Source: Paludisphaera rhizosphaerae (lineage in GTDB: Bacteria; Planctomycetota; Planctomycetia; Isosphaerales; Isosphaeraceae). Taken from it: DNA of 64,000 nucleotides. A program made the translations under genes and the position numbers. Below, piece by piece: positions 1 through 64,000 of this stretch. The notes under the pieces were generated by a model. The model worked only from the letters and a program-made list of their open reading frames with translations. It searched no databases and had not been told where the DNA came from. The stretch spans positions 62,001-126,000 of the forward strand of contig NZ_JAALCR010000020.1 of the NCBI RefSeq assembly GCF_011065895.1, in the 5' to 3' direction. Each line of letters begins with the position of its first letter. Within the stretch, counting starts at the first letter, position 1.

Positions 1-624
1 CCGTTCGCCGCACCTCCGACGCTCCGCGCCTACGGCGACCCTGAAGAGGAAGCCGTGATGCACGACAAGGACGGAACGCCGATCCTAAACACGGCCGGCG
101 ACCCCTACGACCCAGGTCTCTCGCGGCCGAAATCGCTGCTCATCTTCGAGATTGGACGCGTGGAGCGTGAGTTCGATTACTCGCGAATCACGGATATCAA
201 GGATCATCTGAACGACGCGGCGTGGATGGGGTTCCCGGCTCGATCGGTCATGTGCCTGGACATCCAACCCGAACGCGTCTGGAGTTCCGACGCCAACGGC
301 TGGACCTGGCCAACGGTCTACAAGTTCGCGTATCGCGAGGATCTCACTGTCGATGACGGCGGTGACGACGTCGTCTTGTATCCGGGGTGGACGGCAAAGG
401 TTCTCAACCAAGGTCTCCGTCAAAAGGTGTCTGGCGAACGCAAGCAAATCTTCATCGACAACGCGCCCGTGTCCGCACCCGTGTTGTTGAAGGACGACGG
501 CACGGTGGCGGCTCCGACTGATGATCCTGTGTACAAATATTACGACTATCTGCCGGAGGCGGATTTCTCGGTTCTCGACTTTCCGAGCGATCTGTTTTCG
601 GCAGGAACTCCGGAGATTCCGTAA
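1..624 (+). CDS. Element-borne protein of unknown function, 5'-partial
   Basis: Not recognised. The frame is open from the first base of the window, so the gene may begin upstream. A good internal start also exists: ATG at 58 preceded by GAGGA at 46-50 (7-nt spacing), which would give 188 residues. The product is acidic and soluble, rich in Asp, Pro and Trp, with no signal peptide or membrane segment. The opening stretch (HDKDGTPILNTAGDPYDPG) has the look of a virion-type structural protein, but that is only an impression. The stop overlaps the next start (TAATG at 622-626), so the two are translationally coupled within the element. Confidence 0.6.
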   Translation, partial: PFAAPPTLRAYGDPEEEAVMHDKDGTPILNTAGDPYDPGLSRPKSLLIFEIGRVEREFDYSRITDIKDHLNDAAWMGFPARSVMCLDIQPERVWSSDANGWTWPTVYKFAYREDLTVDDGGDDVVLYPGWTAKVLNQGLRQKVSGERKQIFIDNAPVSAPVLLKDDGTVAAPTDDPVYKYYDYLPEADFSVLDFPSDLFSAGTPEIP

Positions 625-1040
625 TGGCGACTCTGTTTGCATGCCTTGTCCTGCTCTGGCTGTCGGCGTTGAGCATGGCAAAAGACGATAGTCTTGTCGC
701 TTTTCGACGGCGTGACGCACGCCGAATCAATCGAGCGGTTCTAGCATTCGAGGGCTCTGCCGATGGCCTAGCGTCTGGAGCCGGTGGGCGTCCATGGACG
801 TTCGGCATCCAACGCGCCGTAGTGACGACGGCGATACCAACGGGATCCGTTGCGTCGCCGTCGTCGTCCGGTCGCGTGACGATCAAATTCAAGGACGCCT
901 CTGGAGCGTGGGTGGACGGGCTCACGGGTCAGACGGTTTACAACGACAACGTGCTGGCGGCGTCATTGCCCGTGAATCGAGCGTGTAAGGTCGCGTGGAT
1001 CGCTGGCGAATGGTGGTTGATCTCCGCAAGCTGTTCGTAA
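624..1040 (+). CDS. Element-borne small protein, possible N-terminal membrane segment
   Basis: 138 residues, no family recognised. Residues 3-19 are hydrophobic (LFACLVLLWLSALSMA) and could be a signal peptide or anchor. The remainder is Ser/Thr/Gly rich and ends in a Trp pair followed by a Cys. The start overlaps the stop of the preceding gene by one base and the following gene begins 10 bp downstream, so it belongs to the same transcript. A structural or host-surface role in the integrated element would fit, but nothing in the sequence proves it. Confidence 0.6.
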   Translation: MATLFACLVLLWLSALSMAKDDSLVAFRRRDARRINRAVLAFEGSADGLASGAGGRPWTFGIQRAVVTTAIPTGSVASPSSSGRVTIKFKDASGAWVDGLTGQTVYNDNVLAASLPVNRACKVAWIAGEWWLISASCS

Positions 1041-1050
1041 GGGGCTGGCC

Positions 1051-1794
1051 ATGCTGTTCGATCCAGGGGCTTGCTGCGACTGTGGCTCGACGTCGACGAT
1101 CTGCGTCGTCATGACCTGGCGATACTGCGACGGCACGCTCTCGACGCGGAATCTGCCGGCCGGGTACACGATTCGTGCCGTGCGAACGAGCGACGGCTTT
1201 GAACTCGCGAGCGGAGTCACGAACGCATCAGGGCAAGTGACGATCTGCGTTCCGACCGGCCAGACGTTCCAATTCATCTTGGACGGCGGCGCGTGGTTCG
1301 GAACGCAGACGCTCACGGGCGGGTACGTTACGCCGAGGACGGTCACGGTTCAGCCGCTACCGACGTTCGTCTGTGCGTACCCATCGATCCAGGCTGTGTG
1401 TCCGTCCGGGCCTTACTTCCACTACCGCTATCTCACGCTCACAGACGCCAACGGCTCCTACAGCGTGGACATCCTCAGCGGCGACCCGATTTTCAGCAGC
1501 AAGGCGCTCGGCACGATGACCGTCACCGATGGCTCTGGCCATTGCGTCGTCAGCGGCGGCACGCTGCGTTACTGGTACTACGTGCTGCGGACATCGGGCG
1601 GCTGGCGTGTGACACGGCATTGGGACGTCCGCACGTTGACAGGGCAACCAGCGAGCGGCTTATGCGCCGACACCTTCGGTACGGCGATAGCCGACATGAC
1701 CAACGGCGCGTGCCCCGACGTCTACGTGAGCGGTACTCCGACGTCCCTGGACTATCCAGACCCCATCGGCGGAGGCGTGGTGGTGTCATCATGA
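1051..1794 (+). CDS. Element-borne Cys-containing beta-rich protein of unknown function
   Basis: 247 residues, not recognised. The N-terminus carries a cysteine cluster (CCDCG near residues 8-12), followed by alternating Thr/Val/Gly/Ser segments typical of beta-sandwich or fibre-like proteins. A stretch resembling carboxypeptidase-regulatory or transthyretin-like folds (LPAGYTIRAVRTSDG near residue 35) is followed by further aromatic beta strands. No signal peptide is evident. Its stop overlaps the start of the next gene (ATGA at 1791-1794). A virion tail or adhesion component is possible; this is inference only. Confidence 0.6.
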   Translation: MLFDPGACCDCGSTSTICVVMTWRYCDGTLSTRNLPAGYTIRAVRTSDGFELASGVTNASGQVTICVPTGQTFQFILDGGAWFGTQTLTGGYVTPRTVTVQPLPTFVCAYPSIQAVCPSGPYFHYRYLTLTDANGSYSVDILSGDPIFSSKALGTMTVTDGSGHCVVSGGTLRYWYYVLRTSGGWRVTRHWDVRTLTGQPASGLCADTFGTAIADMTNGACPDVYVSGTPTSLDYPDPIGGGVVVSS

Positions 1795-2123
1795 CCGACG
1801 CATTCCGGAGGATGCTCGAAAGCAAGCTCGACGACCCCGATCCCGTGGTTCGGGCTCACGCGAGGTTCCGGCTCTCCGTCGTGGATCCGGAGCCGGCCTA
1901 TCCCCCGTTCGCTGTGCAGGCCGTGAGCGCGGTCAAGGCAGCGGCTCGGTTCGTCGCCAGCGGCTGCGAAACCGTGGATCAATCCGAGTTCGACCGTCGT
2001 AAGGCGATCTGCGAGGCATGCCCGAACTACCAGGCTGCGGACGATCGCTGCCTCTTGTGCGGCTGCATGTTGAGCATCAAGCCGTGGTCGGCCGTCGAGT
2101 CGTGTCCTGACGCCAGGTGGTGA
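1791..2123 (+). CDS. Small element-borne protein with C-terminal Cys cluster (zinc-ribbon-like)
   Basis: 110 residues starting at the ATG that overlaps the preceding stop. The N-terminal half is helical and charged. The C-terminal 45 residues contain CEAC, then CLLCGC, then a last Cys near the end (SCPDARW), spacing compatible with a metal-binding ribbon. Similar Cys-rich short proteins occur in phage tail or head-completion regions, but I cannot assign it. It is the last gene before the half-tRNA; 2124-2279 between them shows no gene or clear hairpin. Confidence 0.6.
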   Translation: MTDAFRRMLESKLDDPDPVVRAHARFRLSVVDPEPAYPPFAVQAVSAVKAAARFVASGCETVDQSEFDRRKAICEACPNYQAADDRCLLCGCMLSIKPWSAVESCPDARW

Positions 2124-2279
2124 CGCGTAGGGCCTGGGGATTAAGGCGTAATCTATCGCCGTATCTACGGTACACACGTCCCCAAACTACGGTTTTTGGA
2201 CGGTTTTTCAATATTAGGCAGTGACGCAAGACGTTCTGCTATTGTGTGTTACGACGAACTAGTGTACAGACAAACACGC

Positions 2280-2321
2280 CTTACAAGCAGGACGTCGGGG
2301 GTTCGAATCCCTCATCGCCCA
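2280..2321 (+). other. Attachment-site scar: 3' half of tRNA-Val(TAC)
   Basis: The sequence starts inside an anticodon loop (CTTACAA, anticodon TAC at 2282-2284). It continues through a 3' anticodon stem GCAGG, a variable loop ACGTC, a T stem-loop (GGGGG, TTCGAAT at 2302-2308, CCCTC, one G-U pair), a 3' acceptor strand ATCGCCC and discriminator A at 2321. This matches the 3' part of bacterial tRNA-Val(TAC). The bases 5' of 2280 cannot pair with GCAGG, and no D-arm or 5' acceptor strand is present, so it is not a working tRNA. Read as an att core left by integration; the intact tRNA should sit at the other end of the element, outside the window. Confidence 0.8.
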
Positions 2322-2322
2322 C

Positions 2323-2570
2323 TCAATCCGTGAAAGGACTTAGGTCGAAGGCGTCCCCGAGCGAACTGACCAGTCCCCCAAGCCGTTCCTCCACTCGGCT
2401 TGCAACGCTTGATGCGTCCAGTTCCGTGATAAGCGGATCAAGTTGCACGCCGACCGCGACGAGGCTCTCCGCCTCGATCGGATCGTCTTGAATCGCGGGT
2501 TTTGAGCCCCCCCCGAGGTTGACGCCTGAGGCCAGGGTTTATAAACGGTCGAGGCGTCGTAAGTCTTCAT
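2323..2570 (-). pseudogene. Small ORF split by a +/-1 frameshift at a G8 run
   Basis: On the minus strand an ATG at 2570 opens a frame (MKTYDASTVYKPWPQAST) that reaches a run of eight Gs (eight Cs at 2507-2514 on the + strand). After the run, a second frame continues as coding-like, helical, acidic sequence (EAESLVAVGVQLDPLITELD) to a TGA at 2323-2325. One extra G would join them into about 82 residues. The product is not recognised. The stop lies two bases from the att core, so this gene sat immediately downstream of the tRNA. Either a true frameshift, a phase-variable tract or a homopolymer sequencing error. Confidence 0.4.
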
Positions 2571-2897
2571 TTTACAGACTCTTAGGATCGCCGAGATTTC
2601 GGCGATTGGCCGTGTAAAGCGTCTGGTCTCGATCGGTCTGTCTGGGACGATGCCGTCCCCATGCTTGCCCGTGGCGGGGCGTCCCTGGACTTGCGGTCGG
2701 AATTTCCGTCGCCCCCTCGACGTCTCCCTTTGTCTTCGATTTCCCACCGGGCATTCAAAACACTCATCCTGCCTGTTGCTTTGATCGAACTTTGACTTGA
2801 CGCGCCTCGGTTAATTCATAAAGATTGTTAATCTGCGGCGGCGATAGCCGCGGCTTCGGCGATTCAGCTCGATGAGCTTCCCGCCCCGAGATCTTTC
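2571..2897. other. Gene-free stretch upstream of the efflux locus
   Basis: About 330 bp with no credible ORF. An A+T-richer patch at 2780-2835 holds overlapping TTGACT/TTGACG elements (2792-2802), but no convincing -10 box lies at the right distance; this is the likeliest place for the efflux operon promoter. Nothing else is seen. Confidence 0.4.
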
Positions 2898-3221
2898 ATG
2901 CGGCGATCGACGGTTACAACCAGGATTCTGGTCGGGCTGCTGGTGCTTCGTGCGCTCGCCTGTCCCATCGCCGCGGGGCATGGCTCGCCCCTGGAAGGTC
3001 GCTTCATCGTTCGGGTCTGCGTTTGGCCGGCTCCCCGACCTGAGCGGAGTACGCTCGTCGTCGGAACGACGTCGTCGAACTCCTCTCCGAGCCATTCCCA
3101 CGGCCGCCGTTCGATCCTTTCTCCGAGAGACGAGACTCTAGCGCTCAGCCCCTTTCAGAGCGGTGGCGGTGAGGGCGGTGAACTCGACTCGTGCCCGCGA
3201 CAGCGCCCTCTGCGCTGTTGA
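2898..3221 (+). CDS. Possible small secreted protein preceding the RND operon
   Basis: 107-residue frame with an N-terminus that looks like a signal peptide: basic MRRSTVTTR, a hydrophobic core ILVGLLVLRALACPIA and a possible cleavage site at AAG-HG. The rest is low-complexity, His/Ser/Pro rich. There is no strong Shine-Dalgarno and an overlapping frame on the same strand is also open, so it may not be translated. It lies 115 bp upstream of the RND permease in the same direction. No family recognised. Confidence 0.3.
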   Translation: MRRSTVTTRILVGLLVLRALACPIAAGHGSPLEGRFIVRVCVWPAPRPERSTLVVGTTSSNSSPSHSHGRRSILSPRDETLALSPFQSGGGEGGELDSCPRQRPLRC

Positions 3222-3336
3222 ACGCCGTTCGATTGCTCCAGATCGATTGAAACCGTCGACCGGTCCGCGGCCGCTCCTTTGAAGCGGAGTGTGACACCGT
3301 GCGGCGGCCGTCTCGGGATCCGACGGAGAGCTTTCG

Positions 3337-6300
3337 ATGAACGGCTTGATACGAGCCTCGCTGCGCAACCCACACGCGGTCGTGGTCTTCTGTCTAACGC
3401 TGGTGATGCTGGGGACGGTGTCGCTCAACCTGATCCCGATCGACATCCTACCGGTCTTTCGAAGTCCGGCGGTGCAGGTGTTGACGTTCTACTCGGGCAT
3501 GCCGGCGGCCGGAATCGAGAAGGACATCACCAACCGGATGGAACGCTGGGTCGGCCAGGCCAACGGCACGCGACGGCAGGATTCGCGATCGATCGTCGGC
3601 GCCAGCGTGGTACGCGACTATTTCCGGAGCGGCGTCGATCCTAACGGGGCCCTCACGCAGGTGAACTCGCTGGCAACTGCGGCCATCCCCGCCTTGCCCC
3701 CCGGGACTCTTCCGCCGGTCGTCCTGCCATTCGATCCCACAGGGACGACCCCGGTGGCGATCCTCGCCGTCGACAGCCCCGACGGCTCGCAGAACGAATC
3801 GATCCTCTACGACGTGGGTCGGTACGAAGTCCGAAACATGGTTATGAGCGTCAACGGCGCGATCGCCCCGGTCGTCTACGGGGGGAAGATCCGGGCCGTG
3901 ATGGCGTACCTCGACCGTCAGAAGATGGAGGCCCGCCGCCTCTCGCCGCTCGACGTCATGAACGCGATGGACGACTACAACGTCTTCCTCCCGACCGGAG
4001 ACGCCAAGCTCGGCGACACCGACTACGCCCTCGACTCGAACTCGATGTTCGATTACCCGTCGGACATGGGAGACATCCCACTGCATTCGGAGATCGGCAA
4101 CGTCTCTTACCTGAGGGACGTCGCGACCCCCAAGGACGCCTCGTACATCCAGACGAACGTGGTGCGGATCGACGGCCGTCGCGAGGTCTACATCCCCATC
4201 TTCCGCCAACTCGGCTCCAGCACGCTGGCCGTCGTCAACGGGGTTCGCGACCGGCTCGACGAGTTTACCGCCCGCCTGACGCGCGGCGGCATTCAACTCA
4301 AGCTGGTCATGGATCAATCCGTCTTCGTCCGTCAGGCCATTTCCAGCCTGGTGCAGGAAGGCGTGCTGGGGGCCATCCTCTGCTCGATGACGATCCTGCT
4401 GTTCCTGGGCCAGTGGCGGATGACGGCGATCGCCGTCATGACGCTGCCGATCTCGGTCCTGTCGGCCTGCATCCTGCTGTATTACACGGGCCAGACGATC
4501 AACGTGATGACTCTCGCCGGCCTCACGCTGGCGATCGGGCCGATGATCGACAGCGCGATCATCTGCCTGGAGAACACCCACCGGCATCTCGGGCTGGGAG
4601 CGGGTTCGAAGGAGGCGGCGTATCTCGGCGCCAGCGAGGTCGCCCTGCCGGAACTTGTCTCAACCATCTGCACCTTTCTGGTCCTCGCCCCCCTCGCCCT
4701 GATGCCCGGCATGGGCGAGTTCCTCTTCATGCCGATGACGTTGGCCGTGGCATTCGCCATGTGCTCCTCTTACATCCTGTCGCGCACCCTCGTTCCCATG
4801 TGCAGCTCGGTCTGGCTGTCCGGCCACGGCCATGAACACGCAGCTCAACACGGCCCCGGCGAAACGGGTGAAGGCCCACGTCCTGGGTTGATCGCCCGCG
4901 GCTTCGCTCGCTGGGAGCGGGGCGTCGACGGCTTCTTCGAGGCGTATGCTCGACTGCTGCGCACCGTGCTGCAGTATCGAGGGACGGTGATCGTCGGGGC
5001 CTTCGGCCTCCTGGCCGCGACTCTCGTCCTGATGTGGCCGATCATGCGCCGGGAGTTCTACCCGGACGTCGACGGCGGCGCCTTCGAGATGTACATGCGG
5101 GCCCCCAGCGGGCTGAGGATCGAGCGGACCGAGGAGAAGGTCGCCCAGCTTGAGGAGTTGCTCAAGGAAACGATCCCGCACCACGACCTGGAGCAGATCG
5201 TGTCCGAAATCGGCGTGAACGCGGACTGGTCGGCGGCCTACACTCCCAACGCCGGCCCCATGGACGCCGTGCTCAAGGTGCAGTTGGCGGAGCATCGCTC
5301 GAAATCGGCCCAGGAGTACGTCCACCTCGTCCGGAAGGCCGCATCCCGGGACGTGCGGTTCCAGGGCTGCGACTTCGGCTTCGACGCCGGCGGCCTGGTC
5401 CGGGGGGCGATGAACGAGGGGAAGTCCACCCCCATCAACATCCGGGTGACCGGCAAGAATCAGAAGACCGCCCGCGCGATCGCCGAGCAGATCCGGGCCC
5501 GCTGCGTGAAGATCGACGGCGTCGTGGACGCTCGCATCATCCAGCGGCTCGACTACCCCGAGTACGTCATTGACGTCGACCGCGCCAAGGCGGCCGACCT
5601 GGGGCTGACGCAGTCCGACGTGATGAAGAACGTGGTGGCGGCGTTCAACTCGTCGATCCAGTTCAACAAGCGGAACTTCTGGATCGACCCCGTCGGCGGC
5701 AACCAGTACTTCGTCGGCGTGCAGTATCCCGAAGGGGACATCAAGTCGATCGAGACCCTTCTGCACATCCCGATCACCAGCAAGGACCAGAAGAAGGCGA
5801 TCCCCCTGAGCAACCTGATCTCGCTGCGCCGGACGACGGTCCCGACCGAGGTCACCCACGACAACATCCAGCCGACGATCGACCTGGCGATGGGCGTGTA
5901 CGGCCGGGACCTCGGACACGTCTCCGACGACGTCACGGCGGTCCTCGAAGATTTCGGCGTCCCGCAGCCGGACGGTTCGTGGGCGCCCTTCGACCCGGAC
6001 GGGAAATCCAGGTCTCCGTTGAAGGGGTCGAAGATCGTCCTGAGCGGGGAATACTCGCGAATGCAGGAGACCTTCAAGAACCTCGGCTTCGGACTGATCG
6101 GGGCCTCGATCCTGATCTACTTCCTGATGGTCGGCCTCGACAAGTCGTGGGTCGTGCCGCTGACCGTCATGCTGATCGTGCCGCTCTGTCTCATCGGCAT
6201 CCTGCCGGCGCTCTACCTGTCGGGGACCGCGGTCAACGTGCAGTCGCTGTTGGGGTTCATCTTCGTGGTCGGGATCAAGGTGGCCAACACGGTCTTGATG

Positions 6301-6684
6301 ACGGACTTCGCGCAGGAACTTCGGCACGCGGAGGGGCTCACGCCGACGGAGGCCATCCTCAAATCGGCGTCGATCCGCGTGAAGCCCGTCACCATGACCG
6401 CCGTCGCGGCCTTCTTCGCCCTGATCCCCGGCGCCCTCGCCCTGGAACGGGGGAGTGAAGCCAACGCCCCCCTGGCGCGGGCGATCCTCGGCGGCCTGGC
6501 GGCCGGCGAGCCGGCAACGCTCTTCGTGCTCCCCTGTCTGTATTCGCTGATGGTGCGCGACCGCCCGGGTGATCACCATGGGGAGAACGACGAGGATTTC
6601 GGCGAGGGGCCGTCGGGCGGCTTCGTCGAGACGGACGAGCGAGTCGAGGATTCGACCAACCATCCCGACAGAGAGGAGGTTTGA
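3337..6684 (+). CDS. RND efflux permease (AcrB/HAE1-like)
   Basis: 1,115 residues, the normal RND size. It has the twofold layout: one membrane segment at the N-terminus (about 10-32), a large periplasmic loop, six segments (about 335-560), a second periplasmic loop, then five segments (about 925-1080). The pump uses the proton gradient to export solutes through a periplasmic adaptor and a TolC channel. The TM4 motif reads GPMIDSAI with Asp405 kept but Ser406 where AcrB has a second Asp. In TM10 the AcrB Lys940 position is Ala983, with Lys981 two residues earlier. The C-terminus is acidic and His-containing. The adaptor gene starts 4 bp after its stop. Substrate unknown. Confidence 0.93.
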   Translation: MNGLIRASLRNPHAVVVFCLTLVMLGTVSLNLIPIDILPVFRSPAVQVLTFYSGMPAAGIEKDITNRMERWVGQANGTRRQDSRSIVGASVVRDYFRSGVDPNGALTQVNSLATAAIPALPPGTLPPVVLPFDPTGTTPVAILAVDSPDGSQNESILYDVGRYEVRNMVMSVNGAIAPVVYGGKIRAVMAYLDRQKMEARRLSPLDVMNAMDDYNVFLPTGDAKLGDTDYALDSNSMFDYPSDMGDIPLHSEIGNVSYLRDVATPKDASYIQTNVVRIDGRREVYIPIFRQLGSSTLAVVNGVRDRLDEFTARLTRGGIQLKLVMDQSVFVRQAISSLVQEGVLGAILCSMTILLFLGQWRMTAIAVMTLPISVLSACILLYYTGQTINVMTLAGLTLAIGPMIDSAIICLENTHRHLGLGAGSKEAAYLGASEVALPELVSTICTFLVLAPLALMPGMGEFLFMPMTLAVAFAMCSSYILSRTLVPMCSSVWLSGHGHEHAAQHGPGETGEGPRPGLIARGFARWERGVDGFFEAYARLLRTVLQYRGTVIVGAFGLLAATLVLMWPIMRREFYPDVDGGAFEMYMRAPSGLRIERTEEKVAQLEELLKETIPHHDLEQIVSEIGVNADWSAAYTPNAGPMDAVLKVQLAEHRSKSAQEYVHLVRKAASRDVRFQGCDFGFDAGGLVRGAMNEGKSTPINIRVTGKNQKTARAIAEQIRARCVKIDGVVDARIIQRLDYPEYVIDVDRAKAADLGLTQSDVMKNVVAAFNSSIQFNKRNFWIDPVGGNQYFVGVQYPEGDIKSIETLLHIPITSKDQKKAIPLSNLISLRRTTVPTEVTHDNIQPTIDLAMGVYGRDLGHVSDDVTAVLEDFGVPQPDGSWAPFDPDGKSRSPLKGSKIVLSGEYSRMQETFKNLGFGLIGASILIYFLMVGLDKSWVVPLTVMLIVPLCLIGILPALYLSGTAVNVQSLLGFIFVVGIKVANTVLMTDFAQELRHAEGLTPTEAILKSASIRVKPVTMTAVAAFFALIPGALALERGSEANAPLARAILGGLAAGEPATLFVLPCLYSLMVRDRPGDHHGENDEDFGEGPSGGFVETDERVEDSTNHPDREEV

Positions 6685-6688
6685 CGCC

Positions 6689-8143
6689 GTGTCGAACGCT
6701 GTGAGATCCGTCGAGACGAAAGAAAAGCCGCCGATATCGACCCGGTCGGGCGGATGGTTCAGACGCATCACGGCCCTCGTCGCGATCGGCCTCGTGGGCC
6801 TCGCTGTCGCGTGGTGGGGGCTGGTGGGACGGCGGGCCGAGGCGCGCAAGACCATCGCGGACTCGAACGCCGAAACGAAGTCGGCCGAGCCGATCACCGT
6901 CCGAGTGGTCCGGCCTTCCCCCGGCGGGATCCGCCGAACCAGCGCGCAGATCGGCTCGGTGCAGCCGTTCCAGGAGGCCGACCTCTTCGCCAAGGTGTCC
7001 GGCTACCTGTCGAAACTGTACGTCGACTACGGCGACCACGTGAAGGCCGGCCAGATCCTTGCCGAGATCGACGACCCCGAGGACGTCGAGGAGGCGAACC
7101 GAACCGCCGCCGACGTCGCCCAGGCGGAGGCGGTCGTCGTACAGGCTCAGGCCCTGGTCGACTCGGCGCAAGCGGATCGATCGGCTTTCGCCACGGCCGT
7201 CGAACAGGCGGAGGCCGAGGTCGAGCGGTACGCCTCGATGCGCAATTACCACGAGAAGAAATACGCGCGTTACCGCGACCTTGTAGCCCGGCAGGCGATC
7301 CCCCAGCAGATCGCCGATGAGGAGGAGGAAGGATACGAGTCGGCGATGGCCTCAGAGACGGCTTCACGGAAGGCCGTGCTCAACGCCAAGGCTCAGCTTG
7401 AGGCCGCGGTCGCCCGCGTGAAGAAGGCCGAGGCCGACGTCGTCGTGGCCAGGGCCGCCGTCCAGGTCGCCAGGGCGAAGCACGCCCGGGCCCAGACGTT
7501 CGTCGCTTACATGAAGATCTCTTCCCCTTACGACGGCGTCGTTACCCGCCGCAACTATTTCCCCGGCGCCTTTATACGCTCGGCGGCCGAGGGAGGGACG
7601 ATCCCCCTGCTCACGGTTGCGCGAATCGACAAGGTCCGCGTGGTCACCCAGATCCCCGATCGCGACGTCCCTTACGCCGACGTCGGCGACGAGGCCGACG
7701 TGACGCTCGACGCGATCCCCGGGCGCGTCTTCAAGGGGGCGGTCTCCCGCTTCGCCAACTCCGAGGATCCAACCAGCCGCACCATGTACACGGAGATCGA
7801 CCTGCCCAACCCCGACCTCGAGCTGCGTCCCGGCATGTACGGCGTGGCCACTGTCATCCTCGATCAGTCGACCAAAACGTTCACGATCCCGGCGTCGGCC
7901 CTCGTCGGCGAGTCGCATGGGGGAAAGGGCGACGTCTTCGCGATCAAGGACGGCGTGGCGAAGAAGACCCGCGTCGAGATCGGCGCCGACGACGGCTTAC
8001 GGATCGAAATCCTCTCGGGGATCACGTCCGACGATCAGGTCATCCTCGACGTCGGCTCGGTCGCGGATGGAACACCCGTCCAACCAGCCCCTGAACAGTC
8101 TCGTCCCGCGAAGGAGACGCCGAAACCGGTCCATCATGAATAA
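6689..8143 (+). CDS. RND periplasmic adaptor (membrane fusion protein, HlyD/AcrA family)
   Basis: 484 residues from GTG at 6689, chosen because GAGGAGG at 6673-6679 lies just upstream and the longer frame would overlap the permease. A single hydrophobic segment near residues 24-44 anchors it. It is followed by a biotinyl-lipoyl half-motif (VSGYLSKLYVDYGDHVKAGQ), a long Ala/Glu/Val-rich coiled-coil hairpin (about 125-265), the second lipoyl half (ISSPYDGVVTRRNYFPG), then beta-barrel and membrane-proximal domains with the typical ELRPGMYG motif. It would bridge the permease to TolC. The C-terminal tail is Pro/Glu/Lys rich. Same operon as the permease. Confidence 0.93.
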   Translation: MSNAVRSVETKEKPPISTRSGGWFRRITALVAIGLVGLAVAWWGLVGRRAEARKTIADSNAETKSAEPITVRVVRPSPGGIRRTSAQIGSVQPFQEADLFAKVSGYLSKLYVDYGDHVKAGQILAEIDDPEDVEEANRTAADVAQAEAVVVQAQALVDSAQADRSAFATAVEQAEAEVERYASMRNYHEKKYARYRDLVARQAIPQQIADEEEEGYESAMASETASRKAVLNAKAQLEAAVARVKKAEADVVVARAAVQVARAKHARAQTFVAYMKISSPYDGVVTRRNYFPGAFIRSAAEGGTIPLLTVARIDKVRVVTQIPDRDVPYADVGDEADVTLDAIPGRVFKGAVSRFANSEDPTSRTMYTEIDLPNPDLELRPGMYGVATVILDQSTKTFTIPASALVGESHGGKGDVFAIKDGVAKKTRVEIGADDGLRIEILSGITSDDQVILDVGSVADGTPVQPAPEQSRPAKETPKPVHHE

Positions 8144-8262
8144 GCCCGGCGAGCGTCGAGGGCATTTGATGGACGCGGACGACGTCATCGGCCGATCGAA
8201 TCCACGTGGGGGCGCGTCTACTCGCCGCCCTGCCGATCAGGGTTCGTGACGTGGGAGAAGCC

Positions 8263-8901
8263 ATGCGCCTTGAGAATCGCCGCTTCGCGCCTGGCGTTGA
8301 GAGCCTGGAGGGGAAACAACTGCTCAGCGCTGGACTGAGGATGTCGCGGTCGACCGCCACGACATCCTCGGTCGACGCCTCCGCGTTCAGCGGAGAAAGC
8401 ACCCTTGAAGCCCTTCAGGGGTTCGTCGCCGCCTATCCCAGCATCTCCGGCGGCCCCCGCTACAACCCGGTGTACGACCTGAATCACAACGGCCAGATCG
8501 GCCAGGACGATGGCCGTATCCTACTTCGGCTCCTGCCGCCCGTCGGCCCCAGGATTCCGCTGAACGTCCAGCTCAAGATCGCGCCCGAGGATCAAGCCCG
8601 GGGAGCACTCCCGCAAAACAGCGGCGGCGTCACGATCAGCCGTCAGCCGACCGTGATCGGCCGCACCCAGCCTGGAGCCCTGATCTTCTCGGGGACCGGT
8701 ACGACCGACCTGAAACTCCGCGGTCCCGCCGCCGTCGCCGACGAAAACGGGTACTTCGAGTTCACGCCGACCATGACCGACGGCATCAACCAGTTCGACA
8801 TTCAGGTCGTCGACCGCTATGGCCGTCAGGTGCTTCGAGCTTTCCCCATCTTCTGGACGAACTTCGCCCAGTACGAGGCCGCCCACCCGCGGATGACCTG
8901 A
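8263..8901 (+). CDS. Surface-type protein with LEPR-XLL-like N-terminus and dockerin-like repeat
   Basis: 212 residues from the ATG with GGGAG 6 bp upstream; a longer in-frame start at 8206 lacks one. The N-terminus FAPGVESLEGKQLLSA resembles the planctomycete LEPR-XLL motif found at the start of many large extracellular proteins. Residues about 66-85 contain one calcium-loop-like segment (YDLNHNGQIGQDDGRILLRLL), as in dockerin or EF-hand repeats. The C-terminal half looks like a beta-sandwich (bacterial Ig-like). It follows the adaptor gene by 119 bp and ends before a strong terminator, so it may be the last gene of the efflux transcript. Role unknown. Confidence 0.75.
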   Translation: MRLENRRFAPGVESLEGKQLLSAGLRMSRSTATTSSVDASAFSGESTLEALQGFVAAYPSISGGPRYNPVYDLNHNGQIGQDDGRILLRLLPPVGPRIPLNVQLKIAPEDQARGALPQNSGGVTISRQPTVIGRTQPGALIFSGTGTTDLKLRGPAAVADENGYFEFTPTMTDGINQFDIQVVDRYGRQVLRAFPIFWTNFAQYEAAHPRMT

Positions 8902-8915
8902 ACCGCCGGCGCCTC

Positions 8916-8961
8916 GACGAACGACCCGGGCCCGTCATTGGACGGGCCCGGGTCGTTCGTC
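8916..8961. terminator. Perfect 21-bp hairpin, bidirectional terminator
   Basis: Arms at 8916-8936 and 8941-8961 are perfectly complementary with an ATTG loop. It sits between convergent genes ending at 8901 (+) and 8985 (-) and is very GC rich. A short CTTTC tract follows on the + side. It can serve both directions. Confidence 0.8.
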
Positions 8962-8984
8962 TTTCGTCCCCAGTCGTGAGTCGT

Positions 8985-10655
8985 CTAATGTCCGTGCCCG
9001 AGGCCTAGGCCGGGTCCGGTCAACTCGGCGAGCGGCGGGAGGGGCGGAGATGCGATCGGCGGGGCCGTGGAAGGCTCCGCCGAGCCCGCGATCAGCGGCG
9101 GGGGCGAGCCCAACGAGACGAACAGCCGGAACTCAGCCTGGTTGTAGTCCGCCACCGCGCGGATGCGGGCGATCTGAGCCCCGTTGAGCAGTTGGAGGCT
9201 GTTCACGACCTCAAGCGGCCGGCCCACCGTGCTTCGGATGCGGTCCACGTCCTCGCGAAAACCCGCGCGGGCGCTCTCCAGCTCGAGGGCGGTGACGTCG
9301 AGCCTACGCCGCGAGGCGTTCACGGATGCGTAGGCCGATGCGACCTCGGCCCGGACCTGGGCAATCGCCCTCTGTCGTTCGCCCTCGGCCTGGCCCAATT
9401 CGCCCGCCCGTCTCCGGATTAAAGCGAGGTTGCCGCCGCCGAGGTTGCTGAGCGTCCAGAAGAGGCCGACGTCCAGATCGGTGCGGCTGCCGACGTTCGC
9501 GACCTGCGTGCCGAACAGGTTGCTGCCGCCGCCGAAGGCTCCGCCGCTGAAGCCGACCAGGATTGTCGGCAGCGCAGGGCGGAACTTCTCCTGATCCACA
9601 CGATAGCCCGCCGCATCGACGGCGGCAGATCGAGCGCGGACCTCGGGGCGATAGGTCAGACCCGTCCGCAGGAGTTCAGGCAGCGGAATCGCCGGGTCGA
9701 CGATCGTCGTCGTCTCGTCGGTAGGAGCGATCAGCCGAAGCTGGACGGCCTGATCGAGGTGAAGCCGACGCGCGAGCCGAACCCCGGCGACGGCGACCTC
9801 CTCCTCGGCCTTGCGCACCTCGACGCCAATCAGCCTGAGCTCGGTCGCGGCCCGCATTGCGTCGGCCTCGCGTCCTTCTCCGGCGTCGGCGTAGGCGCGA
9901 GTCAGGCGGGCGACTTCCCCACCCTTCTCAGCCATCTCCCGACGGGCGCCCAGGAAGCCCTCGGTGGCCATCAGTTCGAAGTAGAGTTGCGAGACGTCCA
10001 TGAGGACGCTGTTGGCCGTGGCCGTGGCGTCGAACTTGGCCCGGTCGACCTCCTGACGCGCGGCGAGCGGCTCGAAGATCGCATCGGTCAAGGGGCTGAT
10101 GATGCACACGGCCGGGATCTCGACCGTCCCCGCCGCGACGACGTCCGCACCGCCGCCGAAGTAAAGCGAGCGTTCTCTCAGGGCCAGGATTCGACCGGAC
10201 GAACGCTGGAGATTCCCCAGATGGTCGTGGTAGTTGGCGCCCAGGTTGAGCGAGGGGAGTAGAAGAACCCGCGCTCCCTGGAGAACGGCGACCGCCTCTC
10301 CCACGCGCTGGCGGGCCTCGGCGATCTGCGGGTTCTCGACCTCAGCCAGGCGCAGGGCCGACGACAGATCGACGGCGTACTCCTGGGGTTTCGCCGGGAT
10401 CGACGCCCCCTCGAACTCCGAGACCTCAGCCGCCGCGTCCGCCGATGCGGCGACGACCGACTCGTCCCGTCCCTTCGACTTCCAGGTCAGCGTCATGCAC
10501 CCGGGAAGCAGCGGAGCCGCCAGGACCGAGGCCAACGCCAACCGGCGGCTGCGCGACCACGCCCCACGTCGGCGTCGCGATCGCTTCGTCTGTCCCGGCT
10601 CCGCCGGACTCGATAGCTCCATCGTTCCCCCAGTCGCAACGAGACCGCGATTCAT
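8985..10655 (-). CDS. TolC-family outer membrane efflux lipoprotein (second of tandem pair)
   Basis: 556 residues. The basic N-terminus leads to a hydrophobic core and a lipobox LPGC (near residue 53), so it is likely a lipoprotein as in OprM-type channels. Two long repeats of helical coiled-coil sequence (LSSALRLAEVENPQIAEAR; AEVASAYASVNASRRRL) are the outer membrane efflux protein domains. The C-terminus ends GLGLGHGH. An alternative start at 10622, preceded by a GGGGGA, would remove 11 residues and still keep the lipobox. The stated ATG overlaps the stop of the upstream TolC gene (ATGA). Likely partner of the convergent RND pump. Confidence 0.88.
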   Translation of the reverse strand: MNRGLVATGGTMELSSPAEPGQTKRSRRRRGAWSRSRRLALASVLAAPLLPGCMTLTWKSKGRDESVVAASADAAAEVSEFEGASIPAKPQEYAVDLSSALRLAEVENPQIAEARQRVGEAVAVLQGARVLLLPSLNLGANYHDHLGNLQRSSGRILALRERSLYFGGGADVVAAGTVEIPAVCIISPLTDAIFEPLAARQEVDRAKFDATATANSVLMDVSQLYFELMATEGFLGARREMAEKGGEVARLTRAYADAGEGREADAMRAATELRLIGVEVRKAEEEVAVAGVRLARRLHLDQAVQLRLIAPTDETTTIVDPAIPLPELLRTGLTYRPEVRARSAAVDAAGYRVDQEKFRPALPTILVGFSGGAFGGGSNLFGTQVANVGSRTDLDVGLFWTLSNLGGGNLALIRRRAGELGQAEGERQRAIAQVRAEVASAYASVNASRRRLDVTALELESARAGFREDVDRIRSTVGRPLEVVNSLQLLNGAQIARIRAVADYNQAEFRLFVSLGSPPPLIAGSAEPSTAPPIASPPLPPLAELTGPGLGLGHGH

Positions 10656-12283
10656 CGTCCAGCCGGAGCGGCTTCGGCTGGAGGCTGTGCCGCAGCGCCG
10701 AGGTTTCCGCGATTGGTCGGTCCGACGCCGTCCACCGGGGCGGGACGGGCCAGGGTATCGGCCGGAGGCTGACCCAGGGCGACGTACAGTTCGAACTGCG
10801 CCCGGTCGTAATCGATGATTGCGTCCAGATAGGCGTTACGAGCCCGGGCCAGCAGCCGCAGGCTGTCGACGGTCTCGATGGCCGGAGCCACCGTGTTCTC
10901 GATCCGCAGCAGGTCCTCGGCGAATCCTTTGATTCCGCTCTCGACGGCTCGCTCGGACGTCTCGATGCGGGCGTAACGCGCGTGAGTTTTGGCGTAGGCC
11001 TCGGCCACCTCGGCGCGGACCTGGTCGAGGACGAAGATTTCCCGATACTTCGCGACCCCCAGCCTGGCCTTGGCCACGTTGATCAAGGACGCGTTTCCAA
11101 CCCCTAGATTCTGAAGAGTCCAGAAGCCGACGACGTCCAGGTCCTGACGACCTCCGAATCCGCCGACGACCGGACGCACGAGATTGCTGCCACCGCCGAA
11201 ACCGCCCGCGCTATAGCCGATCAAGACGGTCGGCGAGAACGGCAACGCCCGAGCACCGTCCAGAACCATCAGGGCCTCCTGGATCGACGCCCGCCACTCT
11301 TTCAATTCCGGCCGCTGGAGCAGCCCCAGAGCGATCAGCTCAGCGACAGGCGTTGGGTCGGGGACGATCGGGTGCGGAACGACGAAGGCGTCGGTCGGGT
11401 GGAGGCGCACCGAAGGGTCGATGTTCAGCACGAAGCAGAGCTGCGCCGAGGCCACGAGCACCGCCTCCTCGGCCTGCTGGATATCGTACTCGCGGGCCTG
11501 CAATTCGGTCAGGGCCCGGTGAGCGTCTGCGGCGCGGCCCTGGCCGGCGTTCGCGTAGGATGCGGTCAACTCAGCGACGCGCTTCGCCTCGTCGCGGACC
11601 TGCAGCGCGATGGACCGACGGCCCTCCGCTCGCAACAGTTCCGAATAGGCCAGCGTCGTCTGCAGAAACGCCTGATTGCGAACCGCCCAGGCCTCGAACC
11701 CCCGGGCGGCCTGGAACTGACGCGCCGCCAGATACCCGTAAACGGCGACCGCGGCGTTCCCCTCCAGAACGAGTCCCGGGATGCTCACGGTCCCCGCCGC
11801 CACCGCCCCGCTTCCCGCCCCCACGTACATCGCTGACCGGTTCACCGACAGGATGTTGCCGTTGGACTGCTGCAAATTGCCTGTGTGTAAGTCGTAGTTG
11901 CCGCCGAGGTTGAGCGAGGGAAGGAACTGGGCCGCGGCAAGTTGCCTTAGAGCCGTCGCCTCCACGACCCGTTGCCGCGCGATCAGAAGCTGGGGATTCT
12001 GGGCCCCTGCCAGACGCAGCGCCGTGTTCAGGTCGATCGGACGGACGTCGGGAGCCAGGAGAGTCGCTGGCGAGGACGGCGTCGTGATCGCGTCGACGAC
12101 GCCTGGGGCCCGTCCGACCCCCATCCCGTCGCGAGGGAAGACCTCTGGAACTCGGTCGACTTCATCGACGGTCGAAGGTCTAGGAATAGGGATGGGCGTC
12201 TGCGCCCCGGCCCGTGGAGGCCGTCCGGCGTGGCAGAGCAACGCCGCGATCAAGACGATCGCGGTCCGTGCGTGAGCGACCAT
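10652..12283 (-). CDS. TolC-family outer membrane efflux protein (first of tandem pair)
   Basis: 543 residues, with a signal peptide (MVAHARTAIVLIAALLCHAG, no lipobox) and a Shine-Dalgarno GGAGG 6 bp before the ATG. The duplicated alpha-helical repeats of the TolC fold follow, with typical starts such as DLNTALRLAGAQNPQLLIARQ and a second half-repeat near DQVRAEVAEAYAKTHARY. It is clearly paralogous to the gene downstream: both share the FGGGSNL stretch and the VGFWTLQNLGVGNASL-type segment. Two channel genes in one operon suggest either redundancy or two export routes for one pump. Confidence 0.88.
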   Translation of the reverse strand: MVAHARTAIVLIAALLCHAGRPPRAGAQTPIPIPRPSTVDEVDRVPEVFPRDGMGVGRAPGVVDAITTPSSPATLLAPDVRPIDLNTALRLAGAQNPQLLIARQRVVEATALRQLAAAQFLPSLNLGGNYDLHTGNLQQSNGNILSVNRSAMYVGAGSGAVAAGTVSIPGLVLEGNAAVAVYGYLAARQFQAARGFEAWAVRNQAFLQTTLAYSELLRAEGRRSIALQVRDEAKRVAELTASYANAGQGRAADAHRALTELQAREYDIQQAEEAVLVASAQLCFVLNIDPSVRLHPTDAFVVPHPIVPDPTPVAELIALGLLQRPELKEWRASIQEALMVLDGARALPFSPTVLIGYSAGGFGGGSNLVRPVVGGFGGRQDLDVVGFWTLQNLGVGNASLINVAKARLGVAKYREIFVLDQVRAEVAEAYAKTHARYARIETSERAVESGIKGFAEDLLRIENTVAPAIETVDSLRLLARARNAYLDAIIDYDRAQFELYVALGQPPADTLARPAPVDGVGPTNRGNLGAAAQPPAEAAPAGR

Positions 12284-12705
12284 TTGCAGCCTCCATGCGA
12301 CGATTGCGCCGGCTCTCCCTACCAGGGTCGGTACAGCTTTCCCCGTCGCCCAGCTTGGAACGCCGTTCGACCTTGAGGAAAGCTACGTTGATCCAGACCC
12401 GTTTGGGGTGCAGGTGATGCTCGCGAGTCGTCGAACCGGAGAAATTGCAACAACCAACGAGCAACAGCCGACGACGCTCCGTCGCCGATTCCGCCAGGAA
12501 GCCCAACCGTGGGGAAGGCTCTCCTTCGCCGCCCGTTCCGAGCGGATCATCACCGGATCAACCGGCGCGATCCAGTCTTACTCATCGACCACCGTCGCTG
12601 TTGAATTAACCCGCTTTTACGAAACCCTCGTCTCAGACCGGCCAACCCCCACTGAATGATCGGCGGATTCGAGCGAGGAGACGCGATCGACGGACGTGGA
12701 AGTTG
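12284..12705. other. Intergenic region carrying the tolC-pair promoter
   Basis: About 420 bp between the start of the minus-strand TolC operon and a hairpin at 12706-12742. Only low-quality frames are present. The promoter of the TolC pair must lie here; no unambiguous -35/-10 pair could be picked. Confidence 0.4.
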
Positions 12706-12742
12706 ATCAAGCCGGCGGCCGTCGAACGGCCGCCGGCTTGAT
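12706..12742. terminator. 16-bp perfect hairpin downstream of the large secreted protein gene
   Basis: Arms 12706-12721 and 12727-12742 pair perfectly around a TCGAA loop; the stem is mostly GC. It lies 49 bp after the stop (12792) of the minus-strand 1,343-residue gene and separates that transcript from the TolC operon. Confidence 0.75.
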
Positions 12743-12791
12743 GAAAGTGCCGTCTCAGCAAGACTTGTGGATAGACTCCGGCTCGGGCAGG

Positions 12792-15700
12792 TCAGGAACT
12801 CCGCGAAATCCAGGTCTCGGCGATCCGCCGGAGGTCCGGGTCCGGCTCGCCGTTCTGGTCGGAGAAGTAATGGCGTTCGAGCTGACTGATCGACCGGCCC
12901 AGTTCGCTGAACTGCGGCGCGGGTAGCCCGTTGTGGCGCTGGATCTCGTGGAGAAGGCCCAGGACCGAAAAGGGTGTGATCGGATCGGGCAGGGTGAAAC
13001 GCGCCTCCTTGACGCTCCTGGGACGATTACGGAGGTAGGCGAGGAGTCCGCCGAGGGCCGCAAGCCCTGCGACGAGACCGCCGACAACCCACCAGAGCCA
13101 GCCGCGGGCGGCTTCGCCGTATCGCGATTCGAGAGCGACGACGGGCTCGACCTTGGCTAGATCGGCGTCGACGTACCGCTGGTAGACGAGGTTCGCGCCG
13201 TCAACCTTGGACGTGGGGAAGTGGAACGAGGACGCACGCTCGCCCTGGTCGGCGGAGCCCTGATACTTCACCAGCCACGTGCGCTCGGAATCGACGACGT
13301 TCTCCGGGCTGTCGGGATCGAATCGGGAGACGGCGAGCCCCTGGTCCTCGACGTCGGCGAGCTTGAAGCCTTCGGCCTTCAGGTCGAGCAGATTGTCGAT
13401 CTCGGGGACCAGGCCGTGGGCCGTCGCCTTGACCTCGACGATCAACTTACCGTCGTCCGCCTGGCGCTCGTCCAGCGTCTGGGTGAGTTCGACATGCGTG
13501 AAGGGGCGAGCCGACGGAGCGTCAGTCGAAGCGTCGAGCGGCAGCGGCGGGGACTCCACGGGGAGGATGACATAGCCCGAGGTATCCATGAAGTCGAGGT
13601 CCAGCCGCAAGGGAGCGAGCTTGTCCACCTTGGGCCCTCGCGCCTTGAGCAACAGATAGGCGTATGGGGTGACGCGCCAGCCGTAGTCGTTCGTCGCCCG
13701 CGAGTTGACCTTCTCATCCTGGAACGTCACGGAGACGATTTCGAACTGGTCGTTGAGGGCCTGTTTGACGACCTCCTGGAACTTGTCCCGATAGTTCACC
13801 AGCGGTCGGCCGTAGTTGTAGTACATGAGGCCGCCGGAATTCTGGTTCTGGAGGTAGCGGCCGAAGCCGCCGGACTCGCGCTCGATCTCCTTCGTGTGGA
13901 GTAGGTTCACGAACACGCCGAACGGCTTGCCGTGGCCGACCGTATCCGGGCCGTCGATCTGGGAGACGAGTTTGATCTCCGTGACCAGGTCGCGGTAATA
14001 CTCGTAGACCTTCTTGGCCTCATGCGCCTGGGGATGATCGCCGACGATCTCCAGCCCGTACTTGAGGTAGCGGACCTTCACCGACGGCTTCACGTTGTTG
14101 AGCTGGGTGAAGAGCGTGTTGGCGAACTTGCTCAGGTGGCGTTCCCCCTCCTCACCCTTCAGGCTCGCGAGCGACTGCTTGATGAGCGGCGGCTGCTTGG
14201 GGTCGGGGAGCGACTCGTCGGTGATCGCGCCGACGTCGCAGGCTCCGAGCGCGGCGAGGAACCAAACGTCGAACGGCTGGGTCGATTGCTCATCCTGCGG
14301 CAGTCCCGGCGCAGCGGCCAGATAGAGGTCGGCGGCCTTCTTGAAACCGGCCATCGCTTCTTGCCGTCGAGGCGCGTATTCGGGGCTGTGCTCCAACTCC
14401 TGGCGATAGTTGTTTTCGTCGTGGAGGAGGGCTGCCTTGGCTAGCACGAGAGCCCAGTGGTCGGCGTGTTTCGCGAGTCCCTGGTCGACGACGCTCCGCG
14501 CGACCTCGTAGCCGCGGAGGACCTCCGCGCGGATGTCTTTCTCCTTCCGCTTGGTCTTCTGTTGCTGCTGTTGCTCGGGCTGGCGCCAGACGCTGACGAG
14601 ATTCGCCCGCATCTGCTGAATCAAGCTGGCGAGGGTCGTCGGCTTGAGGGCGTCGAACGAGCCGAAGACTCGATTGATGGCGTCGAGCCGGTAAACCTCG
14701 GCCGGGCTGTGGCAGGCGGTGAACGCCTTGGTCAGCAAGCTCTCATCAAGGTCGCCGATGGGGAGTTGCCGGAGCCGCTTGATCCAGTCCGACAGCTCAA
14801 CGAGGTTTCGCTCCTGCTTGGAACGGGTCAGCGGGATGCCCTCGGCGCGGGACTCGAAGCCGTAGACGTAGAAGAATCGGCTGCGTTGGAGTTGCTGAGA
14901 GTTCGGGTCGTGGTTCTTGGTCCAGGTTCGGACGAACTCCTCGGCTAGCTCCTTGGCCTGGCGGGGGTTCGTGGTCGCAAGCCTCTCAATGAAAGGGAAC
15001 GCCGTCTCCTCCTCGTCCACTTTCAGATAGAGTTGGGCGAGGACGGTCGCGAACTTGGGCTTGATCCCGTCGTCGAGCGATTCCAGCCAGGCGTCGCCAG
15101 GGCGATTCTTGAGGACGTCGCCGGTGGTCAGGGCCTTGGGCATGTTCCCCTGGCGCTGCATCATCATCTCGGGCGACATCTCGCTCATCATGTTGCTGTA
15201 GTAGACGTTGCCGAAGGAGTCGTACTGCATCCGCGGCCCCAGGCTCCTCGTGAGGTCGAAGCGCCGGGAGAAGTCGGCCTCCTTCAGCCAGGCCTCGGCC
15301 AGCAGGGCGAGGCTGTTCCGCCAGGCCTTGGCCCGCTCCGGAGCTTTGGCCAGCAGGGTGTCGACGGCCAGCTTTTGCAGCTCCAGCGACTTGAGACGGT
15401 AGTCCGTATCGAACCCGTGGGTTTGCAGCCCCTGCGAGGACGCCGCTCCGATGGCCGCGATGATCTCCATCCCGCGCTCGGGGCGTTCGCCGAAGCTCGT
15501 CTCCAGCCAAGTCCTGCCCAGTTCGTCGCGGATCTTGGGGGTCAGTTCGACGGCCCGGCGTACGGCCTCTTCCTTCTGCTCGCGGTCGACGGTTCCGGCC
15601 GCCAGGGCGGCCTGGGTGGCGTTCCAGGCCTGCTCCAACTGCTGGGCTTTCTTGTCGCGAGCGTTCAGAGCCAGGTAGTGGCGGGCCAACAGATTGAGAG

Positions 15701-16823
15701 CCTCGCGATCGTTGGAGGCGACGGCCTTGTCGAACGGCGGCAGGAACGCCCCGGCTTCCAACGGATTCCCCGCGGCGAACAGGACGAGGGCGGCCTGACG
15801 CTCGGTCAAGGCGGCGTCCTTCTCGGGCTTCTTCACTTCCTCGCGAACCCTGGCGACGAAGTCCTCTACCACGTTCCCCTGCTCGATCGCCTGACGGAGG
15901 ATCTGGCCGAGTGGGGCGATCCGCTCCTTCTCCAGGCGAGTCGGCGAGACTCGCGCGAGGGCCAGGACGTCCTCGTTCGAGAAGACGTTCTTCTCCATAG
16001 TGAATTGCTGGGGAGGGGGCATGGCGACCTGCACCCCGTTCATGTACTGGATCTGCCCCTGCATCATCGAGGAGTTGTTCGGGCCCGAGGAGAGCGACTG
16101 AAGCAACTGGCCGTAAGCAGCCTTGCCGATCTCGGCGTCGAGCTTCTGGAGGTCCGCCTTGACGGCCGGCCAGTCGCCGAGCGTCACGTCGAGTTGGAGG
16201 GCCTTCAGGTCGCGATCGAACGTATCGGTCGTCCCAGCGGCGGCCGTCGGCGAGGGCGTCGGCGTCTCAGTTACGGGCGTTGCGATGGGGGCGCCGGCCG
16301 CCTGGAGCCTCCGGATCGTGGCAGCGGAAACTCCGGGAGGGATCGAGGAGTTGGACGACGTCGCGCTCGTCCCCTCCTTCAACGCAACCTCGCGGGGGGT
16401 AGACCACGCCTTGAGCATCGCCGAAGGTCGACGGTCGAAGGTGAGCTGCTGAACCTTCTGGAGTTGCTGCTGCTTCTTGGCCTCGGCGGCGGCCTTCGCG
16501 GCGGCGGCCTCGGGGGAAAGAGGCGCGAAAACGTCGGAAGGGAGTTCGCCCTCGCGAACGCGTTCCGCAACCCGGGCCGGAGTCGCGCCGGCGACCACGC
16601 CCGCAGGCGTTTGGCCCGGCGTCGTGACGACGGCGGCCGGGCTCGTCGGGGCGACGCTTCCGGAGATGACGGCCGAGCCCACCGACACCGCCCCTTTCCC
16701 AATGATGACCGTCGTGGTGGGCGGAGGCGGAGCCGTGGGGGTCTGGGCGGAGGCCGAGACCAGTGCGACGATCAGGGAGGTCGCGACCCCAAGCAGGGCC
16801 GTCGTCCGGCGGAAGCGACTCAT
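12792..16823 (-). CDS. Giant secreted/periplasmic protein with C-terminal membrane anchor, linked to the Bat operon
   Basis: 1,343 residues from the ATG at 16823, chosen because it begins a clear signal peptide (MSRFRRTTALLGVATSLIVA...SASAQT); the longer frame has an arginine-rich unlikely N-terminus. A Pro/Thr/Val low-complexity segment follows. Then come about 900 residues of helical, TPR-like repeats (for example EAGAFLPPFDKAVASNDREALNLL) and a beta-rich part. Near the C-terminus is one strong membrane segment (GWLWWVVGGLVAGLAALGGLL) and a short cytoplasmic tail of about 80 residues. No catalytic motif is recognised. It lies downstream of the Bat-type genes on the same strand but behind a terminator, so it probably has its own promoter between 16824 and 16931. 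Confidence 0.8.
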   Translation of the reverse strand: MSRFRRTTALLGVATSLIVALVSASAQTPTAPPPPTTTVIIGKGAVSVGSAVISGSVAPTSPAAVVTTPGQTPAGVVAGATPARVAERVREGELPSDVFAPLSPEAAAAKAAAEAKKQQQLQKVQQLTFDRRPSAMLKAWSTPREVALKEGTSATSSNSSIPPGVSAATIRRLQAAGAPIATPVTETPTPSPTAAAGTTDTFDRDLKALQLDVTLGDWPAVKADLQKLDAEIGKAAYGQLLQSLSSGPNNSSMMQGQIQYMNGVQVAMPPPQQFTMEKNVFSNEDVLALARVSPTRLEKERIAPLGQILRQAIEQGNVVEDFVARVREEVKKPEKDAALTERQAALVLFAAGNPLEAGAFLPPFDKAVASNDREALNLLARHYLALNARDKKAQQLEQAWNATQAALAAGTVDREQKEEAVRRAVELTPKIRDELGRTWLETSFGERPERGMEIIAAIGAASSQGLQTHGFDTDYRLKSLELQKLAVDTLLAKAPERAKAWRNSLALLAEAWLKEADFSRRFDLTRSLGPRMQYDSFGNVYYSNMMSEMSPEMMMQRQGNMPKALTTGDVLKNRPGDAWLESLDDGIKPKFATVLAQLYLKVDEEETAFPFIERLATTNPRQAKELAEEFVRTWTKNHDPNSQQLQRSRFFYVYGFESRAEGIPLTRSKQERNLVELSDWIKRLRQLPIGDLDESLLTKAFTACHSPAEVYRLDAINRVFGSFDALKPTTLASLIQQMRANLVSVWRQPEQQQQQKTKRKEKDIRAEVLRGYEVARSVVDQGLAKHADHWALVLAKAALLHDENNYRQELEHSPEYAPRRQEAMAGFKKAADLYLAAAPGLPQDEQSTQPFDVWFLAALGACDVGAITDESLPDPKQPPLIKQSLASLKGEEGERHLSKFANTLFTQLNNVKPSVKVRYLKYGLEIVGDHPQAHEAKKVYEYYRDLVTEIKLVSQIDGPDTVGHGKPFGVFVNLLHTKEIERESGGFGRYLQNQNSGGLMYYNYGRPLVNYRDKFQEVVKQALNDQFEIVSVTFQDEKVNSRATNDYGWRVTPYAYLLLKARGPKVDKLAPLRLDLDFMDTSGYVILPVESPPLPLDASTDAPSARPFTHVELTQTLDERQADDGKLIVEVKATAHGLVPEIDNLLDLKAEGFKLADVEDQGLAVSRFDPDSPENVVDSERTWLVKYQGSADQGERASSFHFPTSKVDGANLVYQRYVDADLAKVEPVVALESRYGEAARGWLWWVVGGLVAGLAALGGLLAYLRNRPRSVKEARFTLPDPITPFSVLGLLHEIQRHNGLPAPQFSELGRSISQLERHYFSDQNGEPDPDLRRIAETWISRSS

Positions 16824-16931
16824 GGCGATGAACCTCGGATGATGGCGACGGCGACAGCGTCCCCGATCGCGCCCCCGAACAGGGGGGCGAAGCATCGTAA
16901 ACAGGATCGATCTGCAAGGCTCCGGCAAGGC

Positions 16932-16960
16932 CGACGCGGGGCTAGTTCAGCCCCGCGTCG
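16932..16960. terminator. 12-bp perfect hairpin at the end of the Bat-type operon
   Basis: Arms 16932-16943 and 16949-16960 are perfectly complementary around AGTTC. It sits 15 bp beyond the stop of the TPR-like gene (16975, minus strand), at the natural end of the MoxR-to-TPR transcript. Confidence 0.7.
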
Positions 16961-16974
16961 AACGAACCGGCGGA

Positions 16975-17697
16975 TCAGGAGCCGGAGTTGTCCGGCGGGG
17001 GGCCGGAGCTGGCCCCGCGAGCATCCTTGGGAGGCTTCTGGCCGTTGGGCTTCTTCCCCGGCTTCTTCCCCGGCTTGTTGCACTGGCCGCTCTTGCAATT
17101 CTTGCACTGAGAGGGGAGGTCCAGGCCCTGGAGTTCATCCAGATCGAGCCGGGCCAGGCGGATCGTGCTCTCCAGATCCTCACGAAGTTCCTTGGCCCTG
17201 GCCTGGTCGCCGCAAGCCTCGGCCTGCTCGGCGAGCAGGCGGTAGGTCTGGCGGGCGCCGTCGATCTCGGGCTCCCATTCGGCGTTCGGAAGCCCTTCCA
17301 GCCGCATCAGCCAGGTCATGTAGTACTGGGAGTTCGCCAAAGCCTCGCGAGCGTCGTCGACCAGCTCGGGGTCGGCCGACTTGTCGTCCTCGAGCTGGTC
17401 CACCAACTCCGTGAGGTCAGCGTAGGCCTCGGGGAGTTTGCGGTCCTGCATCCGGACCTTGGCCCGCTGGAGCTTGATCCGGCGGGCGTCGTCGAGCCGG
17501 CCTTCGGGAAGCTGCGACAGTGCGGAATCGTACTTGGCGATCGCCGCCGCCCAATCTTCCTCGGCGGCCAGTCGGTCCGCCGCCTGGAGGGTCTTTCCAA
17601 CATCGTCGAGCCGGAGCTTCTCCTGCCCCGGACCGTAGTGGTAGGCCCCGAAGGCCACCGGCACCATCAACCAGCCGAGAAGTACCAGGATTCGCAT
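16975..17697 (-). CDS. TPR-like exported protein of the Bat operon
   Basis: 240 residues; the ATG at 17697 has AGGGG 6 bp upstream. The short N-terminal hydrophobic segment (ILVLLGWLMVPVAFGAYHY) is a signal or anchor. Helical repeats follow (AADRLAAEEDWAAAIAKYDSAL; LPEAYADLTELVDQLED), TPR-like. A Cys cluster CKNCKSGQC near residues 197-205 precedes a Lys/Pro/Gly tail. BatC and BatE proteins of aerotolerance operons are TPR proteins in the same relative position, so a partner role for the two VWA proteins upstream is likely. The Cys cluster is not a feature I know from BatC. Confidence 0.75.
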   Translation of the reverse strand: MRILVLLGWLMVPVAFGAYHYGPGQEKLRLDDVGKTLQAADRLAAEEDWAAAIAKYDSALSQLPEGRLDDARRIKLQRAKVRMQDRKLPEAYADLTELVDQLEDDKSADPELVDDAREALANSQYYMTWLMRLEGLPNAEWEPEIDGARQTYRLLAEQAEACGDQARAKELREDLESTIRLARLDLDELQGLDLPSQCKNCKSGQCNKPGKKPGKKPNGQKPPKDARGASSGPPPDNSGS

Positions 17698-17754
17698 CTC
17701 ATCCCCTTTGCAATAAGAACGGATCCGGCCCGTCGCATTCGGCGTTCGCCGAGC

Positions 17755-18810
17755 TCACTTCTTGAATGTAGCGATTTCTTCCAATTCTCGGTATTTCGAA
17801 ATCGGCCTTCGGGGCTCGGCCAGCCGCTCGCGGATCCTGGCGAGCGGCACGCCTGGCCGCCAGCGAGTCCCGTAATAGTGCAACAGCATCGGCAAGAAGG
17901 CCAACGCCAGGCCACCGATCGTGCAGGCGATCAGGGCGTACTCGCGGCGCGTGAGCTGCTCAAACGCCGACTTCCGAGGAATCACGGTCAGCGTCGAGAG
18001 GAGCGTCGAACCGACATGCTTCTGATTGCCGTCGTGGTACGTCCCCCCCAGGCGAGTCGCGATCTGCCGGAGCGTGCCGGAATCCTGACGCGACATCCGG
18101 CCGTCGATGAACGATCCCGTGCGCGGGTCGCCCACGCCGATGATCAGGACGTCGGCGATTGACGCCGGCAGCTTGGGCATCCCCGTGGCGGGAACGGTGT
18201 CGCCGTCGGAGAACATGACCAGCAGGGTGCTCCTGGGCTGCCACGGCTGGGCGATCTTGACGGCCTCCTCGAGTCCGGAGAAGAGGTCGGTCTGGCCGGC
18301 CGGGAACGCGTACTGGAGCGGAAGGTCGCCGAAAATGTTGCGCACGACCTCCAGGTCTTTCGTGTCGACCACCACGGGCTTCGACCCGTTGTAGCAGGCC
18401 ACGACCGAAAGGAGGTACATCTCGACGGGGATCCGCTGGAGCATGGACTCCATCACCCCCGCCGCCCGCTGCATTCGACTCTGGTCGGCGTTGGGGCCGG
18501 CGTCCCGCAGCCGCATGCTGGGGGAAACGTCCAGCACCACGACGACGTGCCGGCGCTGGGAGTCGGGAAGAGCTTCGGCCGCATGCATCTTCGGCGGCAG
18601 GACCAACAGCGTTCCCAGCCCCCACGTCAGCGCTGAGACGGCGGCGATCCGGATCAGCGGGGCGAACCGCGCCCAGGGGGACGGGCGACCAGTCGGGCCG
18701 AAGGCGAGCGTGGCGATCCGACGAACCCGGCGCGCGTGGAGGATCTCGGCCATCGCAACGAGCATCGCCGCGCCCAGCATCGCCGTTTCGACCAGGCCGA
18801 AGGTCACCAT
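17755..18810 (-). CDS. VWA-domain membrane protein (BatB-like)
   Basis: 351 residues. N-terminal membrane segments (about 5-22 and 50-72) precede a von Willebrand A domain whose metal-binding DxSxS motif is DVSPS at 94-98; the later MIDAS Asp is in FSDGDT. Another membrane segment lies near residues 295-315 (ALIACTIGGLALAFLPMLL). The layout of a membrane-anchored VWA domain facing the periplasm matches BatA/BatB of Bacteroides-type Bat operons, which need a MoxR ATPase. Its start overlaps the end of the upstream VWA gene by 7 bp. Confidence 0.85.
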   Translation of the reverse strand: MVTFGLVETAMLGAAMLVAMAEILHARRVRRIATLAFGPTGRPSPWARFAPLIRIAAVSALTWGLGTLLVLPPKMHAAEALPDSQRRHVVVVLDVSPSMRLRDAGPNADQSRMQRAAGVMESMLQRIPVEMYLLSVVACYNGSKPVVVDTKDLEVVRNIFGDLPLQYAFPAGQTDLFSGLEEAVKIAQPWQPRSTLLVMFSDGDTVPATGMPKLPASIADVLIIGVGDPRTGSFIDGRMSRQDSGTLRQIATRLGGTYHDGNQKHVGSTLLSTLTVIPRKSAFEQLTRREYALIACTIGGLALAFLPMLLHYYGTRWRPGVPLARIRERLAEPRRPISKYRELEEIATFKK

Positions 18811-19718
18811 GGGTTGTACCTCAGCCCGAAAAGCGTGAGGCCCGTGAGTCCCAGAAGCGAAAGCCCGGCCAGGCAGACGGGCCGGAAATCGTCCAGCACC
18901 TCCGGAGCCGTCTTCTCCAGCCGGGTCGCCTGCATCGAGTCGATCCGCTTGAAGACGGACTCGAGCGAGCCGGGGTCGCCGACCGGGAAAACCTCACCGC
19001 CGGTGATACTCGTGATGTTGATGATCTCGGCGGGCGGATCGCCCTCGGAGATGTGGATCTCGAAGACGGCGATGTTGTTCCGCTTGAGGTCCTGGGCGAT
19101 CGTCTCGTCGTTGCCGTTGGAGAGGTCGAAGCTGTCGCCGTCGGTGACCAGGATGATCATTCGGTCCCCCTCAGGCCGCTCGACTAGGACGTTTTTGCAG
19201 GCCATCAGGGCCTGACCGATCATCGTCCCCCCCATCCAGGGTGGGACGTTTTCCGGCTTCATGAACGGCGGAGCGCACCGAATGGCCGAGGCGTCGCTGG
19301 TCAGGGGCGTCCAGTGGAGAACGTTGTTGCCGAAGAAGGTCAGGCCGAAGGCGTCGCCCTTGCGGATGTCCAGGAATTCGTCGATCGCCTTCATCGAGGC
19401 GTCGTAACGACTTCCCTCGCCGAACGGGGCGGTCATGCTGCCGGAAACGTCGACGCAGAACTCGATGTTCGTCAGCGCCCGGCGGCTCCGAGGCGCGCTG
19501 AGTTGCTGCGGCCCCGCCAGGATGACGATCACCGCGGCCAGGACGAGCGCCGGCAGCGATTCCGCCAGGCCGATCAGGAACGCCCATCCCCGTGCGGCGT
19601 TGGGCCGACCGTGGTCGAACGGCAGGGCCACTCGTCCGTCCGATCGCTTCCAGGTCCACACCAGGAGAGCCAACGGCACGACCAGCAGCAGCAGGACGAA
19701 CGGGTAGGCGAAGCTCAC
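18804..19718 (-). CDS. VWA-domain membrane protein (BatA-like)
   Basis: 304 residues from GTG at 19718, which overlaps the stop of the upstream gene (GTGA). Two N-terminal membrane segments (about 4-22 and 47-68) lead into a VWA domain with the MIDAS motif DVSGS at 90-94, the conserved GGTMIGQAL loop and VTDGDS. A C-terminal membrane segment near 283-300 closes the protein. This is the classical BatA layout. It probably forms a heteromeric complex with the BatB-like neighbour. Confidence 0.87.
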   Translation of the reverse strand: MSFAYPFVLLLLVVPLALLVWTWKRSDGRVALPFDHGRPNAARGWAFLIGLAESLPALVLAAVIVILAGPQQLSAPRSRRALTNIEFCVDVSGSMTAPFGEGSRYDASMKAIDEFLDIRKGDAFGLTFFGNNVLHWTPLTSDASAIRCAPPFMKPENVPPWMGGTMIGQALMACKNVLVERPEGDRMIILVTDGDSFDLSNGNDETIAQDLKRNNIAVFEIHISEGDPPAEIINITSITGGEVFPVGDPGSLESVFKRIDSMQATRLEKTAPEVLDDFRPVCLAGLSLLGLTGLTLFGLRYNPW

Positions 19719-20584
19719 GACGTTCCCCCCGCAACAACCTGCGCTGGCTCACCCTCATGAGCGGGGATCGTTTCATCGGCGTTGAGGTAGGGACGCAGGA
19801 GCGCGGCCAGTTCCTCGCCGCGCGCCTTGGGATCGAAGTCGGGCCGATGCAGCCAGTCTTCCAGGCCGCGAAGGAGCGGGCCGGCCTCGGGGTTCGCTCG
19901 CATCGCGGCGAGCGCGACGGCCGGCCGTTCCCCCTGCAGACCCAGTCGATCACGCCAGTAGCCGATGAGAAGTCTTTCCAACTCCGCCCTGCCGGAATCG
20001 TCGAGTGTGCCGTCGATGGCCGCGCCCACGAGAGGCTTCAGACGCTCGCCGAGGGTGATCGGCCGTGCGGCCTCGACCCGACGCGAGGCGGCGGTGCGTC
20101 GGCCCCGCATCAGGATGTACGTCAGCCCGGCAAGCCAGAGCGACGCCCCCACGGCGATCAGGAAGCGATACCCTCCCATCGGGGGCGACGGTTCGAGTTG
20201 AAGCGAGTGCGGCTGGATCTGCCCCGCCGCAAGCGTGGGCGTGACCCGAACCGCAATCGCTGGAACCTCGCCCAGTTCCGAGCCGTCCTTGCGCCGGAGA
20301 TACTTCCGCAGGTCGTACTCGCCCGGTTCGAGGGCGTAATAGACGAGGTTGTATCGAAACGCCGAGCCGTGCGGGAAAGCGTCGACGATCCGCAGGATGA
20401 GCGGCTCGCGGCGGTCCTCGATCGGCTTCACCTCCAACTCCGTCCCCGGAATCACGAGCTGGTCGATCCGAGCGGGCATGCCCACGGTGGAGTTGGTCGA
20501 GGCCGCGGGCGACTCGGCTCGCGACGAGCCGAACGCTGCGAACAGGGCGACGGCGATCGTTGTCGAGCGGTGAATCATGATCAT
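19715..20584 (-). CDS. Membrane protein of the Bat operon (DUF4381-like)
   Basis: 289 residues: signal peptide (about 1-22), an extracytoplasmic beta-rich domain of about 130 residues, one membrane segment (FLIAVGASLWLAGLTYILM, about 150-168), then a cytoplasmic helical domain. This arrangement and the position between DUF58 and VWA genes match the DUF4381/BatD-type component of these operons. Two ATGs six bases apart could start it (20584 or 20578). The former overlaps the DUF58 stop. Assignment to a named family is tentative. Confidence 0.65.
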   Translation of the reverse strand: MIMIHRSTTIAVALFAAFGSSRAESPAASTNSTVGMPARIDQLVIPGTELEVKPIEDRREPLILRIVDAFPHGSAFRYNLVYYALEPGEYDLRKYLRRKDGSELGEVPAIAVRVTPTLAAGQIQPHSLQLEPSPPMGGYRFLIAVGASLWLAGLTYILMRGRRTAASRRVEAARPITLGERLKPLVGAAIDGTLDDSGRAELERLLIGYWRDRLGLQGERPAVALAAMRANPEAGPLLRGLEDWLHRPDFDPKARGEELAALLRPYLNADETIPAHEGEPAQVVAGGTS

Positions 20585-21441
20585 CGGGCCCCCCGTCCCA
20601 GGAGGTCCCGCATCCGGAAGAACTGGCGGAGCCGGGAGACGTAGGGCTTGTCGACGTCGATCAGCAGGTGATCGATCCCCCGCTTCTTGAATCCCTCCTC
20701 AACAGCCTGCTGGTCGAGCCACCGGGCCCTGCGTCGAACGAGCACGGGAGCCCCGGTCTCAGCCTCGCGGCCTCGGACGAAGCCGACGCCTCGCAGGCTC
20801 TCCTCGGCCGGGTCTCGCAACTGCAGGACGGCGAGGTCGTGCTGCTGAGCGAGCCGGCGGAGCGAGGGGACGGCCTTGGGGTCGTGAAGGTCGCTGAGGA
20901 CGATCACGAGCACCCGGTGCGTCAGGCTGGGCGTCAGTTCGGCCAGCCGAGAACCCAGCGAAGTGGGCTCGTCGCGGCGGTAGCTCCGCAGCTTGTGCAG
21001 CCACTGCATGACCTGGTCCTTCGACATTGTCGGCGTGACGTGCAAATTGCGCCCGCCGACTCCGAGGACACCGACCGGGCTGATACGCTCCAGGCAGGCG
21101 AGAGCCAGGCCCCCCGCGATGAAGAGGGCCGTCTCATACTTGGTCGGATGGTGCGAGCCCACGGTCATCGAAGCTGAGGTGTCGATCAGGAGGTAGGCGG
21201 GCATCCGCTTGGGAGCCTCGTACTCCTTGACATGGACCCTCCGCGTCCGGGCGGTGACCCGCCAGTCGATCAGTTTGATCGGGTCGCCGTACTGGTAGGG
21301 CCGCGACTGGACGTAGTCGACCCCCGATCCCAGAAAGGGGGAACGATCCGCGCCGTAGCTCAGGCTGTCGGCGAGCCGTTTCACGGCGATCAGGAATTGC
21401 CGCGAGTCCAGGACGTCGTGGCTTTCGATCCGGCTTTCCAC
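20581..21441 (-). CDS. DUF58 protein
   Basis: 286 residues from GTG at 21441. It shows the DUF58 signature YQYGDPIKLIDWRVTART (about 49-66) followed by a VWA-like MIDAS motif DTSAS at 87-91. Soluble, without membrane segments. DUF58 proteins occur directly after MoxR ATPases in these operons; their biochemical role is unsettled. The MoxR gene ends 26 bp upstream, and the stop overlaps the next gene. Confidence 0.88.
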   Translation of the reverse strand: MESRIESHDVLDSRQFLIAVKRLADSLSYGADRSPFLGSGVDYVQSRPYQYGDPIKLIDWRVTARTRRVHVKEYEAPKRMPAYLLIDTSASMTVGSHHPTKYETALFIAGGLALACLERISPVGVLGVGGRNLHVTPTMSKDQVMQWLHKLRSYRRDEPTSLGSRLAELTPSLTHRVLVIVLSDLHDPKAVPSLRRLAQQHDLAVLQLRDPAEESLRGVGFVRGREAETGAPVLVRRRARWLDQQAVEEGFKKRGIDHLLIDVDKPYVSRLRQFFRMRDLLGRGAR

Positions 21442-21467
21442 GCGAGGTCGCCCCTTTCCAACGGTCG

Positions 21468-22535
21468 TTAGTGCGCGTGGCCGTTAGCGAGAGCCGCCTC
21501 GGGGGCCGCCGCCCGTCCCCCGAGGGGGCCCAGGATTTCGCGGAGGACGTCGGGCCCGGTCAGCCCTTCGGCAAGGGCCTCGTAACTCAGCCGGATGCGG
21601 TGCAGGAGAACGTCCTCCGCCAGGGCGAAAAGGTCCTCGGGGATCACATAGTGGCGGCCGTGGATCAGGGCCCGCGCACGGGCTCCCTTCACCAGGGCGA
21701 TGCCGGCTCGGGGGCTGGCGCCGAGTTCCAGGGCCGGGTGCGTCCGCGTCCGCTTGACCACCTCAACAACGTGATCCGTGAACGTGTCGCTGACGTAGAC
21801 CTTGTGGACGGCCTCCATCACCCGGACCAGGGCCTCTGTCGTCGCGACCGGCCCCCCATCCAGCACGTCGAACTCGGTGCGAGCCACGGCCCCGCGATCC
21901 TCCCGGCGCACGCCCAGAGCGATGTTTCGCTTGAGGACTTCCTTCTCCTCCTCGGGCGTCGGATAGTCCAGGCGGTGGCAGAGCATGAAGCGGTCGAGCT
22001 GCGCCTCGGGGAGTTCGAACGTCCCGCTCTGCTCGATTGGGTTCTGAGTCGCGATAACCAGGAAGGGCGTCGGCAGGCGGAAGGTCTCATTGCCGATGGT
22101 CACCTTCCGCTCCTGCATGGCCTCCAGCAAGGCGCTCTGGACCTTCGGCGCGGCGCGGTTGATCTCGTCCGCGAGGAGAAGGTTGGTGAAGATCGGCCCC
22201 TTGTGGATGCGGAAATCGTTGGTCCGCTGGTCGAGGATCTCGGAGCCGACGATGTCGGAGGGGAGCAGGTCGACGGTGAACTGGATTCGGGCGAAGTGGA
22301 GGTCGATCGTCCGGGAAAGGGTTGAGACCAGCAGCGTCTTCGCGAGCCCCGGCACGCCCTGCAGCAGCAGATGGCCGCCAGTGAAGAGCGAGATCAACAG
22401 CCGCTCGACCACGACGTCCTGCCCGACGACGACCGTCCCCACGCGCTGGCGCACGTCCCTGATGAAATTCAGGCATTCAGAATCGATCGAGGCATCATCG
22501 CCCTGTTCAGACGGCGCGGGAGCTTCTGGATTCAT
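21468..22535 (-). CDS. MoxR-family AAA+ ATPase
   Basis: 355 residues. Walker A is GVPGLAKT at 60-67 and Walker B LLLADE at 119-124; sensor and arginine-finger regions follow (VIATQNPIEQSGTFELPEAQLDRF is the MoxR signature). A C-terminal lid domain is present. MoxR proteins act as chaperone-like ATPases that activate VWA-domain partners, here the DUF58 and Bat-like proteins encoded downstream. It is the first gene of the operon; the start has only a weak Shine-Dalgarno. The His-containing tail (NGHAH) is not part of the family core. Confidence 0.93.
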   Translation of the reverse strand: MNPEAPAPSEQGDDASIDSECLNFIRDVRQRVGTVVVGQDVVVERLLISLFTGGHLLLQGVPGLAKTLLVSTLSRTIDLHFARIQFTVDLLPSDIVGSEILDQRTNDFRIHKGPIFTNLLLADEINRAAPKVQSALLEAMQERKVTIGNETFRLPTPFLVIATQNPIEQSGTFELPEAQLDRFMLCHRLDYPTPEEEKEVLKRNIALGVRREDRGAVARTEFDVLDGGPVATTEALVRVMEAVHKVYVSDTFTDHVVEVVKRTRTHPALELGASPRAGIALVKGARARALIHGRHYVIPEDLFALAEDVLLHRIRLSYEALAEGLTGPDVLREILGPLGGRAAAPEAALANGHAH

Positions 22536-24092
22536 GATTCAGTCCGCAAGACACAGCGAATCCTCCAACGACGCCGAAAAACGGGCCGGCGACGCCGAGG
22601 TTGAATCGACGCTTTCAAGACTTCAAGGAACGCGACTTCAGTTGTTGCAAGACGATCTCGTCCACCCTCAACGGCGACCTCCTTGAGATCGCTCGAACCG
22701 CAGAACAAGGACTGACTCCCGACGGACCGTCATGCCTTCTTGATGTCTTTTCGATCGCTCCCAGGTTGCAAACGCTCCGACGCTCTCAGGGCGTCCGGAG
22801 GGTCCCCACCCCGAACTCCGACAATCATCGGAGCGGCCCGTCGCCGCCGCAAGTGAAAAAATCCGAAACATTGCGGACTTGGAGACTGGACCCACGCCTT
22901 GAATCTTCCTCACAGACGAGTTTCTCGATCTCCTCCGATCCAGGCGACTCGAGGCGAGCGATATTACGCCGGACTTTTCCAGTCGGCTGTCGATTTCGGA
23001 CTCGTCGGGGCGGACGAGCGTCCCCTGGTGCGATCAGCACCTCGACCGCAGGGCGGTTCATGGCTTGCTGGATGTTCGCCAGCATCCGGATCATGACCCG
23101 GCCGCCGTGTTGGAACTTGCCGAAGATCGGAAGCTTCTCTTCTTGAGCATCCCTCGGACCGGAACCCGCTTCAGGCGTTCATCGTCGACCGATTCGGTTT
23201 TCTCTCGAAGGCGTCGGGATGACCCTTATGTTCTGCGTCGGGCGGCCTCATCTCGCGAATGGTTGGGAAGCTCTTGGCGTCGTTGAAGAGATCCAGGATG
23301 TTCACGATGAAGCAGAGGTTCGTTGATCTGATCTTGGCGGCGGTCAAGGTCGTCCGAGACCCCTGAGGCTATCAATCGGAACGCCTACCCCCTGTCACTC
23401 TGGAATCCATCTTGAGCCCCGTCTTCCTCATCGACGAAGTCGAACCCATACCGCTGGTTCGGGAAGACGTTCTCCTGGGTGATAACCGAGGTGTTCGACT
23501 GCGAAGATCATCGCGAGCCCAGATCAGGCTGACGTTTCGTGAATCACAGCGCGCTTTCGAGTAAACGAGTCGAGACAAAAGACTAAGGCCTCTCAGGGTG
23601 TTCGATGTGCTTAGTATTGTTATGCGTGGCGTTTATTTGCGTGTTGCGGAACAGTACGGATTTTTTCTTGACAGATCGTTGTGGTGCACGCGATCATGTC
23701 CATTCGTGATCGAACATCCTCACATGAAATCGTACGCACATTCATTCGGTAGTTTGTATTGCCTGACTCAGAGTACCCATGAGCCCTAAGCGATACTCCG
23801 ATTTTCGACTCGCATGCCACGTGAACACCGTCTCACGCCTTAGTGGCTCGAACGGCTTGCCGCATCGATGCTTCTCTCCCCACAATCGGCAAGAGTGAGT
23901 CGACGCGCAGCATCTAGAAACCCAACGGCGTCTCGACAGCCGTTTCAACAAGCTGACCCTCCCCGACGACCTCGAACGGTCGACGCCCCTCCTCTCCCTG
24001 CCGTCGCCTACAGCTGCCTCTCTTTGGATTACTGAGACCTTGACTGCGCTGATGCGGTCGAGGCCCGCCTCATCACTCGATCGAGGATCCAG
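22536..24092. other. Gene-poor region with decayed coding fragments
   Basis: About 1.56 kb without a convincing gene. Open frames lacking starts at 22903-23286 (+; LLDVRQHPDHDPAAVLELA is faintly DUF5615/PIN-like) and about 23367-23572 (+; LPPVTLESILSPVFLIDEVE) have coding-like codon use and look like remnants. From about 23600 to 24090 the DNA is A+T richer. It holds a TTGACA at 23668-23673 without a good -10 box. The promoters for the minus-strand MoxR operon and the plus-strand polysaccharide genes should both lie here. Confidence 0.4.
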
Positions 24093-24767
24093 ATGTATAC
24101 ATGTGAGCAACAAAGCGATTTTGCAGTTGCTTCGGAGGCTTCTAGAGACGAGCTTCGGCAAGTCCGGATTTACGACGGGTCAAAGCGGGTTATGGACGTT
24201 GCCGTGGCCGCGACGGCCCTCTTCGCCTTGTGGCCCTTGCTGATCGCTCTAGCCGGTCTCGTCAGGTTGACCAGCCCCGGACCGATCCTATTCCGTCAGC
24301 GAAGGTTGGGACTTGGGGGCGAGGTTTTTTGGTGCTACAAGTTTCGGACGATGTCGGCCGACGCCGAGCACCGACTGCGATCCGACGCAGAACTTCGGTC
24401 TCGATTCCAGGGCTCCTTCAAGCTGGAGCGTGATCCGCGGCTGACCCGATTCGGACGATTCCTCCGGAAGACGAGCCTCGACGAACTTCCTCAACTCTTC
24501 CAGGTGTTGACGGGGCACATGAGTCTGATCGGCCCGAGGCCGATCGTGCCTGAGGAACTCGCGAAGTACGGCGAGCATGGAGAGAAGCTGCTGACCGTCA
24601 AGCCCGGCTTGGGAGGGTACTGGCAGGCCAATCGCACGGGCGCAACCACCTACGAGGAGCGGGTTCGGATGGATCTTCGATACATCGACGAACGCTCGCT
24701 GCTGCTTGACGTTTGGCTCATCCTTCAGACCTTCGGAAACGCCGTTGCGCGTCGCGGAGCCTGTTGA
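24093..24767 (+). CDS. Initiating sugar transferase (polyprenyl-phosphate hexose-1-phosphate transferase)
   Basis: 224 residues, the single-helix (PglC/WcaJ-core) type. A membrane helix at about 34-58 is followed by SPGPILFRQRRLG, KFRTM at 83-87, the catalytic Asp-Glu pair in TSLDELPQL (130-131), GPRP at 147-150 and KPGLGGYWQ. It transfers a sugar-1-phosphate from a nucleotide sugar to undecaprenyl phosphate, the first step of repeat-unit assembly. It opens the exopolysaccharide locus. Family certain, the sugar not. Confidence 0.93.
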   Translation: MYTCEQQSDFAVASEASRDELRQVRIYDGSKRVMDVAVAATALFALWPLLIALAGLVRLTSPGPILFRQRRLGLGGEVFWCYKFRTMSADAEHRLRSDAELRSRFQGSFKLERDPRLTRFGRFLRKTSLDELPQLFQVLTGHMSLIGPRPIVPEELAKYGEHGEKLLTVKPGLGGYWQANRTGATTYEERVRMDLRYIDERSLLLDVWLILQTFGNAVARRGAC

Positions 24768-24808
24768 TCCTGTCAACTTCGAGTCCCCGAAACTGCGAGG
24801 CTCCAGAC

Positions 24809-26110
24809 ATGACGTGCGCATACAACGGTAAAGACATAAAGATTTTAGTAATCACGCATTTGCTACTGCCTGATTCGTGCGGCGGGGCGCCGATTTTCAC
24901 GGACCTTTGCCACGGCCTGGCCGAGCGTCGGATGGAGGTGACGGTTCGTTGCGCCTACCCTTACTACCCCGAGTGGACCGACAAAAGCGGTTCCAACGGC
25001 CTTCGGATTGAGCGGGAGAGCGTGGGCGCTCTCCAAGTCGAGCGGCACGGCATGTTCATCCCAAGCCGGCCGCAATCGATCGTCCAGCGAATAATGTATG
25101 AATTGTCCTTCGCGGCCTCGCTGAGCCGTTCATTGTTCCGCGGCGGCAAGTACGACGCCGTCGTCGTCTTCTGCCCGCTGGCGGGCAGCGTCGCTTATGC
25201 CGCGTTGCACAAACTGGTCCATGGAACGCCCGTCCTCCTGAACGTCCAGGATTTGCCGGCGGATGCCGCAGCTGCCGGAGGGGTCGCGAAAAGCCGAGTC
25301 GTTCGCGGTCTACTCCGGTTCGCCCAGCGAATCCTGTTCAACCGCGCCGACGCCTGGCGCACGATCTCGCCGGTGATGCTGGAGCAGCTCAGTGGTCTGA
25401 GCCGACGTCGACAGCCGCTTTACCTGATCCCAGACTGGCTCCATCCGACGATGGCCGAAACGATCCGCTGCCTCCCGCCCAAGTCCGCGGGGTCCACCGG
25501 GCGACCGCTTAGGCTCTTCTATTCAGGGAATATCGGAGGCAAGCAGGGGCTCTTGGATTTCTGCAAGATCCTCCAGCAGTGTGACGCCGACTTCGAATTT
25601 CGGATCAACGGGTGCGGCGGCGCTGCCGCCCAGGTCCACGAGTGGGTCGCCTCGACGCAGGATCCCCGCTTCGAGTTCGGGCCGCTCGTGGACGAGCCGG
25701 GCTTCGTCCGCAATCTCCACGAGGCCGACCTGTTCGTGATCACCGAGAAGCCCGACAAGCGCGCCTCCTTCTTCCCGAGCAAATCGATCCCGGCCATGTC
25801 GTCTGGGACGCCGATCCTCGCCGTCTGCAGCCCAGACAGCCCATTGGGAATCGAGATGCATCGCCACGACGTCGGCCCCTGGTTCTCCTGGGACGACTGC
25901 GACCGGGTCGGCGGATTTCTGACTTCGCTCTCAGCCTCGCCGGAGCGGCTCGACCATTGGCGCTTCAACGCTCTGAAGCGTTCGGAGAACTACCAGCGCG
26001 AAGCCTGTCTCGATCGTTTCGAGGGGGCGATCCGCGAACTCGTCCGAGCCCAGGCCGCACACCCGGTCGCCGCCGGTCTCCCCCGTCCGACCGCGGTCGA
26101 AAACGTATGA
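24809..26110 (+). CDS. Glycosyltransferase, GT4-like (GT-B fold)
   Basis: 433 residues from the ATG at 24809; the longer frame overlaps the previous gene and gives an unlikely N-terminus. It opens with ILVITHLLLPDSCGGAPIFTDLCHGLAERR, the usual acceptor-side loop of GT4 enzymes. The C-terminal Rossmann domain has LRLFYSGNIGGKQGLLD and a late Glu/Lys-containing region (FFPSKSIPAMSSGTPIL) that binds the nucleotide donor. A WcaI-type transferase is the closest match I recognise. It likely adds a sugar to the growing lipid-linked unit in the cytoplasm. Confidence 0.88.
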   Translation: MTCAYNGKDIKILVITHLLLPDSCGGAPIFTDLCHGLAERRMEVTVRCAYPYYPEWTDKSGSNGLRIERESVGALQVERHGMFIPSRPQSIVQRIMYELSFAASLSRSLFRGGKYDAVVVFCPLAGSVAYAALHKLVHGTPVLLNVQDLPADAAAAGGVAKSRVVRGLLRFAQRILFNRADAWRTISPVMLEQLSGLSRRRQPLYLIPDWLHPTMAETIRCLPPKSAGSTGRPLRLFYSGNIGGKQGLLDFCKILQQCDADFEFRINGCGGAAAQVHEWVASTQDPRFEFGPLVDEPGFVRNLHEADLFVITEKPDKRASFFPSKSIPAMSSGTPILAVCSPDSPLGIEMHRHDVGPWFSWDDCDRVGGFLTSLSASPERLDHWRFNALKRSENYQREACLDRFEGAIRELVRAQAAHPVAAGLPRPTAVENV

Positions 26111-26219
26111 GCCCTAGCGCGGCCAGGGCATGATCGGACCCGACGCGTTCGGCCGGCTGACCATCTTCATATATCACGACCTGCCGAGTGGCAGGGCATA
26201 ACAGCAAAGGATTTTGATC

Positions 26220-27149
26220 ATGCGAGTTCTCGTCACAGGCGGGGCCGGCTACGTCGGCTCAGCCCTTGTTCCCATGCTTCTCCAACGCGGCCACAAGGTC
26301 CGGGTCTATGACCTGCTCAAGTTCGGCGGGAACGGCCTCCTACCTTGCTGCCAGGACTCTCGATTCGAACTGATCAAGGGTGACGTCACCGACGCGGTCG
26401 GCGTCAAGAAGGCCCTTGAAGGCGTCGATGCGGTCGTCCATCTCGCTGCGATCGTCGGCTATCCCGCCTGCAAGAAGGAGCCCCAACTCGCCGTCTCCAC
26501 GAACGTCGACGGGACGAGGAACGTGCTCGAACAGCGCAAGCCCGACCAGAAGGTCGTCTTCGCTTCGACCGGCAGCATTTACGGATCAGTCCCGGACTAC
26601 GTCTGCAACGAATACACTCCCCGCGCTCCAATCACGCTGTACGGCGAGACCAAGGCTAAGGCCGAGCAAATGGTCCTGGAGGCCGGCAATAGCGTGGCGT
26701 ACCGTTATGCAACGGCCTTCGGGGTGAGCAACCGGATGCGGCTCGACCTTATGCCGAACGACTTCACCTACCAGGCTGTCAAGAACCGCAATCTCATCGT
26801 CTACCAGGGCGGATTCAAGCGGACCTTCGTCCACGTCCGTGACATGGCTCGATCGATCCTCTTCGCGCTCGACAACTGGGACGCGATGAAGGACGACGTA
26901 TACAACGTTGGGCACGAATCCATGAACTTCACCAAGGAGGACGTCGCTCGCCAGATCCTCAAGCACGTCGACTATTACCTCCACTTCGCCGAGGTGGGGA
27001 GCGACGCCGATCAACGCAACTACGAGGTGAGCTACGAAAAAATCCGCGGCAAAGGTTTCGAGACGACGATCGACCTGGGCCACGGGATCGCCGAACTCGT
27101 CCAGGCGGCCCGCCTGATCGACTTCCAAAACCCATTCGCGAACGTCTGA
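26220..27149 (+). CDS. NAD-dependent epimerase/dehydratase (extended SDR)
   Basis: 309 residues from the ATG at 26220, with AAGG 9 bp upstream. NAD-binding GGAGYVG at 7-13, catalytic Tyr141-x3-Lys145 (YGETK) and a Ser/Thr-rich segment (FASTGSIYG) before it define an extended SDR. Such enzymes convert nucleotide sugars, such as UDP-glucose 4-epimerase or CDP/GDP-sugar dehydratases. The sequence alone does not name the substrate. It supplies a precursor for the glycosyltransferases around it. Confidence 0.9.
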   Translation: MRVLVTGGAGYVGSALVPMLLQRGHKVRVYDLLKFGGNGLLPCCQDSRFELIKGDVTDAVGVKKALEGVDAVVHLAAIVGYPACKKEPQLAVSTNVDGTRNVLEQRKPDQKVVFASTGSIYGSVPDYVCNEYTPRAPITLYGETKAKAEQMVLEAGNSVAYRYATAFGVSNRMRLDLMPNDFTYQAVKNRNLIVYQGGFKRTFVHVRDMARSILFALDNWDAMKDDVYNVGHESMNFTKEDVARQILKHVDYYLHFAEVGSDADQRNYEVSYEKIRGKGFETTIDLGHGIAELVQAARLIDFQNPFANV

Positions 27150-27227
27150 GCGGGGGAAGCCCTATCGTACGGCGGCCATGCGCGTCGCCGGCCTCACTCG
27201 GAATCGGAGTCGGAAGCGGAGGTGGTG

Positions 27228-28190
27228 ATGCAGAGTTTCTGGTCCAACAAGAGAGTGACCGTTACGGGAGGGGCGGGCTTTCTGGGGCGACACCTGGTGA
27301 GTCGGCTCGAGGGCTATGGCGCTCAAGTTTACGTACCACGTCGTCGCGACTACGACCTGACGACCCTCGACGCGTCGCTCCGGTGCCTGTTGGAACACCC
27401 CTGCGACGTGCTCTTCCATGCGGCCGCATACTACGGCGGGATCGGCATCAACCAGACCCAGCCTGCAACGCTCTACTACACCAACCTCGTCATGGGCGCG
27501 AACCTCATGGAGGCCGCGCGCCTGGCGAAGGTTGGAAAGTTCATCGCGATCGGGACGGCATGCAGCTACCCGGGGTATCTTGAAGGCCTCCTGAATGAGG
27601 AGGACCTTTGGGCTGGCCCCTGTCATGCGAGCGTCGTTAATTACGGCCTGACGAAGAAGATGATGGCCGTGCAGGGGTTGGCCTATAAGAGGCAATACGG
27701 GCTCGATTCCATCCACCTCATCCTGACGAACCTCTACGGCCCGGGAGACAGCTACAACCCTGACAGATCCCACGTCGTCGCGGCCTTGGTCCGTAAGTTC
27801 GTCGAAGCGGAGCAGGCGGGCGCGCCAAGCGTCGAGATTTGGGGCACGGGCAAGCCGGTCCGAGAGTTCATCTACGTCGAGGATTGCGCGGAGGCGATCC
27901 TCCTGGCGGCGGAGCACTACTCGGACGTCGCGACGCCCTTGAACATCGGCACCGGCGTCGGGACCTCGATCAAGGAGCTTGCCGAGGCCGTCCACGCGGC
28001 CTCCGGCTTCCGCGGCAAGCTCACCTGGAGCGTCGACAAGCCAGATGGAGCGGCATTCAAGGTTCTGGACATCTCCCGGATGAAATCGGCTCTGGAAGGT
28101 TGGTCGGCGCCGACGGGGCTCGCGGACGGACTTGGGAAGACGATCGCCTGGTACAGGGCTAATAAGGCCCAGGCGGATGAAAAATGGTGA
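27228..28190 (+). CDS. GDP-L-fucose synthase-like SDR
   Basis: 320 residues; the ATG at 27228 with GGAGG (27218-27222) is preferred over a GTG two codons earlier. The features are GGAGFLG at 14-20, HAAAYYGGIGINQTQPA, SYPGYLEGLLNEEDL, YGLTK (Tyr139/Lys143), LTNLYGPGDSYNP and VREFIYVEDCAEA. These track the GDP-4-keto-6-deoxymannose epimerase/reductase (Fcl/WcaG) family closely. No GDP-mannose dehydratase is in the window, so the final sugar is inferred at best. The stop overlaps the acetyltransferase start by 7 bp. Confidence 0.85.
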   Translation: MQSFWSNKRVTVTGGAGFLGRHLVSRLEGYGAQVYVPRRRDYDLTTLDASLRCLLEHPCDVLFHAAAYYGGIGINQTQPATLYYTNLVMGANLMEAARLAKVGKFIAIGTACSYPGYLEGLLNEEDLWAGPCHASVVNYGLTKKMMAVQGLAYKRQYGLDSIHLILTNLYGPGDSYNPDRSHVVAALVRKFVEAEQAGAPSVEIWGTGKPVREFIYVEDCAEAILLAAEHYSDVATPLNIGTGVGTSIKELAEAVHAASGFRGKLTWSVDKPDGAAFKVLDISRMKSALEGWSAPTGLADGLGKTIAWYRANKAQADEKW

Positions 28191-28852
28191 ACGCCGGCGT
28201 TTCGCATCCGGAGATTGCAAACGGGGTCCATCAGACCGAAGCTACCGCGGCGCGCCCCCCGATCCGGTTGAGCAAGCTGCCGAAGAATCTATCCCCGCGC
28301 ACCAAGCCCGTCTGGTTTGAGGCCGTCTGGATGCTTACCGAGGCTTTGCTCGTTAGCAATCCCCTGCAGATCTCCTCAGGACTGAGGGTGGCCGTACTCC
28401 GCCTCTTCGGAGCGAAAATCGGCGTCGAGACGCTGATCAGAGACGTCCGAGTCAAATATCCGTGGAAGTTGGAGGTCGGCGATCGTTGCTGGATCGGCGA
28501 GCGAGTTTGGTTTCACAACCAGGACCATTTGACCATAGGCTGCGATTCGGTTGTCTCCCAAGAGACGTTCATCACGACGGGATCGCACGACATCGCGGAG
28601 ACGATGCATCTCGTCACGAAGCCGGTTCGCATTGGCGACGGAGTCTGGATCACGTCGCGTTGCATCGTGCAGATGGGCGTGACCATCGGCGACAACGCGA
28701 TCGTGACGCCAGGCAGCGTCGTCCATCGATCCTTGGCGTCAGGTGGAATCTACGGCGGAAACCCGGCGACCTTCAAACGGAATCGCTGGGTCGAAAACCC
28801 CGAACGAGACCTCGTCAGTCAAATGGGAAATCCCGAGGCCGCCCCCTTATGA
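28184..28852 (+). CDS. WcaF-like hexapeptide-repeat acetyltransferase
   Basis: 222 residues. After a 70-residue N-terminal segment, a left-handed beta-helix is visible as imperfect hexapeptides (IGVETLIRDVRVKYPWKLEVGD; IGDGVWITSRCIVQMGVTIGDNAIVTPGSVV). It closes with the YGGNPA motif typical of WcaF/NodL acetyltransferases. The likely role is O-acetylation of a sugar in the repeat unit, using acetyl-CoA in the cytoplasm. Start and stop overlap both neighbours, so coupled translation is expected. Confidence 0.88.
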   Translation: MVNAGVSHPEIANGVHQTEATAARPPIRLSKLPKNLSPRTKPVWFEAVWMLTEALLVSNPLQISSGLRVAVLRLFGAKIGVETLIRDVRVKYPWKLEVGDRCWIGERVWFHNQDHLTIGCDSVVSQETFITTGSHDIAETMHLVTKPVRIGDGVWITSRCIVQMGVTIGDNAIVTPGSVVHRSLASGGIYGGNPATFKRNRWVENPERDLVSQMGNPEAAPL

Positions 28853-31140
28853 AGTCAGTTCCCTCGAGCCGACGTAACGCAACCGATCTCGACGCCTCGC
28901 TTACGGTGTACGCCGATCTTAAGCGAGTGTGCCGGATCGCGGGATTCCACTGGCCGCTGATCGCGACCGCGTGCGCCGTCGGGATTGCTCTGGCTCTCGC
29001 CTACCTGGCGACGACACCGAAGACCTTCCGCGCCACGGCTCGGCTGCTGCTCACCCCGGAAGGGGGCAGGCCATTGATTATCGCCCAGAACGTTGAACGG
29101 GCAGGTAGCCCGACTCCGGATCGCGAGGACTTCCTGCCGACTCAGATGGCCTTGATCTCCAGCCCCCTCATCGTGAATCGAGCGATTGCGGCGCTCGGTC
29201 CGACGGCGCTGCCGACGATCCGCGCCTCGGCAGAGGATCGCGAAGGTGAATTGGCGGCGCAGGTGATCGAGAGGATTCGGGTTTCCCGGCCAGATCGAAT
29301 GGCGAACATCGTCGGCGTCAGTTGCGATGCAGGATCGGCCGAAGAGGCCACTCGACTCGTCGAGGCGGTGGTCGAGGCCTATCGCGAATCCCTCCTGCGA
29401 GACATGCATCAGCAGGGGAACTCCCGTCTGATCGAACACATCCTGAAAGCCCAGGCCGCGCTGAAGGGCGAGATCGACGCTTCGGAGCACAAGTACCTGG
29501 ACTTCCGAAAGTCCCACCCCGATCTAGCCGCGACGAAGGAAGGACGCCCCCTGGGGGAATTGCGTCTCGAGAGTTGGGGACGCGCCGCCAACGACGCAAT
29601 GGTCAAGGCGGTCCGGCTGCGTTCGCAGTTGGACATCGCTCGGAAGCTCGCAGGCGAGGGCATGGCTTTATGGGCCATCCTTCACGCGATGGGCGAGTTA
29701 GGGGGGGAATCGGGAGAGCTTTTGAAGCTTCTCGGACCGGGAGCGGCTCAAGGCGTCGGAAACGACTATCTCCACCAACTCGCCCTCGAACGGGAGAAGT
29801 TGGTCGAGAATTATGGGCCGAAATACTCGAAGGTCGTCGACCTCGACCAGCGGATTGCACAACTTCGTCAGCGAATCGAAGGGCCGGAGACGCGGGGAAG
29901 CCGAAACGAGACGGCGGACCTTATTCGCGCGATGGAGAGATCGCTGGCATCCGTGGAGGCGTTGCAAACCGAGTGCGAGAAGCGCCTCTCCGCTGACCAG
30001 GCCGAAGCCGATTCTCGTGAGATCAACCTGCTTACGGAACAGAGCCTTCGGGAGACGTTGACTCATCAACGGTCGCTCCTGAACAATCTGACGGATCAAC
30101 TCGAGCAGGCCCAACTCACGAACGACTACGACGGCGCGAGCCTGCAGGTCATCGAGCCTGCCCGAAGCTTGGCGGTCCCGGTCCATCCGAAGTCTGGGTT
30201 GACCCTGGCGATCGGTCTGGCTGCTGGTTCTTGCCTCGGACTGGCGATCGCCCTGTCCATCGAGCTCTTCGACGACCGCACCAGAACGCTCGCCGAGATC
30301 GAGGATATTCTGAAGTACGAGATTCTCGGCCGGATTCCCTGCTTCAAGCGTGACGGTCCCGAATCCCTCCTCGGACTTAGGCATGAAGGGGATGTCACTG
30401 GGGCGTTCCGTGGGCTCAGGGCGAACCTGGAGTTATTCCGCCGCGACTCCGGGGCGACCGTCTTTCTCGTAACGAGCCTTGATCCAGGTGAATCGAGCTG
30501 CTTGGTTGCAGCCGAGCTCGCCGCCGGTCTGACCCGGTCTCGCCGCAAAATCCTCGTGGTCGACGCCGACTCGAGACGGCCTAAGATCGAGATGGATCAC
30601 GACGTCGAATCGGACCGGTGTCTGGTCGGCGCGCTTCGGAACGCACTTCCACTGTCGCAGGTCGTCAGGCGGTCGTCCCCTGCCTCCTTCGACGTCGTCC
30701 TCACCGGGAAGGTCGACGAGGATTTCGTCGACCTGGTCGTCGGCGGGGAGATGAATCGAATCATCCAGGAAGCTCGACATGAATATGATGTCGTCATGAT
30801 CGTGGCCTCTTGTTTGACGTCGATCGAGTCCACCATCGTCCTGGAACACGCCGACGCAACGGTTTTCGTCCTGGAGGGCCAAAGGCCCCGTCGCGACGAC
30901 CTCCGTCGCTGTCGCGACGTCCTTCAGGGATCGGGACGGCCGGTGTTCGGCGTCGTCCTCGAATCGAAGCCCTTCAAGGCCGCCACAGCCTCGGCGCAAG
31001 CATTGCCGGCCAGGCAGAAGGAGGAGTCCGGAAAGGAGTCGGACGAGTTTGAGAGAGACGATTCACATCGCATGGGCGGATTGCGACGGAAGTCGGCCGA
31101 GCCGCCTTTCGGAGGCTCGGCTCCTTCACTCACCGCTTGA
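28849..31140 (+). CDS. Wzc/GumC-like polysaccharide chain-length protein with degenerate kinase domain
   Basis: 763 residues. A Wzz domain with two membrane helices (about 37-58 and 445-467) flanks a long periplasmic coiled coil. The C-terminal part follows the bacterial tyrosine-kinase fold: VTSLDPGE...LAAELA and the Walker A' VVDADSRRP (about 570-578). The P-loop itself reads GESSC at 547-551 instead of GEGKST, lacking the Lys-Ser/Thr needed for ATP. No Tyr cluster is present in the tail, which is instead charged. Known Wzc proteins autophosphorylate to control polymer length; this one probably acts without kinase activity. Confidence 0.88.
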   Translation: MKSVPSSRRNATDLDASLTVYADLKRVCRIAGFHWPLIATACAVGIALALAYLATTPKTFRATARLLLTPEGGRPLIIAQNVERAGSPTPDREDFLPTQMALISSPLIVNRAIAALGPTALPTIRASAEDREGELAAQVIERIRVSRPDRMANIVGVSCDAGSAEEATRLVEAVVEAYRESLLRDMHQQGNSRLIEHILKAQAALKGEIDASEHKYLDFRKSHPDLAATKEGRPLGELRLESWGRAANDAMVKAVRLRSQLDIARKLAGEGMALWAILHAMGELGGESGELLKLLGPGAAQGVGNDYLHQLALEREKLVENYGPKYSKVVDLDQRIAQLRQRIEGPETRGSRNETADLIRAMERSLASVEALQTECEKRLSADQAEADSREINLLTEQSLRETLTHQRSLLNNLTDQLEQAQLTNDYDGASLQVIEPARSLAVPVHPKSGLTLAIGLAAGSCLGLAIALSIELFDDRTRTLAEIEDILKYEILGRIPCFKRDGPESLLGLRHEGDVTGAFRGLRANLELFRRDSGATVFLVTSLDPGESSCLVAAELAAGLTRSRRKILVVDADSRRPKIEMDHDVESDRCLVGALRNALPLSQVVRRSSPASFDVVLTGKVDEDFVDLVVGGEMNRIIQEARHEYDVVMIVASCLTSIESTIVLEHADATVFVLEGQRPRRDDLRRCRDVLQGSGRPVFGVVLESKPFKAATASAQALPARQKEESGKESDEFERDDSHRMGGLRRKSAEPPFGGSAPSLTA

Positions 31141-31166
31141 TTCGTAAGGTCGATGAGGATTCCGAA

Positions 31167-32072
31167 ATGTCGAGAGCATGGCACTACGTCATCCTGAGCT
31201 TAGCGGTTTCGCCCCTCGTTGCGCTCTCCAACTCCGGACAGGCGGGCGAGCTGGGCGACGTCCCCGACGTGGTCGTCCCCTATTGCAAGATTGATTTCGT
31301 CCAAAAGACGCTGGTCGGCTCCAATGAGTCGGGCCTTTTGCAGCGGGTGACGGTGCGGCGAGGAGACCGGGTCGAAGCCGGGCAGGTCCTCGCCAATTTG
31401 GCCGACGGCGAACTCCGCGCCGAACTTGAACTCCGTACCGCCGAGGCGAAGAGCGACGTCGAGGTCCGCCTGAGTTCGATCGAACAGAAGCGAGCGGCCT
31501 ACAGGCTCAGTACGTCGTCGATGCTCCAGCGTCGCAACGCTTCCTCCGTCGAACAACTTGAACTGGATCGAATGGATGCCGAGATCGCTGGTTTGGCCGT
31601 CGAGCAGGCCGAGACTCGACGGCATTTGGCCAGGCTTCAGCAGGCCAAGGTCGAGGCGATGGTGCGTGCCAGACAGATCGTCAGTCCCCACGCCGGGACT
31701 GTCGCCGAAGTCTTGAAGCGTGAGGGGGAGTCGCTTCAGGTTGGTGAGCCCGTACTTCGGATCGTGAATACAGAATTGCTGGAGGTCGTTGGTCGACTCG
31801 ACGTCGGCGAACGCTGGAAGGTCAAGACCGGGATGGCCGTCCGCATCCATGTCGTCGTCAAGGGGGCTTCTCTTCCGCTGGAGGACGACGAATTCCACGG
31901 CAAGGTTTCTCACCTCGGGGCTGAGATTGAGGCGTCGACCCAAACCTGCGAGGTGATCGCCGAGGTCGCAGACCCCAATCATTCGCTACTCGCAGGCCTG
32001 GAAGCCACCATGGAGATCTCTACAAACCCCAGGATGGCATCCACGCCCGATCCACGCTCCTCGGCACCATGA
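31167..32072 (+). CDS. HlyD-like periplasmic adaptor in the polysaccharide locus
   Basis: 301 residues from the ATG at 31167 (GAGGA 7 bp upstream); a TTG at 31137 is less likely. A signal peptide (about 1-27) precedes a biotinyl-lipoyl half (VTVRRGDRVEAGQVLANL), a coiled-coil hairpin (about 80-165), the second half (IVSPHAGTVAEVLKREGESLQVGEPVL) and a barrel domain with STQTCEVIAEV. No ABC or RND pump gene is next to it, so it is an orphan adaptor. In the locus it could take the place of an outer-membrane export connector. Inference only. Confidence 0.85.
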   Translation: MSRAWHYVILSLAVSPLVALSNSGQAGELGDVPDVVVPYCKIDFVQKTLVGSNESGLLQRVTVRRGDRVEAGQVLANLADGELRAELELRTAEAKSDVEVRLSSIEQKRAAYRLSTSSMLQRRNASSVEQLELDRMDAEIAGLAVEQAETRRHLARLQQAKVEAMVRARQIVSPHAGTVAEVLKREGESLQVGEPVLRIVNTELLEVVGRLDVGERWKVKTGMAVRIHVVVKGASLPLEDDEFHGKVSHLGAEIEASTQTCEVIAEVADPNHSLLAGLEATMEISTNPRMASTPDPRSSAP

Positions 32073-32197
32073 AGTCTTTGGCGCATCGAGGACTTTGTTA
32101 GGACGGATCGAATCAGCAGGCTCCCCTTACCTCCGCATCGCCAGCCGCAGCCGGTCCGACTCGCCTTACAAGCCAGGCTCGAAGTCAGGAAGCACCA

Positions 32198-33376
32198 ATG
32201 AAGCCACGTGTCGTGTCGCTCGCTCCAATGTGTCTCGACCCAGCTCACGACGGAGCCAGCCTGCGCGTCATTGAAGTTGCACGGGCGTTCCGAGATTTGG
32301 GGCATCCCGCGACCGTCATCGGTCGGGATTTTCTTTTGGAACTGGCTCCGGATGGAGGCGCGAAGTCGTCGCGCATCGAAGCACGCTGGCCCGGGCGGTC
32401 CGAAGCGGTCGTCCGGGGGTTGCTGACGTCCGGACACTACAACGAAATCAAGCACACGAGCCCGACGTGGCGTCAGGCCGTACGAGCCTACCTCCGCGAC
32501 CACGATCACGACATTGTCATCATCCACATGCTTTGGATGATCGATCTGTTGTCCGACCTCTCAGCCGCCAAGGTGATCGCCCTCGAGACGCACAACTCCG
32601 AATGGAGACTCTACGACCGCTATCTCGACCAGTCACGCAACCCTTTGGTGCGGCGTTTGACGAATACCTCGCGACGACGCCTCGACGAAGTCATGGTGGG
32701 CCTCCCGAAGGACGTGATCCTGGTTCACATTTCCGAGGCCGACCTCCTCGATCATCGCGAACGTCGCCCCGACCTGCGACACCTTCTCGTCCCGAGCGGT
32801 TGCGAGAGCCTTCCGAGAAAAAACGCTCCTGACTATTCCGTTTCCCGGAAGCGGATGATCTTTTTTGGGAACCTCGCCAACAAAATGAATAACGATGCGC
32901 TGGGGGGATTCGCTGAAGAGTTCTGGCCTATCCTTCGCGATGTCGCCGACTTCACCGTCGCGGGCTCGAACCCCTCCGCGACGGTCGTTGAGCTGTGTCG
33001 CTGTCACGGTTGGGAACTCGTGCCCGACTTCACGGATGAGGCAAAGGTCGATCTCTACGAGCGATCTCACTTCGCGATCCTGCCGTTCCGTTACGGGGTC
33101 GGTAGCAAGCTCAAGATGCTCGACGCCTGCGGCCACGGGATTCCTGTTCTCACGACCCGGGCGGGCAACTGCGGCGGCCTCAACCTTCCACCGTTCGTCA
33201 CCGTGGCCGATTCTCCGGAGGTCTGGAGACGGGTCATCGTCGACACCCGATCGTTCGACCCCTCCTGGAGTCGAGCGGCTGATGACTTCGCCTCGGCTCA
33301 CAGCCAGACGGAAGCCCTCGCGCCACTGATCCAGGAGATCGAGGACCGGATCGCGACGAGGGCTCCTGTATCATGA
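32198..33376 (+). CDS. Glycosyltransferase, GT4-like
   Basis: 392 residues; AGGAAG upstream supports the start at 32198. GT-B fold: N-terminal acceptor domain beginning RVVSLAPMCLDPAHDGASLRV, and a C-terminal donor domain with MIFFGNLANKMNNDAL, HFAILPFRYGVGSKLKMLDACGHGIPVLTT, where the GxGxK/Glu-like region contacts the nucleotide sugar. Cytoplasmic, no membrane segment. The 125 bp upstream (32073-32197) show no gene. The stop overlaps the flippase start (ATGA at 33373-33376). Confidence 0.87.
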   Translation: MKPRVVSLAPMCLDPAHDGASLRVIEVARAFRDLGHPATVIGRDFLLELAPDGGAKSSRIEARWPGRSEAVVRGLLTSGHYNEIKHTSPTWRQAVRAYLRDHDHDIVIIHMLWMIDLLSDLSAAKVIALETHNSEWRLYDRYLDQSRNPLVRRLTNTSRRRLDEVMVGLPKDVILVHISEADLLDHRERRPDLRHLLVPSGCESLPRKNAPDYSVSRKRMIFFGNLANKMNNDALGGFAEEFWPILRDVADFTVAGSNPSATVVELCRCHGWELVPDFTDEAKVDLYERSHFAILPFRYGVGSKLKMLDACGHGIPVLTTRAGNCGGLNLPPFVTVADSPEVWRRVIVDTRSFDPSWSRAADDFASAHSQTEALAPLIQEIEDRIATRAPVS

Positions 33377-34806
33377 GTGCTGCGACTGAGACCACCGGTG
33401 TGATGGATCGAAGCCCGTCCACGACGACATTCAGCCGTACCGGGGCGATGTTGTTGGCATCGTCCCTCGGCCTCCTGGGTCGCGTTGGCGGTTCGGCGGC
33501 CACGCTCGTGTCCACCGTCCTCCTGTCAAGGATGTTGACGACGGCCGAATTCGGCGAGTACGTGCTCGTCCTGACGGTCGTCCTGATCGGCAGCATCCTC
33601 GGGGCGCTGAGCATGGGCGAGGCGATCCTTCGATTCGTCGGGGTCCGTCTGGGCATGGCCGATTCCGATGAGGCGTGGAGCGCGTGCCGCAAAGGACTTC
33701 TGATAGCGACAATTGGGCTGGTTGCAGTCGGCGTGGGCTATATGGCCGGTTATGAGACGATCCGTCGTCTCATCCCGGGCCTGCCCTTGGGACGGACCAA
33801 CGCTGCCTGGGCGGCCCTCTGGATGATCTCGTCCGGGATTGGTCTGGTCCTAAGCTGCGCCCTCCGAGCGTTCGATCGGATCATGCTGGGCACTCTGGTC
33901 GAGATCACCCTGTACCGGGTCGGGCTGGTCGTCATCCTCGCTGCCATGTGGGCGGTCGGTGCAACGTCCCTGACGAGCGCGATTGCGGCGTCGGCGCTCG
34001 TGGCCTCGATCGTCACCCTCGGGGCGGCCGTCGCGCTCGTGCGGATGGCCCCGCCTCGCGGTCGGATAGCTCACATCGGCCCCAACTCCTGGGAGTTGGT
34101 CCATTTCGCCCTCCCATTGCTAGGCTCAGGGCTTCTCTTTCGCTTCATGAGCGACGCTAGCCTGTGGATGATCTCGGTCTATTGTTCGGCAGACGAGATC
34201 GCGCTCTACGGCGCCGCTTACCGCCTCTGGGTGGTCTTTTCCATTCCACAGGTGGCGGTGAACGCTGCGATCCAGGGACCAATCGCCCGCCTGCAGGCGC
34301 AGGGCGACGGCCAGATGCTGGAGCGCCTGATGCGTGGCGCCACGATGACCGCCCTCTGGCCGACGTTCGGGATCACAGTTGTGGTCCTCGGGGCCGGGAG
34401 CTCGATCTTGGGATTCCTCTATGGACCCTACTACGCCGAGGGCGGCACGGTTCTCGTGATCCTCTGCATCGCACAACTCATGTGTACTGCAGTCGGGTCG
34501 AGCGAACAACTCGCGGCGATGAGTGGGCGGCAGTTCGCTGTCCTGATGGCCTCCGTTCCCGCGACGATTGTAAGCCTTGTTCTCTCCGTAGCCTTGATCC
34601 CTCGCTTCGGTCTATCGGGCGGGGCCGTCGCTGCGGGTTGCTCTTCGTTATTGTTCAAAATGATCCTCGCCGCCTATTGCGCTTCGCGACTGGGCGTCCG
34701 GACCTGGTTGCCGCTGGGCCGCGACACGATCGACTCCTTCACCTCGGCTCCGCTTGCGTTGGTCCAGCCCGATCTTCCTCAAAGCTGCTCTGACGAGGTT
34801 CCATGA
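33373..34806 (+). CDS. Polysaccharide flippase (Wzx-like, MOP superfamily)
   Basis: 477 residues with about twelve to fourteen hydrophobic segments, starting with MLLASSLGLLGRVGGSAATLVSTVLLSRML, the usual Wzx opening, and LTTAEFGEYVLVLTVV. It would turn the lipid-linked repeat unit across the inner membrane. No other translocase (ABC type) is present, so the locus follows the Wzx/Wzy route. Translation is coupled at both ends: ATGA with the upstream transferase and ATGA with the next gene. Confidence 0.9.
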   Translation: MSAATETTGVMDRSPSTTTFSRTGAMLLASSLGLLGRVGGSAATLVSTVLLSRMLTTAEFGEYVLVLTVVLIGSILGALSMGEAILRFVGVRLGMADSDEAWSACRKGLLIATIGLVAVGVGYMAGYETIRRLIPGLPLGRTNAAWAALWMISSGIGLVLSCALRAFDRIMLGTLVEITLYRVGLVVILAAMWAVGATSLTSAIAASALVASIVTLGAAVALVRMAPPRGRIAHIGPNSWELVHFALPLLGSGLLFRFMSDASLWMISVYCSADEIALYGAAYRLWVVFSIPQVAVNAAIQGPIARLQAQGDGQMLERLMRGATMTALWPTFGITVVVLGAGSSILGFLYGPYYAEGGTVLVILCIAQLMCTAVGSSEQLAAMSGRQFAVLMASVPATIVSLVLSVALIPRFGLSGGAVAAGCSSLLFKMILAAYCASRLGVRTWLPLGRDTIDSFTSAPLALVQPDLPQSCSDEVP

Positions 34807-35756
34807 AGACACGAGAATTCGGTCCCGAGTCGGCAGTCGATCGTGGTAGGGTCGCCGTCGTTACTGGTGCCGACTCCAACTACTTCTGGCTCCTGGAAGG
34901 CGCGGTCGAGTCGCTCCGTTCGGCGAAGGAACGCTACGGATTTGAATTGGTCGTCCTCGACTTCGGCCTCACCGACGAGGAGAAGGCCGTCCTCCACGAC
35001 GTCCACGATGCAAAAGTCGTCACAGCTCCCTGGATTGTCGACGTCCCCGAGCACCACAAAACTCGAAGGAACTTGGCCTTCGGAGCAAGGTGCACTCTTC
35101 CCGACCTCTTGCCGGGGATCGACGTATTTCTCTGGTTCGACAGCGACGGCTGGGTGCAGGACGACGTCTTCTACGAGCGTTACATCGAAGCGGCCTGGGA
35201 AGGTCGCCTTGCGATTGTTCGCGAGGAGGAGGAGGCCTACCCTTTCGACTGGCCGTTGATGAGGTGGAACCTGGGGAACCAAATACTAGGATTCGGACTG
35301 TTCCTGGGGACTCGGGTCTATCTATCGCCGGCCATCAACAATGGTTTTTTCGCGGCCAAGGCCGATCACCCAGTCTGGAAATGCTGGCGTCGTCGGTTCG
35401 AGTCGGCAGTGCGACGGTCGGGCAAGATCATCATGGATCAGCATTCCCTGAAGGCGGCCATCGCACTCGACCGGATCCCCACAACATATCTCGGCGGCGA
35501 ATTGAACTGGATCTGCAGCCGAGGCCGGCCCGTCTATGATCCGGTTCGTAAATGCTTCTGCTTACCCTATCCGCCATACACCAAGATCGCCGTCATGCAC
35601 CTCGCGGGACACGACAAGGATTGTCGACGCCAGTTGATTTGCGTTGACGGCGGTAACTATGAAACGGCGCTGACCTACCGCCAGCGCACCGCTCCTCCTA
35701 CCCGAAGCGTGGCGGAGCCGCTTCCCGTTCCTTCCACCTCTCACCCCCTCAACTAG
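34803..35756 (+). CDS. Probable GT-A type glycosyltransferase
   Basis: 317 residues. A DxD-type metal motif is seen in FLWFDSDGWVQ (Asp113/Asp115), preceded by VTGADSNYFWLLEGAVESLRS and followed by NNGFFAAKADHPVWKCW and a MDQHSLKAAIA segment. This pattern resembles GT8-like or DUF-type GT-A enzymes. A late His (MHLAGHDK) may be the third metal ligand. No membrane segment. It overlaps the flippase gene by 4 bp. The exact family is uncertain. Confidence 0.75.
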   Translation: MKTREFGPESAVDRGRVAVVTGADSNYFWLLEGAVESLRSAKERYGFELVVLDFGLTDEEKAVLHDVHDAKVVTAPWIVDVPEHHKTRRNLAFGARCTLPDLLPGIDVFLWFDSDGWVQDDVFYERYIEAAWEGRLAIVREEEEAYPFDWPLMRWNLGNQILGFGLFLGTRVYLSPAINNGFFAAKADHPVWKCWRRRFESAVRRSGKIIMDQHSLKAAIALDRIPTTYLGGELNWICSRGRPVYDPVRKCFCLPYPPYTKIAVMHLAGHDKDCRRQLICVDGGNYETALTYRQRTAPPTRSVAEPLPVPSTSHPLN

Positions 35757-35803
35757 CCTCTGGTGGACGTCGAAGCACTCAACACCGCGTCGAGGACACC
35801 TAC

Positions 35804-36463
35804 ATGATCGATACCCGCTCCCAGACTTACCGGAGATTCCTGGAAGCCCGAGGCCAGACGATCTACGCGACAGTCTCCGAAACCAGGGAGTTATCCCGAG
35901 AACTCGCCGACGAGGTCGGCCGCATGGATCCCCCAGCCGAGATAATCGTCGGCCTGGCCAACGGCGCCTTACTCATAACGAAAGAGATCTCGGAAACACT
36001 CGGTGTCCCGGGACATATGGTCAAGATCCGACGCAAGGGAAGTCGCTATAAGCAGAAACTAGCAGTCCTGGCGAAACGGTTTAGGATTCCAAAACGGCTC
36101 GTCTTGTGGGGGCCCTTCAAGCCGCTTTGGGTCTTCTTTCAGAATCGTACGAACACACTCGAAACGGCAGGTGAGTCTCTCGGCTTCGATCCGGCCGGCA
36201 AACACGTCTTGATGGTCGACGACTGCGTTGAGACCGGCGCCTCATTCCGGTGCGTTGCAGAGCTTCTGACAGCGGCCGGCGCACTGAGCGTCAGGACCGC
36301 TGTCTTCTGCTGGTCAAAGATGCCGAAGGTTCCGGAGGCTCAATCTCGACCCGACGTCTACCTCCACCGAGAGATCCAATACTACCCCTGGTCGTGCAAT
36401 TCGATCCACACAGATGAGTACCAACGATGGTTGGCGGCCAATCAACTCGAGCTTTGGCAATGA
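35804..36463 (+). CDS. Phosphoribosyltransferase-domain protein
   Basis: 219 residues. The PRPP-binding loop VLMVDDCVETGAS (about 135-147, Asp139/Asp140) and the earlier VGLANGALLITKEIS loop define a type I phosphoribosyltransferase fold. The hood (about 73-128) is not one I know from purine or pyrimidine salvage enzymes. It is translationally coupled to a HAD phosphatase (ATGA). Inside a polysaccharide operon it might make a phosphoribosyl intermediate or a nucleotide donor; no such role is known to me for this pair. Confidence 0.8.
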   Translation: MIDTRSQTYRRFLEARGQTIYATVSETRELSRELADEVGRMDPPAEIIVGLANGALLITKEISETLGVPGHMVKIRRKGSRYKQKLAVLAKRFRIPKRLVLWGPFKPLWVFFQNRTNTLETAGESLGFDPAGKHVLMVDDCVETGASFRCVAELLTAAGALSVRTAVFCWSKMPKVPEAQSRPDVYLHREIQYYPWSCNSIHTDEYQRWLAANQLELWQ

Positions 36464-37149
36464 TCAACCTGCAGTTACTCCTTCTCGACCTTGACGGCGT
36501 CGTCGTGTACGAAGGCGGACCACCACTGCTCGACGGTGTGGAAATCCTCCGCCTCCACGAGCGGATCGCCGATCGGTTGGCCTCACTCAGCATCCCAGTC
36601 GTCGTACTGACGCATCGGTCGAGGACCGAGGCTGCAAGAATTCTTCAGGCCGTCGGCCTTCCAACCGGCTCTCTTGCGGGCGTGATGACGGCTGAGGATC
36701 TTGCGAAGGCGGCCGTCCGCCACGGCCGCTTCCGCACCCTGCTGACCCAGGGGCTTCGAAAAAGCCTCATCCTCCCGGTCGTCGAGAAGCGCTTCGGGGT
36801 GCGTCGCGAGGCGATGGCTCTGATAGACGACCGAGTTGAGAACTTGGAGGACCTGATCGCCGCTGGAATCGCCCTCGCGATCCACGCCCCTTCCCACGAA
36901 TCGGCCGAAGGGAGGCTCGTTTCTTTCAACCTCGATGAGGCGATCGAGGTCATCCGCCTATGGAAGTCAGACTTAGTCGCCAAGCGATACGTCTGCTTGT
37001 CGCCTCAAGAACTCCCACTCGACGCCTCGCGCCGGACTGGCCTCTGCACCACGCGCCAGGGGCGGCATGCATTCAACGTGCTTCGGACGACCGTACGTCG
37101 GTTACGACAATCAATCCAAAGAAGAGTGAGCGGAGCCGATGCGAATTAA
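36460..37149 (+). CDS. HAD-superfamily phosphatase-like protein
   Basis: 229 residues from the ATG overlapping the previous stop. HAD motif I is DLDGVV (Asp10, Asp12), motif II VLTHRS (Thr51) and motif IV ALIDDRVENLEDL (Asp123/Asp124). The catalytic set is intact apart from the motif III Lys, for which LRKSLILPVV is a candidate. The last 60 residues are basic and outside the HAD fold. Overlap with both neighbours (phosphoribosyltransferase and GH16) points to a shared function in the operon. Substrate unknown. Confidence 0.8.
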   Translation: MINLQLLLLDLDGVVVYEGGPPLLDGVEILRLHERIADRLASLSIPVVVLTHRSRTEAARILQAVGLPTGSLAGVMTAEDLAKAAVRHGRFRTLLTQGLRKSLILPVVEKRFGVRREAMALIDDRVENLEDLIAAGIALAIHAPSHESAEGRLVSFNLDEAIEVIRLWKSDLVAKRYVCLSPQELPLDASRRTGLCTTRQGRHAFNVLRTTVRRLRQSIQRRVSGADAN

Positions 37150-38086
37150 TTCCCTGCCGCTGCGACAATACGTAATCCACATTTTCATCCCGGTGGTCAT
37201 TGCCAGTGCAGGATTCCCTGCGGTTGGGAGCGCTGAAGACCGTCTTGATCGCTCGAAGTTGGGCAAGTTGACCTTCTCGGATGAATTCGACGGAGCGAAA
37301 TTGAGCCTCTACGAGCCGCGTACGAAGCGAGGCACGTGGAAGACAAGCTTCTTCTACGGAGATCAGAATGGTTCGAGCAGCCGAAGAGCGCAGGAGACGA
37401 TCTTCGTTGAGCCCGCTTATTCGGGAGTGAACCCATTTTTTCTCGAAGAGGGGAAGGTGAGTCTGGAACTTCGCTCGGTGACGCGTCCCAATGACCCAAA
37501 ACTCGATGGCGCGAAGTTCACGGCCGGTTTGCTTTCGACCGAACGGACGTTCTCGCAGACCTACGGATATTGGGAGGCCCGAATCGCTATGCCAGACGTC
37601 CCAGGAACGTGGCCGGCATTCTGGCTGTGGTCGTCGCCCGTCAAAGATCTGACCGGAACTCAATGGAACGGAGAATGGACAGGAGGATTAGACGACGAAA
37701 TCGACATCGTCGAAGGGCAGGGAGTCCGACCTGGCAAGACCCTGCATACCGCTCACAAGCGATTCAAATGGAAGGATCGAACGGGTGGTGAACGCGTCGA
37801 GTTTAAGAAAGTGGAAAGTCTGCAGGTGGACATTAAACAGACGGCCGTCCCACGAACTTATGGCCTGTTATGGACTCGTGAAGAATTGGTATGGTACGTC
37901 GATGACGAGCGAGTCTATCGATGCTCTAATCACGGATGGCGTTCACCAATGTATATAATCCTGTCAATGGGGGCTGGAGGGTGGGATGGCAACGACATTC
38001 GTGCAGGATTCGATTCTGCTCGATTGGGTATCGATTATGTCCGCGTCTATACCCTTGAAAAAGCCTCTCAAACCATCCCCAACTGA
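37139..38086 (+). CDS. Exported glycoside hydrolase family 16 enzyme
   Basis: 315 residues: signal peptide (about 1-32, ending AVGSAED), then a beta-jelly-roll with the GH16 catalytic motif E187-I-D189-I-V-E192 (DDEIDIVEGQ), where E187 is the nucleophile and E192 the acid/base. Aromatic residues line the cleft (YGYWEARIAMP; WPAFWLW). GH16 enzymes cut beta-1,3/1,4-glucans or galactans. In polysaccharide operons (ExsH/ExoK type) they trim the polymer outside the cell. It overlaps the HAD gene by 11 bp. Confidence 0.92.
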   Translation: MRINSLPLRQYVIHIFIPVVIASAGFPAVGSAEDRLDRSKLGKLTFSDEFDGAKLSLYEPRTKRGTWKTSFFYGDQNGSSSRRAQETIFVEPAYSGVNPFFLEEGKVSLELRSVTRPNDPKLDGAKFTAGLLSTERTFSQTYGYWEARIAMPDVPGTWPAFWLWSSPVKDLTGTQWNGEWTGGLDDEIDIVEGQGVRPGKTLHTAHKRFKWKDRTGGERVEFKKVESLQVDIKQTAVPRTYGLLWTREELVWYVDDERVYRCSNHGWRSPMYIILSMGAGGWDGNDIRAGFDSARLGIDYVRVYTLEKASQTIPN

Positions 38087-38411
38087 ACGACTGCCAGCTG
38101 GAAGCCGGTGGGTTCGACTGTCGGCCGCAAACCCGATTGAAGGAAGTTTCGACGAAAACGGAATGGCTCCCGATGCTTCTTGAGATCGCCTTGCTTGCCT
38201 AACTCTCACCCAGTGACGAACGGTCCAACATCCTAGAAGCTTTCGCCCGGACGGCGTGGGTCAGAGATCCCAGACCTCAAACAATTAGGCCGTGTGGGCC
38301 CAAGTTGGCCTGGGTGGAGTGTTGACGCCCGACTGTTGGGGTCTCTCGCCAGATCGTGGACATGTCGCCTCTCCTCTTTCTCAGCCCTCGTAGCGCTCAA
38401 ACGGACAGGAC
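38087..38411. other. Gene-free stretch between GH16 and polymerase genes
   Basis: 325 bp. Short frames only; no hairpin terminator or clear promoter is seen. A separate promoter for the polymerase gene could lie here. Confidence 0.35.
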
Positions 38412-39794
38412 ATGGCAGTGAAGTCAATGATTTCCACACGGCACACGGGAGACACTCAGCCAGAGTCGGACAAGTCGGTGGCAATGGCAAGAGCAGCAAC
38501 CTCGGCCAGTGGGAGAGACTCGAATCGATCTGGGTTGGAAGGCGATCGAATCGAGCAGCGATCTGGGATTCGCGCGGTGGGCGGCTTCACCCCACCTTAC
38601 GCTTCGATAAACGAGACGGAACGCGTGGTCTCGTTTTGCCGACTCCAGTTCTTCTCGTTGATTTATCTGCAAAAGTTTGCGATCCCGGCTGGATCGATGT
38701 CGATCAGCATTCCCATGCTCATCATGATGGCCGGCTTAGGACGCCTCGTGATTCAAGGCGGCGCTTGCATCGAGATGCGTCGCGGTATCGCCTTCGCTGC
38801 ATTCGTTTCCGCCTGTCTGACGTCTCAGATGTTCGTCACAGATTCATCGTGGTTGAGTATGATTTTCGTGGTGGTGCTTAATGCGTGGCTTCTGCTTGTG
38901 CGTGATATAGATTCGCGAGCTCTAGAAAGAATCGCGACTTGCTTTGTTCGATTCATGTATTTGCCCGGAGGCATCGTCTTTCTGCAGCATCTTTGTTATG
39001 TGACGCCGCTCGGCGATATCTTCAGCATGGATAGGATCGTTCCATCGCAGTTCTTGCTAAAAGGGTTTGTCTATACGGCTGAATACGGTTGGAAGTCTGG
39101 AATAATGCGGCCGAACGGGTTCTTTTTTCTAGAACCTTCATTCGTGTCAATGTATCTCGCGGCCGCTGCGATCACAGCGCTCCGGGTCCATGGAGATCGC
39201 CTCCGGGCGGCCTTCTTCGCAGCGGCTTGCATTGGGTCCACAGGAGCCACAGGAATGCTCATGCTCGCCGTCGGTTTTCTTGCCGTTCTGGTCAGGCGGC
39301 GTTTGAAGACAATCGCCGCGATATCCGCCGCCGCGACGATCGCTGTAGTCGTCGCCTTTGCCTCTGGCCTTGGCAGCCAAATGTCACATCGGTTCGAGGA
39401 GCTTTCCACTGAGAAGTCGAGCGGACATGGCCGTCTGATGATGCCTGTTACGACTTTGATTGAAATATTGATATCGGGAAAAAACGTTTGCCATGGGCTT
39501 GGGGCGGGCACGATTACCGATGACACGGGAGGGTCTGCATGGCCAATATTAAAGGTCGTCTACGAGTATGGTGTTTTGGCGGGTATTGGTTATGCAGCTT
39601 TGATCGCGTTGAGTTTATACCGCAGCCCAATTCCAGAGCTGACGCTCGCTCTGTTCGTCGTTTTTCAATTCACCGGTGGATACCTGGTTCAGCCTATGCT
39701 CATCGGACTCTTAGTGTTGCTGTGCACGGGATTTCGTTGCACCGCCGCCCCTCAGGGCGATCGCGGCATGACGTTCAGGGCCGCCGCACTATAG
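38412..39794 (+). CDS. Wzy-like polysaccharide polymerase
   Basis: 460 residues. About 75 hydrophilic N-terminal residues are followed by ten or so hydrophobic segments (SLIYLQKFAIPAG, SISIPMLIMMAGLGRLVI, SMIFVVVLNAWLLLVRDI, and so on). A larger loop contains MRPNGFFFLEPSFVSMYLA, and near the C-terminus lies LAGIGYAALIALSLY. Size, topology and place in the locus match O-antigen polymerases, which vary greatly in sequence. Base composition is more A+T rich than its neighbours, as usual for wzy. Later ATGs (38436, 38484) are possible starts. It ends 62 bp from a convergent gene. Confidence 0.65.
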   Translation: MAVKSMISTRHTGDTQPESDKSVAMARAATSASGRDSNRSGLEGDRIEQRSGIRAVGGFTPPYASINETERVVSFCRLQFFSLIYLQKFAIPAGSMSISIPMLIMMAGLGRLVIQGGACIEMRRGIAFAAFVSACLTSQMFVTDSSWLSMIFVVVLNAWLLLVRDIDSRALERIATCFVRFMYLPGGIVFLQHLCYVTPLGDIFSMDRIVPSQFLLKGFVYTAEYGWKSGIMRPNGFFFLEPSFVSMYLAAAAITALRVHGDRLRAAFFAAACIGSTGATGMLMLAVGFLAVLVRRRLKTIAAISAAATIAVVVAFASGLGSQMSHRFEELSTEKSSGHGRLMMPVTTLIEILISGKNVCHGLGAGTITDDTGGSAWPILKVVYEYGVLAGIGYAALIALSLYRSPIPELTLALFVVFQFTGGYLVQPMLIGLLVLLCTGFRCTAAPQGDRGMTFRAAAL

Positions 39795-39855
39795 GTGTGG
39801 GATGGAGTGCCGCCAGACGCAGTTGGCCGAACGGACACATCGTTTCCAATAGGGC

Positions 39856-42800
39856 TCAGTATCCTGAGGCGGTCGTGGAACTGCCTGGAGCGGAGTCGAA
39901 GAAGAGTCCCTGGACGACGGCGTTGGCGGCGCCGAGGCGGACGACGCGGAACAGGACGTGGCCGCTGACGTTCCACTGGAGGTAGAGGCCGTCGTGGAAC
40001 GACGAGACGGTCCGGCTGTCGAGGAGGGCGCCGGTGGCGGCGTCCAGGACGTCGATTCGCTGCGAGCGTATGGAGCTGTCCCAGTCGGCCATGTAGAGGC
40101 TGACGCGGTGGGTCTGTCCGTCGGTCAGGTCGACGTCGATCGTGAAGTCGGAGCCGGAGTACCAGGCGGCGGCGACGCCGTCTGAGCCGTCGGCCTTCTG
40201 CAGGGCCCGCGGGTCGGAGGTGCTGGAGGCCCAGGTGTAGTCCGACTGGCCGGACATGGAGACGGCGGCGTATGAGGGGAGGGACGGCGAGGTGCCGGCG
40301 ACGTCGTAGCCGTCGGCCCCGTAGGCCCCGATCCAGCCGCCTTGCGTGATCGCGTCGCTCCCTGCGTAAGTCGCCGACGCAGGAGCGGAGTCGAAGAAGA
40401 GTCCCTGGACGACGGCGTTGGCGGCGCCGAGGCGGACGACGCGGAACAGGACGTGGCCGCTGACGTTCCACTGGAGGTAGAGGCCGTCGTGGAACGACGA
40501 GACGGTCCGGCTGTCGAGGAGGGCGCCGGTGGCGGCGTCCAGGACGTCGATTCGCTGCGAGCGTATGGAGCTGTCCCAGTCGGCCATGTAGAGGCTGACG
40601 CGGTGGGTCTGTCCGTCGGTCAGGTCGACGTCGATCGTGAAGTCGGAGCCGGAGTACCAGGCGGCGGCGACGCCGTCTGAGCCGTCGGCCTTCTGCAGGG
40701 CCCGCGGGTCGGAGGTGCTGGAGGCCCAGGTGTAGTTCGACTGGCCGGACATGGAGACGGCGGCGTACGAGGGGAGGGACGGCGAGGTGCCGGCGACGTC
40801 GTAGCCGTCGGCCCCGTAGGCCCCGATCCAGCCGCCTTGCGTGATCGCGTCGCCCCCAGCGTAAGTCGCAGCCGGACTCCCGACCGCTGTGGGCGGGGCG
40901 ACGACGGAGAAGGACGTCGACGCGGTGAGCGATCCCACCGAGGCGGTGACGATGACAGGGCCGACGACGGTCGCCGTGAATAAGCCGGAGGCGTCGACCG
41001 CACCCACGGAGGCCGTCCAGTCGAAGGCCGGCTGGGAGGTCATCCCAACGTCGAACTGGTCGAACGCAGTCGCCGTCAGTTGGGCGGTCTGCCCCTGGAC
41101 CACCGGCCCGGGGATTGTGGCTACCACCACCTTCGTCAGCACCTGCCCGACCGTCACGTCCAGCGCTTTGACGACGGTGCGGCCGCTCACGTCTTGGATG
41201 GTGAGAAGGAAGCGATAGTTTCCCGTCTGGTAGAAGGTGACGACGGAGTTCTTGGCTGCGTTAGTCCCGTTCGCGGAGAATGTCGGCTTCGGCGTCTCCT
41301 GGGCCGGGAGGGCCGTGATCGACCAGGTGTAGGTCAGGCTCGGTTCACCGTACGCGGAGCCCCCGAGAGTCGAGAGACTCGCGGTCTTCCCCGTGGCGGC
41401 CACGATCGCCGTGGGTGGAATCGCGATCGACGGGCCGGTCGTTTCGATCGCGCCGAGGGTAGGCGCTGCGTTGATTGGATTGCCCCGGATGTCTTGGCCG
41501 CCGTTGTTCGCGATGGGCACGCCCGCCCCGACGGCCGGAGACCCCGTCCCGGGTTGATAGAAGGAGCCGACGATGTCCAATCCGTCCCAACTCTGGCCCG
41601 GGAGAGCCAGGATCGGGTCAGCGAGAATCGAATTGCTCGCTCCGGGAGGGGCCGCCGTCCCAGTGAAGAGGTTGTGGTCGAAAAAGAAGGGGTTGGATTG
41701 TGCCCCTTGCGTGTTGATCTGACTTATCGTGCCGAATGGGCTAAGAAAAATGTTGTTGTAGAACTTGACGTTAAGGTCGACGGGCGAGCCCCACCACCAC
41801 CACATCTGTATATTGAGCGCCTCGAATTCGTTGTAGAATGTATTGTTGTAAACAAGGAGATTCTTGCCCATGATGCGGAAGAGCCCTGCCCCTTCCGATG
41901 GACTCATGCCAATGCCGTCGTTCCGGCTGATGTTGTATCGTACCACGCAGAGGTCGCCCGGCGCGCCCAGGAGAGAAGTGTAGGTCGTCTCCATGAAGCC
42001 GCCGGCGTTGTCGTGGGAATAGTTGTACTGGAAATAAAACGTGCCGGAGCAGCCGTTGTCGAGATCGAACGCCTGCGAATCGCCGTTCTTCGAAGCCGCG
42101 GTGTAGGCCACCTCGTTGTATTCGATGGTTCCGCCGTTGCACATGAGGAGGAATAGGCCTATGTAGATAACCTCGGGAGCTTCTCCCTCGGGGCCATTCG
42201 CTCCGACGTTGTAAATCGTGTTGCGGCCGATGTAGGGGTTGACCGAGTAATCGACCTCGATGGCGCCGAAGGCGGACCGGTCGATGTAGTTTCCCGTGAC
42301 CGAAACGCCCGTGCTGAGCGGACTCGTGGAATTGTTCGCGCCCTGAACCCAGATGCCTTCGCCTCCGACGTCCGTGATCGTATTATCTGCAATCGTCACG
42401 TCGCTTATCGGTCCGGCCCAACCAAACACCCAGATGGCGCCGTTGGTTTGATTGGTGAAGCCCATCGTCCCCATCTGCGAGATGTCCAATCGCTCGAGGC
42501 GCACGCCACGCATCTCGGTCGCGCTTCCGTTGAGGATCTCCACGGCGCAGCCGCCCCCCCGAAACGCCAGATCCTGAAACGACCAGTACTGCATCATGCC
42601 GTTCCACTGATCGCTGCTGTAGAAGAGCGTGGCCTGGCGGTCGACTCCTAGAAACAGAGGTTTCGCGCCATCGCCGTACATGCCGACCGTGATCCAGGCG
42701 TCGCTGGTTCCCGTACCTCGGGGCTTCAACTGGCCGGACCAGGCCTCTCCCGCCTTGAAGAGGACCGTATCGCCCGCGTGGAATGTCGTCGCGTTGAACT

Positions 42801-42984
42801 TGTCGAGAGACTTCCAGGGGGCCGTCGTCCCGTTATTTCGATCGTTCCCCGCCACCGAATCGAAGTAGTAAGTCGTGAGCAATCGGCGTTCCTCAAGAGC
42901 CTCGACCAAACCGACGCCCGGCGAGACCCGACGAGTTCGCGAGATTCGAGGTCGCAGCAAGCGGATGCGATGCCCAAACAGCAT
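39856..42984 (-). CDS. Secreted right-handed beta-helix protein with LEPR-XLL-like N-terminus and duplicated C-terminal domain
   Basis: 1,042 residues from the ATG at 42984 (GAGGG 8 bp upstream). The N-terminus has a basic leader and VEALEERRLLTTYYFDS, a LEPR-XLL-like surface-protein signature. Residues about 30-470 look like a parallel beta-helix of the pectate-lyase-like type (FKAGEAWSGQLKPRGTG; repeated YNNTFYNE, YNNIFLSP turns). Ig-like segments with VTVGQVLTKVVVATIPGPVVQGQTAQL follow. Two near-identical 165-residue domains (SATYAGSDAITQGGWIGAYG) end the protein; they resemble galactose-binding or malectin-like folds. It is encoded opposite the polymerase; binding or processing of the exopolysaccharide is plausible. 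Confidence 0.85.
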   Translation of the reverse strand: MLFGHRIRLLRPRISRTRRVSPGVGLVEALEERRLLTTYYFDSVAGNDRNNGTTAPWKSLDKFNATTFHAGDTVLFKAGEAWSGQLKPRGTGTSDAWITVGMYGDGAKPLFLGVDRQATLFYSSDQWNGMMQYWSFQDLAFRGGGCAVEILNGSATEMRGVRLERLDISQMGTMGFTNQTNGAIWVFGWAGPISDVTIADNTITDVGGEGIWVQGANNSTSPLSTGVSVTGNYIDRSAFGAIEVDYSVNPYIGRNTIYNVGANGPEGEAPEVIYIGLFLLMCNGGTIEYNEVAYTAASKNGDSQAFDLDNGCSGTFYFQYNYSHDNAGGFMETTYTSLLGAPGDLCVVRYNISRNDGIGMSPSEGAGLFRIMGKNLLVYNNTFYNEFEALNIQMWWWWGSPVDLNVKFYNNIFLSPFGTISQINTQGAQSNPFFFDHNLFTGTAAPPGASNSILADPILALPGQSWDGLDIVGSFYQPGTGSPAVGAGVPIANNGGQDIRGNPINAAPTLGAIETTGPSIAIPPTAIVAATGKTASLSTLGGSAYGEPSLTYTWSITALPAQETPKPTFSANGTNAAKNSVVTFYQTGNYRFLLTIQDVSGRTVVKALDVTVGQVLTKVVVATIPGPVVQGQTAQLTATAFDQFDVGMTSQPAFDWTASVGAVDASGLFTATVVGPVIVTASVGSLTASTSFSVVAPPTAVGSPAATYAGGDAITQGGWIGAYGADGYDVAGTSPSLPSYAAVSMSGQSNYTWASSTSDPRALQKADGSDGVAAAWYSGSDFTIDVDLTDGQTHRVSLYMADWDSSIRSQRIDVLDAATGALLDSRTVSSFHDGLYLQWNVSGHVLFRVVRLGAANAVVQGLFFDSAPASATYAGSDAITQGGWIGAYGADGYDVAGTSPSLPSYAAVSMSGQSDYTWASSTSDPRALQKADGSDGVAAAWYSGSDFTIDVDLTDGQTHRVSLYMADWDSSIRSQRIDVLDAATGALLDSRTVSSFHDGLYLQWNVSGHVLFRVVRLGAANAVVQGLFFDSAPGSSTTASGY
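39887..40374 (-). repeat. Tandem repeat copy B (C-terminal copy) of a 495-bp unit
   Basis: Nearly identical to 40382-40869 with an offset of 495 bp (165 codons), so the duplication keeps the reading frame. About four mismatches are visible over 488 bp, one changing Asn to Asp in the SGQSxYTW segment. It encodes the last domain of the beta-helix protein. Confidence 0.9.
40382..40869 (-). repeat. Tandem repeat copy A (N-terminal copy) of a 495-bp unit
   Basis: Partner of 39887-40374. The first roughly 345 bp on the + strand are identical in both copies, and the few differences cluster towards the high-coordinate end, pointing to a recent duplication or ongoing gene conversion. Confidence 0.9.
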
Positions 42985-44155
42985 GGTGACGCCCTCGTGG
43001 ATTGTTGGAGTCTCTGTCGATGCGGCGAGCGCGTGCAGCGATACAAGCATCCGAAATCGGGTGCGTCCACTGATGCCACTGACGGCTTTGATTTGGTGTG
43101 GCGTCGAGATTAAGCGGTAGCAGGGTGATTACTCAAGGATATCCTGATTTTTCACAACTTGGATATGTGCGCAAGGCCGCGCGGCTAGCAATTGCTGCAT
43201 CACAGCAGTCTTGGCGAGGTCCTAAGGGGTCGAAATTAATGAGTAATTGAATAGCGCCGAGCAGTGCTCAGTGAAGCAATCGTCGGTGTCAGGCAGGCAT
43301 GCGTGTGGGGTGGTTCAAGAGCTGGCTATGCTCTGGCGCAAGCCTTGTCCCTCTGCGGCAAAGCCGTTTGGTGCGTATTAATATGGACTCGGCGCTCGAT
43401 CTGATCCCAAGTGGTTTTGTGTGTAGTGATTGGTTTGTGTTGCCGGTATTCAGTTGCCATTGAAGCCGAATTGAGTCATCTGGCCTTGGAAACTTAGGAC
43501 GTGATTTGCGAGTTGGCCAGGCTGTCGTCAAAGGTTGTGTGCGTGAGTTGTGTGCGGGATTTGATTCAGGCGGCGTTCTGGACCTCGACATCGTCGAAGA
43601 ACTCGACGCCCGTGGTAGGGCGATTCCACGGTTAGGGTTCAGCAAAACAACATGTTGTGACACGTTCTGGTCTTTCGTGAGCATCAAGCGGCGAGCCGCC
43701 GCAGCCTGTCGGCGGCGGCTCGATTTTCTACTCCGGATGGGCCGGTCCGCATAAAGGCGGGGATTTCCCCGGACAGGATTTCGGGGCGCCAGGCCCGGCG
43801 TTTGTCGGTGTGGCGCCGCAGGTCGGCTTGTCCCGCGGCGACTTGGTGCGGTTCGCGATCGGTCAACGATCCTGGCTTTGGAACCTCGCGTGGACCGACC
43901 TGATTGGGGAGATCATCGCGAATCCGTCGAAGTCGGGGTAAACTAGCGTCGTTGGGACATCCGCACTGGATTCCCTGAAGGCCGTCGGATTCACTGGAGT
44001 CGTGAAGCGGAATCCGGCGCTCGGCGACCAAGGATTTGGGCCTACTTCCCTCCAGGGGCCGTCCCGGGGTTCTTGGCCTGTCTCCTTGGCTCGTGTGTGC
44101 ATGGTTTCCCGAGTCCGATACCTCTCTCCTCAATCCCACCAGGAACCAGGCCTCG
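42985..44155. other. Intergenic region between polysaccharide locus and PSD1 gene
   Basis: About 1.17 kb. The part at 43,100-43,680 is clearly A+T richer than the rest of the window and has no credible ORF. A hairpin with 9-bp arms lies at 43693-43701/43713-43721 followed by a short T tract. A coding-like remnant spans 43681-43941 (listed separately). 43942-44155 shows nothing recognisable apart from the upstream region of the PSD1 gene. Confidence 0.4.
43681..43941 (+). pseudogene. Start-less coding remnant, unknown family
   Basis: A frame of 86 codons, closed upstream by TGA at 43678 and ending at TAA 43939-43941, lacks any ATG start. It has high GC3 and protein-like composition, with three Trp residues near the end (RSWLWNLAWTDLIGEII). 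It looks like the C-terminal end of a lost gene. The opposite strand is also open here, so the direction is an inference. No family recognised. Confidence 0.3.
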
Positions 44156-46018
44156 ATGCTCAGCGCTGCCCTGATCCTGCTCGCCGCGTCCAACCTCGCG
44201 ACGGTGGATGAGCCTGTTGATTTCGCCCACGAGGTCCTCCCCCTGCTGCGTGAGCGTTGCGCCTCGTGCCATGCCAATGGCAAGGCCAAGGGCGACCTCT
44301 CGATGGATACGCGGGAGACCCTGATCAAGTCGAAGGTCGTCGTGCCGGGCAAGAGCGGCGAGAGCGAACTCATGAGCCGGGTTCTGGAGAAGGACCCCGA
44401 GTTGAGGATGCCTCCCAAGGGGCCGCCCCTCTCGGAAAAGCAAACGGCGACCCTGCGTCGCTGGATCGACGGCGGCCTGGTCTGGCAGGAGGGCTTCTCG
44501 TTCGCCAAGTCCGGCGCTGGCCTGCCGATCAAGCCTCGGAAGCCGGAACTGCCGCCGGCGGTCAACGGCCGGACCAATCCGATCGACCGTATCGTCGACG
44601 CTTACTTCGCTGGTCGCAAGGTCTCCCCGCCCACCGCGCTGGACGATGCGGCCTTCGCCCGTCGGGTGTGGCTCGACCTCGTCGGCCTGACGCCGACTCC
44701 GGCGGAACTCGACGCCTTCCTCGTGGGAGCGTCGCCCAACGCTCGCGAGCGGCTCGTCCGGGATCTCCTCGACGACGGCCAGAAGTACGCCGAGCACTGG
44801 CTGACCTTCTGGAACGACCTGCTCCGCAACGACTACGAGGGGACCGGCTACATCGACGGCGGTCGCAAGGCGATCACCGCCTGGCTCTATCGCTCGCTCC
44901 GAGAGAACAAGCCCTACGACAAATTCGTCCACGAACTCATCAGCCCCACTCCCGACTCCGAGGGGTTCATCAAGGGGATCAAGTGGCGCGGGGTTGTGAA
45001 TGCCAGCCAGGTGCCGGAACTCCAGTTCGCCCAGAACGTCGGCCAGGTTTTCCTCGGCCTGAACCTCAAGTGCGCCTCTTGCCACGACAGCTTCATCGAC
45101 TCCTGGAAGCTGGAAGACACCTACGGGCTGGCGGCCGTCATCGCGGATTCGCCGCTGGACGTCTATCGCTGCGACAAGCCGACGGGGGTCAAATCCCAGG
45201 TCAAGTTCCTGTTCCCCGACCTGGGCTCGATCGATCCCGCGCAACCTCGGAACGAGCGTTTACGGCGGCTCGCCGACCTGCTGATCACTCCCGAAGACGG
45301 CCTGTTCGCGAGGACGATCGTCAACCGCCTGTGGCACCGGCTGATGGGGAGGGGGATCGTCCACCCGGTCGACGTGATGGGGAACAAACCCTGGAGCGCC
45401 GACCTGATCGACTTCCTCGCCTCCGACCTCGTCGAGCACGACTACGACCTGAAGCGGACCCTCGAACTGATCGCGACATCGCACATCTACGCCTCGAAGT
45501 GCGTAGAAGAGGTTGCGGAGGAATCGGGGTCTTCCTACGTCTTCCGGGGGCCGACGGCTCGCCGGATGACCGCGGAGCAATTCATCGACGCGATCTGGCG
45601 GATCACCGACACCGCCCCGCCGAAGATGACCGCCAAGGTGGAGCGAGGCTTCGAGCCCATCCGCGCCGCGCTGGTGGTCTCGGACCCGCTGATGCGGTCG
45701 CTGGGCCGCCCCAACCGCGAACAGGTGGTCTCCACCCGTCCCGAGGATCTCAGCACCTTGCAGGCGCTCGACCTGACCAACGGCCAGACGTTCGCCGACC
45801 TGCTGACCCGGGGGGCACGGTCGATCCGAGCGACCGGGGCGTTCCCCGACGCCGACTCACTCGTTGACTGGCTCTACCGCGCTGCGCTGAGCCGACGACC
45901 GACCGACATCGAACGCACCGAGGCGCGGGCGATCCTCGGGACGGAAATGACGGACGAGGGGCTCGCCGACCTGCTGTGGACCCTCTTCATGCTGCCCGAG
46001 TTTCAGTTGATCCGGTGA
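44156..46018 (+). CDS. PSD1-type protein: planctomycete cytochrome C, DUF1549, DUF1553
   Basis: 620 residues from the ATG at 44156 that begins a short signal peptide (MLSAALILLAASNLATVDEP); the longer frame has an implausible N-terminus. A haem-binding CASCH (C35-H39) opens the planctomycete-type cytochrome domain (VLPLLRERCASCHANGKAKGDLS). DUF1549 follows with a second CASCH at 306-310, then DUF1553 with IVNRLWHRLMGRGIV. Such proteins are periplasmic, made in tens of copies per planctomycete genome, and usually paired with a DUF1501 gene, as here. Proposed roles concern breakdown of complex polysaccharides; no direct function is established. Confidence 0.92.
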   Translation: MLSAALILLAASNLATVDEPVDFAHEVLPLLRERCASCHANGKAKGDLSMDTRETLIKSKVVVPGKSGESELMSRVLEKDPELRMPPKGPPLSEKQTATLRRWIDGGLVWQEGFSFAKSGAGLPIKPRKPELPPAVNGRTNPIDRIVDAYFAGRKVSPPTALDDAAFARRVWLDLVGLTPTPAELDAFLVGASPNARERLVRDLLDDGQKYAEHWLTFWNDLLRNDYEGTGYIDGGRKAITAWLYRSLRENKPYDKFVHELISPTPDSEGFIKGIKWRGVVNASQVPELQFAQNVGQVFLGLNLKCASCHDSFIDSWKLEDTYGLAAVIADSPLDVYRCDKPTGVKSQVKFLFPDLGSIDPAQPRNERLRRLADLLITPEDGLFARTIVNRLWHRLMGRGIVHPVDVMGNKPWSADLIDFLASDLVEHDYDLKRTLELIATSHIYASKCVEEVAEESGSSYVFRGPTARRMTAEQFIDAIWRITDTAPPKMTAKVERGFEPIRAALVVSDPLMRSLGRPNREQVVSTRPEDLSTLQALDLTNGQTFADLLTRGARSIRATGAFPDADSLVDWLYRAALSRRPTDIERTEARAILGTEMTDEGLADLLWTLFMLPEFQLIR

Positions 46019-46041
46019 GCCGACGAGCCAGGAGTTCTCTC

Positions 46042-47508
46042 ATGACCCGACGCGACGACTCTCTCCGCGCGATCCACTCGGATCTCGACCGCCGCAGCTT
46101 CATGGCGAGCATGGCCGCCGCCTCGCTCGCCGCGATGGCCGCCGGCGAGCCCCGGCTGGTCCGGGCCGACGAAGCCGGCGAGCCGATCAAGCATCCCGAG
46201 CCGACCGCCGACTGCTGCATCCTCCTCTGGATGGGGGGCGGGATGGCGGCTCCCGAGACCTTCGACCCCAAGCGGTACGCCCCCTTCGAGGTTGGGCTGG
46301 CGTCCGACAAGATCCTCAGCACCTTCCCGGCGATCGACACGAGCCTTGACGGCGTCCAGATCTCGCAAGGGCTGGAGCATGTCGCCCAGGTGATGGACCG
46401 CGCGACCCTGATCCGGTCGCACGTTCAGCCCGACCTCGGCAACATCCTCCACTCCCGTCACCAATATCACTGGCACACGGGATACGTCCCGCCGCAGACG
46501 GTGGCCGCGCCTCACATCGGGGCGTGGATGGCCAGGGTGCTCGGTCCTCGCAATCCAGCGATCCCGGCGTTCATCGACGTCGGCCAGCGTCTGGAGGGGA
46601 ATGGGGAGAAGGAAGAGCTAAAGGCCTTCCACACCGCCGGTTTCCTTGGCACGGAGTACGGCCCGTTCTTGCTCCCCCATCCTGACCAGGCCGTCGAGTC
46701 CGTCCGTCCCCCCAAGGGGATGGACGCCGAGCGGTTCTCGTCCCGCTACCGCCGCTTTCGCGAACTGGTCAAGCAGAGCCCGATGGGGAGCGCCGGATCG
46801 GAGTATCAGCAGGAATCGATGCTCCGCGCCATCGAGAACGCTGACCGCCTGCTCAACTCGCCCGACCGCCGGGCCTTCGACCTGGCGCTCGAGCCCAAGG
46901 ACTCGTACGATCGGTACAACACGGGGCGGTTCGGCCTGGGCTGCCTGCTGGCCCGTCGGCTCGCCGAGGCTGGCGCCCGGTTCATCGAGGTGACAACCGA
47001 GTACGTCCCGTTCCTGCACTGGGACACTCATGAGAACGGCCACGCGACCTATGCTCGGCTGAAGTCGGAGATCGACCGGCCGATCGCCCAACTCGTCCTG
47101 GACCTGGAGGCGCGCGGCCTGCTTGACCGCACGCTGATCGTCCTCGCCAGCGAGTTCAGCCGCGACATGATGATCGAGGGCGTCCCCGGCAGCACGGCCA
47201 GGGACCAGTCGCGGGCCAAGGCCGAGGTGATGGAGAAGCCGATCCACTACGGCCTCCACCGGCATTTCACCGGCGGAAGCTCCGTGGTCCTCTTCGGCGG
47301 CGGCATGAAGCGAGGGTACGTCCACGGGGCCACCGCCCCTGAGCGTCCCTGCTTCGCGTTCAAGGATCCCGTGACGGTCACCGACCTCCACGCCACGATC
47401 CTGACCGCCATGGGGATCTCCCCCAAGACGGCCTTCGACATCGAGAAGCGGCCCTTCTACGCCACCGAGGACGGCAAGGGCAAGGCGGTCCGCGACCTCT
47501 TCGCCTGA
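46042..47508 (+). CDS. DUF1501 protein with Tat signal
   Basis: 488 residues from the ATG with AGGAG 7 bp upstream. Twin-arginine signal DRRSFM (Arg17-Arg18) followed by AAASLAAMAAGEPRLVRA. The body has the sulfatase/alkaline-phosphatase-like pattern of DUF1501: LLWMGGGMAAPETFDPK, HTGYVPPQ, EVTTEYVPFLHWDTHENG, VLASEFSRD and HYGLHRHFTGG. Exported folded, probably carrying metal. It follows the PSD1 gene by 23 bp and forms the standard pair with it. Confidence 0.92.
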   Translation: MTRRDDSLRAIHSDLDRRSFMASMAAASLAAMAAGEPRLVRADEAGEPIKHPEPTADCCILLWMGGGMAAPETFDPKRYAPFEVGLASDKILSTFPAIDTSLDGVQISQGLEHVAQVMDRATLIRSHVQPDLGNILHSRHQYHWHTGYVPPQTVAAPHIGAWMARVLGPRNPAIPAFIDVGQRLEGNGEKEELKAFHTAGFLGTEYGPFLLPHPDQAVESVRPPKGMDAERFSSRYRRFRELVKQSPMGSAGSEYQQESMLRAIENADRLLNSPDRRAFDLALEPKDSYDRYNTGRFGLGCLLARRLAEAGARFIEVTTEYVPFLHWDTHENGHATYARLKSEIDRPIAQLVLDLEARGLLDRTLIVLASEFSRDMMIEGVPGSTARDQSRAKAEVMEKPIHYGLHRHFTGGSSVVLFGGGMKRGYVHGATAPERPCFAFKDPVTVTDLHATILTAMGISPKTAFDIEKRPFYATEDGKGKAVRDLFA

Positions 47509-47521
47509 CCGCCCCGCGTCG

Positions 47522-48490
47522 TTACGCCTGTTCGCCCAGGGGTGTCGGAAAGACCAGCGACTCGGCCTCTTCGGGCTGCTCGTCCTCCTCCATTTCTCCC
47601 GTCGTGACCAGGCCGACCGACGCAAGGATGACGATCATGGCCGTCCAGGCGGCGGCCGTGATCGGCTCGTGCTCCACCAGGCTGCCCAGGAGAACGGCGA
47701 CCACCGGGTTGACGTAGGCGTAGGTTCCCAGCCGCGCCGGGGACGTTGCCGTGATGAGCCAGCCGTAGGCCGTGTAGCCGAGCAGCGAGCCGAAGACGAT
47801 CAGATAAACCCAGGCCGCCGCCGAGGCTGCCGAGACGTTGGCCGCGTGAAAGGTCTGGGCCTCGCCGCGAAGCAGGCCGAGCGTGACCAGGGTCGCGCCG
47901 CCGGCCAGCATCTGCATGCCCGTCGAGAGCGCCGTCGAGTCCGGCAAGGCCGCCTCGCGGAGGTAAAGCGAACCGACGGCCCAGGAGAAGGCGGCCAGGA
48001 TGATCGCCAGCGAGCCGATCAGCATCATCCCGCCGGCGTCGCCCTCGCCGCCCCCCGGCAAGACCAACGCGCCGACGCCCGCAAGCCCGATGGCCAATCC
48101 CGCCGTGATCCTCGCCCCGGGACGTTGGCCCCCGAAGAAGGCCCAGGAGGTCAGCACGAGCCACAACGGCTCGGACGCGATCAGCAGCGCCGTGATGCTC
48201 GACGGGACGAACTGCTCCGCCCAGGTGACGCAGCCGTTGCCGACGGCCAGCATCAGGACGCCGCCCACCGCGGCCCGTCGCCACTGCCCCGCCGACGGGA
48301 AAGCCGAGCCTCGGGCCAGCGACAGGCCGCAGAGGATCGAGCCGGCGACCAGGAAACGCGACCCCGCCATGAGCAGAGGCGGGAGCGTCTTCAGGCCGAT
48401 CCGGATCGCCAGGTAGGTCGATCCCCAGACCATGTACACGATCGCAAAGGCCGCGATGAGCAGCCACGTCCGACGTTCAAATCGCATCAC
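47522..48490 (-). CDS. EamA-family transporter (DMT superfamily)
   Basis: 322 residues with ten hydrophobic segments in two EamA repeats. The N-terminal one starts LLIAAFAIVYMVWGSTYLAIRIGL, the usual RhtA/YedA-type opening, and the second near LAIILAAFSWAVGSLYLREA. The C-terminal tail is acidic. DMT exporters move amino acids or other metabolites out of the cell. It lies just downstream of, and overlaps by 14 bp, an Lrp-type regulator gene, which suggests amino-acid-responsive export. It ends 13 bp from the convergent DUF1501 gene. Confidence 0.9.
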   Translation of the reverse strand: MMRFERRTWLLIAAFAIVYMVWGSTYLAIRIGLKTLPPLLMAGSRFLVAGSILCGLSLARGSAFPSAGQWRRAAVGGVLMLAVGNGCVTWAEQFVPSSITALLIASEPLWLVLTSWAFFGGQRPGARITAGLAIGLAGVGALVLPGGGEGDAGGMMLIGSLAIILAAFSWAVGSLYLREAALPDSTALSTGMQMLAGGATLVTLGLLRGEAQTFHAANVSAASAAAWVYLIVFGSLLGYTAYGWLITATSPARLGTYAYVNPVVAVLLGSLVEHEPITAAAWTAMIVILASVGLVTTGEMEEDEQPEEAESLVFPTPLGEQA

Positions 48491-48959
48491 CCTGTCCCTC
48501 GGACGTTCCCGGGATCGGGACCGTCGCCGTTTCCTTCAGCGTCTCCATGACGATGGTCGTTCGCGTCGACCGGATCGAGGGAATGACGCCGATCTTCTCC
48601 CGCAGCAGCTTGCCCAACGCCTCAACGTCCGACGTCCGGATCTTGATGAGGTAGCAGTCCTCCCCCGCGATGTGGTGGACCTCCTGCACCTCGGGGATCG
48701 CCGCCAGCACCTGGGCCGACGCCACCCCCCCCACCGGGTCGTCCGACTTCACGAACGTGAACGCCACGAGCCCATACCCGAGCTTCCGCGCATCGACCCG
48801 CGCCTCATACCCGCGCAGGAGCCCGCGCTCCTCCAGCTTCTTCACCCGCTCCAGTACCCCGGAGGGCACCATTCCCACTCTTCGGGCGAGTTCTGCATTG
48901 GTGATCCGGGCTTCGGTCTGAAGATAATTCAGAATTTGGCGGTCGATGTCGTCGATCAT
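48477..48959 (-). CDS. Lrp/AsnC-family transcriptional regulator
   Basis: 160 residues from the ATG at 48959, where the family sequence begins (MIDDIDRQILNYLQTEAR). The winged helix-turn-helix is at about 17-45 (TNAELARRVGMVPSGVLERVKKLEERGLL) and the RAM/ligand-binding domain at about 65-145 (VHHIAGEDCYLIKIRTSD). The extended frame to 49052 is not protein-like. A GAGGA lies about 9 bp upstream. It overlaps the transporter gene and probably controls it in response to an amino acid. The 266 bp to the divergent PaiB-like gene hold the promoters; no operator could be identified. Confidence 0.93.
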   Translation of the reverse strand: MIDDIDRQILNYLQTEARITNAELARRVGMVPSGVLERVKKLEERGLLRGYEARVDARKLGYGLVAFTFVKSDDPVGGVASAQVLAAIPEVQEVHHIAGEDCYLIKIRTSDVEALGKLLREKIGVIPSIRSTRTTIVMETLKETATVPIPGTSEGQGDAI

Positions 48960-49225
48960 TCGGCTAGGTCCTCGGATCTGAGAATTCTGACCGACGGAAG
49001 CATTTCTGTCAACGCCGAGGTTCTTGATTTGCACGATTCCGCCGAACATCATTCGCCGAATCTTTGTTCCGTGGGATGATCGTTCGCGTTTGCTAGACTA
49101 ATCGGAGTGATTTCAGGTTCGCGGAAGCCCCGAAAGGCGGGCGAACCGAACGTGGCGCTGAGATGTCCGGTTACTCCGAGCGAGCCCGCCCCGGGACGTG
49201 AATCCTTATTTCAAGGCCCTGTCCG

Positions 49226-49843
49226 ATGTACGTACCAGCCACGTTTCGCGAGTCCGACCCGACGAAGCTCCGCGCATTCATGCGGGAGAACAGCTTCGCC
49301 ACGCTGGTCACGCAGGGGGAGGAGGGGCTGACGGCCTCGCACCTGCCGCTGCTCCTCGACGCCGAGGTCGGGCCGCACGGCCGGCTGTTCGGGCACATGG
49401 CCAGGGCCAACCGCCAGTGGCGGGGCGTCTCGGGCGAGGCCATGGCCGTGTTCGCCGGGCCGCACGTCTACGTCTCGCCCTCCTGGTACGAGGCGGAAGG
49501 AACCGTCCCGACCTGGAACTACGTCGCCGTTCACGCCTACGGGACGTTCGAGATCGTCGAGGACCGCGAGGGCCTGCTGGACATCCTCCGACGCTCGGTC
49601 CTCGCCTACGAATCGCCCCGGCCTAAACCCTGGACGTTCGACGAGTCGCACCCCGCGATCGAGGGCATGCTCAAGGCGATCGTCGGCTTCCGAATCGAGA
49701 TCAGCCGCATCGAGGGGAAGTGGAAGCTCAACCAGAACCATCCCGAGGAGCGCCGGCGCAAGGTCGTCGGAGCCCTGGAGGTTCGGGCCGACAAGGACTC
49801 GCAGGAGATCGCCCGGCTGATGCGGGAATCATTGGAAGGTTGA
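49226..49843 (+). CDS. FMN-binding PaiB-family protein
   Basis: 205 residues. It begins MYVPATFRESDPTKLRAFMRENSFATLVT and contains GHMARANRQWR and YVSPSWYEAEGTVPTWNYVAVHAYG, the conserved block of the PaiB family (FMN-binding split barrel, described as negative transcriptional regulator in Bacillus). The C-terminus has KWKLNQNHPEERR, also conserved. The direct biochemical role of such proteins is unclear; flavin binding is inferred from the family. Monocistronic, convergent with a transporter gene 12 bp away. Confidence 0.9.
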   Translation: MYVPATFRESDPTKLRAFMRENSFATLVTQGEEGLTASHLPLLLDAEVGPHGRLFGHMARANRQWRGVSGEAMAVFAGPHVYVSPSWYEAEGTVPTWNYVAVHAYGTFEIVEDREGLLDILRRSVLAYESPRPKPWTFDESHPAIEGMLKAIVGFRIEISRIEGKWKLNQNHPEERRRKVVGALEVRADKDSQEIARLMRESLEG

Positions 49844-49855
49844 AAGCCCAACGCC

Positions 49856-51154
49856 TCACGAGAAGCGAGTGCGTCTCCAAAGCACCATCCCGCCGACCGC
49901 GAGGAAGACCAGCGAGAACGCCGAGAGCACGGCCATCCAGTGATAATCCATGGCGATCGCCGGGCTCGAGGCATTCAGTCCGAGCCATACGAAAATCGCC
50001 AGCGCCCCGGCCACGATCAGGAACTCCCACCAGGGACGACGCCCCGATGCGGTTTCAGTCGCTTCTTCCCCACCCACCGCGGCGGCGACCTCAACGGGGT
50101 CCAGACCGTAGCGGCGGCATTCGCGTTCCATCGCGAGCCGCCATGAGGCCTGCTCGGAAGCCGGCGCTTCGGCCAGGCCGATCGCGACGGCCCCGGCGAT
50201 CATGACCAGCGAGCCGCCGACGACCAGCATGCGAGCCTCGGTGCTCAACGCGGCCAACTCGCCGAAGACGAGGGCACCCCACGCCAGGCCCCAAAGCTGG
50301 TTCGTGTTCGAGAGCGGGATCCCCCGGCCAATGCCGATGTACTTCGCCGCGTACTGCTGGAAGAGGTCGCCCAGAACCCAGCAGAACCCGCCCAGAAACA
50401 GCCAGAAAAGCGACGGCATCGCGCGGCTCAACTCGGTTTGAAGGCCGCCCACGCCTCCCTGGTAGATCAGGGCGAGAGGCAGGGTCGTCCCCAATTCGCC
50501 GACCGTGAACACGGTGACGAACGAGAGCGGGTTCATGCCGCTGATGTAGGCCTTACGATAGGGGATATACATCGTCCCCCAGAGAACGCCCGCCCCCAAC
50601 GCCGCGAGGATCCCGCGCGTCCGGGCACCCTCGGCGATGGTGGCGCTGGAATGCTGCGTCGCGTAGGCCAGCAGGCATGCGCCGATGACGATCGCGCCGG
50701 CGCCGCCGAGAACCTTGGCCCAGTCCTTCGTCTCCGACCCGCGAAGCTCGTTGAACAGCAGCCAGCCCCAGAACAGGCCGATCAGGCTGTTGGTATTCCA
50801 GAGCGGAAAGGCGATGGAGAGGCCGACGTCGCGGATTGCGAAGACCGTCAGCGTGTTGGCCACCGCCCAGAGCATCCCCGCGAGGATCGCCCAGACGATC
50901 AGGTGGGGCCTGGCCTTCAGGTCGCTCGCCAGCGAGTGCGTCCCCCGCAGCATGACGGGGACTGTCCAACGGGCGACGAACACTCCGGCGACCATCCCCA
51001 GCGAGACGATGAACGGCGTGAGCCCCGCGGCGACGAGCTTCGTCGGAGCCTCCGCCGCTCCCAACCAGGCCCCGGCGGCCAGCCCGCTGGTCACGCCCAC
51101 GCCGTGCAACGACCTCGGCGCGCGCACTTCGACTTCCGGGGACTGAATCGTCAT
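49856..51154 (-). CDS. GRP/RhaT-like sugar transporter of the inositol oxygenase operon
   Basis: 432 residues with about ten membrane segments plus two more (about 370-420) after a long hydrophilic loop. FPLWNTNSLIGLFWGWLLFNELRG and the second-half counterpart PLSNTNQLWGLAWGALVFGEL are the repeat motifs of the GRP (glucose/ribose porter) and RhaT families in the DMT superfamily. It starts 4 bp after a 33-residue peptide gene and is last in an operon headed by myo-inositol oxygenase. Uptake of inositol or export of a product such as glucuronate is the natural guess; not shown by the sequence. Confidence 0.85.
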   Translation of the reverse strand: MTIQSPEVEVRAPRSLHGVGVTSGLAAGAWLGAAEAPTKLVAAGLTPFIVSLGMVAGVFVARWTVPVMLRGTHSLASDLKARPHLIVWAILAGMLWAVANTLTVFAIRDVGLSIAFPLWNTNSLIGLFWGWLLFNELRGSETKDWAKVLGGAGAIVIGACLLAYATQHSSATIAEGARTRGILAALGAGVLWGTMYIPYRKAYISGMNPLSFVTVFTVGELGTTLPLALIYQGGVGGLQTELSRAMPSLFWLFLGGFCWVLGDLFQQYAAKYIGIGRGIPLSNTNQLWGLAWGALVFGELAALSTEARMLVVGGSLVMIAGAVAIGLAEAPASEQASWRLAMERECRRYGLDPVEVAAAVGGEEATETASGRRPWWEFLIVAGALAIFVWLGLNASSPAIAMDYHWMAVLSAFSLVFLAVGGMVLWRRTRFS

Positions 51155-51158
51155 AGTT

Positions 51159-51260
51159 TCACTTCAGCATGGAGAGGAGCGCCAGCCCGCCGGCCAGCAC
51201 GACGACCGGGATCCAGAATTGAACGTCGCTGAATACGGCCTTCGCGTTCGAGATCTTCAC
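51159..51260 (-). CDS. 33-residue single-span membrane protein
   Basis: A GTG start at 51260 lies inside the stop of the upstream gene (GTGA), with an AGGTG 7 bp before it. The product has a short polar N-terminus (VKISNAKAVFSDVQF) and one hydrophobic span (WIPVVVLAGGLALLSML). The next gene (transporter) follows 4 bp after its TGA. The exact stop/start coupling on one side and close packing on the other argue for translation. Possible role: a small subunit or regulator of the transporter. No homologue recognised. Confidence 0.6.
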   Translation of the reverse strand: MKISNAKAVFSDVQFWIPVVVLAGGLALLSMLK

Positions 51261-51559
51261 GACCAGACACCTATGATCGTAAGGACGAAGGACGCCAGGA
51301 TGAAGTAGAGGGCGGCAGCGGCGATGGAGATGAGCCCGGTCCAGACATAGCGGAGAATCGGGTTGCGCGTCGCTCGATAGACCTTCTGGTTGACGACCCA
51401 GGCGCCGGCCCCACATCCACCGCCGATCCCTCCGCCCACGACAACGAGGACGAGCGGGAGCGCGAGCCAGGCCTGAACGTACCAGGGCAATTTGGGTTCC
51501 GCCGCCGTCTCCTCTGTAGTGACGGCGGCCGTCGAGGACGGGGATTCTTCGTCGGTCAT
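51257..51559 (-). CDS. Small membrane protein with two or three spans, inositol oxygenase operon
   Basis: 100 residues; GGAGG 4-5 bp before the ATG. About 25 acidic/Thr-rich residues precede WYVQAWLALPLVLVVVGGGIGGGCGAGAWVV (one long glycine-rich span), a basic loop (NQKVYRATRNP) and a second span (VWTGLISIAAAALYFILASFVLTII). Starts 18 bp after the oxygenase stop, with its own stop coupled to the 33-residue peptide. Not recognised. Likely part of the transport or membrane complex of the operon. Confidence 0.7.
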   Translation of the reverse strand: MTDEESPSSTAAVTTEETAAEPKLPWYVQAWLALPLVLVVVGGGIGGGCGAGAWVVNQKVYRATRNPILRYVWTGLISIAAAALYFILASFVLTIIGVWS

Positions 51560-51577
51560 GGAGCCTCCGGGATCGAC

Positions 51578-52462
51578 TCACCAGGCGAGCTGCGCCGGGA
51601 AGTACTCGGCGATCAACTCCTGGTAGTAAGGCGTCAGGGCCTTGACGTCGGGCTTGGTGTGGCCCTTGGAGTACAGGTCGTACGGGTTGAACTTGCGGAC
51701 CCACTCCAGCAGGCGACGGTCCTTCTCGTTCGTCAGGTGCGTGTACGCCCCGGCGCGGTGCCAGGCGTAGAACGAGTGGTACCGGATCATCGCCAGACCT
51801 TCCTCGGGGAGGTAGTCCTTCACGACGTTGTAAAGGTACTCGTCGTGGCCCCACGAGAGATGGACCTCGTCCAGGCCGCAGCCTTCCCGGTAGATGCCGC
51901 AGGGCGTCTGATATTCGGCGACCTTCGAATCCGGGTTGTCGGCGAAGAACTCGGGGAAAACGATCTCCTCAGAGTAGGCGCAGCCAACGGGGAACGTGTC
52001 GCCGACGACCGCCCACTGGGGCTCGCCGAAGAGGCAGAGGATCTTCCCCAGATCGTGGACGAGCCCGGTGAGGATGAACCAGCGGGGATGGCCGTCGGCG
52101 CGGATGGCCTCGGCCGTCTGCATCAGGTGCTCGATCTGGGAGAGATCCGTATCCGGGTCGCTGTCGTCGACCAGCGTGTTGAGGAACTCCATCGCCTCCC
52201 AGACGCCCATCACCTTGCGCTGACGCGGCAAGTACTCGCGCTTCTTGGCGAGCACGAAGTCGAGCGTCTGGTTGGTGTGCTGGAGCTTGTAGAACTCCCG
52301 GACGCCGGCCCGGACGTTCTTGCGGTAGTCGCGGAACTCAGACTCCTTCTTGCCCTCGCGGGTGAGCGGCGCGTCGGCCTCGTCGGTGACGTGCGCCGAC
52401 TCCCAGTCGTCCAGGTCGGCCAGGGGACTCTGCTGCTGCGCGTCTGCGATCGACTTGGACAT
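51578..52462 (-). CDS. MIOX: Myo-inositol oxygenase
   Basis: 294 residues, full length and close to the animal and plant enzymes. All six di-iron ligands are in place: His112 (EHLMQTAE), His136 and Asp137 (LVHDLGK), His206 (SWGHDEY), His229 (RYHSFYAWH) and Asp262 (NPYDLYSK). Long identical stretches such as LFGEPQWAVVGDTFPVGC also occur. The enzyme opens the myo-inositol ring with O2 to give D-glucuronate. It is cytosolic, first gene of an operon with two small membrane proteins and a GRP-type transporter. CAGGAG about 10 bp before the ATG. Bacterial copies exist but are uncommon. Confidence 0.95.
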   Translation of the reverse strand: MSKSIADAQQQSPLADLDDWESAHVTDEADAPLTREGKKESEFRDYRKNVRAGVREFYKLQHTNQTLDFVLAKKREYLPRQRKVMGVWEAMEFLNTLVDDSDPDTDLSQIEHLMQTAEAIRADGHPRWFILTGLVHDLGKILCLFGEPQWAVVGDTFPVGCAYSEEIVFPEFFADNPDSKVAEYQTPCGIYREGCGLDEVHLSWGHDEYLYNVVKDYLPEEGLAMIRYHSFYAWHRAGAYTHLTNEKDRRLLEWVRKFNPYDLYSKGHTKPDVKALTPYYQELIAEYFPAQLAW

Positions 52463-52588
52463 GTTGGGACGACTCCTGCAAAACCGGAGGTTCAGCGACG
52501 GACGGGCGATCGGATATGAGGGTTTCGCACGACCCTGATCGACCCATTGTAGAATCGACCCGAGGATCGCGTCACCTTGAAACGGCTC

Positions 52589-53464
52589 TCACTTCGCGGC
52601 AGCAGCCGCGGCCGGCTTCGCGGGGGAGAGCAAACCCTGGTCGGATAGCCATTCGTCGAGGCGAACGGGCCAGTTCTTGATCGAGGCCAGCTTGGAGCGG
52701 CGGCCGAGATTGAAGCCGTGGCCGCCGTGAGCGAAGACGTGGGCCTCCACCGACGCGCCGGCGTCGCGATACGCCTGAAACAACTTGGCGATCACCTTGG
52801 CTGCTCCTTTGTCGTCGTCGGCGACGATCAGGAAGGCCGGCGGCGCGTCCTTGGGGACGGTCTCCGGACAGCCGAGCGGTCCGGGATAGACCTGGACCAG
52901 AAAGTCGGGCCGGGCGCTCAGGCGATCGATCGGGTCCTTGGCATCGGAGTCGCCGCCGTTAGGACCGAAGGCGACCATCGACGCAACCTCGCCGCCGGCC
53001 GAAAAACCCATGATCCCCACCCGCGCCGGATCGATGCCCCATTCCGAGGCCTGACTGCGGACGAGTCGTATCGCGCGAAGGCCGTCTTCGCGCGCGTGCT
53101 CCTCGATCTTGTACGGCGAGCCCTCTTCACGCCCGAGTCGATACTTCAGCACGAACGCCGCCACTCCGGCCTCGTTGAGCCGTTTTGCTGCGTCAATCCC
53201 CTCGGCGTTGTAGACGAGCAGCCGGTGGCCGCCGCCGGGGCAGATCACCACGGCCGCGCCGGTGGCCTTCTCCTTCGGCGGCAGGAAGACGGTGAGCGAG
53301 GGGTTGTGGATGCTCTTGACCCAGTAGTCCTTGGCCTGTTCGGGCTCGCCTCGACGCGCCTCGAATCCCGGCGCTCCGGCCGGCCAGAGGGGAACGACTT
53401 CAGGCTCCTTGGTCTGGGCGGCCAGCACGCGGATGGTCAGCAGGACCGCGAGGATCATGGACAT
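52589..53464 (-). CDS. Exported alpha/beta hydrolase (esterase-like)
   Basis: 291 residues. Short signal-peptide-like start (MSMILAVLLTIRVLAAQ). Serine hydrolase triad: nucleophile Ser155 in GFSAGG, acid in VADDDKG (about 216) and His in GGHGFN (about 250); oxyanion loop CPGGGH (75-80). The family covers acetylxylan-type esterases and peptidase-like hydrolases often seen in planctomycetes; its substrate may be an acetylated sugar. It follows the TIM-barrel gene by 22 bp, probably one transcript. The tail is Ala/Lys/Pro rich. Confidence 0.85.
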   Translation of the reverse strand: MSMILAVLLTIRVLAAQTKEPEVVPLWPAGAPGFEARRGEPEQAKDYWVKSIHNPSLTVFLPPKEKATGAAVVICPGGGHRLLVYNAEGIDAAKRLNEAGVAAFVLKYRLGREEGSPYKIEEHAREDGLRAIRLVRSQASEWGIDPARVGIMGFSAGGEVASMVAFGPNGGDSDAKDPIDRLSARPDFLVQVYPGPLGCPETVPKDAPPAFLIVADDDKGAAKVIAKLFQAYRDAGASVEAHVFAHGGHGFNLGRRSKLASIKNWPVRLDEWLSDQGLLSPAKPAAAAAAK

Positions 53465-53486
53465 GGAGATGTTCCTGTGGGCGAGG

Positions 53487-54440
53487 TCATCCGATCTGGG
53501 CGAAGGCCCGCTTCATGGCCCGGGCGGTCGTCGCCACGGCGGCATCGGCGGGCATCGTGCGGAGGGTGGCGTTGAACGGCTCGGCGCGGACGGGGCCGTC
53601 GTAACCGATGGCGGCGAGCGCCGAGAGGAACCCCTTGGCGTCGATGACCCCCGTGGAGCAGGGGAGTTCACGGACGCCGTCGCGCTGCTGGTCGAGCGGC
53701 ACCGAGCGCGGGGCGTCGTTGAGGTCGCAGGCGACCACGTCCTTCGCCGTCAGCCCTTTGAGGTCGTCGACCGTTTCGCCGGCCGTGTACCAGTGCCACG
53801 AATCGAGGACCAGGCCGACGTTCTCGCGGCCGATCTCGGCGATCAGGTCGCGCATCTCGGCCATCGTATGGAGGAACGGGAAACGCGAGGACGTCCACGC
53901 CGTCTTCGGCCCCACGTACTCAAGACCGAGGCGGACGCCGTGATCGCCGAGCACCTTCGCGACCTCGCGCAGGCGCTCGGCGTGGCGTCGGAAGTTGGCG
54001 ACGTAGGTCAGCCGATCCGACCCCGGCGCGATCCACGTCCCGACGCGCGTTACGCCGGCCCGTTGCAGGGCTGCGGCCTGCTCGGGAAGCTCCGACATCC
54101 CCTTGCGGAAATCCTCGTCCCCGCCCCGGAAATCGACGGGCAATCCCGCGGCTCCCCAGGTCAGGTCGTTCGCCTTGAGCTTGGCCAGCAGCGTTGAGAG
54201 TTGGTCGGACGAAAGCTTTGCAAGCTGCACCGCGTCGGCGCCGATGGACTCGAAGCCGTGCTGGTGGGCCAGGTCCACGGCCTGCGACAGGTCGGCTTTC
54301 ACGCCGAGGTTGCCGCAGACGAGGTCGATGGTCATCTTGCGGGATAATGAAGCCTCAGCCCCCCGCGCCAGCCCTGGCAGGCAGGTTGTGCAGGCGAGCA
54401 ATCGGAGGAAATCCCGTCGTCGAAGCTGAGGCGTCGTCAT
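53487..54440 (-). CDS. Tat-exported sugar phosphate isomerase/epimerase-like TIM-barrel protein
   Basis: 317 residues from ATG 54440 (a GTG at 54452 would add four). Twin-arginine signal RRRDFLRLLACTTCLPGLARG, then a xylose-isomerase-like TIM barrel (AP endonuclease family 2): LGLEYVGPKT, VGLVLDSWHWYTAGE and VRAEPFN provide the metal-binding Glu, Asp and His. IolE/IolH/IolI-type enzymes of inositol breakdown share this fold, and the gene lies next to the inositol oxygenase operon. The Tat export argues against a cytosolic inosose step, so the link is only suggestive. Confidence 0.82.
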   Translation of the reverse strand: MTTPQLRRRDFLRLLACTTCLPGLARGAEASLSRKMTIDLVCGNLGVKADLSQAVDLAHQHGFESIGADAVQLAKLSSDQLSTLLAKLKANDLTWGAAGLPVDFRGGDEDFRKGMSELPEQAAALQRAGVTRVGTWIAPGSDRLTYVANFRRHAERLREVAKVLGDHGVRLGLEYVGPKTAWTSSRFPFLHTMAEMRDLIAEIGRENVGLVLDSWHWYTAGETVDDLKGLTAKDVVACDLNDAPRSVPLDQQRDGVRELPCSTGVIDAKGFLSALAAIGYDGPVRAEPFNATLRTMPADAAVATTARAMKRAFAQIG

Positions 54441-54627
54441 GGTGGAGCTCACCGTCCAGGGGAGGTTCTGTCGCTGGGGTCCAGCTTACGTCTGCGGTTG
54501 CAACCTTCGCCACGGGCCGCCCCTCTCGAATTCGGACGATCCGAATGAAATCACGTCGAATTCTTCGGAGTGGGTGATATCGTGGAAGCTCCTGCTGGAG
54601 GCTTTGGATCGGAAGAGAGGGGAGGGG

Positions 54628-55011
54628 ATGGAATTCATGGCGGCTTTCGTTTTCGTTCCGCTGTTCGCCATCATCGCTGCAGCCTGGATTCAACTTGTGA
54701 AGAAGGCTGGATACTCGCGGGTTTGGGTGTTCTTGCCGCTTCTGATCGGGCCATTGGCCGTCCTGGTCGTCATCCTCAAGGAATGGCCGGTCCATCGCGA
54801 GCTGGGCTGGCGGCGCTTCCTCGATGGATCGACGTCCGACGATCTGGTGGAGATGGTCGAGCGGTACGCGCTCGATCTGGAGCAGGCCGGCGACTGGAAA
54901 CAGGCGACGCGGGTCTACCAGGAACTCGCCCGCCGAATCCCGGAATCGGCGGAATACTACGCGAAGAGCGCAAGTCGATTCGCTTCGCCGCCGCCCCTGC
55001 TTTGGGATTGA
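54628..55011 (+). CDS. Small membrane protein with TPR-like tail
   Basis: 127 residues from the ATG at 54628, with AGAGAGG about 7 bp upstream; a frame beginning at 54439 is longer but its first 63 residues are not protein-like. Two hydrophobic spans (about 5-24, FMAAFVFVPLFAIIAAAWIQL; and about 34-54, WVFLPLLIGPLAVLVVIL) precede a helical segment like a single TPR (YALDLEQAGDWKQATRVYQELARRIPES). No family recognised. Divergent from the TIM-barrel gene, convergent with the SnoaL-HTH gene. Confidence 0.6.
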   Translation: MEFMAAFVFVPLFAIIAAAWIQLVKKAGYSRVWVFLPLLIGPLAVLVVILKEWPVHRELGWRRFLDGSTSDDLVEMVERYALDLEQAGDWKQATRVYQELARRIPESAEYYAKSASRFASPPPLLWD

Positions 55012-55072
55012 GGAGCCGCGTCGGGCAACGACGTCCCGCTCTCTCTGACTCGATCGGACCGGTCGGGCCTCG

Positions 55073-56425
55073 TCACGAACGGGATTCCTGCTTTCGGTCG
55101 CTCCGGTAGCGTGGGCCCTCGCCGGTGCGGAGCCAGTGCGGCTCGGCGCCCGTCTCGTCAAGGAAGGCCAGGAGGACGTCGCTGGGGATGCGGACTCCGG
55201 TTTCGTAGTCGTACCAGGAGCGGACGGGGATCCCCAATCGGCGGGCGAGTTCCGGGCCGCCGCGCTCGCCGAAGAGGTCTTCGCGGATCTGCGCCAGGCG
55301 GTCTGAGAACGCCCGCTTGGCTTCGAGTACCTCTGGCGATGGCCCCTCTGGCGATGGCCCCTCGGGCTCCTGGATGTGCTGCATGAGGGCCCCCTGGTTC
55401 CAGGTGTCCCAGCCCTCGACCATGACGCCGTCCTTGAAGCGGAGCCAACTCGTGCCGCGAGCGAAGATCGGCTCGTGGGACGGAGGGACGCCCAGGCCGT
55501 CGCCGGTGTGCGTGCCGGAGATCGTCCAGCGCACCACCACATCGTCGCCTTGGGCGAGGGTGTCCTCGATCTGAACTCTGAGATCCGGAATGGCCTCGAG
55601 GAACGAGTCGCGGACCCGTTTGAAGGGCTCGCAGCCGACGACGTCCCCGCCTTCCATGTGACCGACGGAGGTCTCGCAAAGCAATTCGTCGATGGTATCG
55701 GCCCGCCGTTCGTTCCATACTTCCTCGAACCATCGCTTCGACTTCTCGCGATTCGCGAGACTCGCCAACAGGATCTCCGCCGGGACGGTCGGCGGGCCGT
55801 TGCTCGGTCGCAGTGGGCCGGTCGGCTCGCCCCGTTCGAGCTTTTCGAGGGCCTCGCGCAGCAACTCCACGGGACTTCGCTCGCCGGGGGCCGACGGCCC
55901 GCCGGCGTTCTTCGAGGCGAGGGCAGCCGCGGCCTGGTGCTGCTCATGGAGGTGTTGCATGAGGGCCCCCTGGTTCCAGGAGTCCCAGCCCTCGGTCATC
56001 TGACCGTCCTTGAATCGGTGCCAGGTCATCCCCCGCGCGGCGATCGACTTGTTGCAGGGGGGGACGCCCAGACCATCGCCGGTGTGGGTGCCGGAAACGG
56101 TCCAGCGAACCACCACGTCGTCGCCGGCGGCGACCGTGTCCTCGATCTCGAACTTCAGGTCCGGGAATGCGGTGAGGAACAAATCCCGAACCTGCTTGAA
56201 GGGCTTGCGGCCCACGAAGTCGCCGGACTCCATGTGGCCGAGCCCCTCCTCATGGAGCAACTCGTCCACAACCTCCGCACGTCGCTCGTTCCAGACCTCT
56301 TCGAACCATCGCCGCGACAGGTTGCGATTCGCGTCGCTCACGTCGGCCTCCATTGGCATATGTTCCCGGATCGGTCGAGCGGGGCCCAGCAGCCTCGAGA
56401 GGAGATCTTCCGCCGGTTGTCGCAT
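55073..56425 (-). CDS. Double SnoaL-like domain protein fused to XRE-type helix-turn-helix
   Basis: 450 residues. Two homologous SnoaL/ester-cyclase-like domains (about 35-160 and 230-352) share RRWFEEVWNERRA..., GDDVVVRWTVSGTHTGDGLGVPP and EGWDSWNQGALMQH; they are products of an internal duplication. The C-terminal 70 residues match an XRE/Cro-type HTH: ELARRLGIPVRSWYDYETG followed by AEPHWLRTGEGPRY, as in phage repressors. A hinge of Pro/Gly/Ser separates the parts. A start at 56359 is also possible. SnoaL domains bind small hydrophobic or polyketide-like molecules, so a ligand-sensing regulator is a reasonable inference. Monocistronic. Confidence 0.85.
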   Translation of the reverse strand: MRQPAEDLLSRLLGPARPIREHMPMEADVSDANRNLSRRWFEEVWNERRAEVVDELLHEEGLGHMESGDFVGRKPFKQVRDLFLTAFPDLKFEIEDTVAAGDDVVVRWTVSGTHTGDGLGVPPCNKSIAARGMTWHRFKDGQMTEGWDSWNQGALMQHLHEQHQAAAALASKNAGGPSAPGERSPVELLREALEKLERGEPTGPLRPSNGPPTVPAEILLASLANREKSKRWFEEVWNERRADTIDELLCETSVGHMEGGDVVGCEPFKRVRDSFLEAIPDLRVQIEDTLAQGDDVVVRWTISGTHTGDGLGVPPSHEPIFARGTSWLRFKDGVMVEGWDTWNQGALMQHIQEPEGPSPEGPSPEVLEAKRAFSDRLAQIREDLFGERGGPELARRLGIPVRSWYDYETGVRIPSDVLLAFLDETGAEPHWLRTGEGPRYRSDRKQESRS

Positions 56426-56490
56426 TCTCCCTAATTAGTACTTAAGAGTACAGTCTCACGCTGCGATCCAGGGCGGTCGGCCCCCCGCGT

Positions 56491-57174
56491 TTAGCGCGAG
56501 TGGCAACCGATGCACTGGTGCTGGAACGCGAAGCCCGGTGGAGGGTTGAGCCATGTCGCGGCTTCAGCGGCGTACTTGGTGCCTGTGAGGCCGTCGCGGG
56601 CCGCCTCAAGCTGCGCGACGGCGTCGTCCTTGCGGCCCAGGCCCATGTAGGCCTCGGCCAGACCCATACGCAACTCACCCAGGGGATGGGTCCCGATCTT
56701 GTCGAAACGGTCTTTCTGGGACTCGTAGACGACCTCCAGGTCCCCCGCGGCCTTGGCGAGCATCTCCCCCTTCGTCTCGGCCTGCATGCTCCGCGACGCG
56801 GGGAGTAGCACCACGGCGCGGGGGATCCGCACACCGACGTCCTTCGGTTCGAGGGCCACGGCGCGATCCATGTCGGCCAGTCCTGTTTGCCAGAGCTTAA
56901 GCCCCTCCTCGCGATCCTTCCTGCGGAAAGCCTGACCTCCCTGGAAGGTTCTCGCGGCTCCTCGCCAGACCAGGGCCTTGGCGTAGTCGGGTTTCTGTTT
57001 CAGGGCCGCTTCGCAAGCGTCCAGGCCGCGAGCCATGGATTTCTCGTCTCCCCGAAACCCGGCGAAGATTTCCTCGCGGACCTTCAGGTCGAAGCGGTCG
57101 TCGTCGCCCGCCAGGGCCAGGCTGATGGGCAGGGCCAGCATCGTCGCGATCAGAAGGCGTCTTCGTCTTCGCAT
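56491..57174 (-). CDS. Exported TPR protein with C-terminal CxxCH
   Basis: 227 residues from ATG 57174 (GGAG 9 bp upstream; a GTG four codons earlier is less likely). Signal peptide (RRRRRLLIATMLALPISLALA), then TPR-like helices (ARGLDACEAALKQKPDYAKALVWRGAA; LADMDRAVALEPKD; LAEAYMGLGRKDDAVAQLEAAR). The protein ends FQHQCIGCHSR: a CxxCH haem c motif two residues from the C-terminus. One CxxCH after a TPR scaffold suggests covalent haem or metal binding in the periplasm. No named family. Confidence 0.75.
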   Translation of the reverse strand: MRRRRRLLIATMLALPISLALAGDDDRFDLKVREEIFAGFRGDEKSMARGLDACEAALKQKPDYAKALVWRGAARTFQGGQAFRRKDREEGLKLWQTGLADMDRAVALEPKDVGVRIPRAVVLLPASRSMQAETKGEMLAKAAGDLEVVYESQKDRFDKIGTHPLGELRMGLAEAYMGLGRKDDAVAQLEAARDGLTGTKYAAEAATWLNPPPGFAFQHQCIGCHSR

Positions 57175-57891
57175 CTCATCCTCCACGAGGGATCGCCGCA
57201 GCCGACTGCCGTTCGGGGCTAATCCGCAGCCCGGGCGATCTTACCGGGAGATGTTCGTCGCGTCGTGGGTGTTATTGCGGACTGCATCCATCGCGGCGGT
57301 TCGCGGACTGCGGATCGACCATCTGACCGACGCCCCACCCACACGTGCGATCCCCGGCCTGAGCTCAGCGCCGACGGCGGCGGCTGTGGTGATTGTGCTG
57401 ATTTTCTGGGCGAGAGCAGGGCGGGTTTCTGATCTGGCCGGGAACAGAAATTCGGTCTCGGTTGCACACATATCGATAGAGCGACCTTGTTGCGCGATCC
57501 CCACTGCGGCCGGACTGATAGGATCGTCGCGAAGGCGCTTTTCTCCGATGCGGGAATGTGATTCGCGTCAATCGAAGCCAACGTGGAAGGGATCGTAAAG
57601 GCTATGGCCGCAACGGTTTTCCCACGATCGGGAGGTGCCTCCGCGGCGGCGAACGAACCCGATTCGAAGCCGTTCGCGAAGGCGTGCCGCGGCTGGGCCC
57701 GCGGCGGCGCCTTCCCCGGCCGATCTCGGGCGCAAAAGCGTGAGCGGCGATCGAGAAATCGCCGATCGAACCCGATTCCGAGATCCGTTTTCTGCGTTCA
57801 ACCGACCACGAGGAATGCACTTCCGTCGAACCGACCCGCTCGACGGCTGGCGCGAACGAACCCAATTCGGAGGCCGAACCGACCCGCTGGA
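57175..57891. other. Intergenic region with short dispersed repeats
   Basis: 717 bp between the TPR gene start and the end of the giant PVC-type gene. No convincing ORF. A motif like CGAACCCGATTCnnAG recurs three times (about 57654-57669, 57767-57782, 57857-57872), once with an A for G change, and CGAACCGACCCGCT occurs twice (about 57827, 57875). They may be remnants of a small repeat family. The promoter of the TPR gene should lie at the left side. Confidence 0.35.
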
Positions 57892-60800
57892 TCACTCCAG
57901 GCGAGCCCCTTCGACGGCCAGGTCGATCAGCCGGTCGATCGGCTGGTCGGCCGCCCAGGAGAGGGCCCGAAGGTGGATGAGGCGGAAGAGCGGGTCGTCG
58001 TAGGTCCAGGTGTAGTGGCCGGGGATCGAGACGAAGACCCGGCCCTTGCCCTGGCGTCGCGTCCACATCAGGGGCCGGGCGGCGTCTTCCTCGGGGCCGG
58101 TGGCGAGGACCTCGATTCGCGACGTGTCGCCGCGGAGGTTCCAGTAGCTCTCGTCGACCAGGTGGAACTTCGTCGGCAGGCCCTCCGTGATCGGCGACTT
58201 CGGGTCGGTGAAGGTCAGGTCGAGGGCCCCGTGGCGATACTTGGCGCCCGGTCCCCAGGCCAGGCCGATCAGGTCGGCGAGGGCGTCCGGCGACTTCCCC
58301 CCGTTGACCGCGAAGTGGATGACGACCAGCCCGCCGCCGCGGTCGAGATAAGCCCGCAACTTCGCCGCGCGGTCGTCGGACCACCTCGCGTTCATGGAGT
58401 TCCAGACAATCACGTCGGAGTCGTCGGCGAATTCCAACCCGTCCCCATCCTTGACCTCGCGGACCGTGACGCCGGGGGAGGTTCCCAGCAGTTTGGACCA
58501 GCGGTCGAGCCACAGGGGATAGTCGTGCTCGTCGATCCCGTGGTCCTTGACGCCGGCGGCCAGCGTGATGCGGAGCGGCTTGGCGGCGCCGTCGGCCGGG
58601 GCCTTGCGACCCTTCGTCGCGGCCTCCCACTCGGCCCGGGTACGGGGCGGCGGGGCGTCGTCGCGGTGGATCGGCGCGGGGGCCGGGGGCTTCTGGAGGA
58701 GGAACGCCATCAGGTGCTTGAAGTTCGCCGGGCCGATCGCGGCGGGGAGCCCCTCGGGCATCGTCGAGATCCCCGTCGGCTTCATCTCCTCCACGTCCGA
58801 CCGCGACAGGACGATCTCCTCGCCCGTCGTCAGGCCGACGCGCAGGCGGTTGTCCTCGGTGCGGACCGAGCCGGCCAGACTGCGGCCGTCGTTCAGGGCG
58901 ATCTGGTAGGCGATGTAATCGGGGTTGATCGCCGCGCTGGGCTGCGAAACGTCGCGCAGGACCGACTCGAAATCACGCTCGACGAGGTTCGACAGATCGG
59001 GGCCGATCTTGCCGCCTTCGCCGCGGATCGTGTGGCACCTGGAGCATTGGGCCGCGGCTCCGAAGAAGACCTCGCGGCCCTTCCGCCAGTCGCCCCCCGC
59101 ATATTCAGGAGGGAACGTCGGTTCGGCAGCCGCCGGCGCAGAGGACTCGTCGCCCACGCTCGCCCACGGCAGCAGCATCCGGCCCGGCGGCAACAGCCGT
59201 TCTCGGGCGTCCTCGTTGGTCCGGAAGCTGAATTCAAGCTCGCCGCCGAAACCCGTCGGGCAGGTGATCGCGAATGGGATCGGAGCTTCGGAGACGGCGT
59301 CGAAGGTCAGTGTTACCTCGACGCGGCCGTTGGGGATCTCCTTGGTCTCGACCTTCGCGCCGGGGGCCTCGACGCGAAGTCGGTGGGGACCTTGGAACGA
59401 CAGCACGGGCTTCTCCACGGGGAGGACGGAGTCGACGGTCGATCCCGGCTGGACGGCGGGGCGGAGCAGATCCTTGAGCCGCAGTTGGGTCCGGAGCGAG
59501 ATCTCGCCCACGGTGGCGGAGTAGGCCCAGAAGCGTTGGTGCTCGGGGCTGGCGAAGGTCTGGCCTCGCGCCGCGGCCAGGTCGAGATGCGGCAGCCAGG
59601 CGACCGCCTTGAGTCGGTGATCGGCCGACTCCCAGCGGGCCTCAACCCCCGACAGGCTGAAGGCGAGATCCGTTTCGGCTCGCTGGGCGAGCGATACGGC
59701 CTTACCGCTCGTTCTTACCGGCGACGTGGTTCGGCCAAGGCCGGGGAGCGTGACTGCGTAGGGGACCGCCGCCCATTGCGAGTCGGTGGAAAGGATGAGC
59801 GTCTGACGGTCGGGGGACAGACTGACGCCTCGGACGGCCAACGTTTCGCGGGGGGCGGCGAGTTGCATGGCGACCACCGCATAGCCGGGACGGAGCGTCT
59901 CGAAGCGATCCGCCGGACCGACGGCGCGGCCGTATTCGATCTTCGCGCCCTTCGCCAGGTCGTGGAGTGTGGCCGGGTCGAGGGGCCGGTCAAAGGCGAT
60001 GCGGACCTCGCGAGGCCCGTTCGACCACGCGAGCGAAGGCCGCGGCAGGTTGGAGCCCGCGTAGCGGACCTTGAACAGCTTGCCTTTCCCTTCGGGGCCG
60101 CTCCCCCAGTCGGGCGCGCCGCTGTGGGCGGCGACCACGAGGGAGCCGTCGGCCCCGACGCAGGCGTCGACCAGCAGCATCCCCGCCGAGGCGATCAGTT
60201 CGGTCTTCGCCGCGTACTCGCCGCGGACCTTGGTCAAGTGGGTGCGATAGAGCTTGCCTCGCGAGTAGCCGGCGACGAGGGCGTCGCCCGCCCACCACTC
60301 GGGACCGAACCGGGGTTCGCCGCCGACGCCGTTGAAGGTCAGGCCGCAGGTCGACTGGTGCTGCGGGGTGTAGTCGAACGTCGAGGGCTCGTCGATCACG
60401 TCGGGAAGGTGCTTCGCGTGTCGCGGGGGGAAGCCGTAATGACGGCCGGGCCGGATGTGCAGGAGTTCGTCGAACGGGTTGCCGTTGGGGAGCCAGGTCG
60501 CCCCTTCCTGATCGGTGGCGAAGAGGTCTCCCTCGGCGTTGAATTCCAGGCCGACGGGGAAGCGGATGCCCGTGGCGACGATCTCGCGACTCTGGAAGTC
60601 GGGAGCGACCTTCAGGATCGTCCCGCGCTCGCTCTTCACGTCGTAATGCGCCTTCCCCTGAGCGTCGATCAGGTAGGCGTTGGTGAAGTTCTGACAGCCC
60701 GTGCCGACATAGATCGACCCGTCCGGCCCGAGCGCGACACCCATCGCATCGACGCTGTGGATCAACTCCGGCCAGCCCTTCGCCACGACGATCTCGCGGT

Positions 60801-62055
60801 CGGCCCGGTCGTCGCCGTTGACGTCCACGATCAGCACGCACTTCCCCTTGCAGGGGATGAACAGGCCCGAGCCCAGCTTGTACCCCGGCGGCGTCAGGGC
60901 CGCGTCGAGCGGCGAGACGATCGAGCCGCGACCGTCCCAGAAGAGGTCGGCCCGATCCTCCAACCCGTCTCCGTCGGTGTCGGAGAGGACGTGGATCGTG
61001 CCGTCGTAGCAAACGGCGAAGAGCTTGCCATCGGGCCGGCGCTTGAGGTTGTTGACGTTCTTCAGGTCGAGGGGAAGCTCATAGACGTCGAAGCCCGGGA
61101 CGAGCATCTGGAACAGGGGCGGGTTCTTCACGGTCTCCAGGCGATGGCCGCTTGTCGTGGGGACTGTCTTCAATACGTCGGTGAGGCCGCGGTGCTTGGC
61201 GTCGAGGTAGCCTCGAACGGCGGCGGCCTCGGCGTCGGTCAGGGCCCGGTCGTAGAAGAGGACCTCGGCGACGTCGCCGTGGAGGAAGCCCTGGACGTAC
61301 GGGGGCCTCGCCTCATTGCTGTAGAGTCGCGCGCCGAGGGTTATCCGGTCGAGCCGCATCGGTTCGAGCTTGCGCGGGCGGGGGCGTTGGGGGAGGTCGT
61401 CGACGGCCGGCGAGATCCACGCCCCGTCCGGCCCGACGCCGATCCGGACCGCGAGCGTCAGGAATTCGCCGAACTCGCGGGGCGATTCGAGGACGTTGGC
61501 GAAGCCCTGGAATCCGTGGCCTTCAATATTCAACGTGTCGAACCGCGTCGAGGCGGCTGGACCCAGGTCGACGTTCAGGCCCGACGTGTAGTCGTTCTTG
61601 CCGTTCTCCGCCCCGGCCAGGAATCCGCGGAACATGCCCAGGTTCGAGGCTGGCGCCGTCACGACGAAGACGGTGGCCGCGCGGACGTCGCCGGGGATTC
61701 CCTTCGCCTCGAAGCAGTCGTCGACGCCGTCGAACCGCACGAACGATCGGCCCGAGGCCTGGATGAGCCGAGGCCGGGCTGTCGGCCTCGGCTGGGCGAA
61801 GTCGCGACGCTCGCCGGAGGCGTCGGGCCAGGATTCCATTGGGGCGTTGGGCGAGGCCGCGCCGCCCGGTGGACGGCGGCTGGCGTCGAGCCAGAGGCGA
61901 AGGCCTTGCTTGACCGGGAGGTTCGGATCGGCCCAGGGTTCCACGTCGGCCCGGGAAGGCTTCGTCTGGGCCGCCAGGCAGACCGCCAGGACGGCAAGAA
62001 GCCCGGCCTTCGTCAGGAGCCCGGTCGCCGGCCGTGTGCACAACTGGCGCGTCAT
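57892..62055 (-). CDS. Giant PVC-type protein: LamG-like, membrane-bound dehydrogenase-type propeller, CxxCH, ThuA
   Basis: 1,387 residues from ATG 62055, with GAGGAGG 8 bp upstream and a signal peptide (LLTKAGLLAVLAVCLAAQTKPSRA). Domains in order: LamG/concanavalin-like (about 40-240, GLRLWLDASRR...), a beta-propeller of the PVC membrane-bound dehydrogenase type (about 265-690, with VYELPLDLKNVNNLKRRPDG and DTDGDGLEDRADLF), an accessory beta region, cytochrome c domain with CSRCH (C1004-H1008) and the planctomycete haem-binding context, and a C-terminal ThuA-like domain (about 1170-1387). Probably exported, acting on carbohydrates. Monocistronic as far as visible. Confidence 0.9.
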   Translation of the reverse strand: MTRQLCTRPATGLLTKAGLLAVLAVCLAAQTKPSRADVEPWADPNLPVKQGLRLWLDASRRPPGGAASPNAPMESWPDASGERRDFAQPRPTARPRLIQASGRSFVRFDGVDDCFEAKGIPGDVRAATVFVVTAPASNLGMFRGFLAGAENGKNDYTSGLNVDLGPAASTRFDTLNIEGHGFQGFANVLESPREFGEFLTLAVRIGVGPDGAWISPAVDDLPQRPRPRKLEPMRLDRITLGARLYSNEARPPYVQGFLHGDVAEVLFYDRALTDAEAAAVRGYLDAKHRGLTDVLKTVPTTSGHRLETVKNPPLFQMLVPGFDVYELPLDLKNVNNLKRRPDGKLFAVCYDGTIHVLSDTDGDGLEDRADLFWDGRGSIVSPLDAALTPPGYKLGSGLFIPCKGKCVLIVDVNGDDRADREIVVAKGWPELIHSVDAMGVALGPDGSIYVGTGCQNFTNAYLIDAQGKAHYDVKSERGTILKVAPDFQSREIVATGIRFPVGLEFNAEGDLFATDQEGATWLPNGNPFDELLHIRPGRHYGFPPRHAKHLPDVIDEPSTFDYTPQHQSTCGLTFNGVGGEPRFGPEWWAGDALVAGYSRGKLYRTHLTKVRGEYAAKTELIASAGMLLVDACVGADGSLVVAAHSGAPDWGSGPEGKGKLFKVRYAGSNLPRPSLAWSNGPREVRIAFDRPLDPATLHDLAKGAKIEYGRAVGPADRFETLRPGYAVVAMQLAAPRETLAVRGVSLSPDRQTLILSTDSQWAAVPYAVTLPGLGRTTSPVRTSGKAVSLAQRAETDLAFSLSGVEARWESADHRLKAVAWLPHLDLAAARGQTFASPEHQRFWAYSATVGEISLRTQLRLKDLLRPAVQPGSTVDSVLPVEKPVLSFQGPHRLRVEAPGAKVETKEIPNGRVEVTLTFDAVSEAPIPFAITCPTGFGGELEFSFRTNEDARERLLPPGRMLLPWASVGDESSAPAAAEPTFPPEYAGGDWRKGREVFFGAAAQCSRCHTIRGEGGKIGPDLSNLVERDFESVLRDVSQPSAAINPDYIAYQIALNDGRSLAGSVRTEDNRLRVGLTTGEEIVLSRSDVEEMKPTGISTMPEGLPAAIGPANFKHLMAFLLQKPPAPAPIHRDDAPPPRTRAEWEAATKGRKAPADGAAKPLRITLAAGVKDHGIDEHDYPLWLDRWSKLLGTSPGVTVREVKDGDGLEFADDSDVIVWNSMNARWSDDRAAKLRAYLDRGGGLVVIHFAVNGGKSPDALADLIGLAWGPGAKYRHGALDLTFTDPKSPITEGLPTKFHLVDESYWNLRGDTSRIEVLATGPEEDAARPLMWTRRQGKGRVFVSIPGHYTWTYDDPLFRLIHLRALSWAADQPIDRLIDLAVEGARLE

Positions 62056-62416
62056 GGGAACTTCCTCCTCGCTCCGCGGAAACGGTTCGACGCGACTCGA
62101 CGCGTGACGCCCGCGACACGCTGCGATTTTAGCAGCCCCCGGAATGCGCCGAAATCCATCGACGTAATGCGTCTCCGTGTCTTTCTGGAGCGACGAACGA
62201 TGACAGGAATCGATGATGTCGACTTCCCGCGACACGGGTTTGAGGGATTGAGTAATCACGGGTTCATTTCTTCGAACGCCCGTCAGAATCCGCGTCCCAC
62301 GATGCTAGCATCCCGTTCATCCCCCCCGAAACCATTAGAAGTTCCTTCCGGTTGGTTGGAGCGGGGGATTTCCCACCTGTTGTTCGTGCAGGCATCTTCA
62401 AAAACGAGGGTTAAGC
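62056..62416. other. Divergent promoter region between PVC-type gene and PEP-CTERM gene
   Basis: 361 bp separating divergent genes. The Shine-Dalgarno sites of both lie at its ends. No hairpin, operator or ORF is recognised. Confidence 0.4.
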
Positions 62417-63274
62417 ATGCGAATGGGATCGCTTTCGCGTGGTCGCGCTGCGCTTTGGGCCGCCGCTTTGGTTCTGACCTGCGGGCGCGGGGTGCTCGCC
62501 GACAGTACGGTGATCGTCTACGCCAACAACGGCTTCCCGGGCGACTCGTACACCAACACCGACCCCTACCCGCCGACCACCAATTTGACCATCCCCATCG
62601 GCTCGTCGGGCTGGAAGTACGACAATCTTCGGCAGCAGACGACGATCGGCGTCAACACGACCTTCGCGCACGACGGCGACGGATCGGTGTATTTCAATTC
62701 GAACAGCCCCACGGGCGTCGGCAAGGCCGACATTGCGTTGGGGAGCTTCGTCGCGTCGGGCGTTTCGCTGGGCTCGCTCTCGAGCCTGACGGCCCTGGCG
62801 TACGACTGGTATCGCTCCAGCGCCAGCACGAACTCGGCCGTCCAGGCTCCGAGCCTTCGGATCTACGTGAGCAACGGTACGAACAGCGGCTATCTGGTCT
62901 GGGAGCCGACCTACAACGGCGTGGCGGTCACGACGGACGTCTGGCATACGAGCGACGCTTTCGCCGGCGGAACCGGTCTGTTCTGGGCCAATGGAAGCAT
63001 CCCCGGCGCCGCCGATCCGATCGCCGGGCTGAAGACGATCTCGGACTGGAAGAGCCTCCTGTCGGGATACTACGTCACCGGTATCAACTCGGGCGTCGGC
63101 TCGGGCTGGAACGGCCAATTCATCGGTGCGGTCGACGACATCAAGATCGGGTTCGACGGCGTGTCCACGACCTACAATTTCGAGGTCGTCCCCGAGCCCT
63201 CCAGCGTGGCTCTCTCACTGATCGCCGGCGCCTGCGGCCTGGCCGAGGCTGTTCGCCGTCGCCGTTCGCGCTGA
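62417..63274 (+). CDS. PEP-CTERM sorted extracellular protein
   Basis: 285 residues; GAGGG 6 bp before the ATG. Signal peptide (about 1-28), a beta-rich body with Asn/Gly/Ser/Thr-rich sequence, and a C-terminal PEP-CTERM tail: VPEPSS followed by the hydrophobic VALSLIAGACGLAEAV and RRRRSR. PEP-CTERM proteins are processed by an exosortase and often go with exopolysaccharide production, which fits the cluster at 24-43 kb, though no exosortase is in the window. The ligand or role of the body is unknown. Confidence 0.9.
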   Translation: MRMGSLSRGRAALWAAALVLTCGRGVLADSTVIVYANNGFPGDSYTNTDPYPPTTNLTIPIGSSGWKYDNLRQQTTIGVNTTFAHDGDGSVYFNSNSPTGVGKADIALGSFVASGVSLGSLSSLTALAYDWYRSSASTNSAVQAPSLRIYVSNGTNSGYLVWEPTYNGVAVTTDVWHTSDAFAGGTGLFWANGSIPGAADPIAGLKTISDWKSLLSGYYVTGINSGVGSGWNGQFIGAVDDIKIGFDGVSTTYNFEVVPEPSSVALSLIAGACGLAEAVRRRRSR

Positions 63275-63302
63275 TCCTGATTGCAAGGCCGACTTTCACG
63301 AG

Positions 63303-63337
63303 GGCGTCGTCGGGGTTCTACGCTCCCCGGCGACGCC
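63303..63337. terminator. 13-bp hairpin between convergent genes
   Basis: Arms 63303-63315 and 63325-63337 pair with a single G-U and a 9-nt loop. Placed between the PEP-CTERM stop (63274) and the deacetylase stop (63364), usable by both. Confidence 0.6.
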
Positions 63338-63363
63338 TCGCATCGGCGTTTCTGGCGTGGGCG

Positions 63364-64000
63364 TCAGCCTCGGTCGAACCTCGTCGCGAGAGCCTCCACG
63401 GTGTCCGCGTGGATCTTCCAGGAAGTCGATGCGTATCCTCCCGAGAGGACCATCGCGACAGGTACGCCGCGTTCGCGGGCCTCGGTGACGACGAGCAGGT
63501 CGCGGTCGACCAGGTCCTCGGCGGAGAGTCGGAGGTGGGCCAACGGGTCGCCCTCGAACGGGTCGGAGCCGGCGTTGTAGACGAGCAAATCGGGGCGGAA
63601 GTCGTCGAGGATGCGGGGCAGGGAGTCGCGGACGACGTCGAGGTACTCCTGCCCGATGACTCCGGACGGGAGCGGTCGGGGATGGTCCTCGAGCTCCTTC
63701 ACGGGAGGGAAGACGGCGGTCTCGAACACGTCGAAGATCTCGGCCCACTTCCAGGGACCGATTATCGAGGCGGTTCCGTTCCCCTGGTGGGCGTCGAGAT
63801 CGACGACGAGGACCTTCTCCACTTTCCCCTCGTCTCGAAGCAGCCGCGCCGCGAGTGGGACGTCCGCGTAGACGCAGAATCCGCCGCCCCACTCAGCGGC
63901 CGCATGGTGGAATCCGCCGCCGAGGTTGATGGCCATCCCCTCCTCCAGGGCCAACCGGCACGCCAGGATCGTCCCGCCCGTCGCATATCTCATTGGGGCG
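63364..64000 (-). CDS. Histone-deacetylase-family protein (class IV, HDAC11-like), 5'-partial
   Basis: The C-terminal 212 or so residues; the frame is open to the window edge, so the N-terminus is missing. Zinc-site motifs are seen: GGGFHHAAAEWGGGFC (His-His catalytic pair), VVDLDAHQGNGT (Asp and His ligands, with the DLDAHQGNG wording of class IV HDAC11) and NAGSDPFEGDPLAHL (third ligand Asp). Likely an amidohydrolase that removes acetyl groups from lysine or polyamine-like substrates in the cytoplasm. Convergent with the PEP-CTERM gene, with a hairpin between. Confidence 0.92.
   Translation of the reverse strand, partial: APMRYATGGTILACRLALEEGMAINLGGGFHHAAAEWGGGFCVYADVPLAARLLRDEGKVEKVLVVDLDAHQGNGTASIIGPWKWAEIFDVFETAVFPPVKELEDHPRPLPSGVIGQEYLDVVRDSLPRILDDFRPDLLVYNAGSDPFEGDPLAHLRLSAEDLVDRDLLVVTEARERGVPVAMVLSGGYASTSWKIHADTVEALATRFDRG

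Follow-up and report, generated by a model that had tools for sequence, protein, structure and literature searches.

Soil is rich in inositol, phytate and Acidobacteria and, to our knowledge, the bacterial inositol importers known so far are either MFS or ABC transporters. One-helix mini-subunits such as KdpF, AcrZ and CydX work together with large membrane proteins. The inositol importers described in the literature include the MFS proteins of the IolT type and the ABC system IbpA-IatA-IatP (PMC9430895, PMC2597717). Concerning the oxidation of inositol, FjMiox, a bacterial myo-inositol oxygenase (MIOX) from Flavobacterium johnsoniae, is reported to yield glucaric acid in engineered yeast (PMC12076931). 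In a Francisella glucuronate cluster, an inositol oxygenase gene is listed next to uxaC and the gene of a sugar-proton symporter (PMC3479022). Searches of open-licence papers, judged by title and abstract opening, yielded nothing on the peptide presented below, on an inositol transporter of the DMT type or on MIOX in planctomycetes and Acidobacteria.

Here we analyse the locus 49856-52462 of a 64,000-nt stretch of DNA, hereafter the window, from contig NZ_JAALCR010000020.1 of Paludisphaera rhizosphaerae (Isosphaeraceae).

Four genes at the Paludisphaera locus

The minus strand carries four ORFs exactly where a sequence-only reading of this DNA had placed them, and its description of a full-length MIOX with six iron ligands holds. 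The 294-residue enzyme (51578..52462) matches PF05153 with an E-value of 3.7e-114 and 380.9 bits, for a gathering cut-off of 25, and mouse MIOX aligns to it with an E-value of 3e-78. The mouse iron ligands, which we take to be H98, H123, D124, H194, H220 and D253, are all conserved, as are seven additional residues presumed to belong to the active site or to contact the substrate. With all 13 checked mouse positions identical, the active site is intact at the residue level. The same reading held MIOX to be mainly eukaryotic, which is overstated: the enzyme is present in 22 of 45 genomes of the family Isosphaeraceae and exceeds the cut-off in 36 of 297 genomes of the Acidobacteria phylum, and active bacterial MIOX has been published. 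The idea that a MIOX is unusual in itself was therefore rejected.

Among 20 family MIOX loci examined for their neighbours, three hold the cassette discussed below. The largest cluster of neighbouring genes has a member within five called genes of MIOX in 7 of these 20 loci, the member in locus L028 being a YjhG/YagF-type dehydratase. Another cluster has a member preceding MIOX in three family loci, and its member in L030 matches a GntB-type hydroxylase below the cut-off (98.6 against 380 bits). Uronate isomerase (PF02614) exceeds the Pfam cut-off in 27 of the 45 family genomes, at 29-60 bits each. The sole match in the P. rhizosphaerae genome is weak and partial (37.1 bits, cut-off 25), so that the use of glucuronate by this organism is putative.

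Downstream of MIOX, the minus strand successively encodes an orphan ORF of 100 residues with two hydrophobic stretches (51257..51559), a 33-residue single-helix peptide with a GTG start (51159..51260) and a 432-residue transporter (49856..51154). The GTG of the peptide overlaps the stop of the 100-residue ORF by 4 nt and the transporter starts 4 nt past the peptide stop, a spacing that suggests the co-transcription of all four genes. Upstream of the MIOX start, DNA matches continue in all four cassettes, namely this one and those of three relatives. When these regions are compared by eye, the segment 52463..52560 (minus strand) displays a -10-like hexamer, TACAAT (52546-52551), together with recurring words that resemble GGGTCGAT, and constitutes a putative promoter/operator.

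The 100-residue membrane protein had been counted as a part of the system. It was found in a single family genome out of 45, that of P. rhizosphaerae. The three related cassettes lack it: their MIOX and peptide genes are separated by 76-87 nt of unmatched DNA, compared with 344 nt in the window. A search of 216 phylum genomes returned matches in 13 of them at E <=0.01, including its own genome, the best outside match having an E-value of 2.4e-4. The other 12 reach about 18-23 bits, several of them with internal stops or inside long frames, and we take them to be chance matches. Found in one genome only, with an unmatched spacer in three relatives, the 100-residue ORF was rejected as a component and probably lies outside the conserved system. 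As a separate observation, L053 gave a possible match (E 6e-3), which coincides in frame with a longer ORF and vanishes under other search settings.

The transporter and the 33-residue peptide

The transporter exceeds the Pfam cut-offs for Sugar_transport (PF06800, 39.5 against 26.3 bits), EamA (PF00892, 30.4 against 28.2 bits) and TMEM144, and no MFS or ABC family appears among its four Pfam matches at E <=0.1. With the NCBIfam model of RhaT/GlcU sugar-proton symporters (TIGR00776), it scores 40.8 bits for a cut-off of 319.6; 37 of 37 aligned members of the transporter family match this model and 32 of 37 match NF047342 (E <=0.001). The AlphaFold2 model of the window protein (mean pLDDT 87.9) comprises a RhaT/LicB-like core at about residues 15-330 followed by a C-terminal extension, in which two long helices are predicted (375-393 and 404-429). 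LicB, deposited as a choline importer, is the best structural match (Z 25.5). The top 21 rows of the VIA-align comparison, which we take to be DMT-type transporters, cover about residues 10-341 with Z 13.5-25.5, and the next row drops to Z 8.2. Judged from this model, the transporter has a DMT fold and is distantly RhaT-like.

The peptide has one hydrophobic stretch and belongs to a family with the consensus xKxSxLxAILTDxHFWVPVxVLxxGxxLLxxL. In the rows from the best 80 of 228 transporter relatives, which were those kept for analysis, core positions 13 (D), 19 (P) and 30 (L) are invariant (80/80) and position 26 (G) is kept in 79 of 80. Differences per 25 codons amount to 9.5, 5.2 and 13.9 at codon positions 1, 2 and 3 (mean of 2,835 pairs differing at 5 to 40 bases, among 78 loci), and this order, with the second position the most conserved, is as expected under protein-level selection. 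A scan of 28 members against Pfam and NCBIfam gave no match to a curated family; the hits that did appear, each to a single member, were one in Pfam (E 0.034) and three in NCBIfam (E 0.077-0.091), which is chance level. By sequence comparison, this protein of some 33 residues is conserved and uncatalogued.

Among the 297 sampled genomes of the Acidobacteria phylum, 28 encode the transporter, and the set encoding the peptide (E of 5e-10 or lower) is identical, apart from three weak stray matches (Fisher p 6.6e-40; all Fisher values given here ignore shared ancestry). The presence of the pair in 28 of 28 transporter genomes is a recurrence beyond chance, four of these genomes (G435, G452, G662 and G733) being not independent of the peptide profile (alignment A2), to which they supplied sequences through L053, L126, L083 and L129. 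In 28 of the 29 transporter copies, the peptide lies within 230 nt upstream on the same strand, and the 29th pair is split by two contig ends (G475, L156). At the named loci, the peptide was recovered in 79 of 80 (best 80 of 228), the exception being a locus with 41 nt of sequence upstream. The profile used for this was trained on 24 rows that an earlier profile, built from the 80 loci, had picked out. In a set of 27 loci, 26 have the peptide, the contig-end case L156 being the miss. The genomic pairing of the peptide with the transporter is strict, and the peptide looks like an obligate mini-partner. These two genes are the conserved unit, which the sequence-only reading missed, and their conservation together supports the multi-part transporter that it had proposed.

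In most loci, the peptide gene lies close to the transporter start or overlaps it, as the 4-nt gap of the window illustrates. In L064 and L068, the two genes are in one frame. Such proximity would also suit a translated leader or translational coupler, with the small ORF setting ribosome entry at the transporter start instead of providing a subunit. We consider this quite improbable, since the residues are conserved and not merely an open frame, second codon positions vary least, and the peptide is still kept when it lies 2.15 kb from the transporter (L127) or on the opposite strand (L118).

Inositol genes around the pair and origin of the cassette

The pair is recurrently linked to two unrelated inositol pathways, the iol operon and MIOX. 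Core iol genes (IolB, C, D or E) adjoin it in 33 of the 80 named loci (best 80 of 228); the L052 operon, with NCBIfam names, encodes IolB, a transaldolase-like protein, IolD, MMSDH, IolE (the best match, but below the cut-off) and IolG. MIOX lies within 10 kb of the transporter in 14 of the 29 sampled acidobacterial copies, and is present in 19 of 28 transporter genomes versus 17 of 269 others (Fisher p 7.8e-14, kinship ignored). IolD alone is not clearly enriched (3/28 versus 8/269, p 0.07, kinship ignored). Gene neighbourhoods were drawn up with a crude, purpose-made ORF caller, which missed the MIOX ORF of L150 detected by tblastn. Since inositol is the metabolite common to the MIOX and iol routes, it is the substrate suggested by this context.

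Alternatively, the substrate of the transporter could be another polyol or a sugar acid, such as glucuronate or a compound made by a periplasmic enzyme, with the inositol genes belonging to general sugar-acid catabolic islands. An inositol gene is absent from the available flank in 37 of the 80 named loci (best 80 of 228), and from 27 of the 57 among them with more than 4 kb upstream. MIOX and IolD, and hence both pathways, are missing from six of the 28 transporter genomes, and the LacI-type regulators and TonB-type receptors found nearby are general sugar-utilisation genes. Four related loci (L134, L138, L139 and L141) share a common neighbourhood with no inositol genes in the available flank, and some family members may thus carry another substrate. 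This alternative nevertheless appears unlikely to us: glucuronate is not a product of the iol pathway, and two unrelated pathways, on different branches of the transporter tree, indicate the same substrate, inositol.

Within the Isosphaeraceae, 4 of 45 genomes hold the transporter (L050 and L051 being taken as family genomes G030 and G002), and in all four MIOX is followed by the peptide and the transporter. The three relatives have a block of about 2.5 kb in common with the window, in surroundings without DNA similarity. The expected conservation next to MIOX is thus verified for the peptide and the transporter, in these four genomes as in the 14 acidobacterial copies, and fails for the 100-residue ORF. 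The proposed inositol-to-glucuronate set with its own transporter finds support as well, against which stands the absence of the transporter from 18 of 22 MIOX-bearing family genomes. This absence and the single-genome occurrence of the 100-residue ORF would also fit four accidental neighbours that form no functional set, a very remote prospect given the identical MIOX-peptide-transporter order in four genomes, the common block in dissimilar surroundings and the separate MIOX linkage in Acidobacteria.

As for the origin of this gene set, a scan of the planctomycete phylum detected the transporter in the P. rhizosphaerae genome only (1 of 392, E <=1e-10). In a tree built by a quick method with a midpoint root, from which L130 and L132 were dropped as duplicates of L083 and L129, the planctomycete transporter falls among iol-linked rows (SH-aLRT 99). 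The cassette MIOX falls among Isosphaeraceae MIOX (support 99/94), in a tree where L048, identical to G001, duplicates L011. With the transporter in an iol-linked branch and MIOX in Isosphaeraceae, the MIOX pairing appears to be separate in origin. MIOX was probably joined with this transporter at least twice. The transporter of the cassette seems to be an acquisition from the iol-linked branch, that of Acidobacteria and relatives, which was set downstream of a MIOX of the planctomycete type.

Proposed function and comparison with known systems

We think it likely that this locus forms a cassette for the uptake and oxidation of inositol, with import by the DMT transporter and its peptide subunit and oxidation by MIOX. 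The DMT-fold transporter would carry myo-inositol, and perhaps further inositols, through the inner membrane, assisted by the 33-residue single-helix peptide as its small accessory subunit. MIOX would then use O2 to open the inositol ring and yield D-glucuronate, destined for general sugar-acid catabolism. Import as opposed to export, inositol as the substrate and the binding of the peptide to the transporter are what we infer. We would give even chances to a broader proposal, that of a new importer architecture beside MFS and ABC: a DMT transporter with a C-terminal two-helix extension, in need of a dedicated 33-residue subunit, occurring mainly in Acidobacteria, moved to planctomycetes within a cassette some 2.5 kb long and re-wired there from iol to MIOX.

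If true, a DMT importer that depends on an obligate mini-subunit would represent an additional transporter class. It would also be a clear test case of the service that a large transporter receives from a one-helix protein some 33 residues long. Such short ORFs are easily overlooked in genome annotation. A single transporter that was paired, on separate occasions, with two unrelated inositol pathways would likewise illustrate how gene context reveals a substrate.

The window transporter is distantly related in sequence to the RhaT/GlcU/RbsU symporters (TIGR00776, NF047342, PF06800), and differs from them by a score far under the NCBIfam cut-off, its C-terminal extension and its conserved peptide partner. 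Its model resembles LicB (PDB 7b0k, 7paf) in the DMT fold (Z 25.5, rmsd 2.1 over 250 residues) at 18% identity, whereas the match stops near residue 327 and leaves the C-terminal extension unmatched; we know of no mini-protein linked to LicB. The peptide may resemble KdpF, AcrZ and CydX in its action, by analogy only and with no sequence family match. The MIOX of the window is comparable to FjMiox and the PF05153 family in family score and active-site residues, and is distinguished by sharing its locus with a peptide gene and a DMT transporter gene. The Francisella symporter is annotated as XylT (D-xylose-proton symporter), unlike the DMT protein of the window, and a mini-protein is not mentioned in the available text on that cluster, in contrast to the peptide found here (PMC3479022). 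With IolT and IbpA-IatA-IatP, the cassette would have in common its proposed substrate and its association with inositol catabolism; these importers belong to other superfamilies, whereas the window transporter is a predicted DMT protein with a 33-residue partner.

A MIOX cassette in the Isosphaeraceae

In Paludisphaera rhizosphaerae, the gene for myo-inositol oxygenase (MIOX, 51578-52462) is followed on the reverse strand, after an 18-nt gap, by a 100-aa ORF (51257-51559), a GTG-initiated 33-aa peptide overlapping the stop of this ORF by 4 nt (51159-51260) and, 4 nt further, a 432-aa transporter (49856-51154). Their G+C contents by codon position are, in this order, 0.63/0.37/0.93, 0.60/0.52/0.79, 0.59/0.35/0.88 and 0.63/0.52/0.87. 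MIOX scores 380.9 bits with Pfam PF05153, and alignment to mouse MIOX bore out the six iron ligands claimed in the sequence-only reading: all six, together with seven further active-site positions, are identical to the mouse residues. The enzyme is common in this planctomycete family, occurring in 22 of 45 genomes with the own genome counted.

The transporter was found in four of these 45 genomes, each time preceded by MIOX and then by a member of the peptide family. Of the four-gene operon proposed earlier, the association of peptide and transporter with MIOX is thus conserved (four of four transporter genomes), and that of the 100-aa ORF is not (1/45). The peptides of the three relatives have an ATG start and 42-44 residues, of which the last 26-27 alone match the window peptide. 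Blastn blocks among the three relatives, of 2,464-2,504 nt, take in MIOX, the peptide and the transporter as well as some DNA ahead of MIOX. Beyond such blocks, the sequences examined (21 kb of the window and 10.8-16 kb per relative) gave no DNA match at E <=1e-5, except for a further ~105 nt upstream common to the window and the same-genus genome. The window block is interrupted by 344 unmatched nt including the 100-aa ORF, versus 76-87 unmatched nt in the relatives. Since this ORF has no relative in the 45 family genomes besides its own and chance-level matches at most in 216 phylum genomes, it was rejected as a component of the system and we take it for a passenger.

At 52546-52560 and upstream of MIOX, a TACAAT-like -10 lies between repeated GGGTCGAT-like words, alike by eye in the four cassettes, and may represent an operator. 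Near the cassette is an EamA-family transporter (47522-48490) overlapping an Lrp/AsnC-type regulator (48477-49052). The window also has a 450-aa ORF (55073-56425) with an unusual combination, in which two SnoaL-like domain matches precede a weak, sub-cut-off helix-turn-helix match.

The own genome holds a single uronate isomerase match, weak and partial (37.1 bits; Pfam cut-off 25). In one fetched family locus, MIOX adjoins a YjhG/YagF-type D-xylonate dehydratase (L028:5789-7780) whose cluster of related genes is represented near MIOX in 7 of 20 such loci, this one included; it may hint at what becomes of the MIOX product.

A peptide family that accompanies its transporter

Scanning named genome contigs yielded 228 transporter relatives, of which the best 80 were retained, mostly Acidobacteria by name. 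Of these best 80 of 228, 79 loci carry a peptide, always of the same family, and the one without it has just 41 nt of sequence ahead of the transporter. In 74 the peptide precedes the transporter by <=250 nt on the same strand, and in three it overlaps the matched transporter start by 3-42 nt; at locus L127 it stands 2.15 kb upstream, and in an acidobacterial bin (L118:6750-9257) it is retained but encoded on the other strand, pointing away from MIOX and transporter. No second peptide match at E <1e-3 occurs in any of the 80. Residues D13, P19 and L30 are invariant in 80/80 core rows, G26 in 79/80, and second codon positions vary least. The peptide is covered by no Pfam or NCBIfam family, and its profile retrieved no PDB chain at E <=1.

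The phylum of a Solibacteraceae bacterium (G435, locus L053) was sampled with 297 genomes, drafts and metagenome bins included. The transporter is present in 28 (29 copies), and the same 28 carry the peptide at E 5e-10 or better; three further genomes have a peptide match at 5e-4 to 8e-3 only. In 28 of 29 copies the peptide precedes the transporter by <=230 nt in the same orientation. For the remaining one (G475), the two lie on separate contigs, with 129 nt left on one after the peptide and 31 nt present on the other ahead of the matched transporter start, so that the split reads as an assembly break.

The transporter alignment profile likewise found no PDB chain at E <=1, and the protein falls far under the NCBIfam RhaT cut-off (40.8 vs 319.6). 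An AlphaFold2 model from 37 aligned members (mean pLDDT 87.9, pTM 0.87) has a core matching DMT transporters, best LicB (Z 25.5, rmsd 2.1, 250 residues). The 21 DMT matches stop between residues 325 and 341, leaving uncovered a C-terminal extension with two predicted long helices.

Genomic links to inositol and history of the pairing

In the flanks examined of the best 80 of 228 loci, 33 have IolB/C/D/E of the classical inositol catabolic (iol) pathway, seven IolG only (some with IolA), three MIOX and 37 none; for the 57 with >4 kb upstream, the counts are 26, 2, 2 and 27. The operon of locus L052 encodes IolB, IolD, methylmalonate-semialdehyde dehydrogenase and IolG above NCBIfam cut-offs and an IolE as sole match but under cut-off (192.5 vs 290), with a transaldolase-like gene separating the first two and the peptide and transporter after the iol genes. 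Elsewhere (L061, L064, L068, L077, L102), iol genes stand past the transporter on the opposite strand; the link therefore survives rearrangement. IolD exceeds its cut-off in 7 of 18 chosen genomes, five of which show no iol gene at the transporter locus itself (L053, L055, L069, L076, L086).

In the phylum sample, MIOX exceeds its cut-off in 36/297 genomes, namely 19/28 with the transporter vs 17/269 without, and IolD in 11/297, three with the transporter. MIOX or IolD accompanies the transporter in 22/28 genomes, neither in 6/28. Significance values for such counts take no account of relatedness among the genomes. MIOX lies <=10 kb from 14 of 29 copies; in 11 of these 14 loci the transporter is directly followed, among called genes and in the same orientation, by a member of a single cluster (LacI-family regulator, identified on one member). 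Three loci (L135, L136, L137) have beside MIOX a gene of another cluster, with a subclass B3 metallo-beta-lactamase match at L137:5711-6619 (332.5 bits, cut-off 240). Four loci (L134, L138, L139, L141) share a neighbourhood around the transporter-peptide pair with no inositol genes in the flank examined; genome G606 holds one of them (L139) and a MIOX-linked copy (L149).

In a quick, midpoint-rooted transporter tree of 107 rows, the four planctomycete transporters form one group (SH-aLRT 100) within a group of nine whose other five rows are iol-linked (SH-aLRT 99), and acidobacterial MIOX-linked transporters belong to a separate 26-row group (SH-aLRT 96; 15 MIOX, 11 none). In a MIOX tree of 39 rows, two from one genome, cassette MIOX is nested in Isosphaeraceae MIOX (99/94), away from acidobacterial MIOX (100/99). 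From both placements, cassette MIOX and transporter appear to be of different origins, and MIOX was probably joined to this transporter family at least twice.

A candidate inositol importer and known systems

Inositol is the metabolite common to MIOX and the iol route, making its import the simplest account. Inositol would enter through the transporter, the peptide serving as its mini-subunit, and MIOX would then oxidise it to glucuronate; we infer the import direction, the substrate and peptide-transporter binding. Since 37/80 loci and 6/28 genomes show no inositol genes, it is quite possible that some members accept a broader set of substrates.

Bacterial MIOX has been described before: FjMiox of Flavobacterium johnsoniae is reported to yield glucaric acid in engineered yeast (PMC12076931). 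The predicted DMT fold of the cassette transporter core is shared with LicB, deposited as a choline importer. In Francisella, as described in PMC3479022, an inositol oxygenase is clustered with uxaC and a symporter of xylose type, whereas the cassette would rely on a transporter of DMT fold.
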